The notes under the pieces are model-generated. The model saw only the letters and a program-made list of their open reading frames with translations, had not been told where the DNA came from and did not search any database. From Eubacteriales bacterium (GTDB lineage Bacteria > Bacillota > Clostridia > Lachnospirales > Lachnospiraceae), in NCBI GenBank assembly GCA_030536575.1, contig JAUNPS010000007.1, forward strand, positions 62,001-126,000: a stretch of DNA of 64,000 nucleotides. The letters run 5' to 3'. Shown here in pieces: positions 1 to 64,000 of this stretch. The position numbers and the translations under genes are program-made. Numbering within the stretch: the first letter of the stretch is position 1; each line of letters begins with the position of its first letter.

Positions 1-2043
1 CAGCGCCACCGCCGCCAGCGTTTCATCCCCGGCAGCAGCCTCCCCTTGTAAATCCGTCATTCCAGTAATGCCTTTTGCCGCCAGAATGTTATTCAGCGCG
101 TCATGCGCGTCGAAGCCCACCGCCAGATAATAGGTTCCGGCATCCAGAATCCAGGTCGCCGCCTCATTGCGGTCATACGATGCAAACAGCTGCTTTTCTA
201 CCGAAACGGTCACGGTTTCCGATTCGCCCGGCTCCAGCATCCCCGTTTTTGAGAACCCGACCAGCTCCACAGACGCTTTCTCCACTTCGTACTCCACATC
301 GTAGTCCGTGTAAGGTTTCTGGAGGTAGATTTCTACCGCATGTTTTCCAGCCACATCGCCCGTATTCGTCACCGTAACGGTCACATCATAGTTTCCGTCC
401 GCATTTTCTTCCACCTGAAAATCATTGTATACAAAAGACGTATAGCTCAAGCCATAGCCAAACGGGTACGCCACCGCATTCTGATAGGTATAATCCCCCG
501 CTCCGGCCGTCCCCAGCAGCACATCTTCATAACGCGTCTCATAGTAACGATAGCCAATGTAAATCCCTTCCACATAGGCGTAATAGTTAAACTGCGAAGA
601 AGCCAAATCCGAAATGTCTCCGCTAAACTGCTGCGTAATCTTCTGCCCGAAATTCTGCACCCAGGAAGCCATTGCCGGAGAAGACAGGTTGTCCTTCACA
701 AACGTTTCCGGCAGCCGCCCCGACGGGTTCACGATTCCCACTAAAGCATCCGCCACCGCATAGATTCCGGAAGATCCCACATTGCCAATCCACATACAGG
801 TATCTACGTCCACTTCCGGATTTTCCAGGAAATCCACCTGCATCGTCAGCGCAGAGTTCAGCAGTACAATGATTTTTTCATACTTTCCTTCCGCTTTCAG
901 CCGGGTCAGGTTCTCAAGCAGTTCCAGCTCTTCCGTAGAAATCGAAAGGTAACTTCCGTCCGCCGTATTGGAAAGGCCGCCTGCGAGCTGGTCTTCCCCT
1001 TCGCCATTTTCCCGCGTCAGCACCACCACCGCCGCTTTTCCCTGGAAACTCTCCTGTAAATCCGCCGGGAAACGGCTCCACGGAACTTCATTGATTTCGG
1101 TACGCGTCACGCCAAAGGTTTTGCCCGCGCCATTTACATAAAAATCCCACAGTTCTTCATTTACGGAAACGCCGTCCGCTTCCAGCGCCTCTTTCAGCGT
1201 CGGATAAGCCGTTTTGTCGCTGACTTCACGGGTTCCCTGGGTCGAACAGTTGATATACGCCGAAGCGGTTCCGAACAGGCTGACCTGATCCCCGGCGGAG
1301 AGCGGCGCTGTGCCGCCCTCATTTTTCAGAAGGACAATGCCCTCCGCTTCCGCCTCGCGGTAAACGTTGTTTATATATTCCGCCGCGCTCTGCGCATCCG
1401 TATATTCGAATGGGAAGAAATCTGTCCCTTCCCCGGAACTTACAATTTTACTGGATGCAGTATTCAATGTGGAATTGATAATCGGCGCATAAGCGGAAGT
1501 CACTTCCGTGATTACCAGTGTAAGTAATAAAGCCGTCGCCATCACGCCGCTTACTTTCGTAAACCGGTTTTTTGAAAACCATTTGACTGCCGTCTGTTCC
1601 GTCCAGGCCGCCTGATCCCGTTTATGTGCCGCCCTTCTCAGCAAGATTGCAGAGACCAGCGCCAGACACCAGCCCAGCAGCCCGACCAGAACCGTCAGGA
1701 TCATCGGTAGGGTAAACGAATTTCCATCGACCCCATAAATAACATTTGCAATGTAATTCGCCTGGGAAACCAAATACTCCACAAAGCCCCACAGCCCGGC
1801 CAGATATTGGCCATAGGCCAGCACAACGGAAAACCGTCCGCGCACACAGCCCACTGCCAGCGCCAAAAGCCCCAGCGCCGCCGCCGTCCCAAATCCCGCG
1901 ATACACGTCGCGGAAAGCTCCGGACTCAGCTTATTGGTTCCGTTTGTCAGGTACAGGCTCAGGCCCGCTATGCTGCAAAGCAATGCCGTCACGGCCAGCA
2001 GCCCCGCCGTTTTTGCCTCTTTCCATGCCTGCGATAATTTCAT
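1..2043 (-). CDS. Membrane-anchored GH3 family protein, C-terminus missing
   Basis: The reading frame is open from ATG at 2043 to the left edge (681 codons seen). AGGAGA stands about 10 bases upstream of the start. The first 190 residues hold about five hydrophobic segments (roughly 12-33, 45-65, 70-92, 105-135, 160-185). An alpha/beta domain like the C-terminal domain of GH3 beta-glucosidases follows (about 210-500, including ILLKN-like IVLLKNEGG and NPSGRLPETF), then a fibronectin-III-like GH3 domain (about 535-650, with PFGYGLSYTSF before it). The (alpha/beta)6 domain comes first, so the catalytic barrel, if present, lies beyond the window, as in the inverted GH3 enzymes of rumen clostridia. 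The gene starts 16 bases after the lipoprotein gene and is probably co-transcribed with it. A multi-span membrane anchor is unusual for GH3. Activity on beta-glucosides is inferred; the nucleophile is not visible. Confidence 0.8.
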   Translation of the reverse strand, partial: MKLSQAWKEAKTAGLLAVTALLCSIAGLSLYLTNGTNKLSPELSATCIAGFGTAAALGLLALAVGCVRGRFSVVLAYGQYLAGLWGFVEYLVSQANYIANVIYGVDGNSFTLPMILTVLVGLLGWCLALVSAILLRRAAHKRDQAAWTEQTAVKWFSKNRFTKVSGVMATALLLTLVITEVTSAYAPIINSTLNTASSKIVSSGEGTDFFPFEYTDAQSAAEYINNVYREAEAEGIVLLKNEGGTAPLSAGDQVSLFGTASAYINCSTQGTREVSDKTAYPTLKEALEADGVSVNEELWDFYVNGAGKTFGVTRTEINEVPWSRFPADLQESFQGKAAVVVLTRENGEGEDQLAGGLSNTADGSYLSISTEELELLENLTRLKAEGKYEKIIVLLNSALTMQVDFLENPEVDVDTCMWIGNVGSSGIYAVADALVGIVNPSGRLPETFVKDNLSSPAMASWVQNFGQKITQQFSGDISDLASSQFNYYAYVEGIYIGYRYYETRYEDVLLGTAGAGDYTYQNAVAYPFGYGLSYTSFVYNDFQVEENADGNYDVTVTVTNTGDVAGKHAVEIYLQKPYTDYDVEYEVEKASVELVGFSKTGMLEPGESETVTVSVEKQLFASYDRNEAATWILDAGTYYLAVGFDAHDALNNILAAKGITGMTDLQGEAAAGDETLAAVAL

Positions 2044-2059
2044 TTCCGCTCATCTCCTC

Positions 2060-4237
2060 TCAGTTTGTCTTTTCCGGCCAGCGCACGTCGATGCCGTCCA
2101 GATTTTCGGTATATTCGCACCCTTCCGTCCAGTCGATTTCCGCATCCGTATAAATCTTGATGCAGTCCACCATCGGGGCAGCCGCATGCATGGAACCGCC
2201 GTAATCATGGGTATTGTCCGTCACCAGGCGGATGATGTTTTCCCCTGCGTGAAGGCTCAGTTTCTCGGTGATCAGATAGTCTTCGAAAGGACGCTTCCTG
2301 GTATAGTTCGGGTCCTCATCCTTCGTGACAGCCCCGGTCAGGTCATAGTCCAGATCGTACACCTGGTCGTAGGTTTCCAGGATTTCCTTGTTCGTGACAC
2401 TGTTATAGGAATATTCCGGATTGACATAAATCTTATAGCCGTGTTTTTCCGCCGCGGTTCCATCCGGGCCGCCGGTCAGGAAATACATATCGTGCAGTTC
2501 CGGCGTCAGCCGCAGAACCAGCGACGCGTCTTCCACGTCTTCTTCCGCTGTGATGCAGAATTCCAGGTAGGTTCCCGGATTGTACAGGTAGCTGACGTAG
2601 TAGCCGTTGCTCGCGCCGGCGTCGTAGCTGTCCCATTCGATCAGGTACAGGCCCTTGGGATTGCTGGATTCGCCAAAGCCAAGCTTATCTTCCGTCTTTC
2701 CGGTATCTCCGATGGGAATATCCGTCAATTGAGTCAGTTCCGCTTCGAAAACGTATTCTTTCACCCATTTTGCATACAAATCGGCCGAAGCGGTAATGCG
2801 CGCATTGAAATTAAATTCGGTTCCCTCTTCGCAGTCTTCCGTTGTATACCAGCCGACGGCCGTGTACCCTTCCCGCTCCGGATAGGTGACAGCGTTTCGC
2901 ATCGCGCTGTATTTATTTCGTTTCACTTCTTCCGTCTCGTATACTGTATCCGTACCATCATTCACGTAGAAAGTGAGCGTATTGGTTTTGGATTTTTTAT
3001 CGGCCTCTCCGCTCTCTGCTGTCTCTTCCGTTTCTTCCTCGCTTCCGGCCCAGCCTGCATACAGGTTCACATTGTCGGTCAATTTCTCCCCGAATACGAA
3101 CGGCTCTGTCTGCTCCGCATCCAGGAACCAGCCGATAAATTCGCCGTCCTCTCTTACCGGGTCTTCGGGCTCCTCCGTAATGGCATCGTAGACGGATTCC
3201 ACGGTTACATCCGCGGGCGCGCCTTCGTAATTATAGTGATAGGTAATCGTGCGCGGCTGCGCTTCCCATGCACCGTAAACGGTCAGGTCATCCGTAATGG
3301 TGAGACTCGCCAGGTCCGCTGAGGCGGTACAGTCTTTGTCGAAATACCAGGCAATCAGGTCATAGCCTGTCCGCTCGATCTGGTCAAATTCCACCGCCTT
3401 TTCGCCAACTTCCACCTTTTCCACCGGATTTTCCATGTCCTCCGCATTCAGGTCATACGTTACCGACGCTTTCAGCATTGTCCATTTTGCCGTCAGATTC
3501 ATATCCCCGGTCACTTCCGCCGAAAAATCATAGGGTTCCTCCGCCTTTTCCACGAACCATCCCTCGAACTGATAATCCCCCGTTTCTCCGCGGACAGGCG
3601 TCTCCGGCTCTGCCGCCTTTTCGCCTTTCGTTAAATCGAGCACCTGGGTTTCCGGCGCTTCCCCGCCGCCAAAATAGCCCAGGTCAAAGCTTACTGTGGC
3701 GCGCAATTGGTTCCATTTCCCATAAATCGTCGTATTTTTCGTCAGAATCTTCGTAAAATCAAAGGGTTCCGTTCCGGCCGCGTCCTGATACCAGCCAAGG
3801 AATTCATAGTTTTCACGCTCAGGCACATCCGGAATTTCGTCTTCCGCAATCGGCTCTCCGCCGTCCACACGCAGCGTCTCCGCCTTCCCCTCTTCATAAT
3901 TCGGGTCAAAGGTCACATCCACCTTCGTGCTCGTCCATCCGGCATATAAAAACAGATCGTCCGTTATTTCCGTATCAAAATCAAACGGTTCCCCGCTGGC
4001 CCGCTTATTCAGATACCAGCCGGTGAACACATAATCCGTCCGGCTGGGAACCGCCGGTTCCTCCAGCTTTTCTCCGTCCGCGACCTCCACCTGGGTGATT
4101 TCCTGATCCCGGTCATTTGGATTGAACGTAATGATCCAGCCGTCGGATGTGCTCACGGAATCGGTGGTTTTGCTGTTTGCGCCGCATCCGGTAAGCATCG
4201 CCATCGCCAGGACTGCGGCTAATAATTTTTTCTTCAT
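2060..4237 (-). CDS. Surface lipoprotein with six InlB-type repeats and a CBM-like C-terminus
   Basis: Start chosen at ATG 4237 because AGGAGAGA lies just upstream and the product then begins with a lipoprotein signal (MKKKLLAAV, lipobox LTGC at Cys18); an in-frame ATG 13 codons earlier has no such support. Residues about 28-510 contain six consecutive Listeria-Bacteroides (InlB B, Flg_new) repeats, each with a GWY or AWY core and ending in LYAGW, IYGKW, LTAKW, VYGAW, LYAGW and LYAKW. The last 200 or so residues begin with VFEAELTQL and end with a block containing APMVDCIKIY, resembling the CBM6/CBM35 beta-sandwich. These features suggest a membrane-tethered surface protein that binds polysaccharide. 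It lies between two GH3 genes, which supports a role as a glycan-capturing partner. Direct binding is inference. Confidence 0.8.
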   Translation of the reverse strand: MKKKLLAAVLAMAMLTGCGANSKTTDSVSTSDGWIITFNPNDRDQEITQVEVADGEKLEEPAVPSRTDYVFTGWYLNKRASGEPFDFDTEITDDLFLYAGWTSTKVDVTFDPNYEEGKAETLRVDGGEPIAEDEIPDVPERENYEFLGWYQDAAGTEPFDFTKILTKNTTIYGKWNQLRATVSFDLGYFGGGEAPETQVLDLTKGEKAAEPETPVRGETGDYQFEGWFVEKAEEPYDFSAEVTGDMNLTAKWTMLKASVTYDLNAEDMENPVEKVEVGEKAVEFDQIERTGYDLIAWYFDKDCTASADLASLTITDDLTVYGAWEAQPRTITYHYNYEGAPADVTVESVYDAITEEPEDPVREDGEFIGWFLDAEQTEPFVFGEKLTDNVNLYAGWAGSEEETEETAESGEADKKSKTNTLTFYVNDGTDTVYETEEVKRNKYSAMRNAVTYPEREGYTAVGWYTTEDCEEGTEFNFNARITASADLYAKWVKEYVFEAELTQLTDIPIGDTGKTEDKLGFGESSNPKGLYLIEWDSYDAGASNGYYVSYLYNPGTYLEFCITAEEDVEDASLVLRLTPELHDMYFLTGGPDGTAAEKHGYKIYVNPEYSYNSVTNKEILETYDQVYDLDYDLTGAVTKDEDPNYTRKRPFEDYLITEKLSLHAGENIIRLVTDNTHDYGGSMHAAAPMVDCIKIYTDAEIDWTEGCEYTENLDGIDVRWPEKTN

Positions 4238-4279
4238 ACCGTATCTCTCCTTATCCCTCCAGGCCCGAATGGCCATGGA

Positions 4280-4307
4280 AAATGCCGGGCCTTCTGACCC
4301 GGCATTT
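4280..4307 (-). terminator. Intercistronic hairpin between GH3 and lipoprotein genes
   Basis: Perfect 10-bp arms (AAATGCCGGG / CCCGGCATTT) with an 8-base loop. On the minus strand the stem runs into TTTTCC. It lies 29 bases after the GH3 stop and 43 bases before the lipoprotein start, so it may be a weak terminator or mRNA stabiliser that sets relative expression. Confidence 0.6.
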
Positions 4308-4335
4308 CCGTAACAGCCGCCGTTTTGGGGCCTTT

Positions 4336-7300
4336 TTATTCGGATTCCGCAACAGTGATCGTCACAGGAATCTCAAAGTTATCTACTTTTTTCTCCGGAC
4401 TTAACGGCCCTACGGCAACCGCTTCGATGCTTCCGTCTTCCTGGCGCATACAGCTTGTATACTGTGCAAACTCGACGTTAATTGTAAACGCGTATGTACC
4501 CGGTTCCGCTTCGATAAATCCGTAGATTTCGCCCTCTTCATCCATTTCCAGCCCGGCCGGAAGATCTCCGGCGACGGAATAGCTCAGAGTCGCACCCGTT
4601 ACAATCTCATACCCCATGCTCAGGAACCGTTCATTCGTCTCCAGCGGAACACTGGCGACCACATCGCTCAGTACATCGATGATCACCTCATCGTCCACGT
4701 GCGCCGTATAGCTGTGTTCCTCATTTTCCGCCACTTCGTCGTCAATCAGCGTATCCAGGTAGAATGCAGAGCCTACGTTCAGGCTGTACTGCGCCGAGTA
4801 ATTCAGCCAACTGTCTGCCAGCGCGCTGACCGTAAAGGTAAAGTCGCCTGCCACGGTCGGAGTTCCGCTGATCTCACCGGTATTTTCATTAATTGACAGG
4901 CCCGCTGGGAGGTCTTCGGAAGTGTAAATTGCTTTCACGACACCCATGCTTTCCGGAATGGAGGCCTGTGCGGTGTAGGGAACTGCCTGGTAAGCGCTTT
5001 CCAGTTCGCCGCCCGTCCAATCGGAAGCCACATAGCCGTTGCGGTTCATGCCGCTGTTTGCGTGCATATACAGAACCCAGGTGGCCGCATTTCGCACAGA
5101 ATAATACTGTACAAAGCTTTCGCGCTCAACGTCGGTTCCCACCGCTACTTTTACGTCGCCCATGCCGTCCCGCAGGGTTTCGTCCCAGACACCAATCGAG
5201 AAATAGCTTTTTCCATTGTTGACATCGTTCAGGCCTGCGCGAACCATCAGTTCCGGGTTCATGGTTCCGTGAGAACCGCCCATGTCGGTGGTGTAGGAGC
5301 CGCGCATATCCCACTCGTCGTGAAGAAGCCCTGTGATAAAGTTATAATTGCCGTAATTATGCAGAGTTCCAATGCGGTTCATTGCGCCCATAACGCCGAG
5401 GCCTTCGCCCTCCTGAAGCAGCATCTGCAATGGTTTCGCATACAGTTCACGAATCGCCTGTTCGGAAGCAAATGTCATCAGGCCGCTCCGGCTGGTTTCC
5501 TGCTCGTTCAGGATCGCGTGTTTCGGACAGCAGGCAAGGCCGCGGGACTGTGCGCCGTAGCATTCTTTCGAAGCCATGGAGCCGGTCAGATACGGGTCTG
5601 CCGAAAAATATTCGTGTGCGCGGCCGCTGAACGGGCTGCGGTGCAGGTTGACTGTGGGGCCCCACCAGCGGTTGTAGCCATTGTTCATCGCAATACTGCC
5701 AATAATCTGCCCCTGACGGATCGCCAGGTCATCGTTAAACGTCGCTGCCAGAGACGGATTGTCCGCAAACTGATAGGTTCCGTTCAGGTTCAGCGGAGAG
5801 TCGATTCCGGCCATCGTGCCGTTTCCGTCGATCCCGTAGTCCAGGTAGCTGCCGCCCGGCTCGGTGGAGCTGTCCGTTGCCTGCATAGTTACTACGTCAA
5901 CCAACTGATTCCAGGTCAGGCTGTTCAGGAATAAATCCCATGCTTCCTGTCCGGTCTTTCCGATAAATGCTTCCACGTCTGTATCCGCTGCGGTGAGCGT
6001 TTCCTGACCCAGCGGGTCGAGGCCTGACATGTCAGCAAGGCTGTAAATCTGGTTCGAGCTGTCGGTACTCTGGGTGATTTCAGCGGCGCGTTCCGTCGTG
6101 GAAAATTCATTGACGGCTTCCAGCCAAGGCATATTTGCCTTTTCTACATATTGTCCGGATTCATCGGCTACTTCCGCATCCGCGTAGTCGGCCGGGTCTA
6201 CTGTCACGGTTCCGTCCGTGTCGGTCACTCCGTCCAGCACGTAGTCGTACCAATAATTATACATATCCACGAAATCGTCCGAGATTGCCAGTGCATCAGC
6301 GGTGGGCGACTGCGGGAAGGTTGCGGCAAATACGCCGCGCACCATGAGCGTCATCGGGTCGTTGTCGTTCGCATTGAAGGCTGCGGTGTCCACGCCCCAG
6401 TCTCCGGTCAATGTTTCGGATGCGTTCGCATTGTCACGAAGCGTATAGAACATGCCGTTTTCCTCGGAGAACAGGTTTTCCGTCGGATTGTCCGTGTAAT
6501 CGTCCAGTCCCAGCAGGATATGATTTCCTAATGTAAAGGACGTTTCCACGCCGAATCCGTTGCCTTCCGCTACGTAGCTTTCCTCCCACGCATGGGAATC
6601 CGAAAGAGCCATGACTTTATATTCTCCGGCTTCCAGCGTATAGCCTGCGCCGACGCCAAGGATATTTCCCGCGTCATAGGAAGCAAAATCCTGTACATTC
6701 AGCGTAACTTCCACAGTCTCCTTCTGCCCCGGCTGAAGTGTCCCGGTCTTTCCGTAACCTGCCAGCACGACGTAGGCTTTCTGAGTCGAAACGGACGCAT
6801 CCGTATAAGGCGCGTTCACATAGACTTCCACGGTCTGTTTTCCGGCGCGCTCACCGGTATTTTCCACTTCCACCTTTGCTTTTAACTGCTTGATTTCGGC
6901 CGTATTCACGCCATCTTCCGTCACGCCTGAGCTTAACTTTTCTTCCAGCCCCGTCACTTCGGAAATCGGAACTTCCTGACCGTCTTCCACCGCATAAAGC
7001 TCCATGCTGTTAAATGCAAAGGTGCTGTAGCTTAATCCGTAGCCGAAGGGATATAAAACATCTGTCTCATAGTCAAAGTCTGCAAAATCCGTCTCGTTTG
7101 CCGCCGTTTCCGCATAACGGTATCCCATGTAAATGTCTTCTTCATATTCGATCCCGTAGGCGGTCATTTCCTCTTCCGTTCCGGCTTTTCCCACGTAAGT
7201 GTAGTCGCTGCCTGTCTGCTTGTTGTCCAGCACGTTCTGCCAGGTGGGGTCTTTTGTGAAATCGGACAGGAACAGGTCTACCGTGCGGCCGCTGGGATTG

Positions 7301-8253
7301 ATCTCCCCGGCAATGATTTTCGCGAAGGACTTCAGCCCATCCGCGCCGGGACGCCCCATCCAGATGATCGAATCGATCTGGTCATCGTACTGTGCGTCTG
7401 CCAGTTCAAAGGTATTGGACGTGTTCATCAGCAGGATAATGCGTTTGAATCCCTGGGATTCTACGTATTGAATCAGTTCTTCTTCGCTGTCCGTAAGCTG
7501 CAGCTCGTGCTTGTAAGCCTGTCCGTCTACCGTCGCCGGATTGGCATGTTTCATCTGGGAATAGGTCTGTTTTACATCCGCGTCGCTCCATTCGCCGGAA
7601 TGGTCTGCGGTAAATTTATAGGCAACGCCGTCTTTCGTCACAACGTCTCCGGCCGCATAGGATTTCCCAGCGTCGAATTCTGCCGCATCCGCGGCTGACA
7701 GTTCTCCGGTGTTTGCGCTCTTGTCGCTGCCTTCCGAACAGTCTCTGGAAATAATGATGAACGCCGCGTCGTTGTACTGGGAATAGGTCTGTTCATAATA
7801 GGTATTGCCTGCAATGGTTTCCAGGCCGGGGGTTTCGTCGCCGCGGGTCGTGCTGTTAATGGCCTGGTAGGCATTGGTAATGCGCTCGTTGACCCGGAAG
7901 CCTTCGCCTTCCAGCGCTTCGGAAATGGACATGCCACCTGTGCCGGAGCTGAAATTTCCGCCGCTGCCTGCGCCTATGACGTTCACCTGGCTGATGCCGA
8001 ATACGGTGACACGGCCGCCGCTTAACATTGGTAAAGCCTCATTTTCATTTTTCAGCAGGATTTCTCCTTCGGCCGCGACTTCCTGTGTCACCTCGGCGGC
8101 GGCGCTTAACGTTTCTTCGAGGGAATCAAAATCCGGGAAATATTTGCCGTCGGCGGAGATGGAACCTCCTGCGGCCTGGACGGCGATTCCGGAAAATGCC
8201 AGGGAAGAAGCCAGCGCGATGCTGAAGATTGCTTTCACGTATCTTTTTTTCAT
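4336..8253 (-). CDS. Secreted GH3 glycoside hydrolase with inverted domain order
   Basis: 1305 aa with a Sec signal (AIFSIALASSLAFSGIAVQA). The (alpha/beta)6 GH3 C-terminal type domain comes first (about 55-420). It is interrupted near residues 188-226 by a segment (YAAGDVVTKDGVAYKF, GEWSD) that resembles a CBM5/12 chitin-binding module. A fibronectin-III-like domain follows (about 430-590), then the TIM barrel (about 690-1060). The barrel carries a KH motif (PKHAILNEQE, about residue 912) and the likely nucleophile Asp near residue 990 in SYTTDMGGSHG. Two He_PIG/Ig-like domains close the protein (about 1065-1150 and 1180-1290). This inverted order is known for Ruminococcus albus and Butyrivibrio beta-glucosidases. 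Substrate is not determinable; a beta-glucoside or beta-N-acetylhexosaminide is possible. It is the first gene of the local minus-strand cluster. Confidence 0.88.
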   Translation of the reverse strand: MKKRYVKAIFSIALASSLAFSGIAVQAAGGSISADGKYFPDFDSLEETLSAAAEVTQEVAAEGEILLKNENEALPMLSGGRVTVFGISQVNVIGAGSGGNFSSGTGGMSISEALEGEGFRVNERITNAYQAINSTTRGDETPGLETIAGNTYYEQTYSQYNDAAFIIISRDCSEGSDKSANTGELSAADAAEFDAGKSYAAGDVVTKDGVAYKFTADHSGEWSDADVKQTYSQMKHANPATVDGQAYKHELQLTDSEEELIQYVESQGFKRIILLMNTSNTFELADAQYDDQIDSIIWMGRPGADGLKSFAKIIAGEINPSGRTVDLFLSDFTKDPTWQNVLDNKQTGSDYTYVGKAGTEEEMTAYGIEYEEDIYMGYRYAETAANETDFADFDYETDVLYPFGYGLSYSTFAFNSMELYAVEDGQEVPISEVTGLEEKLSSGVTEDGVNTAEIKQLKAKVEVENTGERAGKQTVEVYVNAPYTDASVSTQKAYVVLAGYGKTGTLQPGQKETVEVTLNVQDFASYDAGNILGVGAGYTLEAGEYKVMALSDSHAWEESYVAEGNGFGVETSFTLGNHILLGLDDYTDNPTENLFSEENGMFYTLRDNANASETLTGDWGVDTAAFNANDNDPMTLMVRGVFAATFPQSPTADALAISDDFVDMYNYWYDYVLDGVTDTDGTVTVDPADYADAEVADESGQYVEKANMPWLEAVNEFSTTERAAEITQSTDSSNQIYSLADMSGLDPLGQETLTAADTDVEAFIGKTGQEAWDLFLNSLTWNQLVDVVTMQATDSSTEPGGSYLDYGIDGNGTMAGIDSPLNLNGTYQFADNPSLAATFNDDLAIRQGQIIGSIAMNNGYNRWWGPTVNLHRSPFSGRAHEYFSADPYLTGSMASKECYGAQSRGLACCPKHAILNEQETSRSGLMTFASEQAIRELYAKPLQMLLQEGEGLGVMGAMNRIGTLHNYGNYNFITGLLHDEWDMRGSYTTDMGGSHGTMNPELMVRAGLNDVNNGKSYFSIGVWDETLRDGMGDVKVAVGTDVERESFVQYYSVRNAATWVLYMHANSGMNRNGYVASDWTGGELESAYQAVPYTAQASIPESMGVVKAIYTSEDLPAGLSINENTGEISGTPTVAGDFTFTVSALADSWLNYSAQYSLNVGSAFYLDTLIDDEVAENEEHSYTAHVDDEVIIDVLSDVVASVPLETNERFLSMGYEIVTGATLSYSVAGDLPAGLEMDEEGEIYGFIEAEPGTYAFTINVEFAQYTSCMRQEDGSIEAVAVGPLSPEKKVDNFEIPVTITVAESE

Positions 8254-8354
8254 GTTGCCCTCCTTTTTGTTCTCTTTCCGGCAGGGATCATACCGTGCCC
8301 TGCACGTGTGTTTTCCAGTTACAGTTCACGCCTCTGCCAGCCTAGCATAGTCTG

Positions 8355-8658
8355 CCAGTGTGTTGTATGCAGGCACTGGGAAGGCGGAAAGCTTTCGAGG
8401 ACGTGTCTCAAGGGGCGCTTTTCACCGGAATCTCCGTTTCAACGGAGATGTAGGCGTGCCGTACACGGCAAGGAAGTCCGTCAAGATCGCGCCTTACTAA
8501 GACTTAGGCGCGAAGGCTTTCCTGAGCGTCTTAGTCGCAGTTAGGGGAAGCTTGACGATGACGTTGCCCCGTTCCTCGAAAGGTTTTCGTCGGCACAGTG
8601 ACGTTCGGTTATGCTTCTGTATTAAAAAATAGCAAAGGCTGGCATAAGCGCGAACTGT
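8355..8658. other. Cluster of perfect hairpins in a 510-base gap
   Basis: The gap between the GH3 start (8253) and the GH5 stop (8764) contains no convincing gene. It holds dense inverted repeats: CCAGTG/CACTGG (8355-8379), ATCTCCGT/ACGGAGAT with a 4-base loop (8430-8449), TGCCG/CGGCA (8457-8470), CGCGCCT/AGGCGCG (8488-8512) nested inside CGTCAAG/CTTGACG (8479-8557) and GGCAA/TTGCC (467-471 and 564-568 of the 8-kb block), and a long stem between 8595-8614 and 8642-8658. This suggests a folded RNA, either in the leader of the GH3 mRNA (minus strand) or an independent transcript. A remnant IS200/IS605 end with its guide-RNA scaffold is another possibility. No transposase is present. Confidence 0.45.
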
Positions 8659-8763
8659 AACTTTCTTCGATTGGGTGTGCAATCGGTTTTATAGGATCAT
8701 TGTATCTTTTTTTCTTTTGCCCGGACAGGCGCATTCTTATGCTCTTTTAGGGCTAATCTTATC

Positions 8764-9879
8764 TTATTCGAAAATCTCCGGCATCCATCCGTTCTTCCAG
8801 CACCGAATCAGATCCCACGGCTCCTTCCACGGATCATCCATCTCGGCCTCCCGATCCTTCCAGAGCTGGTAACTCCAGTAAATATAGCCCGCAGACACCG
8901 ACCAGGCCTTGAGCTGCAAATCCGCCACCTCCCGGAAGCGTTTCTTCTGCTCCTCCCGATCCTCCCGGCAATTTACCGCATATTTCTGCGAAATGCACCA
9001 TTCTCCCACCACCACCGGAACATCCTTCGACGCTTTTTCAATCTGCCGTCTGGTTCGATTGACATAAAGTTTATAGACCCACATTTTCGGAATCGGAACA
9101 AATCCTTCCATTGCAAAAATATAAACATGCGTATCCAGCAGAACATTCTTCAGATCATTTTCTCTAAAGAAGCGTTTCCACCTTCCAATCCGGAATCCAT
9201 CGTGGAAAATAATCGCTTTCTCTTCCGGCATATAGACGCGCATGCGCCGGTAAGCTTCCAGATAAAACGGTTTTAAAAAGCTCATCGGAACATGCCCGGA
9301 ACCTTTCGCCTCTTCTTTGTCCCGCGCTTTTCCGGTGGATGGCGCGGTGATATAAACCAGCCAGCTAATCGGTTCATTTACCACCTGAATGCCATAGAGG
9401 CCCTTGCGCTTTCCGTAGCGTTTGGCCAGGCGTTCCAGAACCGTCAGCGTAAATTCCACTTCTGCGGGGTCCTTGCACCATTTGCAGACTCCGGTGAGGC
9501 CGCCGTTATCATAGCCGTTCTGGCTGCCGGGAACGGTGTGCAGATCCAGCATCAGAGGCAGATCGTATTTCTCAGCCCATGCAAACGCGCGGTCCAGATA
9601 TTCGATGCAGCCGATAAAGGGCTGGCGGTCGCCGAAAACAAAATAGGGCACCGGGATGCGCACCAGGTTTATGCCATGCGCTTTGATGGCCGCAAAGTCC
9701 GCTTCCGTAATGTAAGTTTCCCGATGTTCCTTCAGCAATCTGGCCAATTTTTCCGGTTCGGTCATGCGGGTCAGCCAGACTTCATCTTCGGCATCGGTTT
9801 CTTCGAACAGATGGATATTCATCCAGCGTTCCAGAACCAGCCAGTTGCCGAGATTGACGCCGCGGATTTTCTCTTTCAT
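8764..9879 (-). CDS. GH5 glycoside hydrolase, exo-beta-1,3-glucanase-like
   Basis: 371 aa with no signal peptide, so probably cytoplasmic. The N-terminus RGVNLGNWLVLERW and the block DLHTVPGSQNGYDNGG are typical of the GH5_9 group (yeast Exg1-like exo-1,3-glucanases). The acid/base is Glu169 in VNEP and the nucleophile Glu293 in VVGEW, both seen in the sequence. Length fits a single TIM barrel. The gene is divergent from the AraC regulator at 10028 with a shared 148-base intergenic region, so it is probably that regulator's target. Intracellular hydrolysis of imported short beta-glucosides is inferred. Other GH5 specificities cannot be excluded. Confidence 0.85.
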   Translation of the reverse strand: MKEKIRGVNLGNWLVLERWMNIHLFEETDAEDEVWLTRMTEPEKLARLLKEHRETYITEADFAAIKAHGINLVRIPVPYFVFGDRQPFIGCIEYLDRAFAWAEKYDLPLMLDLHTVPGSQNGYDNGGLTGVCKWCKDPAEVEFTLTVLERLAKRYGKRKGLYGIQVVNEPISWLVYITAPSTGKARDKEEAKGSGHVPMSFLKPFYLEAYRRMRVYMPEEKAIIFHDGFRIGRWKRFFRENDLKNVLLDTHVYIFAMEGFVPIPKMWVYKLYVNRTRRQIEKASKDVPVVVGEWCISQKYAVNCREDREEQKKRFREVADLQLKAWSVSAGYIYWSYQLWKDREAEMDDPWKEPWDLIRCWKNGWMPEIFE

Positions 9880-9953
9880 AGCTCCCTCCTTTCGGTTTCC
9901 GGTTTTGCGGGGCGGAAACCGTTGTTTTTTCTGTAAGAATATTGTAGATTTTC

Positions 9954-9998
9954 TTGACCGCTTCCGCTAGGCATGTTATTATTCCTTTAACCGGTCAA
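9954..9998 (+). promoter_or_regulatory. Promoter of the AraC gene with an inverted repeat
   Basis: TTGACC (9954-9959), a 17-base spacer and TATTAT (9977-9982) form a sigma-A promoter reading toward the AraC gene. The -35 region is part of an inverted repeat, TTGACCG at 9954-9960 and CGGTCAA at 9992-9998, which flanks the promoter and may bind the divergent regulator. Confidence 0.6.
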
Positions 9999-10027
9999 TC
10001 TTATCCTTTTTTTGGAAGGAGTATCCT

Positions 10028-10876
10028 ATGGAAACCAAAACCTACCGCTACGAACAAGTAGAATACCTCTTTTCTCCGCACGCCCATTTCGAACTTTCCC
10101 AGAAAACCTCCAGTTTCGTCCCCTTTCACTACCACGACGCCCTGGAGCTCATCTACATCCTGGAGGGCGAGCTTGTCGTTATCCAGGGGCAGCACGAAAC
10201 CCTTTTCCGCCCCGGCGATATCGCCCTGATTAACCTGAACGTCCTCCATTCCACCATCAGCCGCACCGGAAACACCTCTATCCTCCTGCAGTTTCCTTCC
10301 GCCGATCTCTACCACTATATTCCTGACATGCGCTATAAAGAATTCCTCTGGGAACCCTTTTCCTCCGACTCGGAAACCCGCCGGAAAATGGACGGCGTCC
10401 GCGGCCTGTTAGACAGTTTGCTGGATACTGCCAAAGACCAGCCTCCCGGCCATATCCTCCATTTCGAAAGCCTGCTTCTGGAGCTGATCTTCCAGCTTTA
10501 CTCCGGCTTTGCCCACGACATTACCAAGGCCCAGTTTCACCTCAGCGAAAAAAATCTGGAACGGCTCTCCCAGATTGTCTCCTTCACGGAAGAACACTAC
10601 GCGGAGTCCTTCTCCCTTTCGGATATCGCCGGGCACTTTCATCTGCAGACAAATTATTTCTGCCGCTTTTTCAAGAATAACACTGGCGTGACCTATATGA
10701 AATTTTTGCAGGATTACCGTCTTTCGAAGATTTATTATGATCTTTTGCATTCGGATTTGCCGCTGGGGCTGCTGCTGGAGCGGCATGGGTTTACGAATTA
10801 TAAGCTTTTTCGGCAATGTTTTTATGAGAGGTTTGGGATGACGCCGGGGGCGCTGCGGCGGGCGAAAAAAGAATAA
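10028..10876 (+). CDS. AraC family transcriptional regulator with cupin sensor
   Basis: 282 aa. Residues about 20-100 form an AraC-type cupin (HYHDALELIYILEGELVV, FRPGDIALIN), which in this family binds a sugar. Residues about 180-280 contain the two helix-turn-helix motifs, ending with YKLFRQCFYERFGMTPGALRR. A strong GGAAGGAG ribosome site precedes ATG 10028. It is divergent from the GH5 gene and downstream of a good promoter with a flanking inverted repeat. It probably regulates the GH5 gene in response to an oligosaccharide. The specific ligand is unknown. Confidence 0.88.
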   Translation: METKTYRYEQVEYLFSPHAHFELSQKTSSFVPFHYHDALELIYILEGELVVIQGQHETLFRPGDIALINLNVLHSTISRTGNTSILLQFPSADLYHYIPDMRYKEFLWEPFSSDSETRRKMDGVRGLLDSLLDTAKDQPPGHILHFESLLLELIFQLYSGFAHDITKAQFHLSEKNLERLSQIVSFTEEHYAESFSLSDIAGHFHLQTNYFCRFFKNNTGVTYMKFLQDYRLSKIYYDLLHSDLPLGLLLERHGFTNYKLFRQCFYERFGMTPGALRRAKKE

Positions 10877-10880
10877 ACAT

Positions 10881-10905
10881 AAAAAAGCGGGGCCTCGCGC
10901 CCCGC
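10881..10905 (-). terminator. Terminator of the alpha-galactoside operon
   Basis: GCGGGGC/GCCCCGC stem, loop of five, followed on the minus strand by TTTTTT. It lies about 75 bases beyond the GH36 stop. Confidence 0.8.
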
Positions 10906-10924
10906 ATCTGAATCACGTTCTTAC

Positions 10925-10952
10925 GTCCCTGAGCAGCTAAGTGCTCAGGGAC
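10925..10952. terminator. Second hairpin between the convergent AraC and GH36 genes
   Basis: An 11-bp perfect stem (GTCCCTGAGCA / TGCTCAGGGAC) with a 6-base loop lies between the two convergent genes. There is no U-tract on either side, so it may be a processing or RNA-stability element. Confidence 0.5.
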
Positions 10953-10980
10953 TGTCCGGATAGTAACCCGTGCCTCACAT

Positions 10981-13041
10981 CTATTTTCTCTTCAGCATCA
11001 CCGCCCCCGCCACAAACTCCCCTTCAATTCTCCCCTTCAACTCCCCATCCACAATCTCCCACTCTACTTCCTCCCCAAATCTTCCTCTAATCTCATACTC
11101 TCCTGGCAGCTTCCACCCAATCTCCGTCCTCTCACCCCGGAACAAATGACACACCACCAAAATCTTCTCCCCATTCTCCCCAACCCTCATCACACTCTGC
11201 CACCCCGTCAGCCTCCGGTAGCTCTTCCCAAACTCCTGCCGCAAATACGACCTTCCATCCCGAATCACATCCGAAACCTCCCGGTAAAACGCAATCGCCC
11301 GCTCCACAATTCCCCATTGCTCCGCATCCAACTCATAAATATCCCCCGACAAACACATCACCCCAAGAAACGTATTGCACAAAGAATACACGAGCCTCCT
11401 GGCATCATCGTCTTTTCGCAGAACCGCCCAAATCTCACTTTTCGACGGCTGCAGCACCCGATGCAGATTCGCCGCAATCACCGGAATCTCCTTCTCCTCA
11501 TGCGCATCCGAAAACGACACAAAATCACAAAGCTCCATCATCGACGACTCCAGCCTGTGCCCTCCCGACGAGCAGTCCTCGATCACCAGCCCCGGCACTT
11601 CCCTCCGCAGCTTCCGCAAAAATGCCTGCGTCGCCAGCACCGCCTGCCGCAGTCCCTCGCCCAGGCTCTCCGCTCCATCGCATCCCATTCCAATGCTGTC
11701 ATTATAATCAATCTTCAGATACTCGAACCCATACGCCTTCAAAAAATCAATCACATGCTCCGTCAGATACGCCACCGTCTCCGGATTACGCATATCCCAA
11801 AACCTCCGATTCCCCACCGTGATCACATGGCCCTCCCGCTTCAGCAGAAGCTCCGTCCGTTCAAAAGCTTTAGCGTCTCTCCCGACCACCTCCAGCTCAA
11901 ACCAGATTCCCGGCTTCATCCCCGCCTCCCGAATCATCTCGGTACAGCGCGAAAGCCCTCCCGGAAACAGCCGCGGATTCACCTTCCAATCCCCCATATT
12001 CATCTCCCAGCCCTTGATCTCATCGGCATACCACCCCGCATCGATCACGAAATAGTCCATTCCCTTCCCCTTCAGCACGGAAAGCATCCGCCGGATATTC
12101 TCCTCCGACGGGTTCCCCCAGGTCGTACAAAACTCATTGAAGATCACCGGAATCCGTGCTGCCTGCGCCTTCGGCTCCGCTGCCGCCAACCGGCCGCACA
12201 CCTCGTCAAAATCCCCTTCGCAGACCGTCAAAAGAGCCTCCGGCGTCCGGAAAGTTTCCCCCGGCCCAAGGCGTTTTTTCCAATGTCCGAAATCCAGATC
12301 CGGCAGTCCCCCTGACAGGCAAAGCTCCTCCCCTCTCCGGTAAACCTCCATCTGCCAGGAAGACGGAATCGCCAGCTTCGCGCCCCAGGACACGCCCCGC
12401 GCCGCATCCTCAATCCCCGCCATCGGGAAAAACCGCCGCACCGGAAGCGAACCCGTCTGCCCGAACCGTTCGCTTGCCACCCCGTATCCGGACCAGCTCG
12501 GCTCCAACTGCAAATCTTCCAGCGAAGCTTTCTCTACCCTTCCCTCATTGCTCCATTTACTCCGTATTCTGCATACACGCACTTTTCCAATGTCTTCATC
12601 GGCTTCCGACGGAAAGATTCCTCCCATCGAAAAACTGGTGAGAAATTCCAGCGTCTGCTCCCCGGCACTCAGATTCGTCACCTCGGTCGCCGCCCTCAGG
12701 CAGCCGCATCCTTCCCGGTGCTCCAAAACGAAATCCGCCCGAATCCCGGCTCCCTCCATCTCCGTATGAAGCCTCTTCCCGCCGGAAAATTCCTCCAGAT
12801 ACTGTCTCTGAAACTGCAATGCGCAGGCCGCCGGGCTGTTCCGAAACGTATGGCCATTGGAAAATCCATTCGGATAATCCTCCCCTTCCAACCGAAGCTG
12901 CACGCAATTGTCCTGCCGGTTCTGCTCTTTTGCAAACAATTCCCGCCTGCCCTCCGGCACAATCGAAAATCCCGTCTGCCCGTCATCCTGTATACAGAAC
13001 CGCGCAATCAAATCTCCCATTTCAAATTCTTTTACCTGCAT
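10981..13041 (-). CDS. Alpha-galactosidase, GH36
   Basis: 686 aa from ATG 13041, which has GGAGG 6 bases upstream; an in-frame start 14 codons earlier lacks this. The family order is clear: beta-sandwich N-domain (about 1-320), TIM barrel (about 325-610) with FVIDAGWY, GDWKVNPRLFPGG and KPGIWFELE, and a C-terminal beta domain. The nucleophile Asp445 lies in LKIDYN and the acid/base Asp512 in SFSDAHE. The spacing between them (67) matches GH36. No signal peptide, so it acts on imported galactosides such as melibiose or raffinose. It overlaps the preceding URO-D-like gene by 20 bases, indicating translational coupling. It is the last gene of the importer operon that begins at 20394. Confidence 0.93.
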   Translation of the reverse strand: MQVKEFEMGDLIARFCIQDDGQTGFSIVPEGRRELFAKEQNRQDNCVQLRLEGEDYPNGFSNGHTFRNSPAACALQFQRQYLEEFSGGKRLHTEMEGAGIRADFVLEHREGCGCLRAATEVTNLSAGEQTLEFLTSFSMGGIFPSEADEDIGKVRVCRIRSKWSNEGRVEKASLEDLQLEPSWSGYGVASERFGQTGSLPVRRFFPMAGIEDAARGVSWGAKLAIPSSWQMEVYRRGEELCLSGGLPDLDFGHWKKRLGPGETFRTPEALLTVCEGDFDEVCGRLAAAEPKAQAARIPVIFNEFCTTWGNPSEENIRRMLSVLKGKGMDYFVIDAGWYADEIKGWEMNMGDWKVNPRLFPGGLSRCTEMIREAGMKPGIWFELEVVGRDAKAFERTELLLKREGHVITVGNRRFWDMRNPETVAYLTEHVIDFLKAYGFEYLKIDYNDSIGMGCDGAESLGEGLRQAVLATQAFLRKLRREVPGLVIEDCSSGGHRLESSMMELCDFVSFSDAHEEKEIPVIAANLHRVLQPSKSEIWAVLRKDDDARRLVYSLCNTFLGVMCLSGDIYELDAEQWGIVERAIAFYREVSDVIRDGRSYLRQEFGKSYRRLTGWQSVMRVGENGEKILVVCHLFRGERTEIGWKLPGEYEIRGRFGEEVEWEIVDGELKGRIEGEFVAGAVMLKRK

Positions 13042-14188
13042 ATTTTCCTCCTTGTACCACTTCGAGCAGTCTTTCGACCTCACTCATTTTTTCCTTCGGG
13101 AATACCCGATAACTATGTATACAATCTTTTTCATCCATCAGCTTCGCCGCCATCCCGTCGGCTCCGTCTATCGTACACTGGTAAAAAAGCCTTGCTCCGT
13201 ACTTTGTATACAATGTATAAAAATCTTCCAGATCTCCAATCACTTCAATCCCTTTCCCAGCCTGGAAAATCTGATCATAAACCTCCATCCAGTTTTTGGC
13301 GGAAGGCTGGCCTTCCCCATACACCCATTGAATCGCCTGAAGCCTTGGATTTTCCAGCAGCAGCGGCAGATGGTTCAAATTTCCAACGCCATCCAGATGA
13401 TAAATCGTATGGGAAAGCCGTTCACACGCCTTCTCAATCTCCGGATAACCAAACTTCCGAAACATGTCCGGACTGATCATGTATGCAAAATCATCCTGCA
13501 AAATATACGACGGCTCCTTACTGTACAGCCCGCCCCAATCGCTGAACCCCGGATTCTTTCCTTTCAAAACCCCGGACAAATCCTCGTAAGCTTCCATCCA
13601 CGCCTGATACACCTCCCCCTGCAGCCTGTGCAGCTCCTCTTCCTCATCGTACAGGGCATACAGCATTTCCTGGCTCCCCACAAAATTGACGATCACATCC
13701 TGAAATCCCCCCAGATCCGGCATTCCAAGCACCACCTGTCCCTGCCACCGCTCCCACCCGGCCCGGTACAGCTCCTTGATCCGCATCGCCCACGGATTTT
13801 CCGGGTCATAACGGATCTGAATCTCCGAAATCTCCTGAGGCTTTGTCCGGAACCACACCGACCCGGTTCGGTTATCCAGCTCGGCCCCGCAAAATCCGGC
13901 CAGCACTCCCGGCCCGAAAGACCAGAAGTTCACCATCGGGAACGCATCCCCCAAAAAAGCACATTGACTCAGCTCATAATCGATCCGGTCAATCACTTCC
14001 TCCGCCGAATATTGCACCAAATGGCAGTTCGCCTGAGACGGCAGCGGAACGTTCGGCTTTTCCCTCTCCGGCCTATAAGCGTCCCGCACCATCACCTTTA
14101 CCAACGGCCTCTCCAATTTCCTCTGCCACCATTTTTCATAAATTTCGCCCAATTCCTGATAGCGCTCTTTCTCAAATCGAATCCCCAT
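13022..14188 (-). CDS. URO-D superfamily protein of unknown function
   Basis: 388 aa. The length, the (alpha/beta) barrel-like pattern and motifs such as YHLDGVGNLNHLPLLL and VIGDLEDFYTL resemble uroporphyrinogen decarboxylase/methyltransferase family proteins (PF01208-like). Heme biosynthesis is not suggested by the context. The gene sits between the YesN regulator (gap 15 bases) and GH36 (20-base overlap) in a sugar operon. Such proteins are seen repeatedly in Lachnospiraceae carbohydrate loci and their role is not known to me. A methyl transfer role or a lectin-like role cannot be distinguished from sequence alone. Confidence 0.6.
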   Translation of the reverse strand: MGIRFEKERYQELGEIYEKWWQRKLERPLVKVMVRDAYRPEREKPNVPLPSQANCHLVQYSAEEVIDRIDYELSQCAFLGDAFPMVNFWSFGPGVLAGFCGAELDNRTGSVWFRTKPQEISEIQIRYDPENPWAMRIKELYRAGWERWQGQVVLGMPDLGGFQDVIVNFVGSQEMLYALYDEEEELHRLQGEVYQAWMEAYEDLSGVLKGKNPGFSDWGGLYSKEPSYILQDDFAYMISPDMFRKFGYPEIEKACERLSHTIYHLDGVGNLNHLPLLLENPRLQAIQWVYGEGQPSAKNWMEVYDQIFQAGKGIEVIGDLEDFYTLYTKYGARLFYQCTIDGADGMAAKLMDEKDCIHSYRVFPKEKMSEVERLLEVVQGGKYAGKRI

Positions 14189-14203
14189 CGCCGCATCCCC
14201 CTT

Positions 14204-15643
14204 TCAAGGCTCTTTCCGGTAATCCGTCGGCGTTTTCCCGGTCACCTTCTTAAAAATAATATAAAAATAATTATAGTTCACAAATCCGACCATCTCGCAG
14301 ATTTCCATTCCCTTATATACCGTTGTCCGCAAAAGCTCCTTCGCTTTTTCCACCCGGTACAGGTTCAGGTAATCATTAAAACTGCACTGAACTTCCTTCT
14401 TAAAAAGACGGCCAAGATACGCCGCATTTACCTGAAACTGCTCCGCCAGATAGGCCAGCGAAAGATTGCAGTCCGCATAATGCTGCTCCACAAAGTCCAG
14501 CGTATTCCTCACCAGAAAACTATATTTCTTCTCTGCGGACAGCGATTCCTGTGCATTTCCCTCGCGCAGACATTCGTGAAGTCCCGAAGCATCCGCCCCT
14601 GGGCCGCGGTAATGCTCCGTTTCCGCATAAAGCAGCCTGTCTGATCCGTTTCTGCTGCCGGCGTCGGCCCCGCGGTAACGCTCCGTCTCCGCATAAAGCA
14701 CCCTGTCTGATCCGTTTCTGCCGCCAGCATCGGCCCCGCGGTAACGCTCCGTTTCCTCATAAAGCAGCACCTCTCCCTCCCCGAAGACACCTCGGTACTC
14801 CAGCGCTTTCACGGCCTCTTGATAAGACCTCGCAAGCTGCCGATGAGAACTGCAGGGATTTCCCAGGCCAGCCGCAAGTGGCATCTGCCGTTCCCCGCGA
14901 ATTTCCCGCATACATTCCTCCAACGCGGCTTTTTCCTCCGCAAGCCCCTCCGAAATTTCCTTTTTCCGGAAGAAAACCACCGTCCGCGCCTGCGAATCCG
15001 TAAACACAATTCCCGTTCCATCCTCTTCCAGTATTTTCTCACAAATTTCAAAAATCGTAAATGCATCATCCGCCTGTTTTTCTGATTTTTCCTCAGAAAA
15101 AGGCATTATGACCGCCGCCGCAAAACGCCAGTCGTCAAAATCCAGCCCCAGAAAATCCAGCCGCCCGCGCAGCTCCCTGGAAGAAATCGTCTGATTCAGA
15201 ATCCGGTTCATCACATGATTTTTCAGCAGTTCAAAATGCCCCCGATTCTCATGCCGGGCCAAAATCTCATCCGACAGGCTGTCCAGGATTTCTTCGACCG
15301 CCTTTGCCATCTCCTCTTTCGAAGAGGGTTTCAGCAAATAGTCGACGACCCCCAGCTTCATTGCCTGGCGAACCAGCGGGAAATCATTGTAGCCGCTCAG
15401 CACCAAGATTTTGCACGCTTCCTTCTCCTCCCGAATCCGGGCAATGAGGGCGAGCCCGTCCATCTTCGGCATCCGAAGGTCCGTAATCAAAATCTCCGGA
15501 TGCAGCTCCCGCACCAGCCGCAGCGCCTCTTCTCCGTCCCCGGCCATCCCCGCAACGTAAATCCCATACTCCTCCCACGGAAGCATTTCCCGGATTCCCT
15601 CCCGGATCTGCCTCTCGTCATCCGCAATAATCAGCTTGTACAA
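14204..15643 (-). CDS. YesN-type response regulator with AraC output domain
   Basis: 479 aa. The receiver domain (1-120) has the acidic pair at DD8-9, phospho-acceptor Asp55 (LITDLRMPKMDG) and Lys near 105. A central region follows (about 125-300) and a double HTH AraC domain ends the protein (about 375-479, ending FKKVTGKTPTDYRKEP). The start is TTG at 15643, 26 bases inside the kinase gene, with AGGAG upstream; an ATG nearby is in the kinase frame. Between the middle region and the DNA-binding domain lies a repeated 22-residue block (see the repeat at 14604). It is the partner of the YesM kinase and probably activates the importer operon of which it is part. Confidence 0.9.
   Translation of the reverse strand: MYKLIIADDERQIREGIREMLPWEEYGIYVAGMAGDGEEALRLVRELHPEILITDLRMPKMDGLALIARIREEKEACKILVLSGYNDFPLVRQAMKLGVVDYLLKPSSKEEMAKAVEEILDSLSDEILARHENRGHFELLKNHVMNRILNQTISSRELRGRLDFLGLDFDDWRFAAAVIMPFSEEKSEKQADDAFTIFEICEKILEEDGTGIVFTDSQARTVVFFRKKEISEGLAEEKAALEECMREIRGERQMPLAAGLGNPCSSHRQLARSYQEAVKALEYRGVFGEGEVLLYEETERYRGADAGGRNGSDRVLYAETERYRGADAGSRNGSDRLLYAETEHYRGPGADASGLHECLREGNAQESLSAEKKYSFLVRNTLDFVEQHYADCNLSLAYLAEQFQVNAAYLGRLFKKEVQCSFNDYLNLYRVEKAKELLRTTVYKGMEICEMVGFVNYNYFYIIFKKVTGKTPTDYRKEP
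14604..14768 (-). repeat. 66-bp tandem repeat inside the yesN-like gene
   Basis: Copies begin at 14604, 14670 and 14736 (third partial), exactly 66 bases apart with few differences. Each copy encodes 22 residues around LLYAETERYRG and ADAGSRNGSDR, so copy number can change without a frameshift. Confidence 0.9.
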
Positions 15644-17378
15644 GACGCTCCATCTCCTTCTTTTTCCCCGCCGGAAGCACGATCTTTACCGCCGTCCCCA
15701 TCTTCTCGATGCTCCGGATGCGCAGTCCGTAGGACTTCCCGAACATCAGCCGGATTCGCTGGTCAACGTTTCGGATGCCAATGCTGGACGCCGCTTCCTC
15801 CATCGCCGTTTTCTCTAATTTCTCCTGAATTTCCTTCATTTTCTCCGCGGAAATCCCTTTTCCATTATCATAAACGGTAATTTCCAGATTCTGTTCTTTC
15901 TGCTTCACGACAATTCCCACAATTTTCTTCTTCTCATCCTCCGTGAAACCATGGCGGATCGTATTCTCAATGATCGGCTGCAAAATCAGTTTCGGAATTC
16001 CATAGTCCAGAAAAGGCTCCTCCACGGAAACATCCAGCTCCAGCGAATTGGAAAACCGGTAATTCATCAATTCCAGATACGAACGCACGTAATCCAGCTC
16101 ATCCTCCAGATAAACGATCTTTTCCCCGAAATTCCCGCTCCACCGGAACAGGTTCCCCAGCAGGCAGATCATGTCCGCCGTCTCTTCGTCCTTCACTTTC
16201 AGGGCCTGCGCCTTGATGCTTTCCAGTGTATTGTATAAAAAATGCGGGTCGATCTGGGCCTGAAGAGCGTTCAGCTCCGCGTTCTTCCTCTGAATCTCCG
16301 CACTGTAAACCTGGTCAATGTAGTCGCTAAGTTTTTTGCACATTTCATTAAAGCAATCGCTGATTTTCCCAATCTCATCCTCCGAATCCACCGGAATTTC
16401 CGTGCTCAGATTCCCTTTTTCCACCCGCTGCATCCCCTCCACGAGGACATTCATCCGCCGGTGGAACTGCCTGCTGATCAGCACGCCCAGAAACGCCGCC
16501 ACAAGTCCGATTCCCATCACGATCACAGCCGTCTCCCGCGTCATCACCTGCACACTCTTCCGCAGTACCTCCGGTTCTAAACGGTAGGACACCCGCATGC
16601 CGGAGGTTCCGGCCTCCTGCTCACTGTAATAATCTGCTTCACTGACCTCCCCGCCGCCTTCTCCCGAAGCGTAAAGGAGTTCCCCATAGCGGTTTACCAC
16701 CTGAATCTCGCCCTGATTGGAGGTGGCATTTTCCTGAAAAAGCGCATCCGCCTTCGCAGTCGGGACATTAATCAGAAACCAGGCTGTCTGAACCCGCTCC
16801 GGAAATTTCGCGGCATCGAAAACTTTCCCCGCGAAGGTAATCACGTCGTCCCGTTCCTTCAGCGTGTATACAGACGGATTCTCCCGGCTGATGTACAGAT
16901 CGTCACCGCTTTCTTCCAGCTTTTTCAGCAATTCATACTCGCCGAAGGGGAAGCTGGGCCGCACCTCCGGATACCCTTCCGCGCTGTACGAAAAGACCGA
17001 ATTCTCCATTGTAACCAGCACAATGTCACTGATGTCCGCATCAGCCGAACAGACGCCCTGGAAGAAGGCGTTGATGTTGCTGATATTGGAATAAATGCGG
17101 CTGTTTTCGGAATCCTGATTGATGGAACTTAAAATCCGGGACAATTCGCTGCTGTGAATGTGGTTCGAGAGGTCGTAAACCATATTGTATTTTGTACGCA
17201 AATAATTGGTTACTTTCTCCAGCTGGGTATTGCCAAGCGCAATCTCCTTCTCCTCAAGCACTTCCATGCTGTCCCGCACCACCCAGGCCGTACTGCACAC
17301 CACGGCCACAAAAATAAAGATTGTATACAATATTACGATCTTATAAAAAATGCTGATGTTCTTTAATTTCTGAATCAT
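15618..17378 (-). CDS. YesM-type sensor histidine kinase
   Basis: 586 aa from ATG 17378. This ATG overlaps the permease stop (ATGA), so translation is probably coupled; a longer upstream reading would run through the permease gene. Membrane segments at about 12-33 and 290-312 enclose an extracellular dCache-like sensor. A HAMP linker (RRMNVLVEGMQRVEKGNLS) follows, then a His_kinase domain with His379 in QIDPHFLYNTLESIK, and a HATPase domain with NTIRHGF and DNGKGI. It is the sensor for the adjacent YesN regulator. The gene order binding protein, permeases, kinase, regulator, enzyme suggests it senses the transported galactoside or its binding-protein complex. Confidence 0.9.
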   Translation of the reverse strand: MIQKLKNISIFYKIVILYTIFIFVAVVCSTAWVVRDSMEVLEEKEIALGNTQLEKVTNYLRTKYNMVYDLSNHIHSSELSRILSSINQDSENSRIYSNISNINAFFQGVCSADADISDIVLVTMENSVFSYSAEGYPEVRPSFPFGEYELLKKLEESGDDLYISRENPSVYTLKERDDVITFAGKVFDAAKFPERVQTAWFLINVPTAKADALFQENATSNQGEIQVVNRYGELLYASGEGGGEVSEADYYSEQEAGTSGMRVSYRLEPEVLRKSVQVMTRETAVIVMGIGLVAAFLGVLISRQFHRRMNVLVEGMQRVEKGNLSTEIPVDSEDEIGKISDCFNEMCKKLSDYIDQVYSAEIQRKNAELNALQAQIDPHFLYNTLESIKAQALKVKDEETADMICLLGNLFRWSGNFGEKIVYLEDELDYVRSYLELMNYRFSNSLELDVSVEEPFLDYGIPKLILQPIIENTIRHGFTEDEKKKIVGIVVKQKEQNLEITVYDNGKGISAEKMKEIQEKLEKTAMEEAASSIGIRNVDQRIRLMFGKSYGLRIRSIEKMGTAVKIVLPAGKKKEMERLVQADYCG

Positions 17379-18214
17379 CCTTTTACCGCTCCAACTGTCA
17401 AACCGGAAATAAATTGCTCCTGCGCCGCCAGATAAACGACCACAATGGGCGCCGCCGCAAACAGTACATACGCAAACACGGTTCCCCAATCCGCCGCGTA
17501 AGGCCCGATGGCCGTATAAATTCCGACGGTAATGGTCATTTTCTGCCCGATCAGAAGCGGGGTCAGGAAGTCGTTCCACATGGACAGACCGATGAAGATT
17601 GCCACCGTTGCCGTACAGGGTTTCACCAGAGGCAGGACGACTCTGGTGAAGATGGAAAATTGCCCCGCACCGTCCAGAAGGGCCGCCTCCTCCAGCTCCA
17701 GCGGAATACTTTGAATATAGCCCTGAAACATAAACACCGAAAACGAAATGCTTCCGGATACAAAAACCAAAATCAGCCCCGGCATGGTTCCGAGAAATCC
17801 TGTCCCCTTGAACATCGTCACAAGCGGTACATATACAATCACATAGGGAACCATCAGCCCGAACAGGAAATATACCGAAAGCGCTCCCGCCAGTTTACTT
17901 TTCTCTCTGGATAAATAATAGCCTGCCAGCGCGGATACCGCAATACAAATGACGGTTCCAAAAAAAGCGATACACAGTGAATTCCCATACATTTCTCCCA
18001 GATGGATATTCGGGCTTTCCAAAACCTTTCGGACATTTTCCAATGTAGGCGGAATCGGGAAGGTCAGCGGCGATTTTGTAATTTCCGACGTCTTTTTGAA
18101 GGCGTTCACAAAGGCAATATACAGCGGAATTGCCATCAAAACCGCCAGAATTCCCACGGCCAGCCGAACCATGATTTTCCGGAATTTTGTTTTTCCATTT
18201 ACGACTGCTCCCAT
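17375..18214 (-). CDS. Sugar ABC transporter permease, MalG type
   Basis: 279 aa with six predicted membrane segments. The EAA loop EEAALLDGAGQFSIFTRVVLPLVKP is near residues 175-200, contacting the ATPase. The N-terminus has the long first periplasmic region typical of CUT1 MalG-like permeases. It lies 1 base after the first permease and overlaps the kinase start by 4 bases. No ATPase gene is in the operon, so a shared MsmK-like ATPase is inferred. Confidence 0.92.
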   Translation of the reverse strand: MGAVVNGKTKFRKIMVRLAVGILAVLMAIPLYIAFVNAFKKTSEITKSPLTFPIPPTLENVRKVLESPNIHLGEMYGNSLCIAFFGTVICIAVSALAGYYLSREKSKLAGALSVYFLFGLMVPYVIVYVPLVTMFKGTGFLGTMPGLILVFVSGSISFSVFMFQGYIQSIPLELEEAALLDGAGQFSIFTRVVLPLVKPCTATVAIFIGLSMWNDFLTPLLIGQKMTITVGIYTAIGPYAADWGTVFAYVLFAAAPIVVVYLAAQEQFISGLTVGAVKG

Positions 18215-18215
18215 C

Positions 18216-19073
18216 TCAATCCTCCAATCTTTTCGACGCTTTTATCTGAAAAACCGAAATTCCCGCGATCAGGACGAACAGGAAAACGGCGATGGCTGAG
18301 GAATAGCCGAGCATATTGTTGCCAAAGGCCTGGGTCACGATGTTATAGGCAATGGTCTCGGTGGAGTAGCCCGGTCCTCCGTTCGTCAGAACCTTTACAA
18401 TGTCGTACTGACGCATTTCGGTCATGATGCTCATGATGACGCAGATCGTGATTCCCGGCGTGATCATTGGCAGGGTCACGTACCAGAATTGTTGTCTCGG
18501 ACTGCCGCCGTCGATCATACATGCTTCGTAAAGTTCCGTTGGCACGGTTTGCAGGTAGGCCAGATAAATGACCATATAAAATCCCACGGTCCGCCAGATT
18601 TCCACTACACATATGCTGATGATTGCATTGTGTGCATTTCCAATGAAATCATTCACCAGCCCAGACAAGCCCGCCCATTCCAGAAACGAATTCAGGATTC
18701 CTGTGTAGGATAAAATGCTCATCCACACGAAAGAAATGGCTACCGTGCTCAGAACATAGGGCAGGAAAAAAATGCTTCGGAACACCTTTGTCAGTTTTCC
18801 GCTCTGATTCAGCAGGATTGCCAGGGCAAGGCCGCCCACATTGACCACCACGCACACGCATACCGTGATTTTCACCGTATTTCCAAGAGCATTAAAAAAG
18901 CGCTTATCCGACAGCATTGCCAGATAATTTTTCACCCCCACGAAATGAAACTGGGCTGATATCCCGTTCCAGTCCGTCAGGCTCAGGAAAAAAGCGCCGA
19001 TAATCGGCACGATCAAAAGAATCGTATAAATCAGAAAAGCCGGTACTACAAAGAAAATGGATTTTCGTTTCAT
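18216..19073 (-). CDS. Sugar ABC transporter permease, MalF/UgpA type
   Basis: 285 aa with six membrane segments; it begins MKRKSIFFVVPAFLIYTILL. The EAA loop YEACMIDGGSPRQQFWYVTLP is near residue 190. It pairs with the MalG-type permease that follows 1 base later and with the binding protein upstream. Typical CUT1 permease length. Together these form the channel for an oligosaccharide, probably an alpha-galactoside because GH36 is in the same operon. Confidence 0.92.
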   Translation of the reverse strand: MKRKSIFFVVPAFLIYTILLIVPIIGAFFLSLTDWNGISAQFHFVGVKNYLAMLSDKRFFNALGNTVKITVCVCVVVNVGGLALAILLNQSGKLTKVFRSIFFLPYVLSTVAISFVWMSILSYTGILNSFLEWAGLSGLVNDFIGNAHNAIISICVVEIWRTVGFYMVIYLAYLQTVPTELYEACMIDGGSPRQQFWYVTLPMITPGITICVIMSIMTEMRQYDIVKVLTNGGPGYSTETIAYNIVTQAFGNNMLGYSSAIAVFLFVLIAGISVFQIKASKRLED

Positions 19074-19093
19074 GCTGTCTCACCTCATTTGAA

Positions 19094-19125
19094 AGGCGCA
19101 GCCATTTTGCGTTCTGACTGCGCCT
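19094..19125 (-). promoter_or_regulatory. Intra-operon hairpin after the binding-protein gene
   Basis: Perfect 8-bp arms AGGCGCAG / CTGCGCCT with a 16-base loop, between the binding-protein stop and the first permease. Hairpins here usually stabilise the upstream message so that more binding protein than permease is made. Confidence 0.6.
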
Positions 19126-19131
19126 GATTGT

Positions 19132-20394
19132 TTATCCTGCAAGCATTCTGGCGAATTCCGTATCCCAGGATTCCAGTTCGCTCATTACATCGGCTCCGGT
19201 GAAGACGTTCTGAAGCGATTTCCAGGTGTAGTCTTCGAAGCCGGAAGGCAGTTTGTAGTCGCCGACCACTTTTGTGATTTCCGGAACCACGTCCATTCCG
19301 TCATAATTGTTCCGGAATTCGGTCTGCAGGGTTCCCATTTCGTAGGTGACGGGTTCTTTTGTCACGGAGTAAACGCCGTCGGCCTGCAGGTAATAGCGGT
19401 ACAGATCTTCGTTTCCGCCGAGGACGTATTCACAGAAGGTAAAGGCTGCTTCTTTGTTTTCGCAGGTTTCGGATACGGCCCAGTAGCCCGGCATGGTGCA
19501 GTAGCTTTTCGCGCCGGTTGGCGTTGGCATCATAAAGGCGCCGAATTGGTCTTTGTATTCTTCGCTGGAATCAATGGTTGTCGCTGTCCAGGCGCCGTCC
19601 ATAAACATGGCTGCGCTGCCGCTCAGAAATTCCGCGCTGGCCTGAGTGTAGCTGAAGGACATGCTCCCTTTGTGGTAATAGCCCGCATTGATTAAATCCT
19701 GCCATTTCAGCAGCGTATTTTCAATAACCGGATCTGTCCAGGAAACTTCCCCTGCCAGAACTTGTTGGTTAAAATCCGGATACACGGCTTCAATTTCCGC
19801 GTTTGCAACGCCGCTCCAATAGCCGAAACTTGTCGCCCAACTGTCTGCCGCGCCTACGCCCATCAGCGGCGTGAAGCCTGCTTCGGTCAATTTTTCGCAG
19901 GTTTCCAGGAATTCGTCCCAGGTTTCCGGGGTTTTGGTAATTCCGGCATCGGCGAACTGTTGTTTGTTGTAGTAGACCTGGCTGCGGAGGGCGGTGTAGG
20001 CCGGGATCATGTTTTTACTTCCGTTGTTTGTCACAATGTAGCTGTCTTCGTATTTGGACAGGAGTTCTTCCGGGACTTCCGCGTAGACGCCTTCGATGTC
20101 GGCCAGGTCGACGGGGTCGATGTTAATGTCGGGCATGTTTCCGGCGGAGAGCATGGTTTTCAGGAATTGGGGGCGGGAGTCGCCGGCCATTAGGATTTTT
20201 TCGATTTTAATGTTCGGATGGTCCGCCTCGAAAGTGTCGATGATGTGTTGATAATAATCGGCTGTAAAGTTGTCGGTTTCGAAGACAGCCCAGGAAATGG
20301 TTACCGGAGCATTGTCCGCAAAAGCGTTCATGCTAAACAGCGATCCGAGAATAGCTGCTGCGCCGAGTGCAGCGAAACGTGTCTTTTTTCTCAT
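19132..20394 (-). CDS. Extracellular sugar-binding protein of ABC importer
   Basis: 420 aa, family 1 solute-binding protein. It has an N-terminal signal (FAALGAAAILGSLFSMNAFA) with a signal peptidase I type site and no lipobox cysteine, which is unusual for a Gram-positive binding protein. Mature domain features include TISWAVFETDNFTADYYQHI, QVYYNKQQFADAGI and an aromatic-rich C-terminus. GGGAGG precedes the ATG. It heads the seven-gene operon 20394-10981 and has its own sigma-A promoter. Ligand likely an alpha-galactoside, judged from the GH36 gene at the end of the operon. Confidence 0.92.
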   Translation of the reverse strand: MRKKTRFAALGAAAILGSLFSMNAFADNAPVTISWAVFETDNFTADYYQHIIDTFEADHPNIKIEKILMAGDSRPQFLKTMLSAGNMPDINIDPVDLADIEGVYAEVPEELLSKYEDSYIVTNNGSKNMIPAYTALRSQVYYNKQQFADAGITKTPETWDEFLETCEKLTEAGFTPLMGVGAADSWATSFGYWSGVANAEIEAVYPDFNQQVLAGEVSWTDPVIENTLLKWQDLINAGYYHKGSMSFSYTQASAEFLSGSAAMFMDGAWTATTIDSSEEYKDQFGAFMMPTPTGAKSYCTMPGYWAVSETCENKEAAFTFCEYVLGGNEDLYRYYLQADGVYSVTKEPVTYEMGTLQTEFRNNYDGMDVVPEITKVVGDYKLPSGFEDYTWKSLQNVFTGADVMSELESWDTEFARMLAG

Positions 20395-20423
20395 GTGAAA
20401 ACCTCCCTTTTTTTGATATATTT

Positions 20424-20452
20424 AGGATAGCATTCGGGTGGTTTTGCGACAA
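20424..20452 (-). promoter_or_regulatory. Promoter of the alpha-galactoside operon
   Basis: On the minus strand TTGTCG (20447-20452), a 17-base spacer and TATCCT (20424-20429) lie about 30 bases upstream of the binding-protein start. Confidence 0.6.
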
Positions 20453-20491
20453 GTTTAAATAATGTAGATAATTCTCTGATTTTATACAATG

Positions 20492-20530
20492 AAAAAGGGA
20501 GTGGAGTCCGTTTTCATGGATTCCATTCCC
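20492..20530 (-). terminator. Terminator downstream of the nitrite/sulfite reductase
   Basis: A 13-bp stem with G-T pairs (GGGAGTGGAGTCC / GGATTCCATTCCC) followed on the minus strand by TTTTT. It stands 265 bases after the reductase stop, and the space between holds a small direct repeat but no gene. Confidence 0.65.
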
Positions 20531-20572
20531 TATTCGAGTTTTTGGTTTTGGCCGCAACGTGGCGCTGAAATG

Positions 20573-20728
20573 TCCGCCTAGGGCGGAGTCATATGCTCCT
20601 TATTGTGACAGGCGCGGCGGATGATTACCTGGCGTGCTCGGACTCAGATACTCTTCCCTCCTGCGGACGGGCGCGGCGGATGACCTTCAGGAATGGCCTC
20701 ACGGCTCTTCTCTTCGCTGTATGGCTCA
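20573..20728. repeat. Hairpin and degenerate 59-bp direct repeat
   Basis: TCCGCC/GGCGGA forms a tight hairpin at 20573-20587. The 14-mer GGCGCGGCGGATGA occurs at 20611 and 20670, 59 bases apart, with weaker similarity around it. No gene is seen between 20531 and 20794. Confidence 0.5.
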
Positions 20729-20794
20729 CACCGACGCGGCTTTTTCTGCTATATCTGGCGCTTCACTCCAGGCTTCCACCCGCCTGCCGAACTT

Positions 20795-22345
20795 TTATGC
20801 CAGGTACGCCGCAGCTATTTTTTCTAACCCTTCCGGATTCGCCGCTTTCCACGCGTCAAAATCCATTCCGTTTTCTGCGACTGTTTTCCCCAGCTCTACC
20901 AGGAAATCCGGAATATTTTCTTCCAGAATCACGCCCATCTCCTGGCCCATCGTTTCCTGGCCCTGCACTTCGCTTCCATTCAGGTACAACATATACGCCG
21001 AACGCGCTTTTCCGTCCACACTCTTCGACGCGCCGCGGAAGCCCAGCGCCCCCGTCTGATGCGTCCCGCAGGAAGACGGACACCCCGAAATATGGATCTG
21101 GGGCAATGCACCATCCGGCAGATCTGCTTCCCGCACCTTCGCTACACAGCTCGCCAGCAGACCTTGAGAATCCCGAAGCCCCACCTGGCAAATCGTAGCG
21201 CCGATGCAGCTTACCGAGGTTTCAAACAGGCTCGCAGCACTGTCCTTCTCTGTCAATGCTGCAATCCGTTCCGCCTCGCTCCCAGTCAGATTAATGAGAT
21301 AAGCCGTCTCGTCCGGCGACAGACGCATTTCCGCCTCCGAAATCTCCTGCAATGCGTCTGCCAGTTCGCAGAACATTTCCGGGGACGGCTGGCCGCCAAT
21401 CGGATGCCATACTACCGTATACAGTCCCGGCTGTTTCTGCTCCAGAATGCGCGGGCCACCGGCTGTCGTCCCGTCACCGCTCTTTGCAATCTTCGTCTCC
21501 TCCGCATGGATCGTCAGATCCTCGCCGGAATCAAAAACTTCCTGTAATTTCTCCTGATAGGCCTTCGCGTAATTCTCCGCGCCGCCTAAAATTTCCTGCA
21601 TATAGCGGGTACGGGCTTTTCCTCTATTTTCATAGTTTCCGTAAGCGCGGAACGTCAACCACATTGCTTTCACATAATATAAAATGTTCTCCGGCTCCAC
21701 CGCTTCCGCGACTTTTACGCCGAAACGCGGATTATTTCCCAGACCGCCCGCACTGTATACATCGAACTTTCCATCTTCTCTGGCCACAAATCCCAGATCC
21801 CGGTAAGTCGCATGAGTCAGGTTTTTCGGCGAATTTGAAAAGCCGACTTTCAGCTTCCGGGGCATTTTCTCCGCTTTTATGAAGTTCATCAGGTATTCCC
21901 CAGCCAGCTTCGCCCAGGACTGTACGTCGAAATATTCTTCCTTTTCCACGCCGGAGAGCGGGGAGCACATCACATTGCGCGGAAAATCACCGCCGCCGCC
22001 CATGGTCACGATTCCGGCGTCCAGCGCTTTTTCCATGATCTCGCAGACGGCTTCCTGGCCCAGGTTATGGAGCTGGATCGTCTGGCAGGTGGTGAAGTGG
22101 ACTTTATTCACGTTGTATTTCCGGATCGCATCCGCCGTAAAGGCCAGTTTTTCCTTTGTCACGCATCCGGCGGGCATGCGGAGACGGAGCATGCTGGCTT
22201 CGCCGCCTTTCTGGGCGTAGCTTCCGTAGAGGCCGGAAAAGCCTTTGTATTCCATTTTTTTCAGTTCACCGGCGTAGAATGCGGCTGTTTTCTCGCGGAA
22301 TGCGGCGAGATCCGGTTTCCAGCTTTGGGGATCGATGATGTTCAT
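20795..22345 (-). CDS. Siroheme nitrite/sulfite reductase family protein
   Basis: 516 aa, the usual length of ferredoxin-type nitrite/sulfite reductases. Two half domains are visible: a ferrodoxin-like half with MLRLRMPAGCVTKEKL and HFTTCQTIQLHNLG, and a 4Fe-4S/siroheme half. The cluster cysteines are Cys380 and Cys386 (SCIGATICQVG) and Cys422 and Cys426 (SGCPSSCG), spaced as in the family. Arg-rich siroheme contacts such as GGGGDFPRNVMCSPLSG are present. It is monocistronic with its own promoter. Six-electron reduction of nitrite or sulfite is the family reaction; which one is used is not decided by the sequence, and no siroheme or electron-donor gene is nearby. Confidence 0.9.
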   Translation of the reverse strand: MNIIDPQSWKPDLAAFREKTAAFYAGELKKMEYKGFSGLYGSYAQKGGEASMLRLRMPAGCVTKEKLAFTADAIRKYNVNKVHFTTCQTIQLHNLGQEAVCEIMEKALDAGIVTMGGGGDFPRNVMCSPLSGVEKEEYFDVQSWAKLAGEYLMNFIKAEKMPRKLKVGFSNSPKNLTHATYRDLGFVAREDGKFDVYSAGGLGNNPRFGVKVAEAVEPENILYYVKAMWLTFRAYGNYENRGKARTRYMQEILGGAENYAKAYQEKLQEVFDSGEDLTIHAEETKIAKSGDGTTAGGPRILEQKQPGLYTVVWHPIGGQPSPEMFCELADALQEISEAEMRLSPDETAYLINLTGSEAERIAALTEKDSAASLFETSVSCIGATICQVGLRDSQGLLASCVAKVREADLPDGALPQIHISGCPSSCGTHQTGALGFRGASKSVDGKARSAYMLYLNGSEVQGQETMGQEMGVILEENIPDFLVELGKTVAENGMDFDAWKAANPEGLEKIAAAYLA

Positions 22346-22406
22346 TCTGGTTTTCCTTCTTTCTTAGTCTGTAATCAAAACCGCGCGGGGTTGTTTTCCG
22401 CTAAAC

Positions 22407-22434
22407 ATTATAGCATAGATTTTTTTGAATGCAA
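22407..22434 (-). promoter_or_regulatory. Promoter of the nitrite/sulfite reductase gene
   Basis: Minus strand: TTGCAT (22429-22434), 16-base spacer ending TGC (extended -10) and TATAAT (22407-22412), 62 bases before the start codon. Confidence 0.7.
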
Positions 22435-22501
22435 TTGGAATCTCGTGGCGATTCTGCCAGGCGGTGCCTGAAGCGTGGGTATCTTATCCGCGTCCAACCT
22501 C

Positions 22502-23467
22502 TTACTCTTCCTCCAGCGGAACATAGTCCTCCGGAACTTCGATGCCGAGCTTTTCGCAGAGCGTTTTATTATAGCGTTTCGTAAAATCCTCCGCATATGC
22601 AACCGGCATCTCGGAAATCTCTTCTCCATCCTCCAGGATACGCACGGCCATTTCCCCCGTGAGATATCCGAGTTCATAATAATCGATCGACAAGGTAGCG
22701 ACGCCGCACACCTTGCACGTACTTTCTTCCCCTGCAATCACCGGAATTCCTTCCGGCACGCAGATATTCGCAATCAGCTCCGCATTCGACGCCACGGTAT
22801 TATCCGTCGGCACATAGAGGACGTTACATTCCGCCGCTGCGTTCGACGTAACGGAAAAAATATCATTCGAATCCGAAAATGCATAGGCCTCACAGGCATA
22901 GCCCAGCGCCTTCAATTCTTCCTGTACCACGTCGATCTGGTACTGCGAATTCGGCTCGGCCGAGCAGTAGACCAGTCCGACCTTTTGCGCGTCCGGGAAC
23001 AGCTCTTTTACCATCGCGGCCTGTTCCGCCAGTGGCGCCAGGTCTGAAGTGCCGGAAATATTCCCGCCCACCGTGCCGTCAAAGTTCTCCAACTGAAGCG
23101 CCGCCCCGTATTCCGTAACCGACGTCCCCAGAATCGGGATATCCGTCGTCGCTGTCGCGGCAGTCTGCAAAGAAGCCGTGGCATTCGCCAGAATTAAATC
23201 CACTTCTTTCGCCACCAAGCTGTTCACAACCGTCGTGCAGGTCGCATAGTCTCCCTGCGCATTTTCCTCTACGAACGTCACGCGCTCTCCGAGCGCTTCC
23301 GTCAGCGCATCCTTGAAGCCCTGCGCCGCGCTGTCCAGCGCCTGGTGCTGTACAAACTGGCAGATTCCCACCGTAAAATCCTCCTCTTCCTCCGCATTGC
23401 CCGTCAAACCGAAAATGCCTGTCAGCATTCCGGCCGCGGCAAGTAATACGGCCATTCGTTTTTTCAT
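22502..23467 (-). CDS. TrpX-like ABC transporter substrate-binding protein, orphan
   Basis: 321 aa from ATG 23467, which is 8 bases after AGGAGG; an ATG two codons earlier is too close to the ribosome site. Signal peptide MAVLLAAAGMLTGIFGLTGNA. The mature part belongs to the PF04392 (ABC_sub_bind, TrpX/YtlA-like) group, with VGICQFVQHQALDSAAQGF, LILANATASLQTA, IPILGTSVTEYGAAL and VGLVYCSAEPNS. The family binds aromatic amino acids or similar small ligands. The usual permease and ATPase partners are absent on both sides. A truncated duplicate of its 5' end lies directly upstream (see 23486). Confidence 0.88.
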   Translation of the reverse strand: MKKRMAVLLAAAGMLTGIFGLTGNAEEEEDFTVGICQFVQHQALDSAAQGFKDALTEALGERVTFVEENAQGDYATCTTVVNSLVAKEVDLILANATASLQTAATATTDIPILGTSVTEYGAALQLENFDGTVGGNISGTSDLAPLAEQAAMVKELFPDAQKVGLVYCSAEPNSQYQIDVVQEELKALGYACEAYAFSDSNDIFSVTSNAAAECNVLYVPTDNTVASNAELIANICVPEGIPVIAGEESTCKVCGVATLSIDYYELGYLTGEMAVRILEDGEEISEMPVAYAEDFTKRYNKTLCEKLGIEVPEDYVPLEEE

Positions 23468-23790
23468 ACTCATTCCCTCCTTGTATTACTCTTGTTTAAA
23501 GTTGTCTTGGCTCTCCACGCCGCGCGCATTTTCCTCTACAAACGTCACGCGCTCTCCGAGTGCTTCCGTCAGCGCGTCCTTGAAACCCTGCGCCGCGCTG
23601 TCCAGCGCCTGGTGCTGTACAAACTGGCAGATTCCTACCGTAAAATTCTCCTCTTCCTCCGCATTGCCCGTCAAACCGAAAATGCCTGTCAGCATTCCGG
23701 CCGCGGCAAGTAATACGGCCATTCGTTTTTTCATACTCATTCCCTCCTTGTATGATCCTTATTTAAGGTTGTCTTGGCTCTCCACGCCGC
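23257..23790 (-). repeat. 267-bp tandem duplication covering the 5' end of the trpX-like gene
   Basis: Two near-identical copies, 23257-23523 and 23524-23790, join at a GCGC microhomology. Each contains a leader, the ribosome site and about 70 codons. A handful of substitutions separate them, so the event is recent but not new. Confidence 0.9.
23486..23734 (-). pseudogene. Truncated duplicate of the trpX-like gene start
   Basis: 82 codons from ATG 23734. It repeats the signal peptide and the first mature residues (ENFTVGICQFVQHQALDSAA) of the gene at 22502 and then runs into the duplicated leader, ending with RGVESQDNFKQE. It keeps its own ribosome site, so a secreted fragment could still be made. 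It is best read as a by-product of the 267-bp tandem duplication and not as a functional binding protein. Confidence 0.85.
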
Positions 23791-23849
23791 GCGTTCTCAG
23801 CCTTGGCCATTCCGGCCACGTCCCCGCGGAACATGCGCCTTTCCAGCGC

Positions 23850-24128
23850 CTACACCAACTTTTCTCCTTCTTTCCACTCCTCGCTCTTCTCTTCATACCG
23901 GCTGTTCAGCCATGCAATGGCCGCATCCAGCCCCTCCGCATCAAAAGAAAACATGGCGGAAACCTTCTTTTCCTCCGGCGTCTTATCAAAACAGTACGGC
24001 CCCGAAAAGACCGTCGCGCGCAGTTCGTCTCCCGCCTTTTCCAGACGGTACTGCATGCCCTGATAGCTTCCTGTGAAACGTTCTTTTTTCAGGAAGGGCA
24101 GGGACATAATGGCTTTTATTTCAATCAT
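23850..24128 (-). CDS. Small conserved protein of unknown function
   Basis: 92 aa with GGAGG 7 bases before ATG 24128. Begins MIEIKAIMSLPFLKKERFTG and ends with an acidic/lysine-rich tail. It has a mixed alpha/beta pattern, no signal peptide, no membrane segment and no cysteine cluster. I do not recognise a named family. Codon use and G+C match the neighbours, which supports a real resident gene. It is separated from both neighbours and probably has its own transcript. Confidence 0.65.
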   Translation of the reverse strand: MIEIKAIMSLPFLKKERFTGSYQGMQYRLEKAGDELRATVFSGPYCFDKTPEEKKVSAMFSFDAEGLDAAIAWLNSRYEEKSEEWKEGEKLV

Positions 24129-24215
24129 TACGGTTCCTCCGATCTGGCTTTAGTATACCTGATTTGGTTGGAAAATACAATGAATCCATTCCGGAAAGCT
24201 TAAGTAAATTTACAA

Positions 24216-24296
24216 TTTACGCAAGCGCATAATGCTTTAAAAATAAACTTTTTCCCATAATCTTTTGCGTAAACCTTGCGTAAAATCTTGCGTAAA
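24216..24296. repeat. Repeated TTTACGCAA motifs downstream of the AlbA_2 gene
   Basis: TTGCGTAAA occurs at 24265, 24276 and 24288 (spacing 11 and 12), and the inverted form TTTACGCAA at 24216. The motifs start 7 bases after the AlbA_2 gene stop. They may be iterons for a DNA-binding protein or slipped-strand repeats. Confidence 0.7.
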
Positions 24297-24302
24297 TTTC
24301 AT

Positions 24303-26015
24303 TTACTTACTCAAAATCCACTCATTTTTCTGCTGATTGCTTGTACTTGGTTTAATTACCTTTGCCCGTTTCAACGATGCCAGCAAATTTCCAATCTTAT
24401 ATTCTTTCTGTTGATCCGATAATGCCTCCGGAAGCTTCTCCCATAAAAGTGCCCGGATATCTTTTTTTCTGGCGCTGTGATAGACCTCCAGATATTGCAC
24501 AATCAGATCCTTATAATACTGATCGTCAAATCCCTTATTCTTAATATATTGCGCGCTATTATCTATGCTCTTCGCTACCGCGGAAGATAAATACAAATTG
24601 GACATCTTTCCTTCCACTAATTTTAACTTACGTAAGTAGTCCACACTTTCCTTAGACAACTTTCTCCCCTTCTGAACCTGATCGAGCAGAAATACCGTCT
24701 GCAAATCCAGATTCGGGTTATCATACAAAATGTGCATATAATTTTCATTTAATGTCTTTCCATATATGGTAACTGCTACCTGGCTTTCATTTGACAAATC
24801 ATAGTCTGGCATGGGAAAATATTTTTCTTTCTGAATACGGAAAACTTTCCGAATCCCCATCGTTGCTGTATCAATCATACACAGCTTATTCATCGTTTCC
24901 GCTAACAGCTGGTTTCGGTAAAACGGCGGATTATAACTGACTTCCAATACGGCTTTAATATCCCTTGGTAAAAAATCGCCGGGATTCGTAATTTTAATCC
25001 GATCCTCGAATTCATTAATATAAATCCGTCCGCCTAACTGATAATTCGAATGAGCAATACAATTGTTCAGCAACTCTCTTAGAAGCCACATATTATACTG
25101 TTGTGTTTCTTCAGGAAAAAGTGTCATCTGATTTGGCATATAACGATATTTTAAATTACGAATCCTTAAAAATATTTTATCAATCACGTTTATAAACGGA
25201 ATCGTATAAAGCTCATAATCGAGATCCTTTCCATCCGCACCGTAAAGCCTCCACATCATAGTCGGCGGACTTGCAAAAAGGTAATCATAATCCGGATTTC
25301 CCAGAAGAAGCATCGCAGCGGCTGTCAGTTTTCCGCCAATCATCAATTTTAATTTTGTCAGAAACTGTTCATCTGTCATATGATCTATTTCTTTTGAAAT
25401 ATATTCCTTATTCATTTTTTCCTTATATTTCTGCCTGGCGATTGCAACTGCTTCCTTATCCAAACATTCACAGGTTGCTCCGTTTAGCAGCTGTTTCGAC
25501 CAATCCTGCCTCGTCTGGGATCGAATCATATCAATCTTAAACTGCGGAAGAGCAAGCAGGCTTTCTCCCGCACGTGCATAATAGTTTCCTTTCCAGCCGG
25601 TTGGAATACCCGTGACTGCCGCCGGAATCTGAAACATCAGGACACGATATGTTCTTCCGTCCACAATTGGCGTCAGCTCTATAATATCAATAAATGAAAT
25701 CTCACCCGTCGTACCTCTTGCCACTTCGTATTTGAAACGTTCCAGATTTCCTTCTCCCTGTTTAAAATTGGTTCCTACGATATGGCGGACTTTTCCCTTT
25801 TCACTGACTCCAAGAATAAACCAGCCAAATTGCTGATGTTTTAAATTTGCCTCGTTGCTGATCGCCGAAAAATATCTTCCTGCTTTATCGGTATCGTACT
25901 GACCTTTGGCTTCTTTAAATTCTACAATTTCAAATTCCCAGCGTTCTATAAGACTTTCCAGTATCTCGTAATACTGTACGCTCGGATCTGTTAAGGAATA
26001 TTCAAAATATTTCAT
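24303..26015 (-). CDS. AlbA_2/RecG-like ATP-binding regulator
   Basis: 570 aa from ATG 26015; a TTG two codons earlier (26021) lies at better spacing from AGGAGG and is an alternative. The N-terminal part (about 25-150) fits the AlbA_2/Schlafen-type DNA-binding domain (EIVEFKEAKGQ, FGWFILGVSEKGKV, YYARAGESLLAL). The C-terminal part (about 290-450) fits HATPase_c_4 of RecG-like proteins (LLRELLNNCIAHSNYQ, IKITNPGDFLP, NQLLAETMNKL). A winged-helix tail follows. The gene is far more AT-rich than its surroundings, suggesting horizontal transfer. Such proteins are often found in defence or mobile contexts, but no partner gene is present here. Confidence 0.8.
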   Translation of the reverse strand: MKYFEYSLTDPSVQYYEILESLIERWEFEIVEFKEAKGQYDTDKAGRYFSAISNEANLKHQQFGWFILGVSEKGKVRHIVGTNFKQGEGNLERFKYEVARGTTGEISFIDIIELTPIVDGRTYRVLMFQIPAAVTGIPTGWKGNYYARAGESLLALPQFKIDMIRSQTRQDWSKQLLNGATCECLDKEAVAIARQKYKEKMNKEYISKEIDHMTDEQFLTKLKLMIGGKLTAAAMLLLGNPDYDYLFASPPTMMWRLYGADGKDLDYELYTIPFINVIDKIFLRIRNLKYRYMPNQMTLFPEETQQYNMWLLRELLNNCIAHSNYQLGGRIYINEFEDRIKITNPGDFLPRDIKAVLEVSYNPPFYRNQLLAETMNKLCMIDTATMGIRKVFRIQKEKYFPMPDYDLSNESQVAVTIYGKTLNENYMHILYDNPNLDLQTVFLLDQVQKGRKLSKESVDYLRKLKLVEGKMSNLYLSSAVAKSIDNSAQYIKNKGFDDQYYKDLIVQYLEVYHSARKKDIRALLWEKLPEALSDQQKEYKIGNLLASLKRAKVIKPSTSNQQKNEWILSK

Positions 26016-26124
26016 ACGCAATGCTCTCTCGCTCCTCCTGATATGCTTATGGTAGCATGTTTTTTCTACAGTCACAAGAAATATTTTCAGACAAGTTTCT
26101 TATCTCCTCTCCATTTACATCCTT

Positions 26125-26154
26125 CAAAAAACAGCAGATGCTTCGCACATCTGC
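26125..26154 (-). terminator. Terminator of the sigma/anti-sigma operon
   Basis: Perfect GCAGATG/CATCTGC stem with a 7-base loop, then TGTTTTTT on the minus strand, 37 bases after the DUF4367 gene stop. Confidence 0.85.
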
Positions 26155-26190
26155 AAAGCACCTGCCATCTGTTACCATAACAAAGCTTTC

Positions 26191-26976
26191 TTATCTCCCA
26201 AACGCAACCTCTTCCGCCATCTCAAACATCGTCTCCGCATCCAGCCCCACATCAAGTCCGCTTATGGAATAATCCATCCCGTCATCGACCCACATAACAC
26301 AATAATGCGTTGTATATTCCACATCGTCGCCATAGGAAATCTTCAGCTTCCCAGCTTCCACATCTTTCCGATCCTGCTCCGTAAGGTAGTCTCTTCCGTC
26401 CTCCGGCACAACCTTGTATCGCTGACAACTGTACTGAAAACGGATACCATTTACCTCTTTCACCGTCAACGACGTGCCCGTGCTCTCTTCCATATGCGGC
26501 CGGATCACCAGATTCACCTTTTTCGCGCCGGACTGATAGTTGATGCTGATGGTCTGAACTTTATAAATCGTGTTTCCGTCTGTGTCGACGCCCTCATCCT
26601 GGCCGGTCGACGCGCCTGTGAAAGTAAATCCATTCGAAAAAGCTTCTACTGCCTTCCAGTTCCCTTCTCTGGAAGCCAGCTTCTTCTCCAGCTTTTCGTA
26701 GCTGCGAATCTGCACCGGGCCGGTTCCTCCATTTACGTAGGCAATCGAGCCGTTTCCGGCCGCAAACGCACTTCCGACTCCCAGACAGCACACCGCCGCA
26801 CAAATCGCCAAAACCTTCACTCTTTTATGTCTCATAAACATTCCCTCCTCATTTTTCTGCTCCGCACCGACCCGCACCTGGCGCAGTACCTGTCTGCTCC
26901 ATACTTCCGATACCGGAACCTCCTCTGCCTGCTGCCGCAGACATGCCTTTAAATTCCTGTCAAATTCTCCGCTCAT
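26191..26976 (-). CDS. DUF4367 anti-sigma-type membrane protein
   Basis: 261 aa from ATG 26976, which has GGAGG 8 bases upstream; a longer in-frame reading would lie within the sigma gene. A short cytoplasmic N-terminus (1-48) precedes one membrane segment (VKVLAICAAVCCLGVGSAFA) and an extracytoplasmic DUF4367-like domain (about 80-261, GNWKAVEAFSNGFTF, YCVMWVDDGMDYSISGLDVG). It overlaps the sigma gene by 17 bases. By analogy with similar pairs it probably holds or senses for the sigma factor. It lacks the usual zinc-binding anti-sigma motif, so the mode of inhibition is uncertain. Confidence 0.8.
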   Translation of the reverse strand: MSGEFDRNLKACLRQQAEEVPVSEVWSRQVLRQVRVGAEQKNEEGMFMRHKRVKVLAICAAVCCLGVGSAFAAGNGSIAYVNGGTGPVQIRSYEKLEKKLASREGNWKAVEAFSNGFTFTGASTGQDEGVDTDGNTIYKVQTISINYQSGAKKVNLVIRPHMEESTGTSLTVKEVNGIRFQYSCQRYKVVPEDGRDYLTEQDRKDVEAGKLKISYGDDVEYTTHYCVMWVDDGMDYSISGLDVGLDAETMFEMAEEVAFGR

Positions 26977-27562
26977 AATACTTTGCCTCCCATCCCTTCG
27001 AAATCTTTTCCGGCTCTTCACAGTCCCCCGCATCCCCCAGCGCTTTTCGTAATGCCTTTCTGGCATGGAACAGGCGCGTCCGCACGGTTCCTTCGCGCAA
27101 GCCTGTGCTGCGGGCAATTTCCGCCGTGGTCATTTCGTTGTAATAATACAGGATCGTCACCATCCGCTGTTTTGCCGGAAGCTTTAAAACTTCTTTATAC
27201 AGGGCAATGCTCTGCTCCGACTCCAGATAACATTCCAGAGGGGACGGCTCCGGGCTGGCGGTTTCCGCCTGGAAAATCTCCTCGACCGGCTGCTCCCGTT
27301 TCTGCTTCTGGCAGTAGCGCCAGGTCATTCTGGTCAGCATCCGGAAAAACCAGCTTTTGAAGAATTCCGGTTCCCGGATTTCCCCTGCGTGGTAGTAGCA
27401 ATGCAGAAAGGCGTTCTGTACAATGTCCTCGCTGTCCGCCTGGCTGTGAATCATCAGATAAACCGTCCGCAGCGCTTCTTCCCGATAGCGGACAAACAGC
27501 TTTTCAAAAGCTTCCTGGCTTCCCTGCTGCATTGCCCTTACCAGCTCGGCGTCTTTCTCCAT
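26960..27562 (-). CDS. ECF-type RNA polymerase sigma factor
   Basis: 200 aa. Region 2 (about 25-95) contains DSEDIVQNAFLHCYYH and FKSWFFRMLTRMTWRYCQKQKR. Region 4 (about 120-175) contains LPAKQRMVTILYYYNEMTTAEIA and LREGTVRTRLFHARKALRKAL. Size and domains match the sigma-70 ECF family. The downstream membrane protein overlaps it, forming a sigma/anti-sigma pair. A possible self-recognised promoter (TGAAC, 16 bases, GTCT) lies at 27623-27647. The target regulon is not visible in the window. Confidence 0.9.
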   Translation of the reverse strand: MEKDAELVRAMQQGSQEAFEKLFVRYREEALRTVYLMIHSQADSEDIVQNAFLHCYYHAGEIREPEFFKSWFFRMLTRMTWRYCQKQKREQPVEEIFQAETASPEPSPLECYLESEQSIALYKEVLKLPAKQRMVTILYYYNEMTTAEIARSTGLREGTVRTRLFHARKALRKALGDAGDCEEPEKISKGWEAKYYERRI

Positions 27563-27644
27563 ATCCCTGACCTCCTCTCGTTCGGTCTGTTTGTTTCTTT
27601 TTTAGATGCATCTGTATATAAGAGACTTCTCAGCATCGTTTTGT

Positions 27645-28472
27645 TCAATTTTCTGCAAAAAAATTTTTCAGTGCAAGGCATGCGCCGCACCCTCCTGCGA
27701 GGATACAGCATCCAAGGGCCAGCGCGCTCCACAGCCTTCTCACTTCGAAAATGGAAAGCCCGGCCTGAAGCACCTGCTCCACCTCTTCTTTCCAATTTTG
27801 AAAGAAGGAGCCATAAAATGAGAAATCTGACCATTTCGAGGGAATGCATCCGGTCAGGAGGTCTGAGAACCTGCTTTTTACCAGGATGACGTCTATTTGA
27901 TAGCGGTTTTTTAAGTTTTCTTCGATTTCGCGGCTTTTCTGCTCCCCGGTATCTGCCGCTGCAATGCGGTTAAAGCCGGTTTTCTCATCTTTGGAAGCCT
28001 GTATAATCAACGTTCCCCGGAATCCCTCCAAAACGCCCCGGATAATATATTCCTTCTCCCCATAGGTAACCGCCGCGCCAATCACGTTCTCGCTTCCAAA
28101 CAGCTCCCAGGCCGTATGGCTGTCCAACAGGCATCCGCTGATATCTCCGGCTGCCGGTATCTGGAAGTTTCCGGTGAGAAGGGACGGGTTTCCGCTGACC
28201 GTAAGGACTGTGACGGTAGCCGTCCGCTCCGCCGGAACGTTTGTGGCAATCGTTTGATTTGTCTCTTCCCGCCAGAAAGTCAGATCAGGGAGGCTCTCTT
28301 TTCCGGCGGCATCTTCCTGAATCTCCTCTGCCGTTTCCAATGAAATCGCCGTCTGGCTCTGGTAGTGGAATGCGCTCCCTCCTCTTTGAAGGGTGCGAAG
28401 CTGTCCCAGGCCCAGAAGGGCGCACAGGCAGAAAAGGGCTGTGCCTGTCAAAATTTTTATTTTTCTTTTCAT
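27645..28472 (-). CDS. MacB-periplasmic-core-like membrane protein, FtsX part absent
   Basis: 275 aa. One N-terminal membrane segment (ILTGTALFCLCALLGLG) is followed by an extracytoplasmic domain (about 35-235) whose pattern TVTVLTVSGNPSLL, GDISGCLLDSHTAWELFGS and VIGAAVTYGEKEYIIRGV fits the MacB_PCD domain of MacB/FtsX-type permeases. A C-terminal membrane segment (about 248-268) ends it. The rest of an FtsX domain (three more membrane segments) is missing, so it cannot be a complete permease. It overlaps the adaptor gene by 4 bases (ATGA) and is the last gene of the hybrid operon. A structural role with the HlyD-type adaptor is inferred. Confidence 0.6.
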   Translation of the reverse strand: MKRKIKILTGTALFCLCALLGLGQLRTLQRGGSAFHYQSQTAISLETAEEIQEDAAGKESLPDLTFWREETNQTIATNVPAERTATVTVLTVSGNPSLLTGNFQIPAAGDISGCLLDSHTAWELFGSENVIGAAVTYGEKEYIIRGVLEGFRGTLIIQASKDEKTGFNRIAAADTGEQKSREIEENLKNRYQIDVILVKSRFSDLLTGCIPSKWSDFSFYGSFFQNWKEEVEQVLQAGLSIFEVRRLWSALALGCCILAGGCGACLALKNFFAEN

Positions 28473-30013
28473 GAGACTTCCTTTCGGATTCTGCTTCCTG
28501 CCTGGATTTCCCGGTCGGTTTCCAGGATGATCTCCCGGTCGGAAATGCCGTCCCCGGAAACGGCCGCATAATCGCTGTTTTTATCCAGTACGGTGACTCT
28601 TATTTTCTCCGCCTCCAGGATGGTTCCCAGGATTCCTTCTTTTTCCGAAACGGCCAGCACGAAGGTTTCACCGTTTTCCGAACGCAATGCTCCAGTCGGC
28701 AGTACCATGGAATACGATTCTGTCTGCCTGCTGAAATCGGCCGTTACCAGGTCGCCGAGTTCCAGGGATGCTTCCTCTGTCACTATGGTAACTTGTAAAA
28801 CCGAGGTATCGGTTCCCACCCAGGCGATCTTTTTAATCACACCTTCCGCGAGTTCTTCTGTGCTTCCGTATTTTTTCAGGCTGACGCTGGCTCCGATTAC
28901 CAGTTCGGTTTCGTATTCGGAAGAAAGTTCTGCGGTAAGCTGTTTCTCGTCGGATACTGCCGCAATCACCGCCGCTTCTGCCGCAGAAGTTTTTTCCCCG
29001 ATTTTTACATCAATGCTTTCAATCGTTCCGGAAACTGGAGCCAATACGTTTCCCTCGTTGTCTGTGCTGCTGTCTGTGGCGTCTTCGACTGCTCTGGTGT
29101 ACTTGAGCATTGCTTCTTCGAATTCCTGCAATGCGCTCTGATATGCAGGAATTGCCTCTTCCAGGGCTTCCTGGCACGAGGTTTCCGCGTCAGGGCGTGA
29201 GAACTGATAGGTTCGCTCCCGGCTTCTTTGGTATTCCCAATAGGCCTCCTGCGCGCTTTGCAGCCCATTCCACACCTCCCGAAGCGCCTCCTGTAATTCA
29301 TTCTGGGCCGCCTGGCCGTTTTCCTGCCCGCTCTGACCCTCCCCGCCGGTCTCCTGTCCGCTCGCTTCCCCTTCGCTCTGGCCCGTCCCACTGGCCTTCT
29401 GTCCGCTCTGCTCTCCTTCACTCTGGCCCGTCCCGCTGGCCTCCTGAAGCGCCTCCTGGCCGCTCCGCTCCCCACTCTCCCACATCTCCAGATACATCTC
29501 CAAATATTCCTGATACTCCCCGAAATATTCATACTCCTTCTCCCGCATCGCAAGCTCCAGCCGATCCTCCTCCAAATCATCGTCCGCCTTCCAATACCAG
29601 GACGCCGTCTTTTCCAAATACGCCTGCCATGCTTCATAAGCCGCCAAATAAACCTCCTCCGCCTCCTGAAGCTCCCTCATCCCCTCTTTTTCCCACACAA
29701 ACAGATCCTCTTCCGCCCGCCGCAGCGCCGTATTCTCCGACACCCGCAGCAATGGCTCTCCCTCCTCCACCGTATCCCCCTCTTTTCCATAAACCTCTTC
29801 CACATACCGATTTTCCGGGACAAGGACGGCATATTTCACCCCTGCCTCCACCTTTCCCAACGCGCTGACCGTATGCGTAATCCTGCCGGATACCGCCTTC
29901 GTCGTCCCCACAACCGCCGTCGTCATACTCGCCGCCGCCCTGGACAGAAACGTAAACAGAACCATCGCCGCCAAAAAGGCAATCCCGGCCTTTTTCATTC
30001 TTTTTTTCATCAA
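28469..30013 (-). CDS. HlyD/MacA-type adaptor protein with low-complexity insert
   Basis: 514 aa. After an N-terminal membrane anchor (IAFLAAMVLFTFLSRAAA) come a barrel-sandwich half (about 45-90, YAVLVPENRYVEEVYGKEGDTVEEGEPLL), a long coiled-coil (about 95-320), the second barrel half (about 325-360, VLAPVSGTIESIDVKIGEKTSA) and a beta-barrel plus membrane-proximal domain (about 365-514). The hairpin contains a Gly/Ser/Gln/Glu-rich insert at about 185-240 with near repeats of SGTGQSEGE and SGQ. Adaptors of this type link inner-membrane transporters to the cell surface. No cognate MacB-type ATPase is next to it. It overlaps neighbours by 4 bases on both sides. Confidence 0.85.
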   Translation of the reverse strand: MMKKRMKKAGIAFLAAMVLFTFLSRAAASMTTAVVGTTKAVSGRITHTVSALGKVEAGVKYAVLVPENRYVEEVYGKEGDTVEEGEPLLRVSENTALRRAEEDLFVWEKEGMRELQEAEEVYLAAYEAWQAYLEKTASWYWKADDDLEEDRLELAMREKEYEYFGEYQEYLEMYLEMWESGERSGQEALQEASGTGQSEGEQSGQKASGTGQSEGEASGQETGGEGQSGQENGQAAQNELQEALREVWNGLQSAQEAYWEYQRSRERTYQFSRPDAETSCQEALEEAIPAYQSALQEFEEAMLKYTRAVEDATDSSTDNEGNVLAPVSGTIESIDVKIGEKTSAAEAAVIAAVSDEKQLTAELSSEYETELVIGASVSLKKYGSTEELAEGVIKKIAWVGTDTSVLQVTIVTEEASLELGDLVTADFSRQTESYSMVLPTGALRSENGETFVLAVSEKEGILGTILEAEKIRVTVLDKNSDYAAVSGDGISDREIILETDREIQAGSRIRKEVS

Positions 30014-30873
30014 CCCCGAACCTCTTCTTTCTTAACATGAGACGCCTCAATCCCCTGTTCCAAATACTCCTCTCCGTTCAAAAATACCAGAAAAACCGGC
30101 AAAAAAGTCAGCACCGACACCGCGAAAGCGAACCCGACGCTTCCCTCCTCAATTTCCGGAAGCAGAATCGACAGCGGCCAAAGGCTTTTCGTCTTCAGAA
30201 AGGCCAGCGGCTGCTCGATCATGTTCCAGCTTTCCGGAATCCCCAGCACCATTGCGGAAAAAATCCCGGATTTCCCCAAGGGCAGCCCGATATGGAAAAA
30301 TAATCCCCACGCGCCTGCCCCGTCCAGCCGCCCGGCCTCCACGATCTCCTCCGGAATCCCCGCAAAAAACCGGTACATCAGAAAAACCGGAAATGTGGAA
30401 AACGCGCCTTGAAAAATCAGCCCCAGATGGCTGTCCAGCAGGTTCAGCTCCTTTAAAACCAGATAATCCGACAGCATCAGAACCTGAAACGGCATCAGCA
30501 TCAGGGCAATGTACAGCCAGATCACCGTCTTTTTAAGCGGAAACGAATACCTGGCAAGGCCCCATGCCGCCGGTATCCCAAAAAGCATCTGGCCGCACAG
30601 AATTCCCAGCGTTATTTTTCCGGTATTCCAGAACATGACGAAAAATTCCGGCGTATCCAGCAAAATTTCCACGTAAGCCCGGAGCGTCGGATAGAGCGGA
30701 AAGAGGAACAATTTCGCATAGTCCTCTCCCTGGCCGAGTATCCCGCCCAGTTGGAGCGTCAGTTCCCCTTCACCCATAAAGGAACCGGCAATTAAAAAGC
30801 ACACCGGCAGCACCGCGAACAGCGCGCAGGCCAGAACCAGCCCTTCAATTCTTCTTCTGCAATGCTTCCTCAT
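30010..30873 (-). CDS. Carbohydrate-type ABC permease, MalG type
   Basis: 287 aa with six membrane segments. The EAA loop EEIVEAGRLDGAGAWGLFFHIGLPLGK is near residues 175-200. Start ATG 30873 follows the previous permease directly; its ribosome site (AAGGAG) is within that gene. The 4-base overlap with the adaptor gene shows that an importer-type permease and an efflux-type adaptor are translationally coupled, an unusual pairing. CUT1 family length. Confidence 0.88.
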   Translation of the reverse strand: MRKHCRRRIEGLVLACALFAVLPVCFLIAGSFMGEGELTLQLGGILGQGEDYAKLFLFPLYPTLRAYVEILLDTPEFFVMFWNTGKITLGILCGQMLFGIPAAWGLARYSFPLKKTVIWLYIALMLMPFQVLMLSDYLVLKELNLLDSHLGLIFQGAFSTFPVFLMYRFFAGIPEEIVEAGRLDGAGAWGLFFHIGLPLGKSGIFSAMVLGIPESWNMIEQPLAFLKTKSLWPLSILLPEIEEGSVGFAFAVSVLTFLPVFLVFLNGEEYLEQGIEASHVKKEEVRG

Positions 30874-31716
30874 TCATCCCATCTCCTTTCCCCAGACTTT
30901 ATACAAAATCCCCAGAAAGCTTAAAATCACAATACTTAAAAGAACAGAAGCCGCCGACATTTTATCCAATGCCAGTATCCGGAACCAATTATTAAATAAA
31001 TGCTGCATCATATACATGCTGTCATGGGGATAATTCCCCGCCACCAGATAGGCCTCCCGGAATACCTTGAAGGAATTCAGCATGGAGAGCACCGCCGCCG
31101 TAGCAAAAACCTGTTTTAAATTCGGCAGCGTCATACTCCGGAAAATCCGGAATTCCCCCGCCCCGTCGATTCTGGCCGCTTCGTAAATGCTGCTGTCGAT
31201 CTGCTTTAACCCGGCCAGCCATAGGATCACATGGTAGCCGCTGTTCCGCCATAGATAGCTGAAAACCAGAATCCAGAATGCCGCCGAAGAATTCAGCCAG
31301 TTGTTCACAGGCAGTCCCATTCTCTCTAAAACGGCATTCAAAAGCCCGTACCGATGAAAAAGGAGCTTCCAGATCAGGGCTGTCGAGACCGCCGGAAGGG
31401 CCATCGGCAGCAAAAGCATCCATTTATACCATGCGCCGTACCGGCACCGCTGAATCAAAACTGCAAGCGCCAGGGAACCGGCGAGCAAAACCGGAATACA
31501 GATCAGAATAAAGCGCAGCGTATTTTTCGAAGCCAGCAGAAACGCTTCGTTTTGAAATAATTTTCGAAAATTTTCCAGCCCCGCAAAGCCTTGCCCGGTA
31601 CTTCGGGCAAAGGCGCGCCGGAACACGTCCAGCCAGGGGATACAATAAAACAGAAGGACTCCTGACAGGCTTGGGAGAATCCAGAGAACTCCCGTCCAGT
31701 TTTTCTTTTTCTTCAT
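30874..31716 (-). CDS. Carbohydrate-type ABC permease, UgpA/MalF type
   Basis: 280 aa, six membrane segments, beginning WTGVLWILPSLSGVLLFYCI. The EAA loop YEAARIDGAGEFRIFRSMTLPNLK is near residue 185. It abuts the second permease and follows the binding protein by 4 bases, with GGAGTG of the binding-protein end as ribosome site. Part of the hybrid operon 33895-27645. Confidence 0.88.
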   Translation of the reverse strand: MKKKKNWTGVLWILPSLSGVLLFYCIPWLDVFRRAFARSTGQGFAGLENFRKLFQNEAFLLASKNTLRFILICIPVLLAGSLALAVLIQRCRYGAWYKWMLLLPMALPAVSTALIWKLLFHRYGLLNAVLERMGLPVNNWLNSSAAFWILVFSYLWRNSGYHVILWLAGLKQIDSSIYEAARIDGAGEFRIFRSMTLPNLKQVFATAAVLSMLNSFKVFREAYLVAGNYPHDSMYMMQHLFNNWFRILALDKMSAASVLLSIVILSFLGILYKVWGKEMG

Positions 31717-31720
31717 AGGC

Positions 31721-33895
31721 TCACTCCGCCATGTGAAGGTTTACCTTCTGTAAAATGCTGTTTACCGTTTCCTCCAGGGAAGCTTCGCCGGAAAGGTAAC
31801 GAACGCCCTGCTCCGTCACCGTTTCCCGGATGACGGTGTCTGTGACTGTGGGCGTGTGCAGTTCCCGAATTATCTCTTCAATTTTCTCGAAGCCTGCGCG
31901 GCTCTCTTCCTCCGGAAGGGTATCATACTCCACATTCCGCGCAACCTCCTCTTCCCGCATCTCCTGAAATGCCGTCTGATTCACCGGATAAGCCGTATCC
32001 TCGATGGTAAACTGCTTTTGGCAGTCAGAGGATAAAAATTCCTTCACGAAGGCAAGCGCGGCCTGCTGATTTTCACTCTTCGCATTCACACTGATGATTT
32101 CCACCGGGACAAAAACGCCGCTGCTCTGGCCTTTCGCACTGGTAAAGGCAAGATCCACTTCCAGAAGCGCCAACGAAAAATTCAGGGATTTGGATGTGTA
32201 GATCCCTAGCGTCGTCTCCCCCCGTTCGATCTGGTAAGGAATCCACAGTTCTGCGTTATCTTCGTCGTAGTCCGCGTTTGTCTGCTCGATATCGGCCTGG
32301 CTGATCCCTTCTTTCTGGATATCGTTTATCCTTTTCGCCGTCTCCAGAAACTCGGACAGCTTTTTGGAATCCATCTCCCCGCTTTCATCCAGCCAGGAAG
32401 GGGAACAGAAGTCTGCGAGTCCGTCCAGCAGCAGTTCGTCATACCTTCCCACCACGCTGGCCCTTTTCGGATACTGCGCTTTCAGCGCGCTTACCTGCTC
32501 CGCCAGGGAAGACAAGTCCGTAATCTGGCTGATATTCTTTTCCGGGCCGACCAGAATCGGTATCCGGAAACGTGCCGGAACTGCGTAAACCTGCCCTTCC
32601 GTTTCATAGGTATAAACGATATTATCATAAATTCCTTCTTCGTTTGCCACATCTCGTAAGACATTTGATAAATCTGCCAGCAAACCGCTCTCGCAGGACT
32701 GTTCCACGTCCATTCCGTCCAGAATAATCAGATCCGGCCCGGTTCCGGCTAAAATTTCCGTGTTCAGGGTTTTGATTGCGTCATCCGCTGTAACGCCTGT
32801 CCCCTCTGTCATTCCGATTTCCAGCGATACGACGATATCCGGATTGTTTTGGTTATAAGTATTGATTTCCTGCTGAAGCAGCGCATTTTCATATAAAGAA
32901 TATATGGTAAGCTTTTCTGTCGTCTCCTGTTCGCCGCCCGCCGCATACCGCTTTAATTCCGCCGTATTTTCTCTGATATAAGCAATGAGCACACTTTGAT
33001 CGGAAAGCACCGCAAGTTTCCGGAAATTGCTGTTGTTATCCCCCATGGTATTCGTACTGCCGTCCAGGAGCTGTTCTGTCACGCTTCCTCCTGCCGTATA
33101 ATGAAAAATCCCTCTCCGGGAAGCATAGGAAAAGCCGTTCCCGTCCGAATCCTGAAGAAAACAGCCGCTTTTTCCGGAACTCGAAAAGTCTGAGAGATCC
33201 TGGGTAAGAAGACGGTTTACCACCTCATTGCCCTCCTGCATCTCGCCTTTTTTGTCATAAAATTTCACGCCCTCCCCAGTAAGAGCCAGAATGTTTCCGT
33301 TGAAAGCTGCCGTCAGATAGTGCATTTCTCCTTCCGCCGGAATTTCTCCAATCACCGTTCCGCTTGTAATGTCAATGATTTGGATGTTGCTCTCCGTATC
33401 GGTTACAAGCAAAGTGTCTTCATCTGCAAATTCCAGGGTGTAGCATGCATTGCCATCAAAATCAATCCCGATGGACTGTGACGTTCCGTCCGTGTGATAG
33501 ACCGCAATCTCCTGGCCTCCCGCAAACGCAAAACTGCCCTGGGGGCTGATGGCCGCTATCGTCCTATTCTCCGAAAGCCAGGCCGTTTTTTCTTCGGAAA
33601 TGTTCCAGGTACTCCCCGCGTCCGCCGAGGAATACGCCGCCTGATCCGTAATCATCCAGACCGTTCCGGAAATTTCCCGAATTGCCTTTACATCGTTTGT
33701 ATTTTCCGGCAGGGTAAGGGCTTCTTCCCTGTAACTTCCTGTGCTTGCGCTCGTGGAAACCAACGCTGCGCTGCCTGAATCTGTTTCCGTATCTTGGCTG
33801 CCCGCGCTGTCCGCCAGGCGCTGACAGCCGCCAAAACTGACCGCCGCCGCTGACAGCATTCCAATAACCAGAAAATTTCGCAGTATCCGCTTCAT
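31721..33895 (-). CDS. Lipoprotein fusing a beta-propeller-like domain to an ABC solute-binding domain
   Basis: 724 aa, almost twice the length of a normal binding protein. Lipobox FGGC gives a mature Cys at 24. Residues about 50-345 look like a WD/BNR-type beta-propeller: repeats such as GTVWMITDQAAYSSADAGSTW, SPQGSFAFAGGQEIAVY and EDTLLVTDTESNIQIIDI. Residues about 345-700 form a family 1 solute-binding domain (EKLTIYSLYENALLQQEINTYNQ is its start; GPDLIILDGMDVEQ, GQVYAVPARFRIPILVG). The ligand cannot be told. It heads the operon with two permeases, an adaptor and a MacB-like protein and is divergent from a two-component system. Confidence 0.82.
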   Translation of the reverse strand: MKRILRNFLVIGMLSAAAVSFGGCQRLADSAGSQDTETDSGSAALVSTSASTGSYREEALTLPENTNDVKAIREISGTVWMITDQAAYSSADAGSTWNISEEKTAWLSENRTIAAISPQGSFAFAGGQEIAVYHTDGTSQSIGIDFDGNACYTLEFADEDTLLVTDTESNIQIIDITSGTVIGEIPAEGEMHYLTAAFNGNILALTGEGVKFYDKKGEMQEGNEVVNRLLTQDLSDFSSSGKSGCFLQDSDGNGFSYASRRGIFHYTAGGSVTEQLLDGSTNTMGDNNSNFRKLAVLSDQSVLIAYIRENTAELKRYAAGGEQETTEKLTIYSLYENALLQQEINTYNQNNPDIVVSLEIGMTEGTGVTADDAIKTLNTEILAGTGPDLIILDGMDVEQSCESGLLADLSNVLRDVANEEGIYDNIVYTYETEGQVYAVPARFRIPILVGPEKNISQITDLSSLAEQVSALKAQYPKRASVVGRYDELLLDGLADFCSPSWLDESGEMDSKKLSEFLETAKRINDIQKEGISQADIEQTNADYDEDNAELWIPYQIERGETTLGIYTSKSLNFSLALLEVDLAFTSAKGQSSGVFVPVEIISVNAKSENQQAALAFVKEFLSSDCQKQFTIEDTAYPVNQTAFQEMREEEVARNVEYDTLPEEESRAGFEKIEEIIRELHTPTVTDTVIRETVTEQGVRYLSGEASLEETVNSILQKVNLHMAE

Positions 33896-33999
33896 GTTTC
33901 TGTCCTCCTTTTTGAATTTCCCGCCCTGCGCAGAACGTTTTTTACATTTTCATCTTATCACAGCAATCTCGAAATTTTTTCTAATTTCCATGGAATTTT

Positions 34000-34032
34000 T
34001 TAGAGATAAATTAGAGACAGAAATGGTATAAT
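34000..34032 (+). promoter_or_regulatory. Two-component system promoter with direct repeats
   Basis: An extended -10 (TGGTATAAT, TATAAT at 34027-34032) has no good -35. In its place is a direct repeat TTAGAGA at 34000 and 34011, an 11-base period typical of OmpR/PhoB-type binding sites. This fits auto-activation by the regulator at 34056, and the same region could drive the divergent lipoprotein operon. Confidence 0.55.
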
Positions 34033-34055
34033 AGGCAGATAGAAAGGAGTGTGCC

Positions 34056-34727
34056 ATGCGAATTTTACTGATTGAAGACGATGCCGATTTTTCCAGTTCC
34101 CTCCAGAGCCAGCTCGTACACAATGGTTTTGAAGTCGACATTTGTTCGAACGGCAGCGACGGCCTTTTCTATTTGAAACAGCAGGATTACCACCTGATTC
34201 TTCTGGATCGGCTGATGCCCGTCCTGGACGGAATGAGTTTTCTGCAGATTATCCGCCGTCAGAATCTTTCCACTCCGGTCATTTTCATTACCGGAATCGG
34301 GGAGCTGGCCGCCAGGATTGACGGTTTAAACGGCGGAGCAGATGATTATCTGGTAAAACCCTTTGCGTTTGAGGAACTGTTGGCCCGGATTCACTGTATT
34401 TTGCGCCGCCCGCAGGCCCTGAAGACCGCGCATCCGGTTTCTGCCGGAGACTTGACCTGGTATCCCTCGGAAAAGGAGCTTCATTGCCGGGAAACGTCCT
34501 GCACGCTGACCGCGAAGGAAAGCGCCCTGCTGGAGCTTTTTCTGGCGCATCCGAACCAGACGCTGACCAGGGAACGCATTTTTTCAGAAATCTGGGGATA
34601 TGATACGGACGTGGAATCCGGAAATCTGGATAATTATATTTATTTTCTGAGAAACCGCATCCGCTCGCTGAAAAGTACGGCCTCTTTACAGACAGTTCGG
34701 GGCGTCGGATACCGTCTGACCCTCTGA
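34056..34727 (+). CDS. OmpR/PhoB family response regulator
   Basis: 223 aa. Receiver domain with the acidic pair at 7-8, Asp51 (LILLDRLMPVLDG) and conserved Lys (DDYLVKPF). A winged-helix DNA-binding domain (about 130-222) ends VRGVGYRLTL, with ESGNLDNYIYFLRNRI. AAAGGAG ribosome site. Followed 22 bases later by its kinase and divergent from the hybrid importer/adaptor operon, which it probably controls. Confidence 0.93.
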   Translation: MRILLIEDDADFSSSLQSQLVHNGFEVDICSNGSDGLFYLKQQDYHLILLDRLMPVLDGMSFLQIIRRQNLSTPVIFITGIGELAARIDGLNGGADDYLVKPFAFEELLARIHCILRRPQALKTAHPVSAGDLTWYPSEKELHCRETSCTLTAKESALLELFLAHPNQTLTRERIFSEIWGYDTDVESGNLDNYIYFLRNRIRSLKSTASLQTVRGVGYRLTL

Positions 34728-34749
34728 ATCGGGCCGGAAAGGAGTTTCT

Positions 34750-36042
34750 ATGTATCGGAAATTACGTTTCCAGTTGACGGCTTTCTGCGTGCTGGTGATC
34801 GGCGTTGTCCTGGCGGCGGTAGTGTGTATCAGCCTGAAGCTGTTCCGGGACAATCAGGAACTGAAATGCTTCAATGACTTTCAGGAAACCATGAACCGCA
34901 TCTGCCAGACCCTTTCCACAAGCGAAAGCATTTCGCACTCCTGGCTGACGGAAGTCTCTGCGGAAAATGATCTGGCGCTCTCAATTCTGGATAACGTTCT
35001 TCCGCTTCTGTACCAGGTGGATTCGGAAAATGAAAACCTGGATTCTTATTTTCTTCAGGCGCGCAGTGTGGCCGTGGAGTCCTACGCGCTTTCGGAGCTT
35101 TCCGTAAAGACGAGCAATTATCCGAAGCATGTGGAATTTCAGATGAAAACGGACGCGGACGGCGTCTATCTGGCTTCGGTCGCCTATATTCCAAAGGAAT
35201 TCGGTCTTTTGACCGTGACCGCACTGTTTGACCTTACCTCACATCTGTCTTACCTGGACGGGCTGTATCCGCCGATCGTTCTCTCGGCTTTGGGGGCGGC
35301 TCTGCTTTTAAGCGTCCTCTCTTTTTTTCTGATTCGGCGTCTGATCCGCCCTCTGGAGGAGAGTCATGAGCGGCAGACTGCTTTTTTTGCCGCCGCTTCG
35401 CATGAGCTGCGTTCTCCGTTGGCGGTCATTCTTTCTTCCCTGTCTGCGATGGAGGCCGCGCCGCAGGGAAAGGCGGATGGGTTTTTAGGGATTGTAAAAA
35501 AAGAAAGCCTGCGCATGCAGCGTTTGGTGAATGATATGTTTACGCTGGCTTCTTTGGATAATGGGAGCGTTTCGATTCGGAAGGAGCCGGTTTTTCTGGA
35601 TAATCTTTTGATTGAGGCGTATGAAAGGTTCTGCGGGCTGGCAGCGCAGAAGAAAATTCGGATTGAGGTGCGGCTGCCGGAGGAGGTGCTTCCGGAGGCT
35701 TTTTGTGATCCGGAGAGGATTGCGCAGGTGTTTACGATTTTGTTGGACAATGCGGTGGCTTATACGCCGGAGGGCGGGATGATTTGGGTGTCTTTGGAGG
35801 GCGGACAGTCAGGATTTACGGTGAGGGTGGCGGACAATGGGTTCGGGGTGCCTAAGGAGCAGCGGGAGGATATTTTTTCACGGTTTTACCGATGTGACCA
35901 GGCCAGGACGGATAAGGAGCATTTTGGGCTTGGGCTTAGTATTGCGCGGGAGATTGTGGAGCTGCATGGCGGGAAGATTCTGGTGCGGGAGGCGGAAGGC
36001 GGCGGAGCGGAGTTTGTGGTGACGCTGCCGGGGGTGAGGTAG
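34750..36042 (+). CDS. Sensor histidine kinase
   Basis: 430 aa with two membrane segments (about 8-30 and 178-200) bounding an extracytoplasmic sensor of about 145 residues that I cannot assign. His218 lies in AAASHELRSPLAVI. The HATPase domain has LDNAVAYTPEGG, VADNGFGVP and GLGLSIAREIVELHGG. AAAGGAG precedes the ATG. It pairs with the upstream OmpR-type regulator. The sensor may read the state of the divergent transporter system. The signal is unknown. Confidence 0.93.
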   Translation: MYRKLRFQLTAFCVLVIGVVLAAVVCISLKLFRDNQELKCFNDFQETMNRICQTLSTSESISHSWLTEVSAENDLALSILDNVLPLLYQVDSENENLDSYFLQARSVAVESYALSELSVKTSNYPKHVEFQMKTDADGVYLASVAYIPKEFGLLTVTALFDLTSHLSYLDGLYPPIVLSALGAALLLSVLSFFLIRRLIRPLEESHERQTAFFAAASHELRSPLAVILSSLSAMEAAPQGKADGFLGIVKKESLRMQRLVNDMFTLASLDNGSVSIRKEPVFLDNLLIEAYERFCGLAAQKKIRIEVRLPEEVLPEAFCDPERIAQVFTILLDNAVAYTPEGGMIWVSLEGGQSGFTVRVADNGFGVPKEQREDIFSRFYRCDQARTDKEHFGLGLSIAREIVELHGGKILVREAEGGGAEFVVTLPGVR

Positions 36043-36053
36043 GAGGCTGGGCG

Positions 36054-36316
36054 CGCCGTGTAGCCAACGAGCGGTTCCTAGGCTGGACACGCCGACGGCA
36101 AGATCAGCACGTGGCACTGGCTTTTAGCACCGGGACGCGTGGCCATACGCAGGACTGACACGTCGCGTGGCTAACGAGCGGTTCCTGAGCCGGGTACGCC
36201 GACGGCAATGTCAGCACGTGGCACTGGCTTCTCGCACCGAGACGCGTGGCCATGCGCAGGACTGACACGCCGCCCGGCCAACAGCGGTTCCTGGGCTGGG
36301 CGTGTCGCGTGGCCGG
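36054..36316. repeat. 107-bp tandem repeats between the kinase and murA
   Basis: The marker GCGGTTCCT begins at 36071, 36178 and 36284, giving a period of 106-107 bases over about 2.5 copies. Each holds GCCGACGGC and CAGCACGTGGCACTGGCTT. GC-rich, no gene on either strand, lying between convergent genes and before the terminator at 36339. Confidence 0.85.
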
Positions 36317-36338
36317 GCGTTCCGCACCACACTACAAC

Positions 36339-36382
36339 AAAACAGGCAGGCACAAATCCTTCCTTTGTGTCTGCCTGTTTTT
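36339..36382. terminator. Bidirectional terminator between kinase and murA
   Basis: A 16-bp stem (arms AACAGGCAGGCACAAA and TTTGTGTCTGCCTGTT, one G-T pair), 7-base loop, A-rich on the left and TTTTT on the right. It serves both the kinase on the plus strand and murA on the minus strand. Confidence 0.9.
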
Positions 36383-36384
36383 CT

Positions 36385-37677
36385 TCAGCCTACTCTCAGC
36401 TTAAATTTCTGTATCTCTCTCTCCGTCGAAACCCGCTCGATCTCCGCGCCCAGGCTTCTCAGCTTCTCTTCAAAGCACTCATATCCCCTCTGGATATAAA
36501 CAATATCATCCACAATCGTAATGCCTTCCGCCGCCAGCCCCGCAATCACCAGCGCCGCTCCAGCCCGCAGATCCGGCGCGCTGACCTGCGCCCCGGTAAA
36601 GCGCTCAACACCAGAAATAATCGCCGTATTCCCTTCCACCTTAATATTCGCGCCCATTCTGGCCAGCTCGTCCACATATTTAAAACGGTTTTCGAAAATG
36701 CTTTCCGTCACAATGCTGGTCCCTGCGGCCAGCGCCAGGGTCACACTGATCTGCGGCTGCATGTCAGTGGGGTAGCCGGGATAGGGGAGGGTTTTCACGT
36801 TCGTCGTTCGAAGCCGCTTGGAAGCAACCACGCGCACGGCGTCGTCAAATTCTTCTACTTCGCAGCCAATCTCTTCCAGTTTGGCTGTGGTGGCTTCCAA
36901 ATGCTTCGGAATCACATTCTTGACCATCACGTCGCCTTTGGTGGCGGCAGCGGCAAACATGAAGGTGCCTGCCTCGATCTGGTCGGGGATGATGGAGTAT
37001 TCGGTCTTATGGAGTTTCGCAACGCCGCGGATACGGATCACGTCCGTTCCGGCGCCTTTTATGTTCGCACCCATGCTGTTTAAGAAGTTCGCCACGTCAA
37101 CCACATGGGGTTCCCGTGCGGAGTTCTCGATAATGGTGTAGCCTTCCGCCATAGAAGCGGCCATCATGATGTTAATCGTCGCGCCTACGGAGACGGTATC
37201 GAGGAAGATGTGGCTGCCGTGCAGACGCTCTGCGGTGGCAATGATGGAACCGTGGCGAATGCTTACGGACGCGCCCAGGGCGCGGAAGCCTTTCAGGTGT
37301 AGATCAATGGGCCGGCTGCCGATGTTACAGCCGCCGGGAAGCGGTACTTCGGCCCGTTTATATTTTCCAAGGAGCGCGCCTAACAGGTAGTAGGAGGCGC
37401 GGATTTTTTTAATGTATTCGTAATCGACGCTGACTTCGCCGATCATGGAGCCGTTAATGGTGACGCGGTGGCGGCTGACACGGTTTACGATGGCGCCGAT
37501 GCCGCTGATGGCTTCGAGAAGGACGTTAATATCCTGAACGTCGGGTAGATTATCGATGGTTACGGTTTCGTCGGTCATGATGGCGGCGGCGAGGATGCCG
37601 AGGGCTGCGTTTTTTGCGCCGCCGATTTCGACTTCGCCGACCAGTGGGTTTCCGCCTTTGATGATATACTGTTCCAT
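36385..37677 (-). CDS. murA: UDP-N-acetylglucosamine 1-carboxyvinyltransferase
   Basis: 430 aa from ATG 37677 (GAGGTG upstream); a TTG four codons earlier is less likely. First committed step of peptidoglycan synthesis: transfer of enolpyruvate from PEP to UDP-GlcNAc, in the cytoplasm. The two inverse alpha/beta domains are clear (EIGGAKNAALGILAAAI at the N-terminus, PGYPTDMQPQ near 305). The active-site loop LPGGCNIGSRPIDLH contains Cys117, the residue that fosfomycin alkylates, so the enzyme is predicted to be fosfomycin-sensitive. Full family length. It is monocistronic with its own promoter and a structured leader. Confidence 0.97.
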   Translation of the reverse strand: MEQYIIKGGNPLVGEVEIGGAKNAALGILAAAIMTDETVTIDNLPDVQDINVLLEAISGIGAIVNRVSRHRVTINGSMIGEVSVDYEYIKKIRASYYLLGALLGKYKRAEVPLPGGCNIGSRPIDLHLKGFRALGASVSIRHGSIIATAERLHGSHIFLDTVSVGATINIMMAASMAEGYTIIENSAREPHVVDVANFLNSMGANIKGAGTDVIRIRGVAKLHKTEYSIIPDQIEAGTFMFAAAATKGDVMVKNVIPKHLEATTAKLEEIGCEVEEFDDAVRVVASKRLRTTNVKTLPYPGYPTDMQPQISVTLALAAGTSIVTESIFENRFKYVDELARMGANIKVEGNTAIISGVERFTGAQVSAPDLRAGAALVIAGLAAEGITIVDDIVYIQRGYECFEEKLRSLGAEIERVSTEREIQKFKLRVG

Positions 37678-37834
37678 GGGACACCTCAAATTTTATTATT
37701 TATACTCTTTTTCTTTTTTCGGACAGCCGATATGCCCCTTTTCATATCGGGTATAGAAAAATTTTGAGCTCCGGGCTTACATTCTCCGGGAGACTCTAAA
37801 AAACGTGAACATTTTTTATCGTTAAGTTCGCATC

Positions 37835-37918
37835 TCGCGGAATTCGCTCCGCGAATCCGCTAAGTTGCTCCGCAACTTATGCTAACTTATATTATACCAC
37901 AAACCCTCATTTTGTAAA
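37835..37918 (-). promoter_or_regulatory. murA promoter and hairpin-rich leader
   Basis: Minus strand: TTTACA (37913-37918), 16-base spacer, TATAAT (37891-37896). The transcript would carry a leader of about 200 bases with two perfect hairpins: AAGTTGC/GCAACTT, 3-base loop (37862-37878) and TCGCGGA/TCCGCGA, 6-base loop (37835-37854). The remainder of the 330-base gap before aroK is AT-rich and shows no gene. Confidence 0.65.
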
Positions 37919-38007
37919 CAAAAATTAAGATTTCGGTAATTATCCCTTCAAATCATAAGTTTTCCTTAAGATTTTTGAAGAATTTCTGTGCATATTTCCC
38001 AAAATTA

Positions 38008-38529
38008 TTAGGACAATCCTTCCGCATTTCTCACGTCCCGCAAGGCCTCCACGATTTTCTCCATCGTTTCCTCCACATCCAGATTCGCCTCATCCACCGT
38101 AATATGCGCATATTTCTCATAATAAGGAACTCTTTCCTCATATAAATCCCGCAGCGTCTGCCCTTCCTTCAGCACCACGCCCCGGCACCGCAGATTCCCC
38201 AGCCGCCTGCGCAGCATCGGATAATCCAGCTTCAGATAAACCACCGTAGCAATCTCCCGATAGTGCTCCATCGCCTCTTTCCCATAAATCACGCTTCCAC
38301 CTGGCGCAATCACGCTTCGCTCGGCCTCAAGCCTGCTGTTCACCTCATTTTCCAGCCGCAGGAATCCTTCATTCCCCCGCTCCTTGATAATCTCATGCAG
38401 CAGCTTTCCCTCCTGCTCCTGGATCACCAGATCCGTATCCACAAAACGGTATCCCAGAACCTTGGCCAGCACGACGCCAATCGTACTTTTCCCGGAACCA
38501 GGCATTCCGATTAATACAACATTTACCAT
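38008..38529 (-). CDS. aroK: Shikimate kinase
   Basis: 173 aa from ATG 38529 with GAGGTG upstream; an ATG five codons earlier overlaps that site. Phosphorylates shikimate at O3 with ATP in the chorismate pathway. P-loop GMPGSGKST at residues 8-16, DTD motif (FVDTDLVI), the GGS motif (APGGSVIYG) and the LID Arg region (LRCRGVVL) are present. Length is that of AroK/AroL. No other aro gene is nearby. Confidence 0.93.
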   Translation of the reverse strand: MVNVVLIGMPGSGKSTIGVVLAKVLGYRFVDTDLVIQEQEGKLLHEIIKERGNEGFLRLENEVNSRLEAERSVIAPGGSVIYGKEAMEHYREIATVVYLKLDYPMLRRRLGNLRCRGVVLKEGQTLRDLYEERVPYYEKYAHITVDEANLDVEETMEKIVEALRDVRNAEGLS

Positions 38530-38710
38530 ATTTAAGCACCTCATTTTCCATGCTTTTTCTCTCCCGCCGTGCGAAAAAAGAACATCTCTACAGTACCATA
38601 ATCAGCCTTCCCACGCAAGCTTTTTCTCGAAGCCGCCTCCTGAATTGCCCGCGCCCGAATGAACCGCCCTCCGAAGCCCTCGCGCAAAACGCCTCGTATG
38701 AATCGCCCGC

Positions 38711-38776
38711 TCAACCTATGGTTGAATTATTCTCAACCAACCCTCTATTCCCCACCCCGCCCCGAAATGCTATAAT
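38711..38776 (+). promoter_or_regulatory. XRE-gene promoter with palindromes
   Basis: Overlapping palindromes TCAACC-TAT-GGTTGA (38711-38725) and GGTTGA-N7-TCAACC (38720-38738) lie just before an extended -10 (TGCTATAAT, TATAAT at 38771-38776). They are probable auto-operator sites for the XRE protein. Confidence 0.55.
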
Positions 38777-38805
38777 AATCTCATTCTATCTAAGGAGTGA
38801 AACCC

Positions 38806-39603
38806 ATGACCCTGAACCTCGGCAAAAAAATCCGCGAACTCCGCAAATCCAAAAACATCTCCCAGGAAGTCTTCGCCCAATACCTCGGCGTCAGCTTCCA
38901 GGCCGTAAGCAAATGGGAAACCGACGCCGCCTTGCCCGACGTCTCCCTGATCCCCGTCATCGCCTCCTTCTTCGGCGTCTCCACCGACGACCTTTTCGAC
39001 TACAACCGCCTGGAAGCCGAACGAAAAGTCGAAGCCATCTGCCTGGAAGCCTACCAGTACCGCGCAAACGATCCCGCGAAATCCGAAGCCATCCTGCGGG
39101 AAGGCCTGAAGCAGTTCCCCGGAAACGACATCCTCTTAAACAACCTGCTCTACACCATGAAATCCCCGGAACGGAGCGACGAAATCATCCCCCTGTGCAA
39201 AACCCTGATCCAATGCACCCGCGACGATTCCGTCAAATACGACGCCCTCCGAATCCTCGCGAAAACCTACCGCCAGACCGGCCAGCAAGCCCTGGTAGAA
39301 CCCACCCTGGAGCAAATCCCGGAAATCTACTTCTCAAAATTGGAGCTGATGGCGCATCTCTTAGAGGGCGAACAATCCCTGGATGCCGCGAGACGCCAAA
39401 TGGGCTTATCCCTCGGCGACCTGGCGGAAATGCTTCTGGTCATGCGCGACCGTCTCCGCGAAAAAGGCCAGCCCGAAGAAGCCTCCAAATACGAACGCAT
39501 TGCCCGGAAAATCCTCGAAGTTTTTCACCAGGAAGAGGGCGAAGCCTTCGAAACCGGAGATTTCTACCGCCGAAGCCGAACGATTGGAGAAACATTGTCA
39601 TGA
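38806..39603 (+). CDS. XRE family regulator with TPR-like C-terminus
   Basis: 265 aa from ATG 38806 (AAGGAG 8 bases upstream; a GTG within the ribosome site is not used). HTH_3 domain at 5-60 (IRELRKSKNISQEVFAQYLGVSFQAVSKWETDAALPD). The rest is helical with TPR-like spacing (AILREGLKQFPGNDILLNNLLY). Its stop overlaps the start of the ABC exporter gene (ATGA), so it is transcribed with the two ABC genes and probably controls them. Confidence 0.88.
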   Translation: MTLNLGKKIRELRKSKNISQEVFAQYLGVSFQAVSKWETDAALPDVSLIPVIASFFGVSTDDLFDYNRLEAERKVEAICLEAYQYRANDPAKSEAILREGLKQFPGNDILLNNLLYTMKSPERSDEIIPLCKTLIQCTRDDSVKYDALRILAKTYRQTGQQALVEPTLEQIPEIYFSKLELMAHLLEGEQSLDAARRQMGLSLGDLAEMLLVMRDRLREKGQPEEASKYERIARKILEVFHQEEGEAFETGDFYRRSRTIGETLS

Positions 39604-41120
39604 AAAAAGACTTCTTCTGCCCTTCCCAAACGGCGGGCATTCTTTATGAAGTCGTGAGCTATGCCCTCTTATTGCTTTGCGGATATCTGCTGTCGGACTT
39701 GCTTGAACTTGCGCTGGCCGGTTCGTGGCGGCAGATGTACCGGACAGGCCTGCTTGCCGCAGCGGCGCTTCTGCTTACGCTTCTTCCGAAATATGCCCTG
39801 TCCGTATGGAGAAACAGGCAAAAGCAGATCGATTCGCAGCATTTCCGCGAGTATCTGTACCAATGTGTTCTAAACCGCACCATCCGTGTTGAAAACCGCG
39901 GCGAAATGAACGTCTTGCTGAACAGCGACGCGGACACCATTGCCAGCTATTTTCAGGAGACCCGCCCCAAGGCCATCAGCGGCGCGGCCGTCCTCCTCTG
40001 CTCCGCCGTTTTGCTCTGCACGGTTGACTGGCGCATCGGGCTGCTCTTTTTTCTGCTCAATCTGACGCAGTTCCTCCCGATTATTGTTTACGAAAAATGG
40101 TCGCGGCAGCTCTACCGGCAAACCCATTCCGCCGAAGAAACCTATTGCAATTGGATGCTGGAAGGTTACAACGGCATCCGCACCCTCAAAGCCTACGGCG
40201 CAGAACAATGGTATCTGAAACGCTATTACCGCCTCAACCAGGAAATCGTGCGCTCCGGGAAGCGCACGGAAAAGGCGATTGCCGTGGAAAACATCGTCTT
40301 CCAGGCCATTGACAGCCTGCTGAATTACGGAAGCTACGTCATTCTCGGCCTGTTCGTCCTGTTTGGCGGCCTGCCGATTGAGAAAACGCCGCTGCTCATC
40401 ATTCTGGGCGGATATCTGTTTTCCTCCATCAGCTCCGTTTTTGATCTGCGGCTTCAGCAGTTCCAGTATCAGGAGGCCGTCAAACGGCTTGGGTTTCACG
40501 AAATACAGCCCGTTCATTCAGGCGGCAGTTGCATTCTGAAAGCAGAAAATCTGTCAAAAACCTTTGAAGGGAAACAGGTACTGAATCATGCATCCTGTGC
40601 GGTTTATTCCGGCGACCGGATTCTTCTTCAGGGCGACAATGGTTCCGGAAAATCCACATTTCTCCGCATTCTGGCCGGGCTTGAAGAGCCGGACAGCGGA
40701 AGGGTTACTTACGGCATTCCCCAAAATGAGATTGCCCTGTCGCTTCAGGAAGAACCACAATTGAATATCCCCGGTAAAGAACTCGTTCACGCCCTGAACG
40801 AAACCGGCTGCATTCATATGGAACAATTGGCGCAGCATTTCCAAGGATTCCACATCCTGGAACTGCTTGCAAAACCATTGTCCGAACTGTCGTCAGGCGA
40901 GCGGAAAAAGTTCTATTTGGCGGCCGCTCTGGCGCATCGCGGAAAGCTGCTGATTCTGGACGAACCCACGAATCACCTCGACCAGGCCAGCATTGCCTAT
41001 CTGTACGAACAGCTCCGCGCTTATACCGGGACTTTCCTCATATGTACGCACACGACGGACATGGATCTGAATTGGAACAAAACACTTTTGATGGACGGAG
41101 GAATCTGTCATGAACCGTGA
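39600..41120 (+). CDS. ABC exporter half-transporter
   Basis: 506 aa. The start ATG overlaps the XRE stop; a much longer upstream reading is only antisense noise. About six membrane segments (1-300) form the exporter domain. The ATPase domain (about 320-506) has Walker A GDNGSGKST near residue 346, signature LSELSSGERKKFYLAAAL (LSSGE variant) and Walker B LLILDEPTNHLD. Overlaps the next ABC gene by 11 bases, so a heterodimer is expected. Substrate unknown; regulators of this kind often accompany peptide or drug exporters. Confidence 0.88.
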   Translation: MKKDFFCPSQTAGILYEVVSYALLLLCGYLLSDLLELALAGSWRQMYRTGLLAAAALLLTLLPKYALSVWRNRQKQIDSQHFREYLYQCVLNRTIRVENRGEMNVLLNSDADTIASYFQETRPKAISGAAVLLCSAVLLCTVDWRIGLLFFLLNLTQFLPIIVYEKWSRQLYRQTHSAEETYCNWMLEGYNGIRTLKAYGAEQWYLKRYYRLNQEIVRSGKRTEKAIAVENIVFQAIDSLLNYGSYVILGLFVLFGGLPIEKTPLLIILGGYLFSSISSVFDLRLQQFQYQEAVKRLGFHEIQPVHSGGSCILKAENLSKTFEGKQVLNHASCAVYSGDRILLQGDNGSGKSTFLRILAGLEEPDSGRVTYGIPQNEIALSLQEEPQLNIPGKELVHALNETGCIHMEQLAQHFQGFHILELLAKPLSELSSGERKKFYLAAALAHRGKLLILDEPTNHLDQASIAYLYEQLRAYTGTFLICTHTTDMDLNWNKTLLMDGGICHEP

Positions 41121-42432
41121 TTTAAAAAGAGCCATCAGGCGGGACTGCCGCCGTTTCCTGCGCACCGCAGTTCTGGCCTCGTTTTTGCACCGTTTGAGCA
41201 ATGTGGCGGCCCCGCTCACCGCCGCGTGGTTGATCGGCGATATGGCAAACTGCCTGCTGACTCTGGACAGCAAAGCCATTGCGTCCGGTATGTCCGCCTT
41301 TCTCTGCGCGGTATTTTTTCAGGTAGTCGTCGCCGCGCTGTTCAATCTGGCGCTGAATCTGCTTTTGACCAGACAGGGATTTGCTTACGACAGCTTCCTG
41401 ATGGGAAAATTTATCCGGCTGCCCTTAACAGTCTCGCTGACCGCCGACGCGGGTTCTGTGATGGAGCGCCTGGAAGAGGATTCGGCGGCATTTTGCTGGA
41501 ACCAGATGACACTCTGCGCTTATCCCGGTGCGGTTCTGCTGTGTTTTGCGGTTTTTGGGTATGCAATGGTTCGCAATGATTGTCCGGTCAATTTTGCGTT
41601 GACTATCGTATTTCTGGCGGCATTGCCCGTCATCCGCGCCGCCCGCATCGGCAAACGGCAGACTGCGCTGAAAAAGCAGGTTTCCGAAAATCAGGAGACT
41701 CGAAAACAACTGGAGCAGGAACTTTTCGATGCAAGGGATTTTGCGAAAAGTTATTCCCTGGAGGACTATTTTATCGGGCGTTCGCGGAACCTGTTCCGGA
41801 ATTTTCTGAAAGAGACTGGTACGGCGCAGAACCGTATGGACGCTAAAACGGAAGTGCTGGATTTTCTTTGCAGCTCTGGCGTGCAGTTCGGTGCAGTCCT
41901 GGTCGGCGCGGTATTGATTTCCATGGGAATGCTGACGCCCGGAACGCTTCTTTCCGGCTATCTGATGATTCCTGCCATCCGGCAATGCTGCCAGTACGCC
42001 ACGGACTGGGTGGCGGAAGCGCATGACGAAAAGAAGTACCTTGACCGTCTGGCCTTCTTTTACAGCGCCGGCGCCGAACCTTCGGACTCTGGCGAACCGT
42101 TGGATTCTCTGGATGCAGAGGACATTACCTTTACTTATCCTGGTTCTGAAACCCCTGCTCTTGATGGGGTCAATTTTCATATGGGTCTTCAGGAAACCCG
42201 CCGCCTGACCGGTTCAAACGGCAGCGGCAAAACCACTTTGCTGTCTATTCTGGCAGGCCTGTATGATCCCCAGACCGGAATTGTCTGCAATGGGGCGGCT
42301 GTCAGCCAGCGGCGAAACAGCGTTGCCTTGCTGGAACAAAACGGCACGATTTTCTCCGGAACAGTCTGGGAAAACCTGTTTCTCCCGGAAAACAAACGCA
42401 CGGAAGCCGTCAGCATGGTCTCCTCCCCCTGA
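41110..42432 (+). CDS. ABC exporter half-transporter with truncated ATPase domain
   Basis: 440 aa. The membrane domain (1-320) is complete. The ATPase domain starts at about 335, shows Walker A GSNGSGKTT near 368 and a Q-loop-like ALLEQNGTIFSGTVWENLF, then stops (VSMVSSP). The signature LSGGQ, Walker B and H-loop are absent; family members have about 560-600 residues. The sequence after the stop is the 3' end of a convergent LacI gene and does not continue the domain in any frame that I can see. It is either a deletion remnant or a degenerate partner that relies on the intact half at 39600. Confidence 0.82.
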   Translation: MNRDLKRAIRRDCRRFLRTAVLASFLHRLSNVAAPLTAAWLIGDMANCLLTLDSKAIASGMSAFLCAVFFQVVVAALFNLALNLLLTRQGFAYDSFLMGKFIRLPLTVSLTADAGSVMERLEEDSAAFCWNQMTLCAYPGAVLLCFAVFGYAMVRNDCPVNFALTIVFLAALPVIRAARIGKRQTALKKQVSENQETRKQLEQELFDARDFAKSYSLEDYFIGRSRNLFRNFLKETGTAQNRMDAKTEVLDFLCSSGVQFGAVLVGAVLISMGMLTPGTLLSGYLMIPAIRQCCQYATDWVAEAHDEKKYLDRLAFFYSAGAEPSDSGEPLDSLDAEDITFTYPGSETPALDGVNFHMGLQETRRLTGSNGSGKTTLLSILAGLYDPQTGIVCNGAAVSQRRNSVALLEQNGTIFSGTVWENLFLPENKRTEAVSMVSSP

Positions 42433-42469
42433 TACCGCTCAAAATTCCGAGATTTCTCCGCCCACGCCT

Positions 42470-43471
42470 TCAGGCAGGCCCTACGGAGTCGCGTGGGATG
42501 ACCCTGGCTTTCAGGCGCACCGTCCGGGGCTTCCCCGTCTCCTTCTTTTCAATCCGCTCCTGAAGCAGCCGGCACGCTTCCGCCGCCACCTGCTCCAACG
42601 GCTGTTCCACCGCCGTCAGCTTCGGCTCCACCATCACCGACAGGATATGGTCGTCAAAGGATACGACGGAAAGCTCCTCCGGAACCCGAATCCGCAGTTC
42701 CTGAACCGCCCGCATCACGCCAACGCAGATATAATAATTCGCGGCAAATACCGCCGTCGGCCGTTCCTCCTGCTCCCAGAGCCGCTTCATCCCCTCATAA
42801 CCGGAAGCTTCCCGGAAATCCCCGTCCAGAATCCATTCCTCCCGTACCGGAATCTCATAATCCTCCAGCACCCGCAGATAGCCCCGCAGGCGTTCTCTGG
42901 CCGCCGTCCACCGTTTCGCCCCATTGATGATCGCAATTTTCCTGTGCCCTTTGCGTACCATCCCTTCTACCAGTTCATAAGAGGACGTAACGCCGTCCAC
43001 CCGCACCACATCCATCCTGCAGTCCTCAATCCGGTCTTCCAGGCCGACAATCGGAATTCCCGCTTCCACGGCCGCCCCCAGAAAATCCTCTTCCAGCGGA
43101 ACGGAGCACAGAAGAATCCCGTCCACCATCTGTTCCGTTAAAAATTCCACATATTCTCTGGCAGACTCCACCGATCCCTCATGACAGCACAAAACCATCG
43201 CGCATCCCATGGCATTTAAATATTTCTCAATCGACACCGCCAGTTTTGCCGAGTAAACGGTATCGACCTGCTGCATCACAACCCCGACCGTATAGGTTCG
43301 CAAATTTTTCAGGCCCCGCGCGGAACGGTTCGGCGAAAACTTCAGTTGTTTAATCGCTGCCTCGATCGCTTTTTCATTTTCCGGTTTCACCGGCGCGCCG
43401 TTGATGTACCGGGAAACGGTGGAAATCGCAACGCCCGCTTCCCTGGCCACATCCTTTATCGTCACTGCCAT
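42470..43471 (-). CDS. LacI family regulator of the alpha-mannosidase operon
   Basis: 333 aa. HTH at 2-50 (VTIKDVAREAGVAISTVSRYINGAPVKPENEKAIEAAI) and a periplasmic-binding-type sensor domain (about 60-333, GVVMQQVDTVYSAKLAVSI; VVSFDDHILSVMVEPKLTAV). It is 59 bases downstream of the GH38 gene on the same strand, so it is probably the last gene of the 49865-42470 operon. It likely binds the palindromes at 49933 and 50052. Confidence 0.92.
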   Translation of the reverse strand: MAVTIKDVAREAGVAISTVSRYINGAPVKPENEKAIEAAIKQLKFSPNRSARGLKNLRTYTVGVVMQQVDTVYSAKLAVSIEKYLNAMGCAMVLCCHEGSVESAREYVEFLTEQMVDGILLCSVPLEEDFLGAAVEAGIPIVGLEDRIEDCRMDVVRVDGVTSSYELVEGMVRKGHRKIAIINGAKRWTAARERLRGYLRVLEDYEIPVREEWILDGDFREASGYEGMKRLWEQEERPTAVFAANYYICVGVMRAVQELRIRVPEELSVVSFDDHILSVMVEPKLTAVEQPLEQVAAEACRLLQERIEKKETGKPRTVRLKARVIPRDSVGPA

Positions 43472-43530
43472 TTCTTTCCCTCACTATTCTCTGAACTTCA
43501 CAAATACCGGGGAACTGCGCCGGATACCCG

Positions 43531-46500
43531 TCACGTGAAACGAACCTTCAGCGTTTTAATCTCATAAGGATTCACAGGAAGGCATATCCTGTTTTCCGTA
43601 AACTCCACAGGCCCCGCATACTCTTCCATCATATCACATTCCACAGCAGAAGCAAGTTTTTTCCCGAAAAGAAGCTCCGCCTGTGTCCGCCTGTTACAGC
43701 ATTCATAAAGCCGCACAATCAGTTCTTCCGAATCCTCCGCCTTCTTTACCGCTTCGATCACCACATTGTCCCGGTTTACGGAAACCAGCGAGCCAACGGC
43801 GGCCAGCTCTCCCCCTTCCGCGCTCTTCCATACGGCGGCCAGCGGATTGTTCAGCCGATAGGCCTGCTGCACCGTCCCCGCCTCCCGCCATCCGCCCGCA
43901 TGCGGATAGATGGAATAGACAAATTCATGCTGCTCTTTATCCGCGTCCGGATTCGGATAAATCGGGGATTTCAGCATGGACAAGCCGATCAGGCCGCCCC
44001 GCACGCTCACCCCGTATTTACAGTCGTTTAAAATGCTGACCCCATAGCCGTCCTCCGATACGTCCAGCCATTTATGATGGCAGACTTCGAATTTTGCGAA
44101 ATCCCAGGAGGTATTGGCATGGGTATCCCGTTCTACATTTCCATACTGGATATCGAAAGTCGCTTTATTCGTGTGGACGTCCACCGGAAAATAATCCTTC
44201 ACAAAAATCTGATGCTCTTTCCAGTCGATAACATTGCGCAGGTCGATTCTCGGAATGTCCCGATACAGATAAACGTCCTGCATAATTGTAGAATCCAGAT
44301 AGGTGCGCACAATCCGCACGCAGGCCCTGACCGGCCCGTTTTCCATGACTTCGATTGAAGAAAGCCGATCGATTTCCCATGATTTCTCTGTGTAATAATT
44401 GTTCACATCCCATGCGTCATAGTTGTGCGGACGGTCTTCGTAGCTGACAAGGACGTTTCCTGCTTTTCCCTCCTGCAGAACTTCCCGTTCGGCCCGCTTA
44501 TCGAAAATCCGCGCGAACTGCCCCTTCTCATTGTATTCCAGACGGAAGAACGCATTTTCCATCGCGGAAACGGAAATCTCCATAACCGGCGTTTCTTCGG
44601 ATTCTTCCTCTTTCACCAGGAATGTTTTATAACCTTTTGCGGGTACGCCCTTCGCATAGAAAATCCAGGAACCATCCGCTGTTTTCTGTACCGGAAGCCG
44701 TTCCTCACCATCATAGACGGCCGGTGTGCGAATCCCGTCTTCCAAAGAAAATTCCACCAGGTCGCCGGAAACTGTACTGTTCGGATTAAAAACCACCAAA
44801 GCCCCCTTTGGCGCCCGAATTTTTTCCGCAATGTGGTGCAATGAGGTATCTGTCAATTTCCGATTCTCCGCCTGAATCCCTTCATATTCTTCTTTCGAAT
44901 CCTCATACACTTCTTTAATCGAAGAGCCCGGAAGAATATCGTGGAACTGGTTCCGCAGAAGAACTTCCCATCCGTCACGCAGCTCCTTTTCCGGATATAT
45001 GCCGCCGCAAAAAGCCTTGTCCAGCATTGCGTACAATTCTTCATTCTGATATGCAAATTCTAACTTCCGGTTATATTTTTTATTCCTTGCCATGGAAGTA
45101 TAGGTTCCCCGGTGGTATTCCAGATACAGCTCGCCTACCCAGGAAGGCAGATACTTGTTCCCGCGGACGTTTTGATCCAGCTCTTCAAAAAATGCTTTCG
45201 CCGTAGACATTTTTGTTCTTGGCACACCCGGAATTCCCTTTTCCAGACGTCTCTGGTTCTCCAGTTCCTCCTTCGTGGGGCCTCCCCCGCCGTCTCCAAA
45301 GCCGAAGCTGCACAGGATTTCTTCATTTAAATATTTCTGTCCATACCGTTTCCATGCGCCTTTCATCTGCGTGGGATTAATGTAACCATTGTAAGTGGTA
45401 TAGTGTCCGGTACGATAGCCGCACTCTTCCGCCTCTTTGTCATAATCCCTGGTCGAAATAAAATGGGTCAGAACCCGGCTTCCGTCGATGCCTTCCCACT
45501 CAAAGGTATCGCAGGGCATTTTGTTGAACTCATTCCAGCTAATTTTCGTCGTCATAAAATACTTCAGCCCGCATTTTCTCATGATCTGCGGAAGCGCAGC
45601 CGAATATCCGAACACATCCGGAAGCCACAGAATTTCATTGTCCACGCCGAATTCTTCCTTGAAAAACCGCTGGCCATGGAGAAACTGGCGAACCAGCGAT
45701 TCCCCGGAGGCCAGGTTACAGTCCGCTTCTACAAACATCCCGCCTTCCGGCTCCCAGCGGCCTTCTTTTACCCGCTGCCGGATCTGCTCATAGATCTCCG
45801 GCGCATTCTTTTTTACATATTTATAAAGCTGGGGCTGGCTGGACAAAAAGAGGTATTCCGGATACTGCTTCATCAGCTCTAATACGGTGGAAAAGCTCCG
45901 GACTGCCTTATCCTCTGTCACACGCAGCGTCCACAGCCATGCGCAGTCGATGTGCGTGTGGCCTACGCAATAAATTACCGGCGTTTTTTCCGGGTCACAG
46001 TGTTTTTCATAAAATTCCCTGGTAATGTATTCCTGCGCCCTTTCCAGGCTTTCGAAATACTCCTTCGAGCCTTCCCTCCGCATGTCCAGCAGATTCAGAG
46101 ATTCATTCAGCGCCCGTATGATCGTGATATAAGCCTGATCGTCTTCCGGCAGGAGACGCGCGGTTTCGTAGGGAACCTTCAGATCATAATAGTAATGCTC
46201 TGTTTTCCGATCCAAAACCTTCAGCGCGGAATCCAGCTTCAGGCTGAAATTCTGGTCCCCGGTAAAGGCGGACAGGGTGATCCGGTAGCTTTTTCCCGCT
46301 TCCGCATTTTCCGAAAGAAGGACTTCCCGGTGATTGATATCCAGCCCCTGACGAAGGACGCCGTCAATGAAGATGGAAAACTGCGGATTTGTCGCATCCC
46401 ATTCCCCTTCTCCTTCTTTTCCGGTGCGCAGTTCGTAAACGACACATGCCCCCGCAAAGTCTTCCGGAATCGTAACGATAGTCTCGAACCAGTAATATTC

Positions 46501-46686
46501 CCTGTGCCCTCCCCAGATCTGTTCGTTGGAAAAGTCTTCCCAGCCGGAGGTGTCCAAATGCTCCACATCCGTAAACCGTTCGTCTGTCCGGAGCATCTTG
46601 TAATTCTGAATCTGCTTTTTCTTCGGATAGATCTGTTCCTCCAGATATTCCAGCATTTTGCTGGTTCGTTCTTTCATCAGTACCAT
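43531..46686 (-). CDS. Alpha-mannosidase, GH38
   Basis: 1051 aa, the length of large bacterial GH38 enzymes. ATG 46686 follows GGAG. The zinc site motif GHTHIDCAWLW contains His and Asp247, and the nucleophile Asp357 is in WLPDVFGYSAALPQI. N-terminal sandwich domain (about 1-230), catalytic barrel (about 235-530), helical bundle, and C-terminal beta domains (about 680-1051). No signal peptide, so it acts inside the cell on imported mannosides. It follows the importer and precedes the LacI regulator. Presence of GH29 in the divergent transcript supports degradation of mannose/fucose-containing glycans. Confidence 0.95.
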   Translation of the reverse strand: MVLMKERTSKMLEYLEEQIYPKKKQIQNYKMLRTDERFTDVEHLDTSGWEDFSNEQIWGGHREYYWFETIVTIPEDFAGACVVYELRTGKEGEGEWDATNPQFSIFIDGVLRQGLDINHREVLLSENAEAGKSYRITLSAFTGDQNFSLKLDSALKVLDRKTEHYYYDLKVPYETARLLPEDDQAYITIIRALNESLNLLDMRREGSKEYFESLERAQEYITREFYEKHCDPEKTPVIYCVGHTHIDCAWLWTLRVTEDKAVRSFSTVLELMKQYPEYLFLSSQPQLYKYVKKNAPEIYEQIRQRVKEGRWEPEGGMFVEADCNLASGESLVRQFLHGQRFFKEEFGVDNEILWLPDVFGYSAALPQIMRKCGLKYFMTTKISWNEFNKMPCDTFEWEGIDGSRVLTHFISTRDYDKEAEECGYRTGHYTTYNGYINPTQMKGAWKRYGQKYLNEEILCSFGFGDGGGGPTKEELENQRRLEKGIPGVPRTKMSTAKAFFEELDQNVRGNKYLPSWVGELYLEYHRGTYTSMARNKKYNRKLEFAYQNEELYAMLDKAFCGGIYPEKELRDGWEVLLRNQFHDILPGSSIKEVYEDSKEEYEGIQAENRKLTDTSLHHIAEKIRAPKGALVVFNPNSTVSGDLVEFSLEDGIRTPAVYDGEERLPVQKTADGSWIFYAKGVPAKGYKTFLVKEEESEETPVMEISVSAMENAFFRLEYNEKGQFARIFDKRAEREVLQEGKAGNVLVSYEDRPHNYDAWDVNNYYTEKSWEIDRLSSIEVMENGPVRACVRIVRTYLDSTIMQDVYLYRDIPRIDLRNVIDWKEHQIFVKDYFPVDVHTNKATFDIQYGNVERDTHANTSWDFAKFEVCHHKWLDVSEDGYGVSILNDCKYGVSVRGGLIGLSMLKSPIYPNPDADKEQHEFVYSIYPHAGGWREAGTVQQAYRLNNPLAAVWKSAEGGELAAVGSLVSVNRDNVVIEAVKKAEDSEELIVRLYECCNRRTQAELLFGKKLASAVECDMMEEYAGPVEFTENRICLPVNPYEIKTLKVRFT

Positions 46687-46714
46687 GCTTTTTTCTCCTT
46701 TTCGCTGTATTTCT

Positions 46715-47542
46715 TTAGCCCTTTACTGCTCCGGAAAGCATTCCGGACTCTACTTTTTCATGGAAAATCAGGTAAACGATCACCATCGGGATCATGGACA
46801 TTACGACAAAGGCGAACTGCGGCCCCATATCCGTCGAATGTTCTCCCGTAAATCCCAGCATTGCCCTGGAAACCGTATATTTTTCTTCTTTTGACAGAAG
46901 AACCAGGGAAAAGATTAACTCACTGTATCCATAAATAAAGACAAAGATCGCTTCCGTAGCCAGAATCGGCTTACAGATCGGCATGAGAACCCTGGTCAGC
47001 AGATTCAAATCATTACATCCGTCAATAATCGCCGCCTCATCCAGTTCCCTGTCAATCCCTTCGATGAATCCCGTGTAGAGGAATACGGCCTGCGCCAGAT
47101 TAAACGCCGCATACACCAGAATAATAAACCAGTAGCTGTCCTTCGCGCCAACCGCGGTAGCAATATTGGAGATCGGCACCACCGTGCAATGTACCGGCAC
47201 CATCACCCCAACCATAAAAAACAGATAGAGCGGTTTAATAAAAAACAGCTTCTTTCTTGCCAGAATATAGGCTGCCATCATTCCCACCACCGTCACAAGG
47301 ATCGTGGTCATAACCGCCAGCAGCAAAGAATTGCTGATACTCCCAAGCGCATTCGCCGTGCTGTTCGCTTTTATGTAATTTTCGATTCTCCACTGTTCCG
47401 GCAGCTTAAACAGACCTATATTAATTTCATTATTATTTTTAAAGGAAGATAATACCGTAATCACAAGGGGCATTATCGTGATCACACCCCAAAGCACGGC
47501 CAGCGTATACCATAAAAGATTCCATCTTTTTCTTTTTTTCAT
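46715..47542 (-). CDS. Sugar ABC permease, MalG type
   Basis: 275 aa, six membrane segments. EAA loop LDEAAIIDGCNDLNLLTRVLMPICKP near residue 165-190 and a C-terminus ending SGAVKG as in MalG. It follows the other permease by 12 bases and precedes GH38 by 28. Component of a CUT1 importer, presumably for mannose-containing oligosaccharides. Confidence 0.92.
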   Translation of the reverse strand: MKKRKRWNLLWYTLAVLWGVITIMPLVITVLSSFKNNNEINIGLFKLPEQWRIENYIKANSTANALGSISNSLLLAVMTTILVTVVGMMAAYILARKKLFFIKPLYLFFMVGVMVPVHCTVVPISNIATAVGAKDSYWFIILVYAAFNLAQAVFLYTGFIEGIDRELDEAAIIDGCNDLNLLTRVLMPICKPILATEAIFVFIYGYSELIFSLVLLSKEEKYTVSRAMLGFTGEHSTDMGPQFAFVVMSMIPMVIVYLIFHEKVESGMLSGAVKG

Positions 47543-47554
47543 CTTCGGCTCCTC

Positions 47555-48445
47555 CTATGCATACAGATCATTTTCCTGACGGAAGACCCGGTTTACAATC
47601 AGGCTTAATGCAACGCCAAATACCAGCAGGATCACGCTGTACGCGCTGCTGCGCCCGAACAATTTATACTGAAACGCCTGGGTATACAGGATAATGCCCG
47701 GTGTGGAGCTGGTATCTCCGGGGCCTCCCCTGGTCATTGCCCAGACAATATCGAAGACCTTCAGGGAACCGGTAAATGCCAGAATGGAAAATACCTTAAA
47801 CGTATTTTTCATCAGCGGCAGCGTAATGTAGCGAATACGCTGGAGTCCGACGCATCCATCAATCCTGGCCGCCTCGTACAGCGTATCCGGAATCGCCACC
47901 AGGCCTGATGCAAAAATCAGCATATTATATCCAGCGTACATCCATTCGTTTACCAGCACGACCGCAATCACATTGACGGTCGGCGTCGCCAGCCAGTCAA
48001 TGATCAGATTATCCAAATGCAAAAACCGGAGCAGTTCTGCCAGCGCACCCCAACTGGGATTCAAGATATAAGTCCACATCAGGGCCACCGCCGTCGTTCC
48101 CAGCATAACCGGCATAAAGTAAGCGGTTTTCATAATTCGGGTGCCTTTCAGTCCGGACGTGATCAGCAGCGCCAGCCCAAAGCTGATCGGCATCAGCACA
48201 ACGAAGCTTCCAACCATAAACCAGACGCAGTTCAGCATTGCATGCCAAAATTTCGCACTGGTCAAAGCTTTTACATAATTGTCAATTCCCACCCATGTTT
48301 TGGGCTGTCCGAACAACCCTTTCCAGGAATGAAAAGACAGGTAAACCACATCGCATACCGGATAAACAATAAATACCAGCAGCAGCGCCAGCGCCGGAGC
48401 CAAAAAAATAATCGATACCGCGTATTCTTTTCTTTTTCGTTTCAC
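47555..48445 (-). CDS. Sugar ABC permease, MalF type
   Basis: 296 aa from GTG 48445. GGAGGT lies 7 bases before that GTG, while the in-frame ATG five codons earlier is itself the start of that ribosome site. Membrane segments begin with SIIFLAPALALLLVFIVYPVCDVVYL. EAA loop YEAARIDGCVGLQRIRYITLP near residue 205. Forms the channel with the next gene. Confidence 0.9.
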   Translation of the reverse strand: MKRKRKEYAVSIIFLAPALALLLVFIVYPVCDVVYLSFHSWKGLFGQPKTWVGIDNYVKALTSAKFWHAMLNCVWFMVGSFVVLMPISFGLALLITSGLKGTRIMKTAYFMPVMLGTTAVALMWTYILNPSWGALAELLRFLHLDNLIIDWLATPTVNVIAVVLVNEWMYAGYNMLIFASGLVAIPDTLYEAARIDGCVGLQRIRYITLPLMKNTFKVFSILAFTGSLKVFDIVWAMTRGGPGDTSSTPGIILYTQAFQYKLFGRSSAYSVILLVFGVALSLIVNRVFRQENDLYA

Positions 48446-48486
48446 ACTTGCCACCTCCATTTGCAGCCGTTGCGGATAAAAGGAGG

Positions 48487-48522
48487 AGCCTGCCAGCACA
48501 GTGATTCCTTTGTCAGCAAGCT
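48487..48522 (-). promoter_or_regulatory. Intra-operon hairpin after the binding-protein gene
   Basis: Arms of 12 bases (AGCTTGCTGACA and TGCTGGCAGGCT on the minus strand) pair at 11 positions with a 12-base loop, 15 bases after the binding-protein stop. It parallels the hairpin at 19094 in the other importer operon. Confidence 0.65.
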
Positions 48523-48536
48523 CCCCTTCTGTTTTC

Positions 48537-49865
48537 TTATTCGTATTCAGCCAGCGTATCCTCGATCAGTTTTCCGACTTCTTCCGGACTGCTTCCCATC
48601 GCCAGCTCCTGCAGGGAAGTCCGAACGGTATTCATTGCCATCGAACGGGTATCATAATTCTGCAGATCGCCGCGCAGTTCTTCCGCTTCGCCCATCAGGT
48701 CGATGACTTCATTCAGCAGATAGTTGTCAGAAGCAGCTTCCACGTTATAAGCGTAGGTATTGGAATGTACCTGAATCAATCCTTCGATATATTCAACGCT
48801 TGCCAGATATTTCAGGAATACGACGGAGGCCTGAATCTGTTCTTCCGTTGCATTCAGGGTCGATACGTAATAAGCGTCTGTGGTTCCTCCCATTTCCACA
48901 TGCGGGTATTCTTCATTGACAACCGGGAAAGATACCACGCCGATTTTCTGTTCCGTATAAAGATCCGAGCCGGACTGTTCCAGGGAAGCCGGGAACCAGG
49001 AGCCGTCGTACTTAAAGGCTGCTTTACCTTCTTCAAACAGGGAATCTTCCATACCCTTATCGGTGCTCAGAAGATTGCTTCCCAGATATCCATTGTCAAC
49101 CATATCTTTGATCATCTGATAAATCGCGATCATTTCCTCACTGTCATAAGTCATTTCTCCGTTTCCAAGCTTCTGTGCAACATCCGCACCGTAGCTCTTC
49201 AGGGAAAGGATCGTATGCAGGTGTCCAAAACGCCAGATATCTTTCTCACCAACCGCAAACGGATCGATCCCGGCTTCTTTCAGAACCGCGCAGGCGTCCA
49301 TCAGCTCCTCCCAGGTCGTCGGCGGCTCCAGCCCGTTTTGTTCCAGGATATCTTTGTTATAGTACAGCAGGATCTGATAGGTTTCCGAAGGCACGCCGTA
49401 AATTCCCTCGTAGCCGTAATCTTCAAACAAGCAGGTGCTCCAGCCGTTCTCCTTAAATCCGGCGTACCACTCCGGGTCTGCTTCCAGATACGGCTCCAGA
49501 TTCAGCAGATAGCCTGCGTCAAGGTAATCGACCAGATTGGCGCCGCCGTATTCCAGGAAAATATTCGGTGCGTCACCGGAGGCGAAATCGGTACTCAATC
49601 GGTCTTTGTAATCGGTTTCCGTAGAAATATTTGTCATTTCAACGGTAATACCATTGTCCAGGGCATTAAACTCTTCGACCTTTTGCTGATAATACTGGGA
49701 GTCTGCGGCGTCGCCGCCTGCGCGCGTAGCTACTCGAATCGTTACGTTCTCAAATGTGACGCCCGACAGGGAATAGTCTTCTTCCGCCAACGCCGGAACC
49801 GCGCACATCGAACCGGTAACCGCAGCCGCGAGGAGCATTGCCAATAATCTTCTTCTTGTTTTCAT
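48537..49865 (-). CDS. Extracellular sugar-binding protein of ABC importer
   Basis: 442 aa, family 1 solute-binding protein. Signal peptide LLAMLLAAAVTGSMCAVPALA followed by EED; the Cys in it does not fit a lipobox, so a signal peptidase I type cleavage is likely. Mature features: VTFENVTIRVATRAGG, GDAPNIFLEYGGANLVDYL, YNKDILEQNGLEPPTTWEEL. Operon leader for two permeases, GH38 and LacI. Its promoter carries a LacI-type palindrome. Ligand inferred to be a mannose-containing glycan. Confidence 0.92.
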   Translation of the reverse strand: MKTRRRLLAMLLAAAVTGSMCAVPALAEEDYSLSGVTFENVTIRVATRAGGDAADSQYYQQKVEEFNALDNGITVEMTNISTETDYKDRLSTDFASGDAPNIFLEYGGANLVDYLDAGYLLNLEPYLEADPEWYAGFKENGWSTCLFEDYGYEGIYGVPSETYQILLYYNKDILEQNGLEPPTTWEELMDACAVLKEAGIDPFAVGEKDIWRFGHLHTILSLKSYGADVAQKLGNGEMTYDSEEMIAIYQMIKDMVDNGYLGSNLLSTDKGMEDSLFEEGKAAFKYDGSWFPASLEQSGSDLYTEQKIGVVSFPVVNEEYPHVEMGGTTDAYYVSTLNATEEQIQASVVFLKYLASVEYIEGLIQVHSNTYAYNVEAASDNYLLNEVIDLMGEAEELRGDLQNYDTRSMAMNTVRTSLQELAMGSSPEEVGKLIEDTLAEYE

Positions 49866-49918
49866 AAGTGTTTTACCTCCATTCTTTTTTTCGTTTCAGG
49901 TTGCTTCAGGTTGTCTTA

Positions 49919-49947
49919 ACCATAGCACACGTAAAAACGTTTTTCAA
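49919..49947 (-). promoter_or_regulatory. Promoter and operator of the alpha-mannosidase operon
   Basis: Minus strand TTGAAA (49942-49947), 17-base spacer, TATGGT (49919-49924). A perfect palindrome AAAAACGTTTTT (49933-49944), with the central CG typical of LacI-family operators, overlaps the -35 and spacer. Confidence 0.7.
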
Positions 49948-50046
49948 TATTTTTCTTTCCATTTTTTCGTTTTCTTACATATTTCACATTTTTTCTCTAT
50001 ATTTTTGTATATATTATCCAAATTTGTTTTTGGTTTGTTCGCTTTA

Positions 50047-50075
50047 TTGACAAAACGTTTTTCTCGCATTATACT
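50047..50075 (+). promoter_or_regulatory. Promoter and operator of the lacI-fucosidase operon
   Basis: TTGACA (50047-50052), 17-base spacer, TATACT (50070-50075): a near-consensus sigma-A promoter. The spacer contains the palindrome AAAACGTTTT (50052-50061), the same site as in the divergent promoter. The rest of the 341-base region between the divergent genes is AT-rich leader. Confidence 0.75.
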
Positions 50076-50206
50076 ACAACTATCTCATTGCCGAGATTTG
50101 CGGAGCCTTGGTTTCACTGGAAAATGCTGGACGCGCAAAGGAGGAAATGGTATACTGATTTTATCAGGGGAAAAACGATTTTTCCATGCAGAAAGGATCT
50201 TACGTC

Positions 50207-51211
50207 ATGAAAGTTACGATTGTTGATATCGCAGAGGACACTGGTCTTTCTCTCTCCACGGTTTCTAAATACTTAAACCATAAAAACGTTTTGCCGGAAA
50301 ACAAGGAGGCTATCGAAAACTCGATCCGAAAACTGGGCTATACCCCAAACCGGATCGCCCAGAGTCTCCGCTCTAAGTCCTCCCACACTGTTGCGTTCCT
50401 GATGCCCTCTTCCCTGGATGAATTCTGGGGAAGGATGATTACCCATATCGAAACAGTCCTGCGGAAAGAGGGCTATAAGAGTATTATTTATTATTACTCT
50501 ATGGACTCCGGACAGCAGGTCAGGCTGGCAAACACACTCCTGAACAACAAAGTGGACGGCGTCATTGCGATTTCCTCCTACTACTTCAATCAGGCATTTT
50601 CCATCCTTTGTGACAGCGAAATTCCCGTCATCCTCATCGACCAGGTTGATCATTCTCTAAAAGCGGATTTCATTACCAGTGATAATTACCGGGGCGGTTA
50701 TCTGGCAGGGCGTTATCTGGCCGATCATCACCATGAGCGCATTGGCTTTGTTGCGGGCCTGTCCTATGGCTACACGATTAAAGAACGTACCCGCGGTTTC
50801 CTGGATGCTTTAAAGGACGCGGGTGTGCAGTCCAATCCGGAATATTTTTCTTATCAGATATCCTCCGAGGAAGAAGGCGGCAAGCGAACGGAAAACCTGC
50901 TCCGGCTGCCCGTCCCCCCTACCGCGCTCTGTTTTTTCAGCCGTTCCCTGTGTATCGACGGTTTTCAGAAAATCCGGGAGCTGGGAATCAAAATGCCCGG
51001 ACAGCTTTCCGTCATCGGGTTTGACGACGATTTGATTTTTCCCGTCATAGACCCTCCGCTTACCGTTATTTCTCAGGATTTCCAAATAATCGGCAGCCAG
51101 GCCGCCACCCTTTTGCTGGAACGGATCCGCGGAAACCGGGACGATTTTCCCGCGCGGATTTTGACCCCGGTAAAGCTGGTTGAACGGGAATCCGTAAAAT
51201 TTCTGCGGTAG
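50207..51211 (+). CDS. LacI family regulator upstream of alpha-fucosidase
   Basis: 334 aa from ATG 50207, preceded by AAAGGA; an ATG seven codons earlier is less likely. HTH at 2-50 (VTIVDIAEDTGLSLSTVSKYLNHKNVLPENKEAIENSI) and a sugar-binding-type effector domain (LSVIGFDDDLIFPVIDPPLTVI). It is transcribed with GH29 and divergent from the mannosidase operon. Palindromes of the LacI type occur in both promoters, so it and the other LacI protein may share targets. Confidence 0.93.
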   Translation: MKVTIVDIAEDTGLSLSTVSKYLNHKNVLPENKEAIENSIRKLGYTPNRIAQSLRSKSSHTVAFLMPSSLDEFWGRMITHIETVLRKEGYKSIIYYYSMDSGQQVRLANTLLNNKVDGVIAISSYYFNQAFSILCDSEIPVILIDQVDHSLKADFITSDNYRGGYLAGRYLADHHHERIGFVAGLSYGYTIKERTRGFLDALKDAGVQSNPEYFSYQISSEEEGGKRTENLLRLPVPPTALCFFSRSLCIDGFQKIRELGIKMPGQLSVIGFDDDLIFPVIDPPLTVISQDFQIIGSQAATLLLERIRGNRDDFPARILTPVKLVERESVKFLR

Positions 51212-51265
51212 CCAGTGTCTGTTCTGCAAATCCAGGTAAAAAACGTATCCTTGAAAGGAGTTTTT

Positions 51266-52231
51266 ATGAAGCCTTTAGTTCAACTTCAAAAAGCATTTAT
51301 CAATCTTAGATTCGGCACCTTTATCCATTTTAACAGCGCCACCGTGCAGTTCTGCAGTGGAGAACTCTGCGACTGGGAATATGACCACGAAAATGCCGGT
51401 GCTCCCCGCCTGTATCCCTTTGCCGAAAAGGACTGGAATCCGGTCAATCTGGACTGCGTACAATGGGCCAAAACCGCCAAAAGTGCAGGCTGCCGTTTCG
51501 CCGCCCTGACCGCCAAGCATCATGAAGGGTTTGCCTTATGGCCTTCCGCTTATACCGCCCATTGCGTCAAAAATGCTTCCTGCCAGACGGACGTGGTGAA
51601 AGCTTATCTGGACGCCTTTCGCGCGGAAGGGATCGAAGCCGGGCTTTATTTTTCCATTCTGGACTTAACTGCCGGGATTGGGCGAAAGTCCTGTACGGAA
51701 GAGCAGAAAAAGATGATCCGGGGTCAGATCACGGAACTTCTGACTAATTACGGGGAAATTCCATTCCTGATTACAGACGGTTGGAATGCTGCGTGGGGCG
51801 GCCCTACGGAAGACATGCTTCCTTTCCGTGAAATCGATGCGCTGGTAAAGTCTTTGCAGCCGAACTGCCTGCTGATGAATATTGGCTGTACGCACGGTGT
51901 GGAGGGTACGGATATTGTTTTCTTCGAAAATGCCGCCGGCCAGGAAGTGGACGACGTATTTTACGGGCCGGGCATTAGCTGTAACAAGCTTACTAAAAAC
52001 TGGTTCTGGCGCGCGACCGATCCAGATGCCGTTCTTGGCGGCTCCAAATGGGTCTATCAGAAAATGCAGGAATATTTCCCGAAAAATGTTAATTTTATGC
52101 TGAATCTTTCGCCTGCCGCGGACGGACGGCTGGATCAGAACCTGGTGGACGCTTTCGCCGAAATCGGAAAAGACCTCTCGCTCCCGACTCCCCTTACCGA
52201 GCTTCCCGTCGGCTGGCTTACCAGAAACTAA
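51266..52231 (+). CDS. Alpha-L-fucosidase, GH29
   Basis: 321 aa from ATG 51266 with AAAGGAG five bases upstream. The GH29 barrel motifs FGTFIHFNSA, LTAKHHEGFALWPS and AGLYFSILD are present, and the nucleophile is Asp171 in LITDGWNAAW. No signal peptide, so cytoplasmic. It is shorter than two-domain GH29 enzymes and lacks the C-terminal beta-sandwich. It is 54 bases behind the LacI gene. Release of fucose from imported host-type glycans is inferred. Confidence 0.9.
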   Translation: MKPLVQLQKAFINLRFGTFIHFNSATVQFCSGELCDWEYDHENAGAPRLYPFAEKDWNPVNLDCVQWAKTAKSAGCRFAALTAKHHEGFALWPSAYTAHCVKNASCQTDVVKAYLDAFRAEGIEAGLYFSILDLTAGIGRKSCTEEQKKMIRGQITELLTNYGEIPFLITDGWNAAWGGPTEDMLPFREIDALVKSLQPNCLLMNIGCTHGVEGTDIVFFENAAGQEVDDVFYGPGISCNKLTKNWFWRATDPDAVLGGSKWVYQKMQEYFPKNVNFMLNLSPAADGRLDQNLVDAFAEIGKDLSLPTPLTELPVGWLTRN

Positions 52232-52355
52232 TGTTTCATAGGCTCGATTGGGCAAAAATTTTGCCCTTTCCTGCCAGCTTGCCAAAAATCCCTGATATTT
52301 TCGAAAAAAGGAATTGTATTCTTTCACCTGTCAGTGCTAAAATAGACAAAAAGAG

Positions 52356-52415
52356 AACCGCAGATAATTTGGACAATGACATCGACCCTTCATTGTGTTG
52401 GTTATCTGCGTTTTT
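52356..52415 (+). terminator. Terminator after the alpha-fucosidase gene
   Basis: CGCAGATAA/TTATCTGCG stem with an inner ACAATG/CATTGT stem, then TTTTT. It lies 125 bases after the GH29 stop. Confidence 0.8.
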
Positions 52416-52504
52416 GCTATGGAAGTGCGTTTTTCCGCGAAGCGGAAAACGTAAGTTCGGAATGCGGCATGCCCAGATTGTTTCCTATGCGGCGGCACCG
52501 CGAA

Positions 52505-52596
52505 TATGGGGCTTGGAGGTTGGGGCCGGTATGGCCCCCGGATACGGGGCATGGAGGTTGGGGCCGGTATGCCTCCCCGCATAGGGGCATGGCGGG
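52505..52596. repeat. 38-bp tandem repeat upstream of the aminotransferase
   Basis: GGAGGTTGGGGCCGGTATG occurs at 52515 and 52553 within a 38-39 base unit; a third partial unit follows. No gene between 52416 and 52633 is seen. Confidence 0.75.
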
Positions 52597-52633
52597 TTCT
52601 GAATGAATTTATTTTTAAGTGGAGGAAATGCGT

Positions 52634-53479
52634 ATGGAAAATTTAGGCTATTATAATGGGAAATTTGACCTGATCGAGAACATGGTGATCCCCATGACCG
52701 ACCGCGTTTGTTATTTCGGCGACGGCGTCTACGACGCCACTTACGCCCACAACCATAAAATCTTTGATCTGAAAAACCACCTCGACCGCTTTTTTAACAG
52801 CGCCGGGCTGATGCGGATCGACATTGGCAGGACAAAAGAAGAGGTCGGCGCGGTTCTGGAGGAAATGGTGCGGAAAGTCGACGCGCAGACGCAGTTTGTT
52901 TACTGGCAGGTCACCCGCGGTTCCGAAATCCGGAATCATGCCTGGCCCGACGGCATGAAGGGCAATCTCTGGATTATGATTAAACCGGCCAGTATCACGG
53001 ATCTCTCCCGGAAAATCCGGGTCATCAGTAAAGAGGATACCCGTTTTCTGCATTGTAATGTCAAGACTCTGAACCTGATGCCGAACGTCCTGGCCGCAAA
53101 GGAGGCCGAGGAGGCGGGCTGTGTGGAGTGCATCTTCCACAGAGGAGAAATCGTGACGGAATGTGCGCACAGCAATGTATCGATTCTGAAAAACGGCGTT
53201 TTGAAGACCCATCCGACGGATCATCTGATCCTGCCCGGCATTGCCAGGATTCATCTGATTGCCATGTGCAAGGAGCTGGGGGTTCCGGTGGATGAGTGCG
53301 ATTATACCATGAAAGAGCTAATGGAGGCGGACGAGGTGATCGTACATAGTTCCGGTACGTTTGCGGTGGGCGTCGAGAGTGTGGACGGGGTTCCTGTCGG
53401 CGGAAAAGCTCCTGAACTGCTGAAAAAGATCCAGGATGCGCTGACTGCGGAGTTCCTGGAAGCTACGAAGCCGGATTAA
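52634..53479 (+). CDS. Class IV PLP aminotransferase, D-amino acid transaminase-like
   Basis: 281 aa from ATG 52634, eight bases after GGAGG. Fold-type IV family with the PLP lysine Lys144 in CNVKTLNLMPNVLA, then EAGCVECIFHRGEIVTECAHSNVSI and the phosphate-binding C-terminal region. The overall pattern GYYNGKF and DRVCYFGDGVYDATY is closest to D-alanine aminotransferases, but branched-chain enzymes or aminodeoxychorismate lyase cannot be excluded. Acts in the cytoplasm. It is 251 bases upstream of the pxp genes, separated by repeats. Confidence 0.85.
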   Translation: MENLGYYNGKFDLIENMVIPMTDRVCYFGDGVYDATYAHNHKIFDLKNHLDRFFNSAGLMRIDIGRTKEEVGAVLEEMVRKVDAQTQFVYWQVTRGSEIRNHAWPDGMKGNLWIMIKPASITDLSRKIRVISKEDTRFLHCNVKTLNLMPNVLAAKEAEEAGCVECIFHRGEIVTECAHSNVSILKNGVLKTHPTDHLILPGIARIHLIAMCKELGVPVDECDYTMKELMEADEVIVHSSGTFAVGVESVDGVPVGGKAPELLKKIQDALTAEFLEATKPD

Positions 53480-53483
53480 ATTC

Positions 53484-53703
53484 GCGGCACGCGGCCACGA
53501 TCGCACCGCAGCAAACGAAATCCGCGGCACGGCGCGCAAAATGACCCCCGCCGCACGGCAGTACCAGAAAAGTCCGTGACCTGACCATGCCGCGGTTGTC
53601 AGAATCCGCGGCACGCGGCCCGGCAGCGCCAGATAAATCCGTGACTTGGCCCCCCCCGCGGCTGACAGAATCCGCCGCACGGCGCGCAAAAACCGCCGCG
53701 GCC
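53484..53703. repeat. Degenerate GC-rich repeats of about 65 bp
   Basis: TCCGTGAC begins units at 53573 and 53638 (65 bases). CGCGGCACGCGGCC occurs at 53484 and 53607, and CGCACGGCGCGCAAAA-like blocks at 53524 and 53676. No gene; just before the ribosome site of pxpB. Confidence 0.7.
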
Positions 53704-53730
53704 ATTTACATCAAAAAAGGAGAACCACCC

Positions 53731-54474
53731 ATGTCCCAAATCCGCTACCTCCCCGTCGGTGACAGCGCCCTGACCGTCGATTTCGGCAGCGAAATCACCG
53801 AAGCTACCAATATCCGCGTCCAGGCTCTGGCTCGCCATCTGGAGCAGAACCCCTGGCCCGGCGTCCTCGAAACGCTCCCCACCTTCCGTTCCCTCCTGAT
53901 CGCCTACGACCCCTTACAAATCAGCTTTGACGCCCTCTGCGAAAAGCTGAAGGCCCTCACCGCCGAAACCACCGGCCCCCAAAAAGCCCGGAAACGCATC
54001 TTCGAAATCCCGGTCTGCTACGGCGCCCGCTTCGGCGCAGACCTCCGCGACGCCCAAAAGCTCACCGGCCTGACCTCCGACGAAATCATTGCCTTCCACA
54101 GCGGCCGCGACTACCGCATCTACATGCTGGGCTTCCTCCCCGGCTTCCCTTATCTGGGCGGCCTGGACGAACGTCTCTACATGCCCCGCCTCCAGAATCC
54201 TCGGACGAAAATCCCTGCCGGAAGCGTCGGCATCGGCGGCACCCAGACCGGCGTTTACCCCATGGAATCTCCCGGCGGCTGGCGGCTCCTGGGCGCTACG
54301 CCCATGAAGCTCTACGATCCGAACCGGGAAAAGCCCATTCTCTATGAAGCCGGGGATTTCATCCGCTTCCGCCCTATTTCCGTGGACGAGTATTACGACA
54401 TTCACCGGATGGCTGAGGCTGACGCCTACGAGTGCCGCGTCATCGAAGAGCCGGAAGGAGGCGACCTGTCATGA
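53731..54474 (+). CDS. pxpB: 5-oxoprolinase subunit B
   Basis: 247 aa from ATG 53731 after AAAGGAG. KipI/PxpB (CT_C_D) family: YLPVGDSALTVDFGSEI at the start, YMLGFLPGFPYLGGLDERLYMPRLQNPRT and GSVGIGGTQTGVYPMESPGGW. With PxpA and PxpC it forms the ATP-dependent bacterial 5-oxoprolinase that opens L-pyroglutamate to glutamate. Its stop overlaps the pxpC start (ATGA). Confidence 0.93.
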   Translation: MSQIRYLPVGDSALTVDFGSEITEATNIRVQALARHLEQNPWPGVLETLPTFRSLLIAYDPLQISFDALCEKLKALTAETTGPQKARKRIFEIPVCYGARFGADLRDAQKLTGLTSDEIIAFHSGRDYRIYMLGFLPGFPYLGGLDERLYMPRLQNPRTKIPAGSVGIGGTQTGVYPMESPGGWRLLGATPMKLYDPNREKPILYEAGDFIRFRPISVDEYYDIHRMAEADAYECRVIEEPEGGDLS

Positions 54475-55394
54475 GCATGAAAATTATTTTCCCCGGCGCG
54501 CTTTCCTCTTTTCAGGACAAAGGGCGCATCGGCTATCAGAAATATGGAATCACTCCTTCCGGAGCGATGGATGCCTGGTCTATGGCGGCGGCAAACGCCC
54601 TCGTGGGGAACAGCCCGGAAACCGCCGTACTGGAGATGACCATTGCAGGCCCGATTCTGCAATTCACCTCATCGGCAGTCCTTGCCCTCACCGGCGCGCC
54701 CATGACGCCTACCCTGAACCAGAAGCCCATCCCGATGAACGCCTCGTTCCAGGTAAATCCCGGCGATGTGCTCTCCGTGGGCTGCGTCACCGCCGGATGC
54801 CGCTCGTATCTGGCCGTCAAAGGCGGTTTTGACCTGGAGCCCGTGATGGGAAGCTGTTCCACGAACCTGAAATGTGCCCTGGGCGGCTTTCAGGGCCGCG
54901 CTTTAAAACCCGGCGACGAAATTTCGTTCAACCTGCCGGAAGCCACCTTGACTGAAAGCCGCACGCTCCCCGGCATTTCCTGCGCGTCTGACATTACCCT
55001 GCGCGTCGTGCCGGGCCCTCAGGAGGAATATTTCTCCGAAAACGGCAAAAAGACCTTTTATTCGACGGCCTACCGGGTTTCCGACGCCGCCGACCGGATG
55101 GGCTATAAGCTCACCGGAACTCCGGTGGAACACAACGGAACCGTGGACATTGTTTCCGACGGCATTGTCTTTGGCTCGATCCAGATTCCGCCAAACGGCA
55201 TGCCGATGATCCTGATGGCCGACCATCAAACCACTGGCGGCTACGCCAAAATCGGGACTGTCCTCACCTGCGACCTGCCGAAAATCGCCCAGGCCAAGCC
55301 CGGCGACACGATCCATTTTACCCAGGTCACGCTCGCGGAAGCTACACAGCTTTACAAAGAATACGCTGACAGACTGCGTAGCCTGTTTGCCTGA
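54471..55394 (+). CDS. pxpC: 5-oxoprolinase subunit C
   Basis: 307 aa. KipA/PxpC (CT_A_B, biotin-dependent carboxylase-like) family, with SFQDKGRIGYQKYGITPSGAMD at the start, GCRSYLAVKGGFDLEPVMGSCST, and PNGMPMILMADHQTTGGYAKIG in the second half. Overlaps pxpB by 4 bases. Partner subunit for PxpB in the pyroglutamate-opening complex. Typical length. Confidence 0.93.
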   Translation: MSMKIIFPGALSSFQDKGRIGYQKYGITPSGAMDAWSMAAANALVGNSPETAVLEMTIAGPILQFTSSAVLALTGAPMTPTLNQKPIPMNASFQVNPGDVLSVGCVTAGCRSYLAVKGGFDLEPVMGSCSTNLKCALGGFQGRALKPGDEISFNLPEATLTESRTLPGISCASDITLRVVPGPQEEYFSENGKKTFYSTAYRVSDAADRMGYKLTGTPVEHNGTVDIVSDGIVFGSIQIPPNGMPMILMADHQTTGGYAKIGTVLTCDLPKIAQAKPGDTIHFTQVTLAEATQLYKEYADRLRSLFA

Positions 55395-55401
55395 CCTGCC
55401 G

Positions 55402-55620
55402 CGCCGCACGCAAAAATCCCCAGGGCACGCCGGAATTTCGAACCCCAGCGCCACGCATTCTGTACTCCCGCCTGCGAAACGCAAAACCCCCAGGGCACGC
55501 CAAAGTTTCGAACCCCAGCGCCGCACATTCTGCTCCCCTGCTCTGTGAAACGCAAAACCCCCCTGGCACGCCGAAATTTTGGAAACCCGCGCCACGCACA
55601 GCCGCTCCGCGGCCAAACCA
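55402..55620. repeat. About 70-bp tandem repeats between pxpC and pxpA
   Basis: GGCACGCC marks three units at 55424, 55494 and 55565 (spacing 70 and 71), each containing TTTCGAACCCCAGCGCC or a close variant. The last copy is diverged. No gene. It ends about 20 bases before the pxpA ribosome site, inside the operon. Confidence 0.85.
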
Positions 55621-55641
55621 CCACCAAAAAGGAGAATCTTT

Positions 55642-56409
55642 ATGTACACAATCGATCTAAACTGCGACCTCGGCGAAAGCTTCGGCACCTACCATCTCGG
55701 CATGGACGACCAGGTCATCCCCTTCATTTCCTCCGCCAACGTCGCCTGCGGCTTCCACGCCTCCGACCCCCTCGTCATGGACACCACCGTCGCCCTCTGC
55801 ACCCAGCACAACGTCCGCATCGGCGCCCATCCCGGCTACCCCGACCTCGTCGGCTTCGGCCGCCGGAACCTGGCCGTTTCCCCCAAAGAACTCAAAGCCA
55901 TGGTGCTCTACCAGATCGGCGCCCTGGACGCCTTCTGCAAAGCCCGCCACACCACCCTCCAGCACGTAAAGCCCCACGGCGCCATGTACAACATGGCCGG
56001 AAAAGACCTCGCCCTGGCCACCGCCATCTGCGAAGCCATCTATGACGTCAACCCGAACCTCATCCTGATGGCTCTATCCGGCAGCAAAATGGCCGAAGCC
56101 GCCGAAAAAACCGGCCTGAAGGCCGCCCGCGAAGTCTTTGCCGACCGCGCCTACGAGGAAGACGGCTCCCTGGTGGCCCGCACCAAGCCGGGCGCCATGA
56201 TCACCGACGAAGACGAAGCCATTGCCCGCGTCATCGGTATGATCAAAGACCGCAAAGTCACCGCCATCACCGGAAAAGAAATCCCCATTTCGGCAGATTC
56301 TGTCTGCGTCCATGGGGACGGCCCGAAGGCGCTGGCGTTCGTTCAGAAGATTCGGGAAGCCTTTGGCCGGGAATCCATTGAAGTAAAGCCTTTGTGTGAA
56401 ATTTTATAA
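55642..56409 (+). CDS. pxpA: 5-oxoprolinase subunit A
   Basis: 255 aa from ATG 55642 (AAAGGAG 9 bases upstream). LamB/YcsF family: DLNCDLGESFGTYHLG, SSANVACGFHASDP, IGAHPGYPDLVGFGRR and VKPHGAMYN. It catalyses the ring-opening step on phosphorylated 5-oxoproline with PxpB/PxpC. It ends the operon and is followed by a hairpin. No dedicated transporter is next to it. Confidence 0.94.
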   Translation: MYTIDLNCDLGESFGTYHLGMDDQVIPFISSANVACGFHASDPLVMDTTVALCTQHNVRIGAHPGYPDLVGFGRRNLAVSPKELKAMVLYQIGALDAFCKARHTTLQHVKPHGAMYNMAGKDLALATAICEAIYDVNPNLILMALSGSKMAEAAEKTGLKAAREVFADRAYEEDGSLVARTKPGAMITDEDEAIARVIGMIKDRKVTAITGKEIPISADSVCVHGDGPKALAFVQKIREAFGRESIEVKPLCEIL

Positions 56410-56455
56410 GCTGCGGAAAACGGGCAAGTCATACGTCGGAGCAGGATGCGTCTGC

Positions 56456-56495
56456 GCAGGAGCCGGAAGCTATTTCTTTAGCCTTCGGCTCCTGC
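56456..56495 (+). terminator. Hairpin after pxpA
   Basis: GCAGGAGCCG/CGGCTCCTGC perfect 10-bp stem with a 20-base loop, 47 bases after the pxpA stop. The following sequence is AT-rich but not a clean U-tract. Confidence 0.6.
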
Positions 56496-56563
56496 ATTAT
56501 ATAAACTCGACAAATCCAAAGATACCCTTAAATAGAACCGTTCCTGAAAATGTTTGGCAGCCT

Positions 56564-56929
56564 TTATTTTGAGAAGATCGCATCATTTCTGGAAAGAAGG
56601 TATACACAATACTGATTCATACTGATCCCTTCCCTTTGAGAATGTTCTGCCAGTGACCTGTGCAGACTTCTCGGAATTCTCAATTTAAACTGTCCTGAAT
56701 AATCTTCCAGACTATCTGGCTCATGAATCTCTACACCACCTTCTAATGCAGCTTCAAGCCATGCTTTCTTCGCATCCACTGCATTTGCTACTGCGCTTTC
56801 TACCGTTTCTCCACAAGTAATGCACCCAGGCAAATCCGGATAAGAAACCACGAATCCGCCTTCCTCCTTATCTTCTACAATTTCCATGCGATAGGACATT
56901 GTCATATAATCATCCAGCGTCTTCATCAT
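56564..56929 (-). CDS. hicB: HicB family antitoxin
   Basis: 121 aa. N-terminal HicB-like partially degraded RNase H fold (YRMEIVEDKEEGGFVVSYPDLPGCITCGETVESAVANA) and a C-terminal ribbon-helix-helix (GQFKLRIPRSLHRSLAEHSQREGISMNQYCVYLLSR) that binds the operon's promoter. It overlaps the toxin frame by 20 bases. Because the toxin gene carries a stop codon, this antitoxin is probably orphan in practice. Confidence 0.92.
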   Translation of the reverse strand: MMKTLDDYMTMSYRMEIVEDKEEGGFVVSYPDLPGCITCGETVESAVANAVDAKKAWLEAALEGGVEIHEPDSLEDYSGQFKLRIPRSLHRSLAEHSQREGISMNQYCVYLLSRNDAIFSK

Positions 56930-57167
56930 TCTTCGCCTCGCTTTCTACAATCTGCCTTACCATTTCTACATACACTTTCTTGATTGGTTCGTGCTTCGGT
57001 ATTGTGATCGGCATACACCCTTGCTTTCTGAAAGTGTAATGACTGCTTCAGCTTCTCGGTGTATTCATTTCATATCCGTAGCTTTCCAATACCTTCCGTA
57101 ACTCATCAAACCGGAGGTCTTTCGATAAATTGCATATACGTGTTATCAGTTTATCCCATTTTGACAT
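56910..57167 (-). pseudogene. hicA: HicA toxin gene with an internal stop
   Basis: From ATG 57167 (GGAGG 8 bases upstream) the frame reads MSKWDKLITRICNLSKD and on to MNTPRS, then TGA at 57048-57050, then continues in the same frame as SSHYTFRKQGCMPITIPK to a stop at 56910 (85 codons plus stop). HicA proteins have a glycine at this place in the GSSH motif that carries the catalytic His, so one G to T change of GGA explains the stop. The His lies after the stop, so the product would be inactive. A sequencing error is the alternative. Confidence 0.85.
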
Positions 57168-57187
57168 GTATTATACCTCCTGCTTAT

Positions 57188-57216
57188 ATTATATATGGTG
57201 TCGCATATGGTGTCAA
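57188..57216 (-). promoter_or_regulatory. hicAB promoter with HicB-type repeat
   Basis: Minus strand: TTGACA (57211-57216), 17-base spacer, TATAAT (57188-57193), an exact consensus promoter. GACACCATAT occurs twice at 12-base spacing across it and is a likely HicB binding site. Confidence 0.8.
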
Positions 57217-57238
57217 GGCGGATTCAAAATTGAACACT

Positions 57239-57667
57239 CTACTCTTCCAAATTCCGAATCACCCTCCTCAAAAACTCCTCCATCTTCCTCTTCTCCTCCT
57301 CGTCAAATCCCTGAAAACACCTCTCATCACTTTCCACAAAATGACACGAAAACCTCTCCAGCTCCAACCGCCCTTTCTCCGTTAAATAAACCCTGCTTTT
57401 CCTGGTATCCTCCGGATCCATCTTCCTCTCCAGAATCCCTTCCCTCTCCAGCTTCTGCATGGCAACGCTGACGGAAGACGGCCGAATGCCTGCATATTTT
57501 CCAATCTCGCACTGGGAAAGCCCTTCCTTCTGCTCCAGAAGTCTCATGATACACACCTGCCCCGGCGACATCCCCTGCTCCTTCAAATCCTCGCAGAGCG
57601 CCCTGCTGCACAGGTGCGAAGCCTTCATCATCAATGCCTGCAGCCCATTCTCCTGTTTCTCCTCCAT
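57239..57667 (-). CDS. MarR family regulator
   Basis: 142 aa winged helix protein: SPGQVCIMRLLEQKEGLSQCEIGKYAGIRPSSVSVAMQKLEREGILERKMDPEDTRKSRVYLTEKG. It ends the exporter operon, 18 bases after the cytidylate-kinase-like gene. A second MarR gene heads the region at 62481, so two regulators of this family flank one exporter. Ligand unknown. Confidence 0.9.
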   Translation of the reverse strand: MEEKQENGLQALMMKASHLCSRALCEDLKEQGMSPGQVCIMRLLEQKEGLSQCEIGKYAGIRPSSVSVAMQKLEREGILERKMDPEDTRKSRVYLTEKGRLELERFSCHFVESDERCFQGFDEEEKRKMEEFLRRVIRNLEE

Positions 57668-57685
57668 CTTCCGCCCTTCCTTCCT

Positions 57686-58282
57686 CTATTTTTCGTATCC
57701 GATCGCCTGAAGCAAAATTGCCTCACACGCCTCCGGCGAAAGCGTCCCCGTATTCAGCTCCAAATCATAATTCTTCCGGTCGGCCCAATTCTTCTGCGCC
57801 CAGAATTTAAAATAATCTTTCCGCTGGCGGTCACGCCGTTCCATCAACTTCCTGGCCTCACTCTCCGACACCTTCTCCGTGCGGACGACCCGCGCCACTC
57901 TCTGCTTCTCGTCCGAGCAGTACAGGAAAGCCCCCACGGTCTTTTCCCCTTTCAGAATCTCCGTGGAGCATCTCCCGATAAAAACAGCCGGCCCCTGCAT
58001 CGCCAAATCCCGGATCGTATCCTGGAGCCTTTCACACATTTCATAAATCCGATCCTGCTTCATATCCTGTCCATAATTGGCCAGCAAAGCAATGTTATAC
58101 AAAATGCTCCCGGTCTTCTTCTCATCGTATTCCTTCAGAAGATCCAGCGAAACGCCTCTGCGCTCCGCCTCCTTAATTAGCAGCTCCCCATCATAAAACG
58201 GAATGCCCGCTTTCCCGGCGACCCGTCTCCCGATCTCCCGGCCGCCGCTTCCAAATTCCCGCTCAATTGCAAGTGTTTTCAT
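57686..58282 (-). CDS. Cytidylate kinase-like family protein
   Basis: 198 aa. P-loop-like start LAIEREFGSGGREIGRRVAG, then PFYDGELL and a helical lid with RRDRQRKDYF, as in the PF13189 cytidylate-kinase-like family. True CMP kinase specificity is not assured. GGAGCGG precedes the ATG. Third gene of the exporter operon (18-base gaps each side). A paralogue lies at 62673. Confidence 0.85.
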   Translation of the reverse strand: MKTLAIEREFGSGGREIGRRVAGKAGIPFYDGELLIKEAERRGVSLDLLKEYDEKKTGSILYNIALLANYGQDMKQDRIYEMCERLQDTIRDLAMQGPAVFIGRCSTEILKGEKTVGAFLYCSDEKQRVARVVRTEKVSESEARKLMERRDRQRKDYFKFWAQKNWADRKNYDLELNTGTLSPEACEAILLQAIGYEK

Positions 58283-58300
58283 ATTCTGCCGCTCCTTTCC

Positions 58301-60115
58301 TTAAGACGCCTGCGCAAACTGGCTGTTATACAGATCCGCGTAGAAACCGCCTTTCTTCATCAGTTCCTCGTGGTTTCCACTCTCGATCACATCCCCGTCT
58401 TTCAGGACAAGAATCAGATCCGAATTCTTAATCGTCGATAACCGGTGCGCGATGACGAAAGAGGTTCTCCCCTGCATCAGTTTATCCATTGCGTCCTGAA
58501 TCACCAGCTCGGTTCTCGTATCAATGGAACTGGTGGCCTCGTCCAGGATCAGCATCGGCGCATCCTCCACCATTGCACGGGCAATCGTCATCTGCTGTTT
58601 CTGCCCGGCGGACAGGCTCATTTCATCCCCCAGCACAGTATCATACCCCTTCGGCAGCGTCTTAATAAAGTGATCCAGCCCCACAGCCCTGCATGCCCGG
58701 TCAATCTGTTCATCCGTCACGCCCTCTTTACAGTAAACAATATTTTCGCGAACCGTTCCCTCAAAAATCCAGGTATCCTGAAGCACCATGCAGAACAGGT
58801 CGTGGACATTTTCCCGCGTCAGCTCGCTGACCGGAATGCCGTCGATGGAAATCTGGCCGCCGTTGATTTCGAAGAAACGCATCAGCAGGTTGACCAGAGT
58901 CGTCTTGCCCGCGCCGGTCGGCCCGACAATCGCAATCTTCTGGCCCGGTTCCACCTTCGCCGAAAAATCGTGGATGATATCGCCTTTTGCCTCATCATAA
59001 GCGAAACGCACATGTTTGAATTCCACGCTGCCTTCCGCGTTTTCCAGTCTGCTGACTTTTCCGCTCTCGTCTTCCATTTCTTCCGCATCCAGAAACTCAA
59101 AAACACGTTCACTGGCAGCAGCGGCAGACTGGAGGTTCGTGGTGCCCTGGGCGAACTGCTGCAATGGCTGCGTAAACTGCCGCACATACATCATAAAGGC
59201 TACAATCACACCAAAAGTAATCTTCCCATTCATCGCAAGCGCCGCGCCCACGATACAAACCAGCACATAAGCCAGGTTCCCGATAAAGGTCATAATCGGC
59301 CGCATCATACCGGACATCATCTGGGCCTTAAAGGCACTGTCCGCAAGCGCCGCATTGATTTCATCGAATTTCTTTTTCTCGGATTTTTCGCCGTTGTAGA
59401 TTTTTACCACGTTATGGCCGGAGTAGACTTCCTCCACATGGCCGTTCATTTTCCCAAGGTTCTGCTGCTGCTGACGGAAATATTTCTGGGATCTTCCGAC
59501 GATCAGAATCATCAGCACGAAGCCGATCAGCGTAGCCGCCACAGCCGTCAGCGCCATCCAGACATTGGTAAAAAGCATGATAAAGAAGGAGCCCAAAAAC
59601 ATGGTTAAGGCGGAAACCAGGGACGCGGTGCTCTGGTTCAGCGTCTGTCCGATCTGGTCAACGTCATTCGTTACCCGGCTTAAAACGTCGCCGTAAGATA
59701 CCTTATTGAAAAAGCTCATCGGTACTTTATTGATCTTATGGGAAACATCTTTCCGCATTCTCCGGGACAGTTTCTGCGTAACCGTTGACATAATAAAGCC
59801 CTGCGCGTAGAGCAGCACGCCGCCGCAGACATAAATGACAATCAGTTCCACAAACATTCCGACCAGGGTATCCATATCAATGCCCGTCATCATCCCGGCT
59901 GTAATCAAATCTGTAATGTTGCTCAATTTTCCGGGGCCGATCAGGTTCAAAACAGAGCCCGCAATCGCACAGAGAAATGCAATGCCAAACAAGATCATAT
60001 CCGACTTCAGATAGCGGATCAGTTTCCCCATGGATTCCTTAAAATTCTTCGGTTTTTCTCCTTTTCCTCTTCCGCCGGGGCCTCCGCCCGGTGCAGTTTG
60101 ATTCCTATTTCCCAT
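58301..60115 (-). CDS. Multidrug-type ABC exporter, second half
   Basis: 604 aa. Gly/Pro-rich N-terminus (QTAPGGGPGGRGKG), six membrane segments (about 35-330), then ATPase domain with Walker A GPTGAGKTT, signature LSAGQKQQMTIARA, Walker B MLILDEATSSID and H-loop AHRLSTI. Heterodimeric partner of the gene at 60115, overlapping its stop by one base. Typical of the BmrCD/LmrCD-type pair controlled by MarR proteins. Substrate unknown. Confidence 0.93.
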   Translation of the reverse strand: MGNRNQTAPGGGPGGRGKGEKPKNFKESMGKLIRYLKSDMILFGIAFLCAIAGSVLNLIGPGKLSNITDLITAGMMTGIDMDTLVGMFVELIVIYVCGGVLLYAQGFIMSTVTQKLSRRMRKDVSHKINKVPMSFFNKVSYGDVLSRVTNDVDQIGQTLNQSTASLVSALTMFLGSFFIMLFTNVWMALTAVAATLIGFVLMILIVGRSQKYFRQQQQNLGKMNGHVEEVYSGHNVVKIYNGEKSEKKKFDEINAALADSAFKAQMMSGMMRPIMTFIGNLAYVLVCIVGAALAMNGKITFGVIVAFMMYVRQFTQPLQQFAQGTTNLQSAAAASERVFEFLDAEEMEDESGKVSRLENAEGSVEFKHVRFAYDEAKGDIIHDFSAKVEPGQKIAIVGPTGAGKTTLVNLLMRFFEINGGQISIDGIPVSELTRENVHDLFCMVLQDTWIFEGTVRENIVYCKEGVTDEQIDRACRAVGLDHFIKTLPKGYDTVLGDEMSLSAGQKQQMTIARAMVEDAPMLILDEATSSIDTRTELVIQDAMDKLMQGRTSFVIAHRLSTIKNSDLILVLKDGDVIESGNHEELMKKGGFYADLYNSQFAQAS

Positions 60116-61872
60116 TATGCAAGTTCCTCCTTTGAAAGCTGTGAAAGGGCAATGTCCTGATATACCTTACAGTTTTTCAGCAGTTCCCGGTGCGTTCCTT
60201 CGCCGACCATCCGGCCCTGATCCAGCACAATGATCTTGTCCGCATCCATGATTGTGCCGATTCGTTGGGCAACGATCAAGGTCGTGGCCTCTTTCGTCTC
60301 TTTCTTCAGTGCCGAGCGGAGGACGCGGTCTGTCTTGTAGTCCAACGCAGAGAATGAATCGTCGAAAATGTAGATTTCCGGCTCCCGACAGACTGCACGG
60401 GCAATGGAAAGCCGCTGCTTCTGGCCTCCTGACAGGTTTGTTCCGCCCTGGGCGACGCCGCCGTCATATTTGTCCGGAAGCTTTTCCACAAATTCCTTTG
60501 CCTGGGCGATTTCCGCCGCTTTTTCAATGCTCTTTTTCGAATAAGCGCCCTTTCCATTGTCGCCGTAAGCAATGCTGGAAGAAACCGTTCCGGCAAACAT
60601 CACCGCCGACTGGGGCACGTAGCCGAATTTATTATGAAGCGCTTCCTGTGTATAATCTTTTACATTCTGGCCGTCTACGAGGACTTCTCCCTCGGTAGCG
60701 TCGTAGAAACGGGGAATCAGATTGACCAGCGTGCTCTTGCCGCTTCCGGTGGAGCCGATGAAAGCCACCGTTTCCCCTTTCTTCGCCGTAAAGTTAATAT
60801 CTTTCAGTACATAACCTTCCGCGTCCGGATATTTGAAGCTTACATTTTTAAATACGATTTCGCCCTTTTTGTTATTCGGCGAGTTCGTCATCGTGCCGTC
60901 CTGGATGGACAGTTTTGTTTCAATGACTTCGCGGACACGGTTGGCCGCGACGGTTACACGCGGCAGCATCATGAAGATCATGGACAGAGACATGAAGGAC
61001 ATAACAACCTGTACGGCGTAGCTGACGAATACAACCATGTTGGAAAAAATCCCGATTTTATCCGTTGCTGCGGCCTGGTTCAGGAGAATTGCGCCAATCC
61101 AGTAAACTGCCAGGGACAGGCCGTTCATCACGAGCTGGATGCCGGGGTTTAAGATTGCCATAACCCGGAAGGCGAACAGGTTATTGTCGGTCAGTTCATC
61201 GTTTGCCTTCCCGAATTTTTCTTCCTGGTAGTCTTCCGCATTGTAGGCGCGCACGACGCGGATTCCGGTCAGGTGCTCGCGGGTGATGCGGTTAATGTTA
61301 TCGGTAAGGCCCTGGATTTTCTTGAAACGGGGCAGGGCGAATTTCATAATGATTCCCATCATGGCTAACAGAATTACGACGGCCACGGCTGTCGCAATCG
61401 ACCATTCCCGGCCTTTTCCGGCGATTTTTGTGATCGCCCAGATCGCCGTGACCGGCGCTTTTACGATAATTTCCAGGCCCATGGCAACCATCATCTGGAT
61501 TTGGGCAATGTCGTTGGTGGAACGGGTGATCAGGCTGGCCGTTGAAAAGCGGTTAATCTCCGCCATGGAAAAGGCTTCTACCTGATCATACTGGAGTTCC
61601 CGCAATGTCTTGCCGAAATTCGCCGCCATGCGGGAAGACAGCACAACCGTACAGATGCAGGCCGCAAAGCTGCCTAACGCACAGAGGAGCATTTTTCCTC
61701 CCGCCGCCAAAATCTCGCTCATTTCGCTGCCTTCTGTCTCCACCAGGGTCGTGATCTCGGACATGTAGTCCGGGAGTTTCAGATCCATCCATACTTGAAG
61801 GATGATGAAGACCGCGGTATACAGAAACAGCAGCCAGTCTTTTTTCTTCATATACTTTAAAATCTTGAACAT
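60115..61872 (-). CDS. Multidrug-type ABC exporter, first half
   Basis: 585 aa. Six membrane segments (about 15-300) and ATPase domain with Walker A GSTGSGKST, signature LSGGQKQRLSIARA, Walker B IYIFDDSFSALD and degenerate switch region IVAQRIGTI. The Asp in place of the catalytic Glu (IFDDSFSALD) marks this as the non-canonical half of a heterodimer, while the partner has DEATSSID. First gene of the operon, with its own promoter carrying the MarR-type operator. Confidence 0.93.
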   Translation of the reverse strand: MFKILKYMKKKDWLLFLYTAVFIILQVWMDLKLPDYMSEITTLVETEGSEMSEILAAGGKMLLCALGSFAACICTVVLSSRMAANFGKTLRELQYDQVEAFSMAEINRFSTASLITRSTNDIAQIQMMVAMGLEIIVKAPVTAIWAITKIAGKGREWSIATAVAVVILLAMMGIIMKFALPRFKKIQGLTDNINRITREHLTGIRVVRAYNAEDYQEEKFGKANDELTDNNLFAFRVMAILNPGIQLVMNGLSLAVYWIGAILLNQAAATDKIGIFSNMVVFVSYAVQVVMSFMSLSMIFMMLPRVTVAANRVREVIETKLSIQDGTMTNSPNNKKGEIVFKNVSFKYPDAEGYVLKDINFTAKKGETVAFIGSTGSGKSTLVNLIPRFYDATEGEVLVDGQNVKDYTQEALHNKFGYVPQSAVMFAGTVSSSIAYGDNGKGAYSKKSIEKAAEIAQAKEFVEKLPDKYDGGVAQGGTNLSGGQKQRLSIARAVCREPEIYIFDDSFSALDYKTDRVLRSALKKETKEATTLIVAQRIGTIMDADKIIVLDQGRMVGEGTHRELLKNCKVYQDIALSQLSKEELA

Positions 61873-61919
61873 ACCTTTGCAGTCATCCTTTCTAGCAAAA
61901 ATTTTTAATAATAATTATT

Positions 61920-61957
61920 ACTAGAAAGTATTTTAGTCCTTTTTCGGGATTTGTCAA
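61920..61957 (-). promoter_or_regulatory. Exporter promoter with MarR-type operator
   Basis: Minus strand TTGACA (61952-61957), 16-base spacer, TAAAAT (61930-61935). The 18-mer ACTAGAAAGTATTTTAGT (61920-61937) overlaps the -10 and matches the operator at 62505. A further CTTTCTAG/CTAGAAAG inverted repeat lies downstream of it in the leader. Confidence 0.75.
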
Positions 61958-61986
61958 GAGGTTAGATGTAAAATTATTTGACAGCT

Positions 61987-62016
61987 AAAAAAAAACGACG
62001 CCAATTCGTCTTGGCG
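61987..62016 (-). terminator. Terminator of the marR gene
   Basis: CGCCAA/TTGGCG stem with a 6-base loop, then, past three bases, nine T on the minus strand. It separates marR from the exporter operon. Confidence 0.8.
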
Positions 62017-62043
62017 CCGCCTGCTGTTGTCCGAATAGTAACC

Positions 62044-62481
62044 TCATTTCTTCTTTTTCTCCATAATCTCCGTCAGCCTTTTCAGAATCCGTATATATTC
62101 CTTCGCATCCTCCTCCCCCAGCTCCCGGAAAACCTCCTCAAAATCACTGACAAATTCGTTGTAATGGGCCATCATCGTCTTTTTTCCCTCTTCTGTCAGC
62201 GAAATATACACTTTCCGCCTATCCTCCGCATCATTTCTCCGGATAACCAGCCCCTTCTTCTCCAGGCTGTTCAGAATATTCGTCCCCCGGCTCGCCGACA
62301 GGCCCAGCTCCCGCGCAATCTGTCCCGCCAGCACGCCCTCCTCATAATCTGCCAGGTACAGCAGCACATTCGACTCCCCTTTTACCATCATCGCCTCTTC
62401 AATCCGCGCCACCCGCTTCGCGTCCTGAATCCGCATCCCGCAGAATTCCTCCGCCAGTTCCCGATAATTCATCCATTCCAC
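62044..62481 (-). CDS. MarR family regulator of the ABC exporter
   Basis: 145 aa. Winged helix with DYEEGVLAGQIARELGLSASRGTNILNSLEKKGLVIRRNDAEDRRKVYISLTEEGKK. It is monocistronic with a strong promoter whose -10 lies in a palindrome shared with the exporter promoter 585 bases away, so it is predicted to repress both itself and the exporter. No signal is known. Confidence 0.92.
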   Translation of the reverse strand: MEWMNYRELAEEFCGMRIQDAKRVARIEEAMMVKGESNVLLYLADYEEGVLAGQIARELGLSASRGTNILNSLEKKGLVIRRNDAEDRRKVYISLTEEGKKTMMAHYNEFVSDFEEVFRELGEEDAKEYIRILKRLTEIMEKKKK

Positions 62482-62504
62482 CTTGCTTTCCGAAATTACT
62501 TTCT

Positions 62505-62543
62505 ACTAAAAACGATTTTAGTCCACGCGCCCCCGTTTGTCAA
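62505..62543 (-). promoter_or_regulatory. marR promoter with auto-operator
   Basis: Minus strand TTGACA (62538-62543), 17-base spacer, TAAAAT (62515-62520). The palindrome ACTAAAAACGATTTTAGT (62505-62522) covers the -10. Confidence 0.75.
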
Positions 62544-62630
62544 CCGCCAACCGATTCCAACGCGCGCGAAACATGCCCCGCGGGTCGCCAGGCACCGCCC
62601 CTCGCGAAACTCTTGCGCCGCCAGCCACGC

Positions 62631-62658
62631 AAAAACGCCGCCGGGTTCCCCCGACGGC
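62631..62658 (-). terminator. Terminator of the second cytidylate-kinase-like gene
   Basis: GCCGTCGGG/CCCGGCGGC stem (one mismatch), loop of four, then GTTTTTGC on the minus strand, 15 bases after the stop. Confidence 0.75.
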
Positions 62659-62672
62659 ATCCGCCATTCTTT

Positions 62673-63257
62673 TTAGTAAAGGCTCGTAAGAATCTCCACA
62701 CACTTCTCGATTCCCAACACGCCGCTGTCCAGCGCCACATGATAATTCTCCACCGCGCCCCACTTCAGATCCGTATAAAACTGATAGTAAGCCGCCCTTC
62801 TCTTATCCTTCTCCTTCAGGCGCTTCTCCGGCGCATCGTCCCGCTCTCCATACTGCTTCACGATCCGCTCCGCCCGCTTCGCCTTATCCGCATGAATAAA
62901 CACCGTCAGACAGTCCGCCGTATCCCGCAGGATATAATCCGCGCACCGCCCCACGATCACGCAGGACTCCTTCTCCGCCAGCTCCAGGATCACCTGTCTC
63001 TGCATATTCCAGAGGTAATCCTGATTCGACCGCCCATTATAATCCCGGTCCGCGAACGCATTCGCAAGCCAACTGCTGCTGGCCGCATACTCGCCCCGCT
63101 CGGCGATATACCCCTTCGCAAATCCGGTCTTCTCCGCAATCTTATCAATAAGCTCATGGTCATAGCATGGGATTCCCAGCTTCGCCGCTGTCTCCCGTCC
63201 AATGGTTCTTCCGCCGCTGCCAAATTCCCGGCTGATCGTAATAATTCGGTTCCTCAT
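62673..63257 (-). CDS. Cytidylate kinase-like family protein
   Basis: 194 aa from ATG 63257 (GGGAGGG upstream; an in-frame start 22 codons earlier lacks a ribosome site). IITISREFGSGGRTIGRETAAKLGIPCYDHELI is the P-loop region, followed by ESCVIVGRCADYILR and a helical lid with RLKEKDKRRAAYYQF (PF13189-like). A paralogue of the protein at 57686, sharing REFGSGGR. Monocistronic. Substrate uncertain. Confidence 0.86.
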   Translation of the reverse strand: MRNRIITISREFGSGGRTIGRETAAKLGIPCYDHELIDKIAEKTGFAKGYIAERGEYAASSSWLANAFADRDYNGRSNQDYLWNMQRQVILELAEKESCVIVGRCADYILRDTADCLTVFIHADKAKRAERIVKQYGERDDAPEKRLKEKDKRRAAYYQFYTDLKWGAVENYHVALDSGVLGIEKCVEILTSLY

Positions 63258-63369
63258 ATACGTTCCCTCCCTTTGAAGTGTTTGCAATTCTCCACGCCGG
63301 CGCAATGTCCGTGCGCGGTACACTGCAAGGTCGTTTCGGCTGCCTGCCGCGGAACATCTGACCGTCCCG

Positions 63370-63609
63370 TCAGTCCAGATAATCGCCGACCGGGCTCTGG
63401 TTATACTGCTTGATCACCTTCACCACCACGGAGCCGTCCGGCTGCGTAGTCTCTTCCACGATTTTGTACTGCGTATGATTCCGTTCAAATGACCTTTTGT
63501 AATGTTCGACTTCTTCCTGCACCATCCGAACTGCCTGTTCGTGGTCGATATCTTCCTTTAACTGGAAATGAAGGGTCTGACAAATACAGGCTGCTTTTAC
63601 ACGTTTCAT
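63370..63609 (-). CDS. Small conserved protein of unknown function
   Basis: 79 aa from ATG 63609 with AGAGG upstream. It begins MKRVKAACICQTLHFQLKED and ends with VKVIKQYNQSPVGDYLD. No signal peptide. The two cysteines near the N-terminus (ACIC) and a predicted central helix (HEQAVRMVQEEVEHYKRSFE) are its only notable traits. I do not recognise a named family. The gene has its own ribosome site and an upstream AT-rich region, supporting a real gene. Confidence 0.65.
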   Translation of the reverse strand: MKRVKAACICQTLHFQLKEDIDHEQAVRMVQEEVEHYKRSFERNHTQYKIVEETTQPDGSVVVKVIKQYNQSPVGDYLD

Positions 63610-63722
63610 TTTTTTACCTCTGCTTTCTGAGTATATTTGTATTATATTACATTTTTTCTCATTTTTCAAAGGTAAAATTGTACAAATTTAACAAAGATCA
63701 TCGTGGGCAGTTTCTACCACAG

Positions 63723-64000
63723 CTATAAGAGCTGATACGTAAAAAACGTCATCAGCGGCAGCGTCAGAATCGACACCAGCGTCGTAAACGCCATAATCTG
63801 CGCTCCCTGCCGCCCCTCTTCGTCCATCCCATTCGACGCCGGAAGCAGAATAATGGACGCCGCCGACGGACAGGATGCGCAAATCGTCGTCACGATACTG
63901 GCCATCCCCGCCACCGCAAACCACTGATCCACCCGCAGCAGCGCCTCCAGCAGCAGAAAAATCCCCGGCGCAATCAGCGTCCTGGTCAGCATACTCTTCC
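63723..64000 (-). CDS. AEC family transporter, N-terminus missing
   Basis: The reading frame is open at the right edge and stops at 63723 (about 92 codons seen). The sequence TRTLIAPGIFLLLEALLR, VAGMASIVTTICASCPSAAS and QIMAFTTLVSILTLPLMTFF matches the C-terminal half of auxin efflux carrier (AEC) family permeases, with the conserved small-residue/Pro kink (SCPSA). Such proteins export or import carboxylates such as malate. The remaining gene lies outside the window. Confidence 0.85.
   Translation of the reverse strand, partial: KSMLTRTLIAPGIFLLLEALLRVDQWFAVAGMASIVTTICASCPSAASIILLPASNGMDEEGRQGAQIMAFTTLVSILTLPLMTFFTYQLL

Follow-up and report, generated by a model that had tools for sequence, protein, structure and literature searches.

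The window analysed here is a stretch of 64,000 nucleotides from a gut-type Eubacteriales bacterium of the Lachnospiraceae. It contains five minus-strand open reading frames (33895-27645 by ORF calling), here called S, P1, P2, A and M. S and P1 are separated by 4 bases and P1 and P2 by none, while P2/A and A/M each overlap by 4 bases. A response regulator gene (RR) and a histidine kinase gene (HK) lie on the plus strand, divergent from S across an intergenic space of 160 bases. An earlier note on this DNA had described five genes with gaps of 4 bases or less or 4-base overlaps, facing an OmpR-type regulator/kinase pair that shares the intergenic region, and the ORF coordinates agree on both points. 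The features are listed in Table 1.

Table 1. Genes and operator-like sites of the cassette, in positions of the window.
Feature	Description	Position	Strand	Basis
S	lipoprotein, N-terminal beta-propeller and C-terminal sugar-type solute-binding domain; 724 aa	31721..33895	-	ORF, Pfam, fold and profile matches
P1	UgpA/GlcT-like CUT1 permease with an intact EAARIDGA loop; 280 aa	30874..31716	-	Pfam, NCBIfam, motif
P2	UgpE-like CUT1 permease with an intact EAGRLDGA loop; 287 aa	30010..30873	-	Pfam, NCBIfam, motif, alignment
A	MacA/YknX/HlyD-type adaptor, membrane-anchored; 514 aa	28469..30013	-	Pfam, NCBIfam, profile
M	MacB-core protein with the layout TM1 - core - PSKWSDFSF segment - TM, lacking the two central TM helices usual in the family; 275 aa	27645..28472	-	
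RR	response regulator, OmpR/PhoB-type; 223 aa	34056..34727	+	ORF, Pfam
HK	histidine kinase, extracytoplasmic domain between two TM helices; 430 aa	34750..36042	+	ORF, Pfam
Direct repeat	operator-like, TCTCTAATTTATCTCTAA, 14/14	34000..34017	-	only site in the genome with at most 1 mismatch
Second site	operator-like, TCTCGAAATTTTTTCTAA, opposite orientation, 12/14	33967..33984	+	

The protein assignments of the earlier note were upheld. In S, read there as a propeller and solute-binding lipoprotein, SBP_bac_8 and SBP_bac_1 were both over the Pfam cut-off. Its predicted structure (pLDDT 87.3) matched the fold of CbpC (7x0o, 3.2e-18), and YesO and RafE were also matched. Among the 50 fold matches listed, solute-binding and maltose-binding proteins, fusions included, were dominant. 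The N-terminal half matched propeller chains in a profile search, in which repeats may inflate the scores and the aligned stretch of the best row was degenerate. Both proteins read as CUT1 permeases matched BPD_transp_1 in Pfam (P1, 4.5e-15; P2, 4.1e-11) and retained the ATPase-docking (EAA) loop. The motif EAAxxDGA was present in 64 of 72 P1 proteins, with LP directly after it in 57 of the 72. DGA was present in all 71 aligned P2 rows, with the preceding E in 93%, then A or S; strict motif counts for P2 (38/70; 37/70) understated the docking loop, and the alignment count was preferred. A permease pair with EAA loops and a sugar-type solute-binding protein, two of the marks of a CUT1 importer, are both found in the cassette.

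No ORF with ABC-ATPase motifs was found inside the cassettes of two overlapping sets (42 and 66), and a hidden ATPase gene within the cassette was therefore rejected. When the search was widened to 3 kb beyond the ends, such ORFs lay near 10 of the 108 cassettes of these overlapping sets. Five outside ATPases were scanned. The one at L143, directly behind the HK gene, was MalK-type; those at L207 and L077 were exporter-type with ABC_membrane; and those at L176 and L202 had ABC_tran without a MalK domain. Because the L207 ATPase lies 147 bases past the cassette, an exporter neighbour is possible at that locus. One ATPase-motif ORF (L126) had been flagged as internal, but it lies upstream of P1; the flag was due to a weak P1-like match further up. 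The gene order of the sister loci L226-L229 is P1-P2-A-M-ATPase-S, and the two ATPases scanned there (L226 and L228) matched ABC_tran, OB_MalK and TOBE_2, all over cut-off. The window genome has 88 permease matches versus 4 OB_MalK ATPases, one of which (C59) has no such permease match nearby. With a mean identity of 0.60, P1 ranks with the best-conserved parts. Together with the retained docking loops and the MalK-type ATPases linked in relatives, this suggests that ATP-driven cycling matters. We infer that a shared ATPase of the MsmK/MalK type energises P1-P2 in trans; PMC7658222 offers a precedent for an ATPase common to several importers.

The adaptor A, which the earlier note had called HlyD/MacA-type, scored 22.1 bits against HlyD_3 (Pfam cut-off 22.2) and 1.4e-16 against RND_mfp, yet under the NCBIfam cut-off. 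Its profile matches were RND, MacA, MexJ and EmrA chains, in keeping with a MacA/YknX-type adaptor as found in MacAB/YknXYZ pumps. M had been described as a MacB-core protein without the FtsX part. MacB_PCD was matched by 26 of the 31 family members (20.5 bits for the window M, under the Pfam cut-off of 27), and an FtsX domain, sought in the 31 proteins at E <= 0.1, was found in none. In both sequence and fold, the core of M resembles the outer domains of MacB and YknZ most. Over its whole length, the M model fitted MacB poorly (TM 0.41, rmsd 15.8), so that the core alone counts as a firm match. The M proteins of relatives usually have four TM helices, and by an alignment count TM2-TM3 is wholly absent from 14 of 78 complete ones, the window M among them. 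A frameshifted or truncated window M was rejected: relatives can be aligned with it over the C-terminal segment and the final TM helix, and TM2-TM3 alone is absent, as in 13 other complete M proteins. PMC5985334 places the major coupling helix of MacB between TM2 and TM3. This helix is absent from the M model of L147, none of the 31 M proteins has the FtsX domain of a MacB-type permease, and no cognate MacB/YknY-type ATPase is encoded inside the cassettes searched.

We searched relatives for the order lipoprotein-permease-permease-adaptor-MacB-core and found it conserved. With contig-end loci counted, the 80 named loci found with S had S-P1-P2-A in 63 cases, the full order S-P1-P2-A-M in 49 and the divergent HK/RR pair in 61; P1-P2-A was kept in 66 of the 80. 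Many genera share this order. S relatives were present in 41 of 249 genera, and of the 250 genomes sampled from the family, 39 (that of the window counted) have a window-type P1 of at least 305 bits. The earlier note had set against its own reading the possibilities that the genes are separable in most relatives, or that a complete MacB ATPase/FtsX pair usually stands beside the adaptor and the permeases belong to another locus; the linkage of P1-P2-A and the searches for ATPase motifs and FtsX speak against both. In the P1 tree, 122 of the 138 leaves fell in an adaptor-linked group with a support of only 0.71. A was nearby for 115 of these 122 leaves, and M was not found for 28, some of them at contig ends. 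The pairwise distances of the seven proteins correlated across 41 loci (r 0.78-0.93), and in partial correlations the values dropped to r 0.19-0.55; the distance correlations largely reflect shared ancestry and are weak evidence. Chance adjacency, or two neighbouring operons, was rejected by the conserved order together with the co-varying distances.

Between the regulator gene and S, an 11-base operator-like direct repeat (TCTCTAA-N4-TCTCTAA) was present in 54 of 64 loci, where 0.77 were expected. A promoter scan was uninformative (5 sites versus 5.4 expected). The gene order and the common repeat tie the cassette to the divergent two-component system, and the TCTCTAA repeat is its predicted operator.

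The architectures of ABC importers and of MacAB-type efflux assemblies are regarded as separate. Our preferred reading, with a probability of about 0.6 on sequence evidence, is that the locus encodes a CUT1 (type I) importer that is induced by the two-component system and carries two outer-face subunits from the MacAB/YknXZ world. S, lipid-anchored and with an extra propeller, would capture a presumed ligand. P1-P2 would form the membrane pore, probably for uptake, with energy from an MsmK/MalK-type ATPase encoded elsewhere (in-operon in the sister group). A and M would lie outside the membrane in a physical complex with the importer, and the MacB core of M would dock A as YknZ docks YknX, whose in vitro binding by the YknZ outer domain is reported in PMC4887032. 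The A-M pair may then be a platform on the importer, holding S (sometimes several S) or guiding the ligand on the wall side. HK would detect the ligand or the transporter state, and RR would bind the direct repeat and induce the operon. More tentatively, the cassette could encode a hybrid ABC machine. A shared MalK-type ATPase would power a type I importer motor that is physically joined to an outer module of MacB/MacA descent and signals to the two-component system of the cassette. The module would have lost its own ATPase coupling, and the importer could act as a wall-side uptake conduit fed by one or several propeller-tagged receptors or drive outer-face work by mechanotransmission.

Like the MsmX/MsmK-energised CUT1 importers without their own ATPase (AraNPQ and YesOPQ type), the cassette combines a binding lipoprotein with a pair of BPD_transp_1 permeases that have EAA loops, and its operon is ATPase-free. 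It differs from them by the propeller on S, the co-encoded adaptor and MacB-core protein, and the OmpR-type two-component system with an operator-like repeat. With YknWXYZ/MacAB-type pumps (also Spr0693-0695 of S. pneumoniae) it shares a MacA-type adaptor and an M core nearest to the YknZ/MacB outer domains. However, it has no YknY-type ATPase, FtsX domain or coupling helix (M model), its pore is a CUT1 permease pair, and the window M is without the middle TM helices. PstSCAB-PhoR and BceAB-BceS/BceRS are transporter-coupled two-component systems, in which the transporter reports to the kinase. There too, the operon for the transporter adjoins the genes of a kinase and a regulator, with a common operator-like site, but the cassette, in which coupling of kinase to transporter is putative, has CUT1 permeases and MacA/MacB-derived parts.

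We found no earlier description of an S-P1-P2-A-M operon in the titles and abstract beginnings of the open-access papers that our searches listed. One group of sugar-importer permeases repeatedly has adaptor and MacB-core proteins as partners, and this pairing of importer and efflux parts suggests a type of machine, for uptake or for sensing, that has yet to be described. Should the parts make up a single complex, the outer core of MacB would be a docking element that can be reused without its ATPase, and genes annotated as "efflux adaptor" or "MacB" next to sugar permeases would have to be reinterpreted. The compact operon and the predicted operator should make importer-linked signalling in gut bacteria directly testable.

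A mainly sensing complex is unlikely, but it is the alternative that survives best. A ligand from the envelope or the host would be sensed by the importer parts and signalled to HK, with little net uptake. HK/RR is adjacent, and the window genome has one strong operator-like pair. Some loci (L085, L101, L117, L118 and L123) have S and HK/RR without adjoining permeases, which suggests that S may signal without transport; the genomes of these loci, G166 and G164, nevertheless have a wider-group P1 elsewhere. Clear catabolic genes are absent from a small sample of neighbours (10 proteins of six loci), which included gyrase subunits, a Glu/Gln-tRNA synthetase, an Orn/Lys/Arg decarboxylase and 1 glycoside hydrolase, and on this small sample a nutrient locus is disfavoured. 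The permease-free loci and the shortage of sugar-use genes also count against the preferred importer reading. With P1, P2, RR and the kinase part accounted for, S, A, M and the sensor part of HK still have a distance signal in common (partial r 0.37-0.50). The evidence for ATP-driven cycling given above argues against a mainly sensing complex.

It is quite improbable that the importer motor does outside work, with P1-P2 and their ATPase driving M and A conformationally by MacB-style mechanotransmission so that something is moved or released on the outer face. The MacB-type core of M and the linkage of A and M to the permease group of P1 would suit it. In the M model of L147, only 3 residues lie where MacB has its coupling helix, so M would have to be driven from another source. 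However, the M proteins without TM2-TM3 fit docking more readily than movement, and the sister M proteins (L226) have a longer TM2-TM3 stretch.

The earlier note had suggested an envelope-sensing or export machine built from sugar importer parts. What stands is a conserved set of importer and efflux parts tied to a two-component system. Export is very unlikely, despite the resemblance of A to MacA, MexJ and EmrA chains and of M to YknZ and MacB. It is opposed by the sugar-type binding protein, the importer docking loops, the MalK-type ATPases of relatives and the absence of FtsX, and in some relatives reduced adaptors of 206-253 aa, without the hairpin and most of the lipoyl part, stay beside the permeases. 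We give the least weight to an ordinary sugar importer with A and M as passengers serving another ATPase or permease elsewhere: efflux relatives of both are well known, but the association follows the permease group, the short adaptors and an apparently fused A/M-like protein (L243) are kept beside P2, and P1 and A share a distance signal (partial r 0.47).

The earlier note described five tightly packed genes facing a divergent regulator and kinase pair, and the ORF coordinates bore this out. Neighboring genes in the S-M run are separated by gaps of 0-4 bases or overlap by 4 bases, and 160 bases lie between RR and these oppositely oriented genes. Pfam and NCBIfam backed the binding protein, the CUT1-type permeases, the adaptor, the OmpR-type regulator and the kinase. 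The genome is 4.81 Mb in 100 contigs and is 90.7% complete. An ECF sigma factor and a DUF4367 anti-sigma-like protein (26191-27562, minus strand) begin 82 bases past M and are possibly unrelated.

Genes of the cassette, its regulatory pair and operator-like sites (window positions)
Feature	Position	Strand	Remark
S (propeller and solute-binding lipoprotein)	33895-31721	-	ORF
P1 (CUT1 permease)	31716-30874	-	ORF
P2 (CUT1 permease)	30873-30010	-	ORF
A (MacA/YknX-type adaptor)	30013-28469	-	ORF
M (MacB-core protein)	28472-27645	-	ORF
RR (response regulator)	34056-34727	+	divergent from S-M genes
HK (histidine kinase)	34750-36042	+	divergent from S-M genes
Operator-like site	34000-34017		14/14
Second operator-like site	33967-33984	opposite to 34000-34017 site	12/14

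S-P1-P2-A-M is a conserved cassette. Relatives of S (E <= 1e-20) and M (E <= 1e-4) were found in 42 and 38 of 250 family genomes, respectively, the window genome counted in both. We read the genes one by one in 60 stretches, 55 around S matches and five around M matches. In named genomes, we used the best 80 of 250 confirmed matches to the S alignment; the two locus sets share genomes and are therefore not independent. The titles of these 80 were chiefly Lachnospiraceae, together with Angelakisella massiliensis and one 'Oscillospiraceae' record. Gene order recurred: counting genes on one strand and in order, with contig-end loci kept in, these best 80 of 250 contained P1-P2-A in 66 loci, S-P1-P2-A in 63, P1-P2-A-M in 52 and the whole S-P1-P2-A-M in 49. 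A divergent HK-RR pair, with at most two ORFs between, was present in 61 of the same 80. One relative within the class (L225) had the order S-A-M-P1-P2. Pairwise distances were correlated (r 0.78-0.93) in the 41 loci that carry the full set of seven genes, and the S, A, M and HK-sensor pairs retained 0.37-0.50 once P1, P2, RR and the kinase part were controlled for. We treat these co-varying distances as supportive only. A complete cassette also occurred on a record titled as a Sporofaciens musculi plasmid (L178).

Permeases of this group and the adaptor occur together. In a P1 tree whose 138 leaves came from S, M and P1 searches and so are not a neutral sample, 122 were set apart from 16 other CUT1 permeases (support 0.71, branch 0.92), two of the latter being from elsewhere in the window. 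A was close by in 115 of the 122; one leaf outside the group (L106) was labeled A-bearing only through adjoining a cassette. Four of the seven exceptions lie at contig ends (L072, L082, L167, L189), and the genome of a fifth (L087) carries P2-A-M on another contig (L127). At L243, the protein encoded after P2 (225 aa, 9943-10620) looks like a shortened A linked to TM helices and has an IPxxxLP segment; it is apparently a reduced A/M fusion. At L244, no A was found. Window-type P1 (>= 305 bits) occurred in 39 of 250 family-sample genomes. In the phylum sample, eight of 398 genomes, the window genome counted, reached at least 266 bits, and the next best scored 198.

M had been proposed to be MacB-core-like and to lack the FtsX part. 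The window M alone scored under the MacB_PCD cut-off; across its family the proposal was upheld, with MacB_PCD matches in 26 of 31 members and FtsX matches in none at E <= 0.1. The closest solved chain by profile was the YknZ outer domain (5.4e-8). A predicted structure of the M of L147 (mean pLDDT 92.4) matched MacB 5gko (1.4e-9), the S. pneumoniae transporter 5xu1 (1.2e-8), YknZ 5f9q (1.5e-7) and LolCDE 7arh (2.8e-7). The core is the firm match, because whole-chain fits were poor (TM <= 0.41). M is usually laid out as TM1, MacB core, TM2, TM3, a conserved IPxkWSDFxFW segment and TM4. Three residues link TM2 and TM3 in the L147 model, at the place where, according to passages of PMC5985334, the major coupling helix of MacB sits. 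Among 78 complete M proteins (eight incomplete ones set aside), TM2 and TM3 are missing from the window M and 13 others. Two TM helices by hydropathy were likewise seen for M at 11 loci of a second sister group (L230-L242), L240 being the exception with four. M therefore retains its adaptor-docking core, and the part used by MacB for ATP coupling can be lost. The GC motif of the MacB core holds a cysteine that is invariant in the M family (C112 in L147).

The adaptor consists of an N-terminal anchor, lipoyl halves, a hairpin of variable length and a membrane-proximal part. In seven adaptors of 206-253 aa (L095, L103, L245, L246, L247, L260, L261), the hairpin is missing along with most of the lipoyl part; the anchor remains, as does the membrane-proximal part at the C-terminus. 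Therefore, the tunnel-forming part is dispensable in some relatives. By analogy, A and M probably touch each other, since passages of PMC4887032 describe direct in vitro binding of YknX by the outer domain of YknZ. A 45-base tandem repeat (29329-29446, 2.6 copies) lies in the variable middle part of the A gene.

No ORF with ABC-ATPase motifs was found inside the cassette span among 42 and 66 cassettes of two overlapping sets. Judged by their motifs, the permeases look energized despite this: EAAxxDGA was present in 64 of 72 P1 proteins and DGA in all 71 aligned P2 rows. The window's own genome had 88 matches to P2 (E <= 0.001) vs four OB_MalK ATPases. Three of these (C6, C56, C100) have permease matches close by; the fourth (C59) had no match to P2 at that threshold within 40 kb. 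Sharing of MsmX/MsmK ATPases among sugar importers is established in Firmicutes, as passages of PMC7658222 state. ATPase-motif ORFs lay within 3 kb of 10 of 108 cassettes in all, and those at L077 and L207 were of exporter type. Directly behind HK and on its strand, the window-type cassette L143 has a gene (105-1214) for a 369-aa MalK-type ATPase with ABC_tran, OB_MalK and TOBE_2. The same three domains, all over cut-off, were found in the two ATPases scanned from four sister loci in three other genomes (L226-L229; order P1-P2-A-M-ATPase-S). The S proteins there have 459-498 aa, and the one scanned had binding-protein domains only. This operon, with a MalK-type ATPase and a propeller-less S, may be the ancestral form. 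L226-L229 belong to other families of the phylum.

The window S model (mean pLDDT 87.3) matched sugar-binding proteins in its C-terminal part (CbpC 7x0o, 3.2e-18). The N-terminal profile led to propeller chains: WD40 2ymu (1.5e-14), GH74 xyloglucanase 2cn3 (2.3e-12) and Ycf48 5ojp (2.9e-8). A lipobox-like motif occurred in 78 of 100 S proteins, whose ORF starts were not curated. Two to four S copies were present in 12 of the best 80 of 250 loci. L174, L166, L173, L196, L197, L201 and L207 have three or four S genes each, which suggests several receptors for one importer.

Between RR and S, five-base direct repeats 11 bases apart numbered 406, vs 35.7 expected from single-base shuffles; the unit is TCTCTAA. 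Two units 11 apart were scored over 14 positions on either strand, and 54 of 64 loci, the window counted, reached at least 12/14 vs 0.77 expected from 30 dinucleotide shuffles, the motif having been found and scored on one set of related loci. Genome-wide, one site had at most one mismatch, as did one in the backwards control. Eight had at most two, two of them at this locus; the other six are background, because the control gave 48. Of 17 loci classed as having no divergent RR, among which L194 actually has the pair and L149 and L164 start too close to a contig end to judge, 16 were scorable and 11 reached 12/14 upstream of S.

We regard the cassette as most likely a CUT1 importer whose accessory proteins derive from MacA and MacB. 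S would capture a ligand, most likely a glycan, and hand it to P1-P2, which a shared MalK-type ATPase would drive. A and M would make up a platform on the outer side, positioning S or guiding the ligand near the membrane, and HK/RR would switch on the operon. Among 10 neighbor proteins from six loci there was one GH127 enzyme, so an envelope or host-glycan role is plausible rather than a dedicated sugar-degradation locus; the others included gyrase subunits, Glu/Gln-tRNA synthetase, amino-acid enzymes and a GGDEF protein. A sensing role is kept alive by several loci in which S accompanies a divergent or adjacent HK/RR with no permeases alongside (L085, L101, L117, L118, L123, L155, L211), possibly satellite receptor-regulator modules. 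Membership in the MacAB/YknXYZ pumps was rejected, because the FtsX domain and the cognate ATPase that are theirs are absent from this cassette. Each part of the cassette is already known, and no description of the S-P1-P2-A-M combination was found in the open-access literature searched. Two further repeats were seen in the window: a 107-base unit in 2.2 copies between the HK gene and the convergent next gene (36063-36301), and a 267-base unit in two copies of 95% identity (23257-23793).
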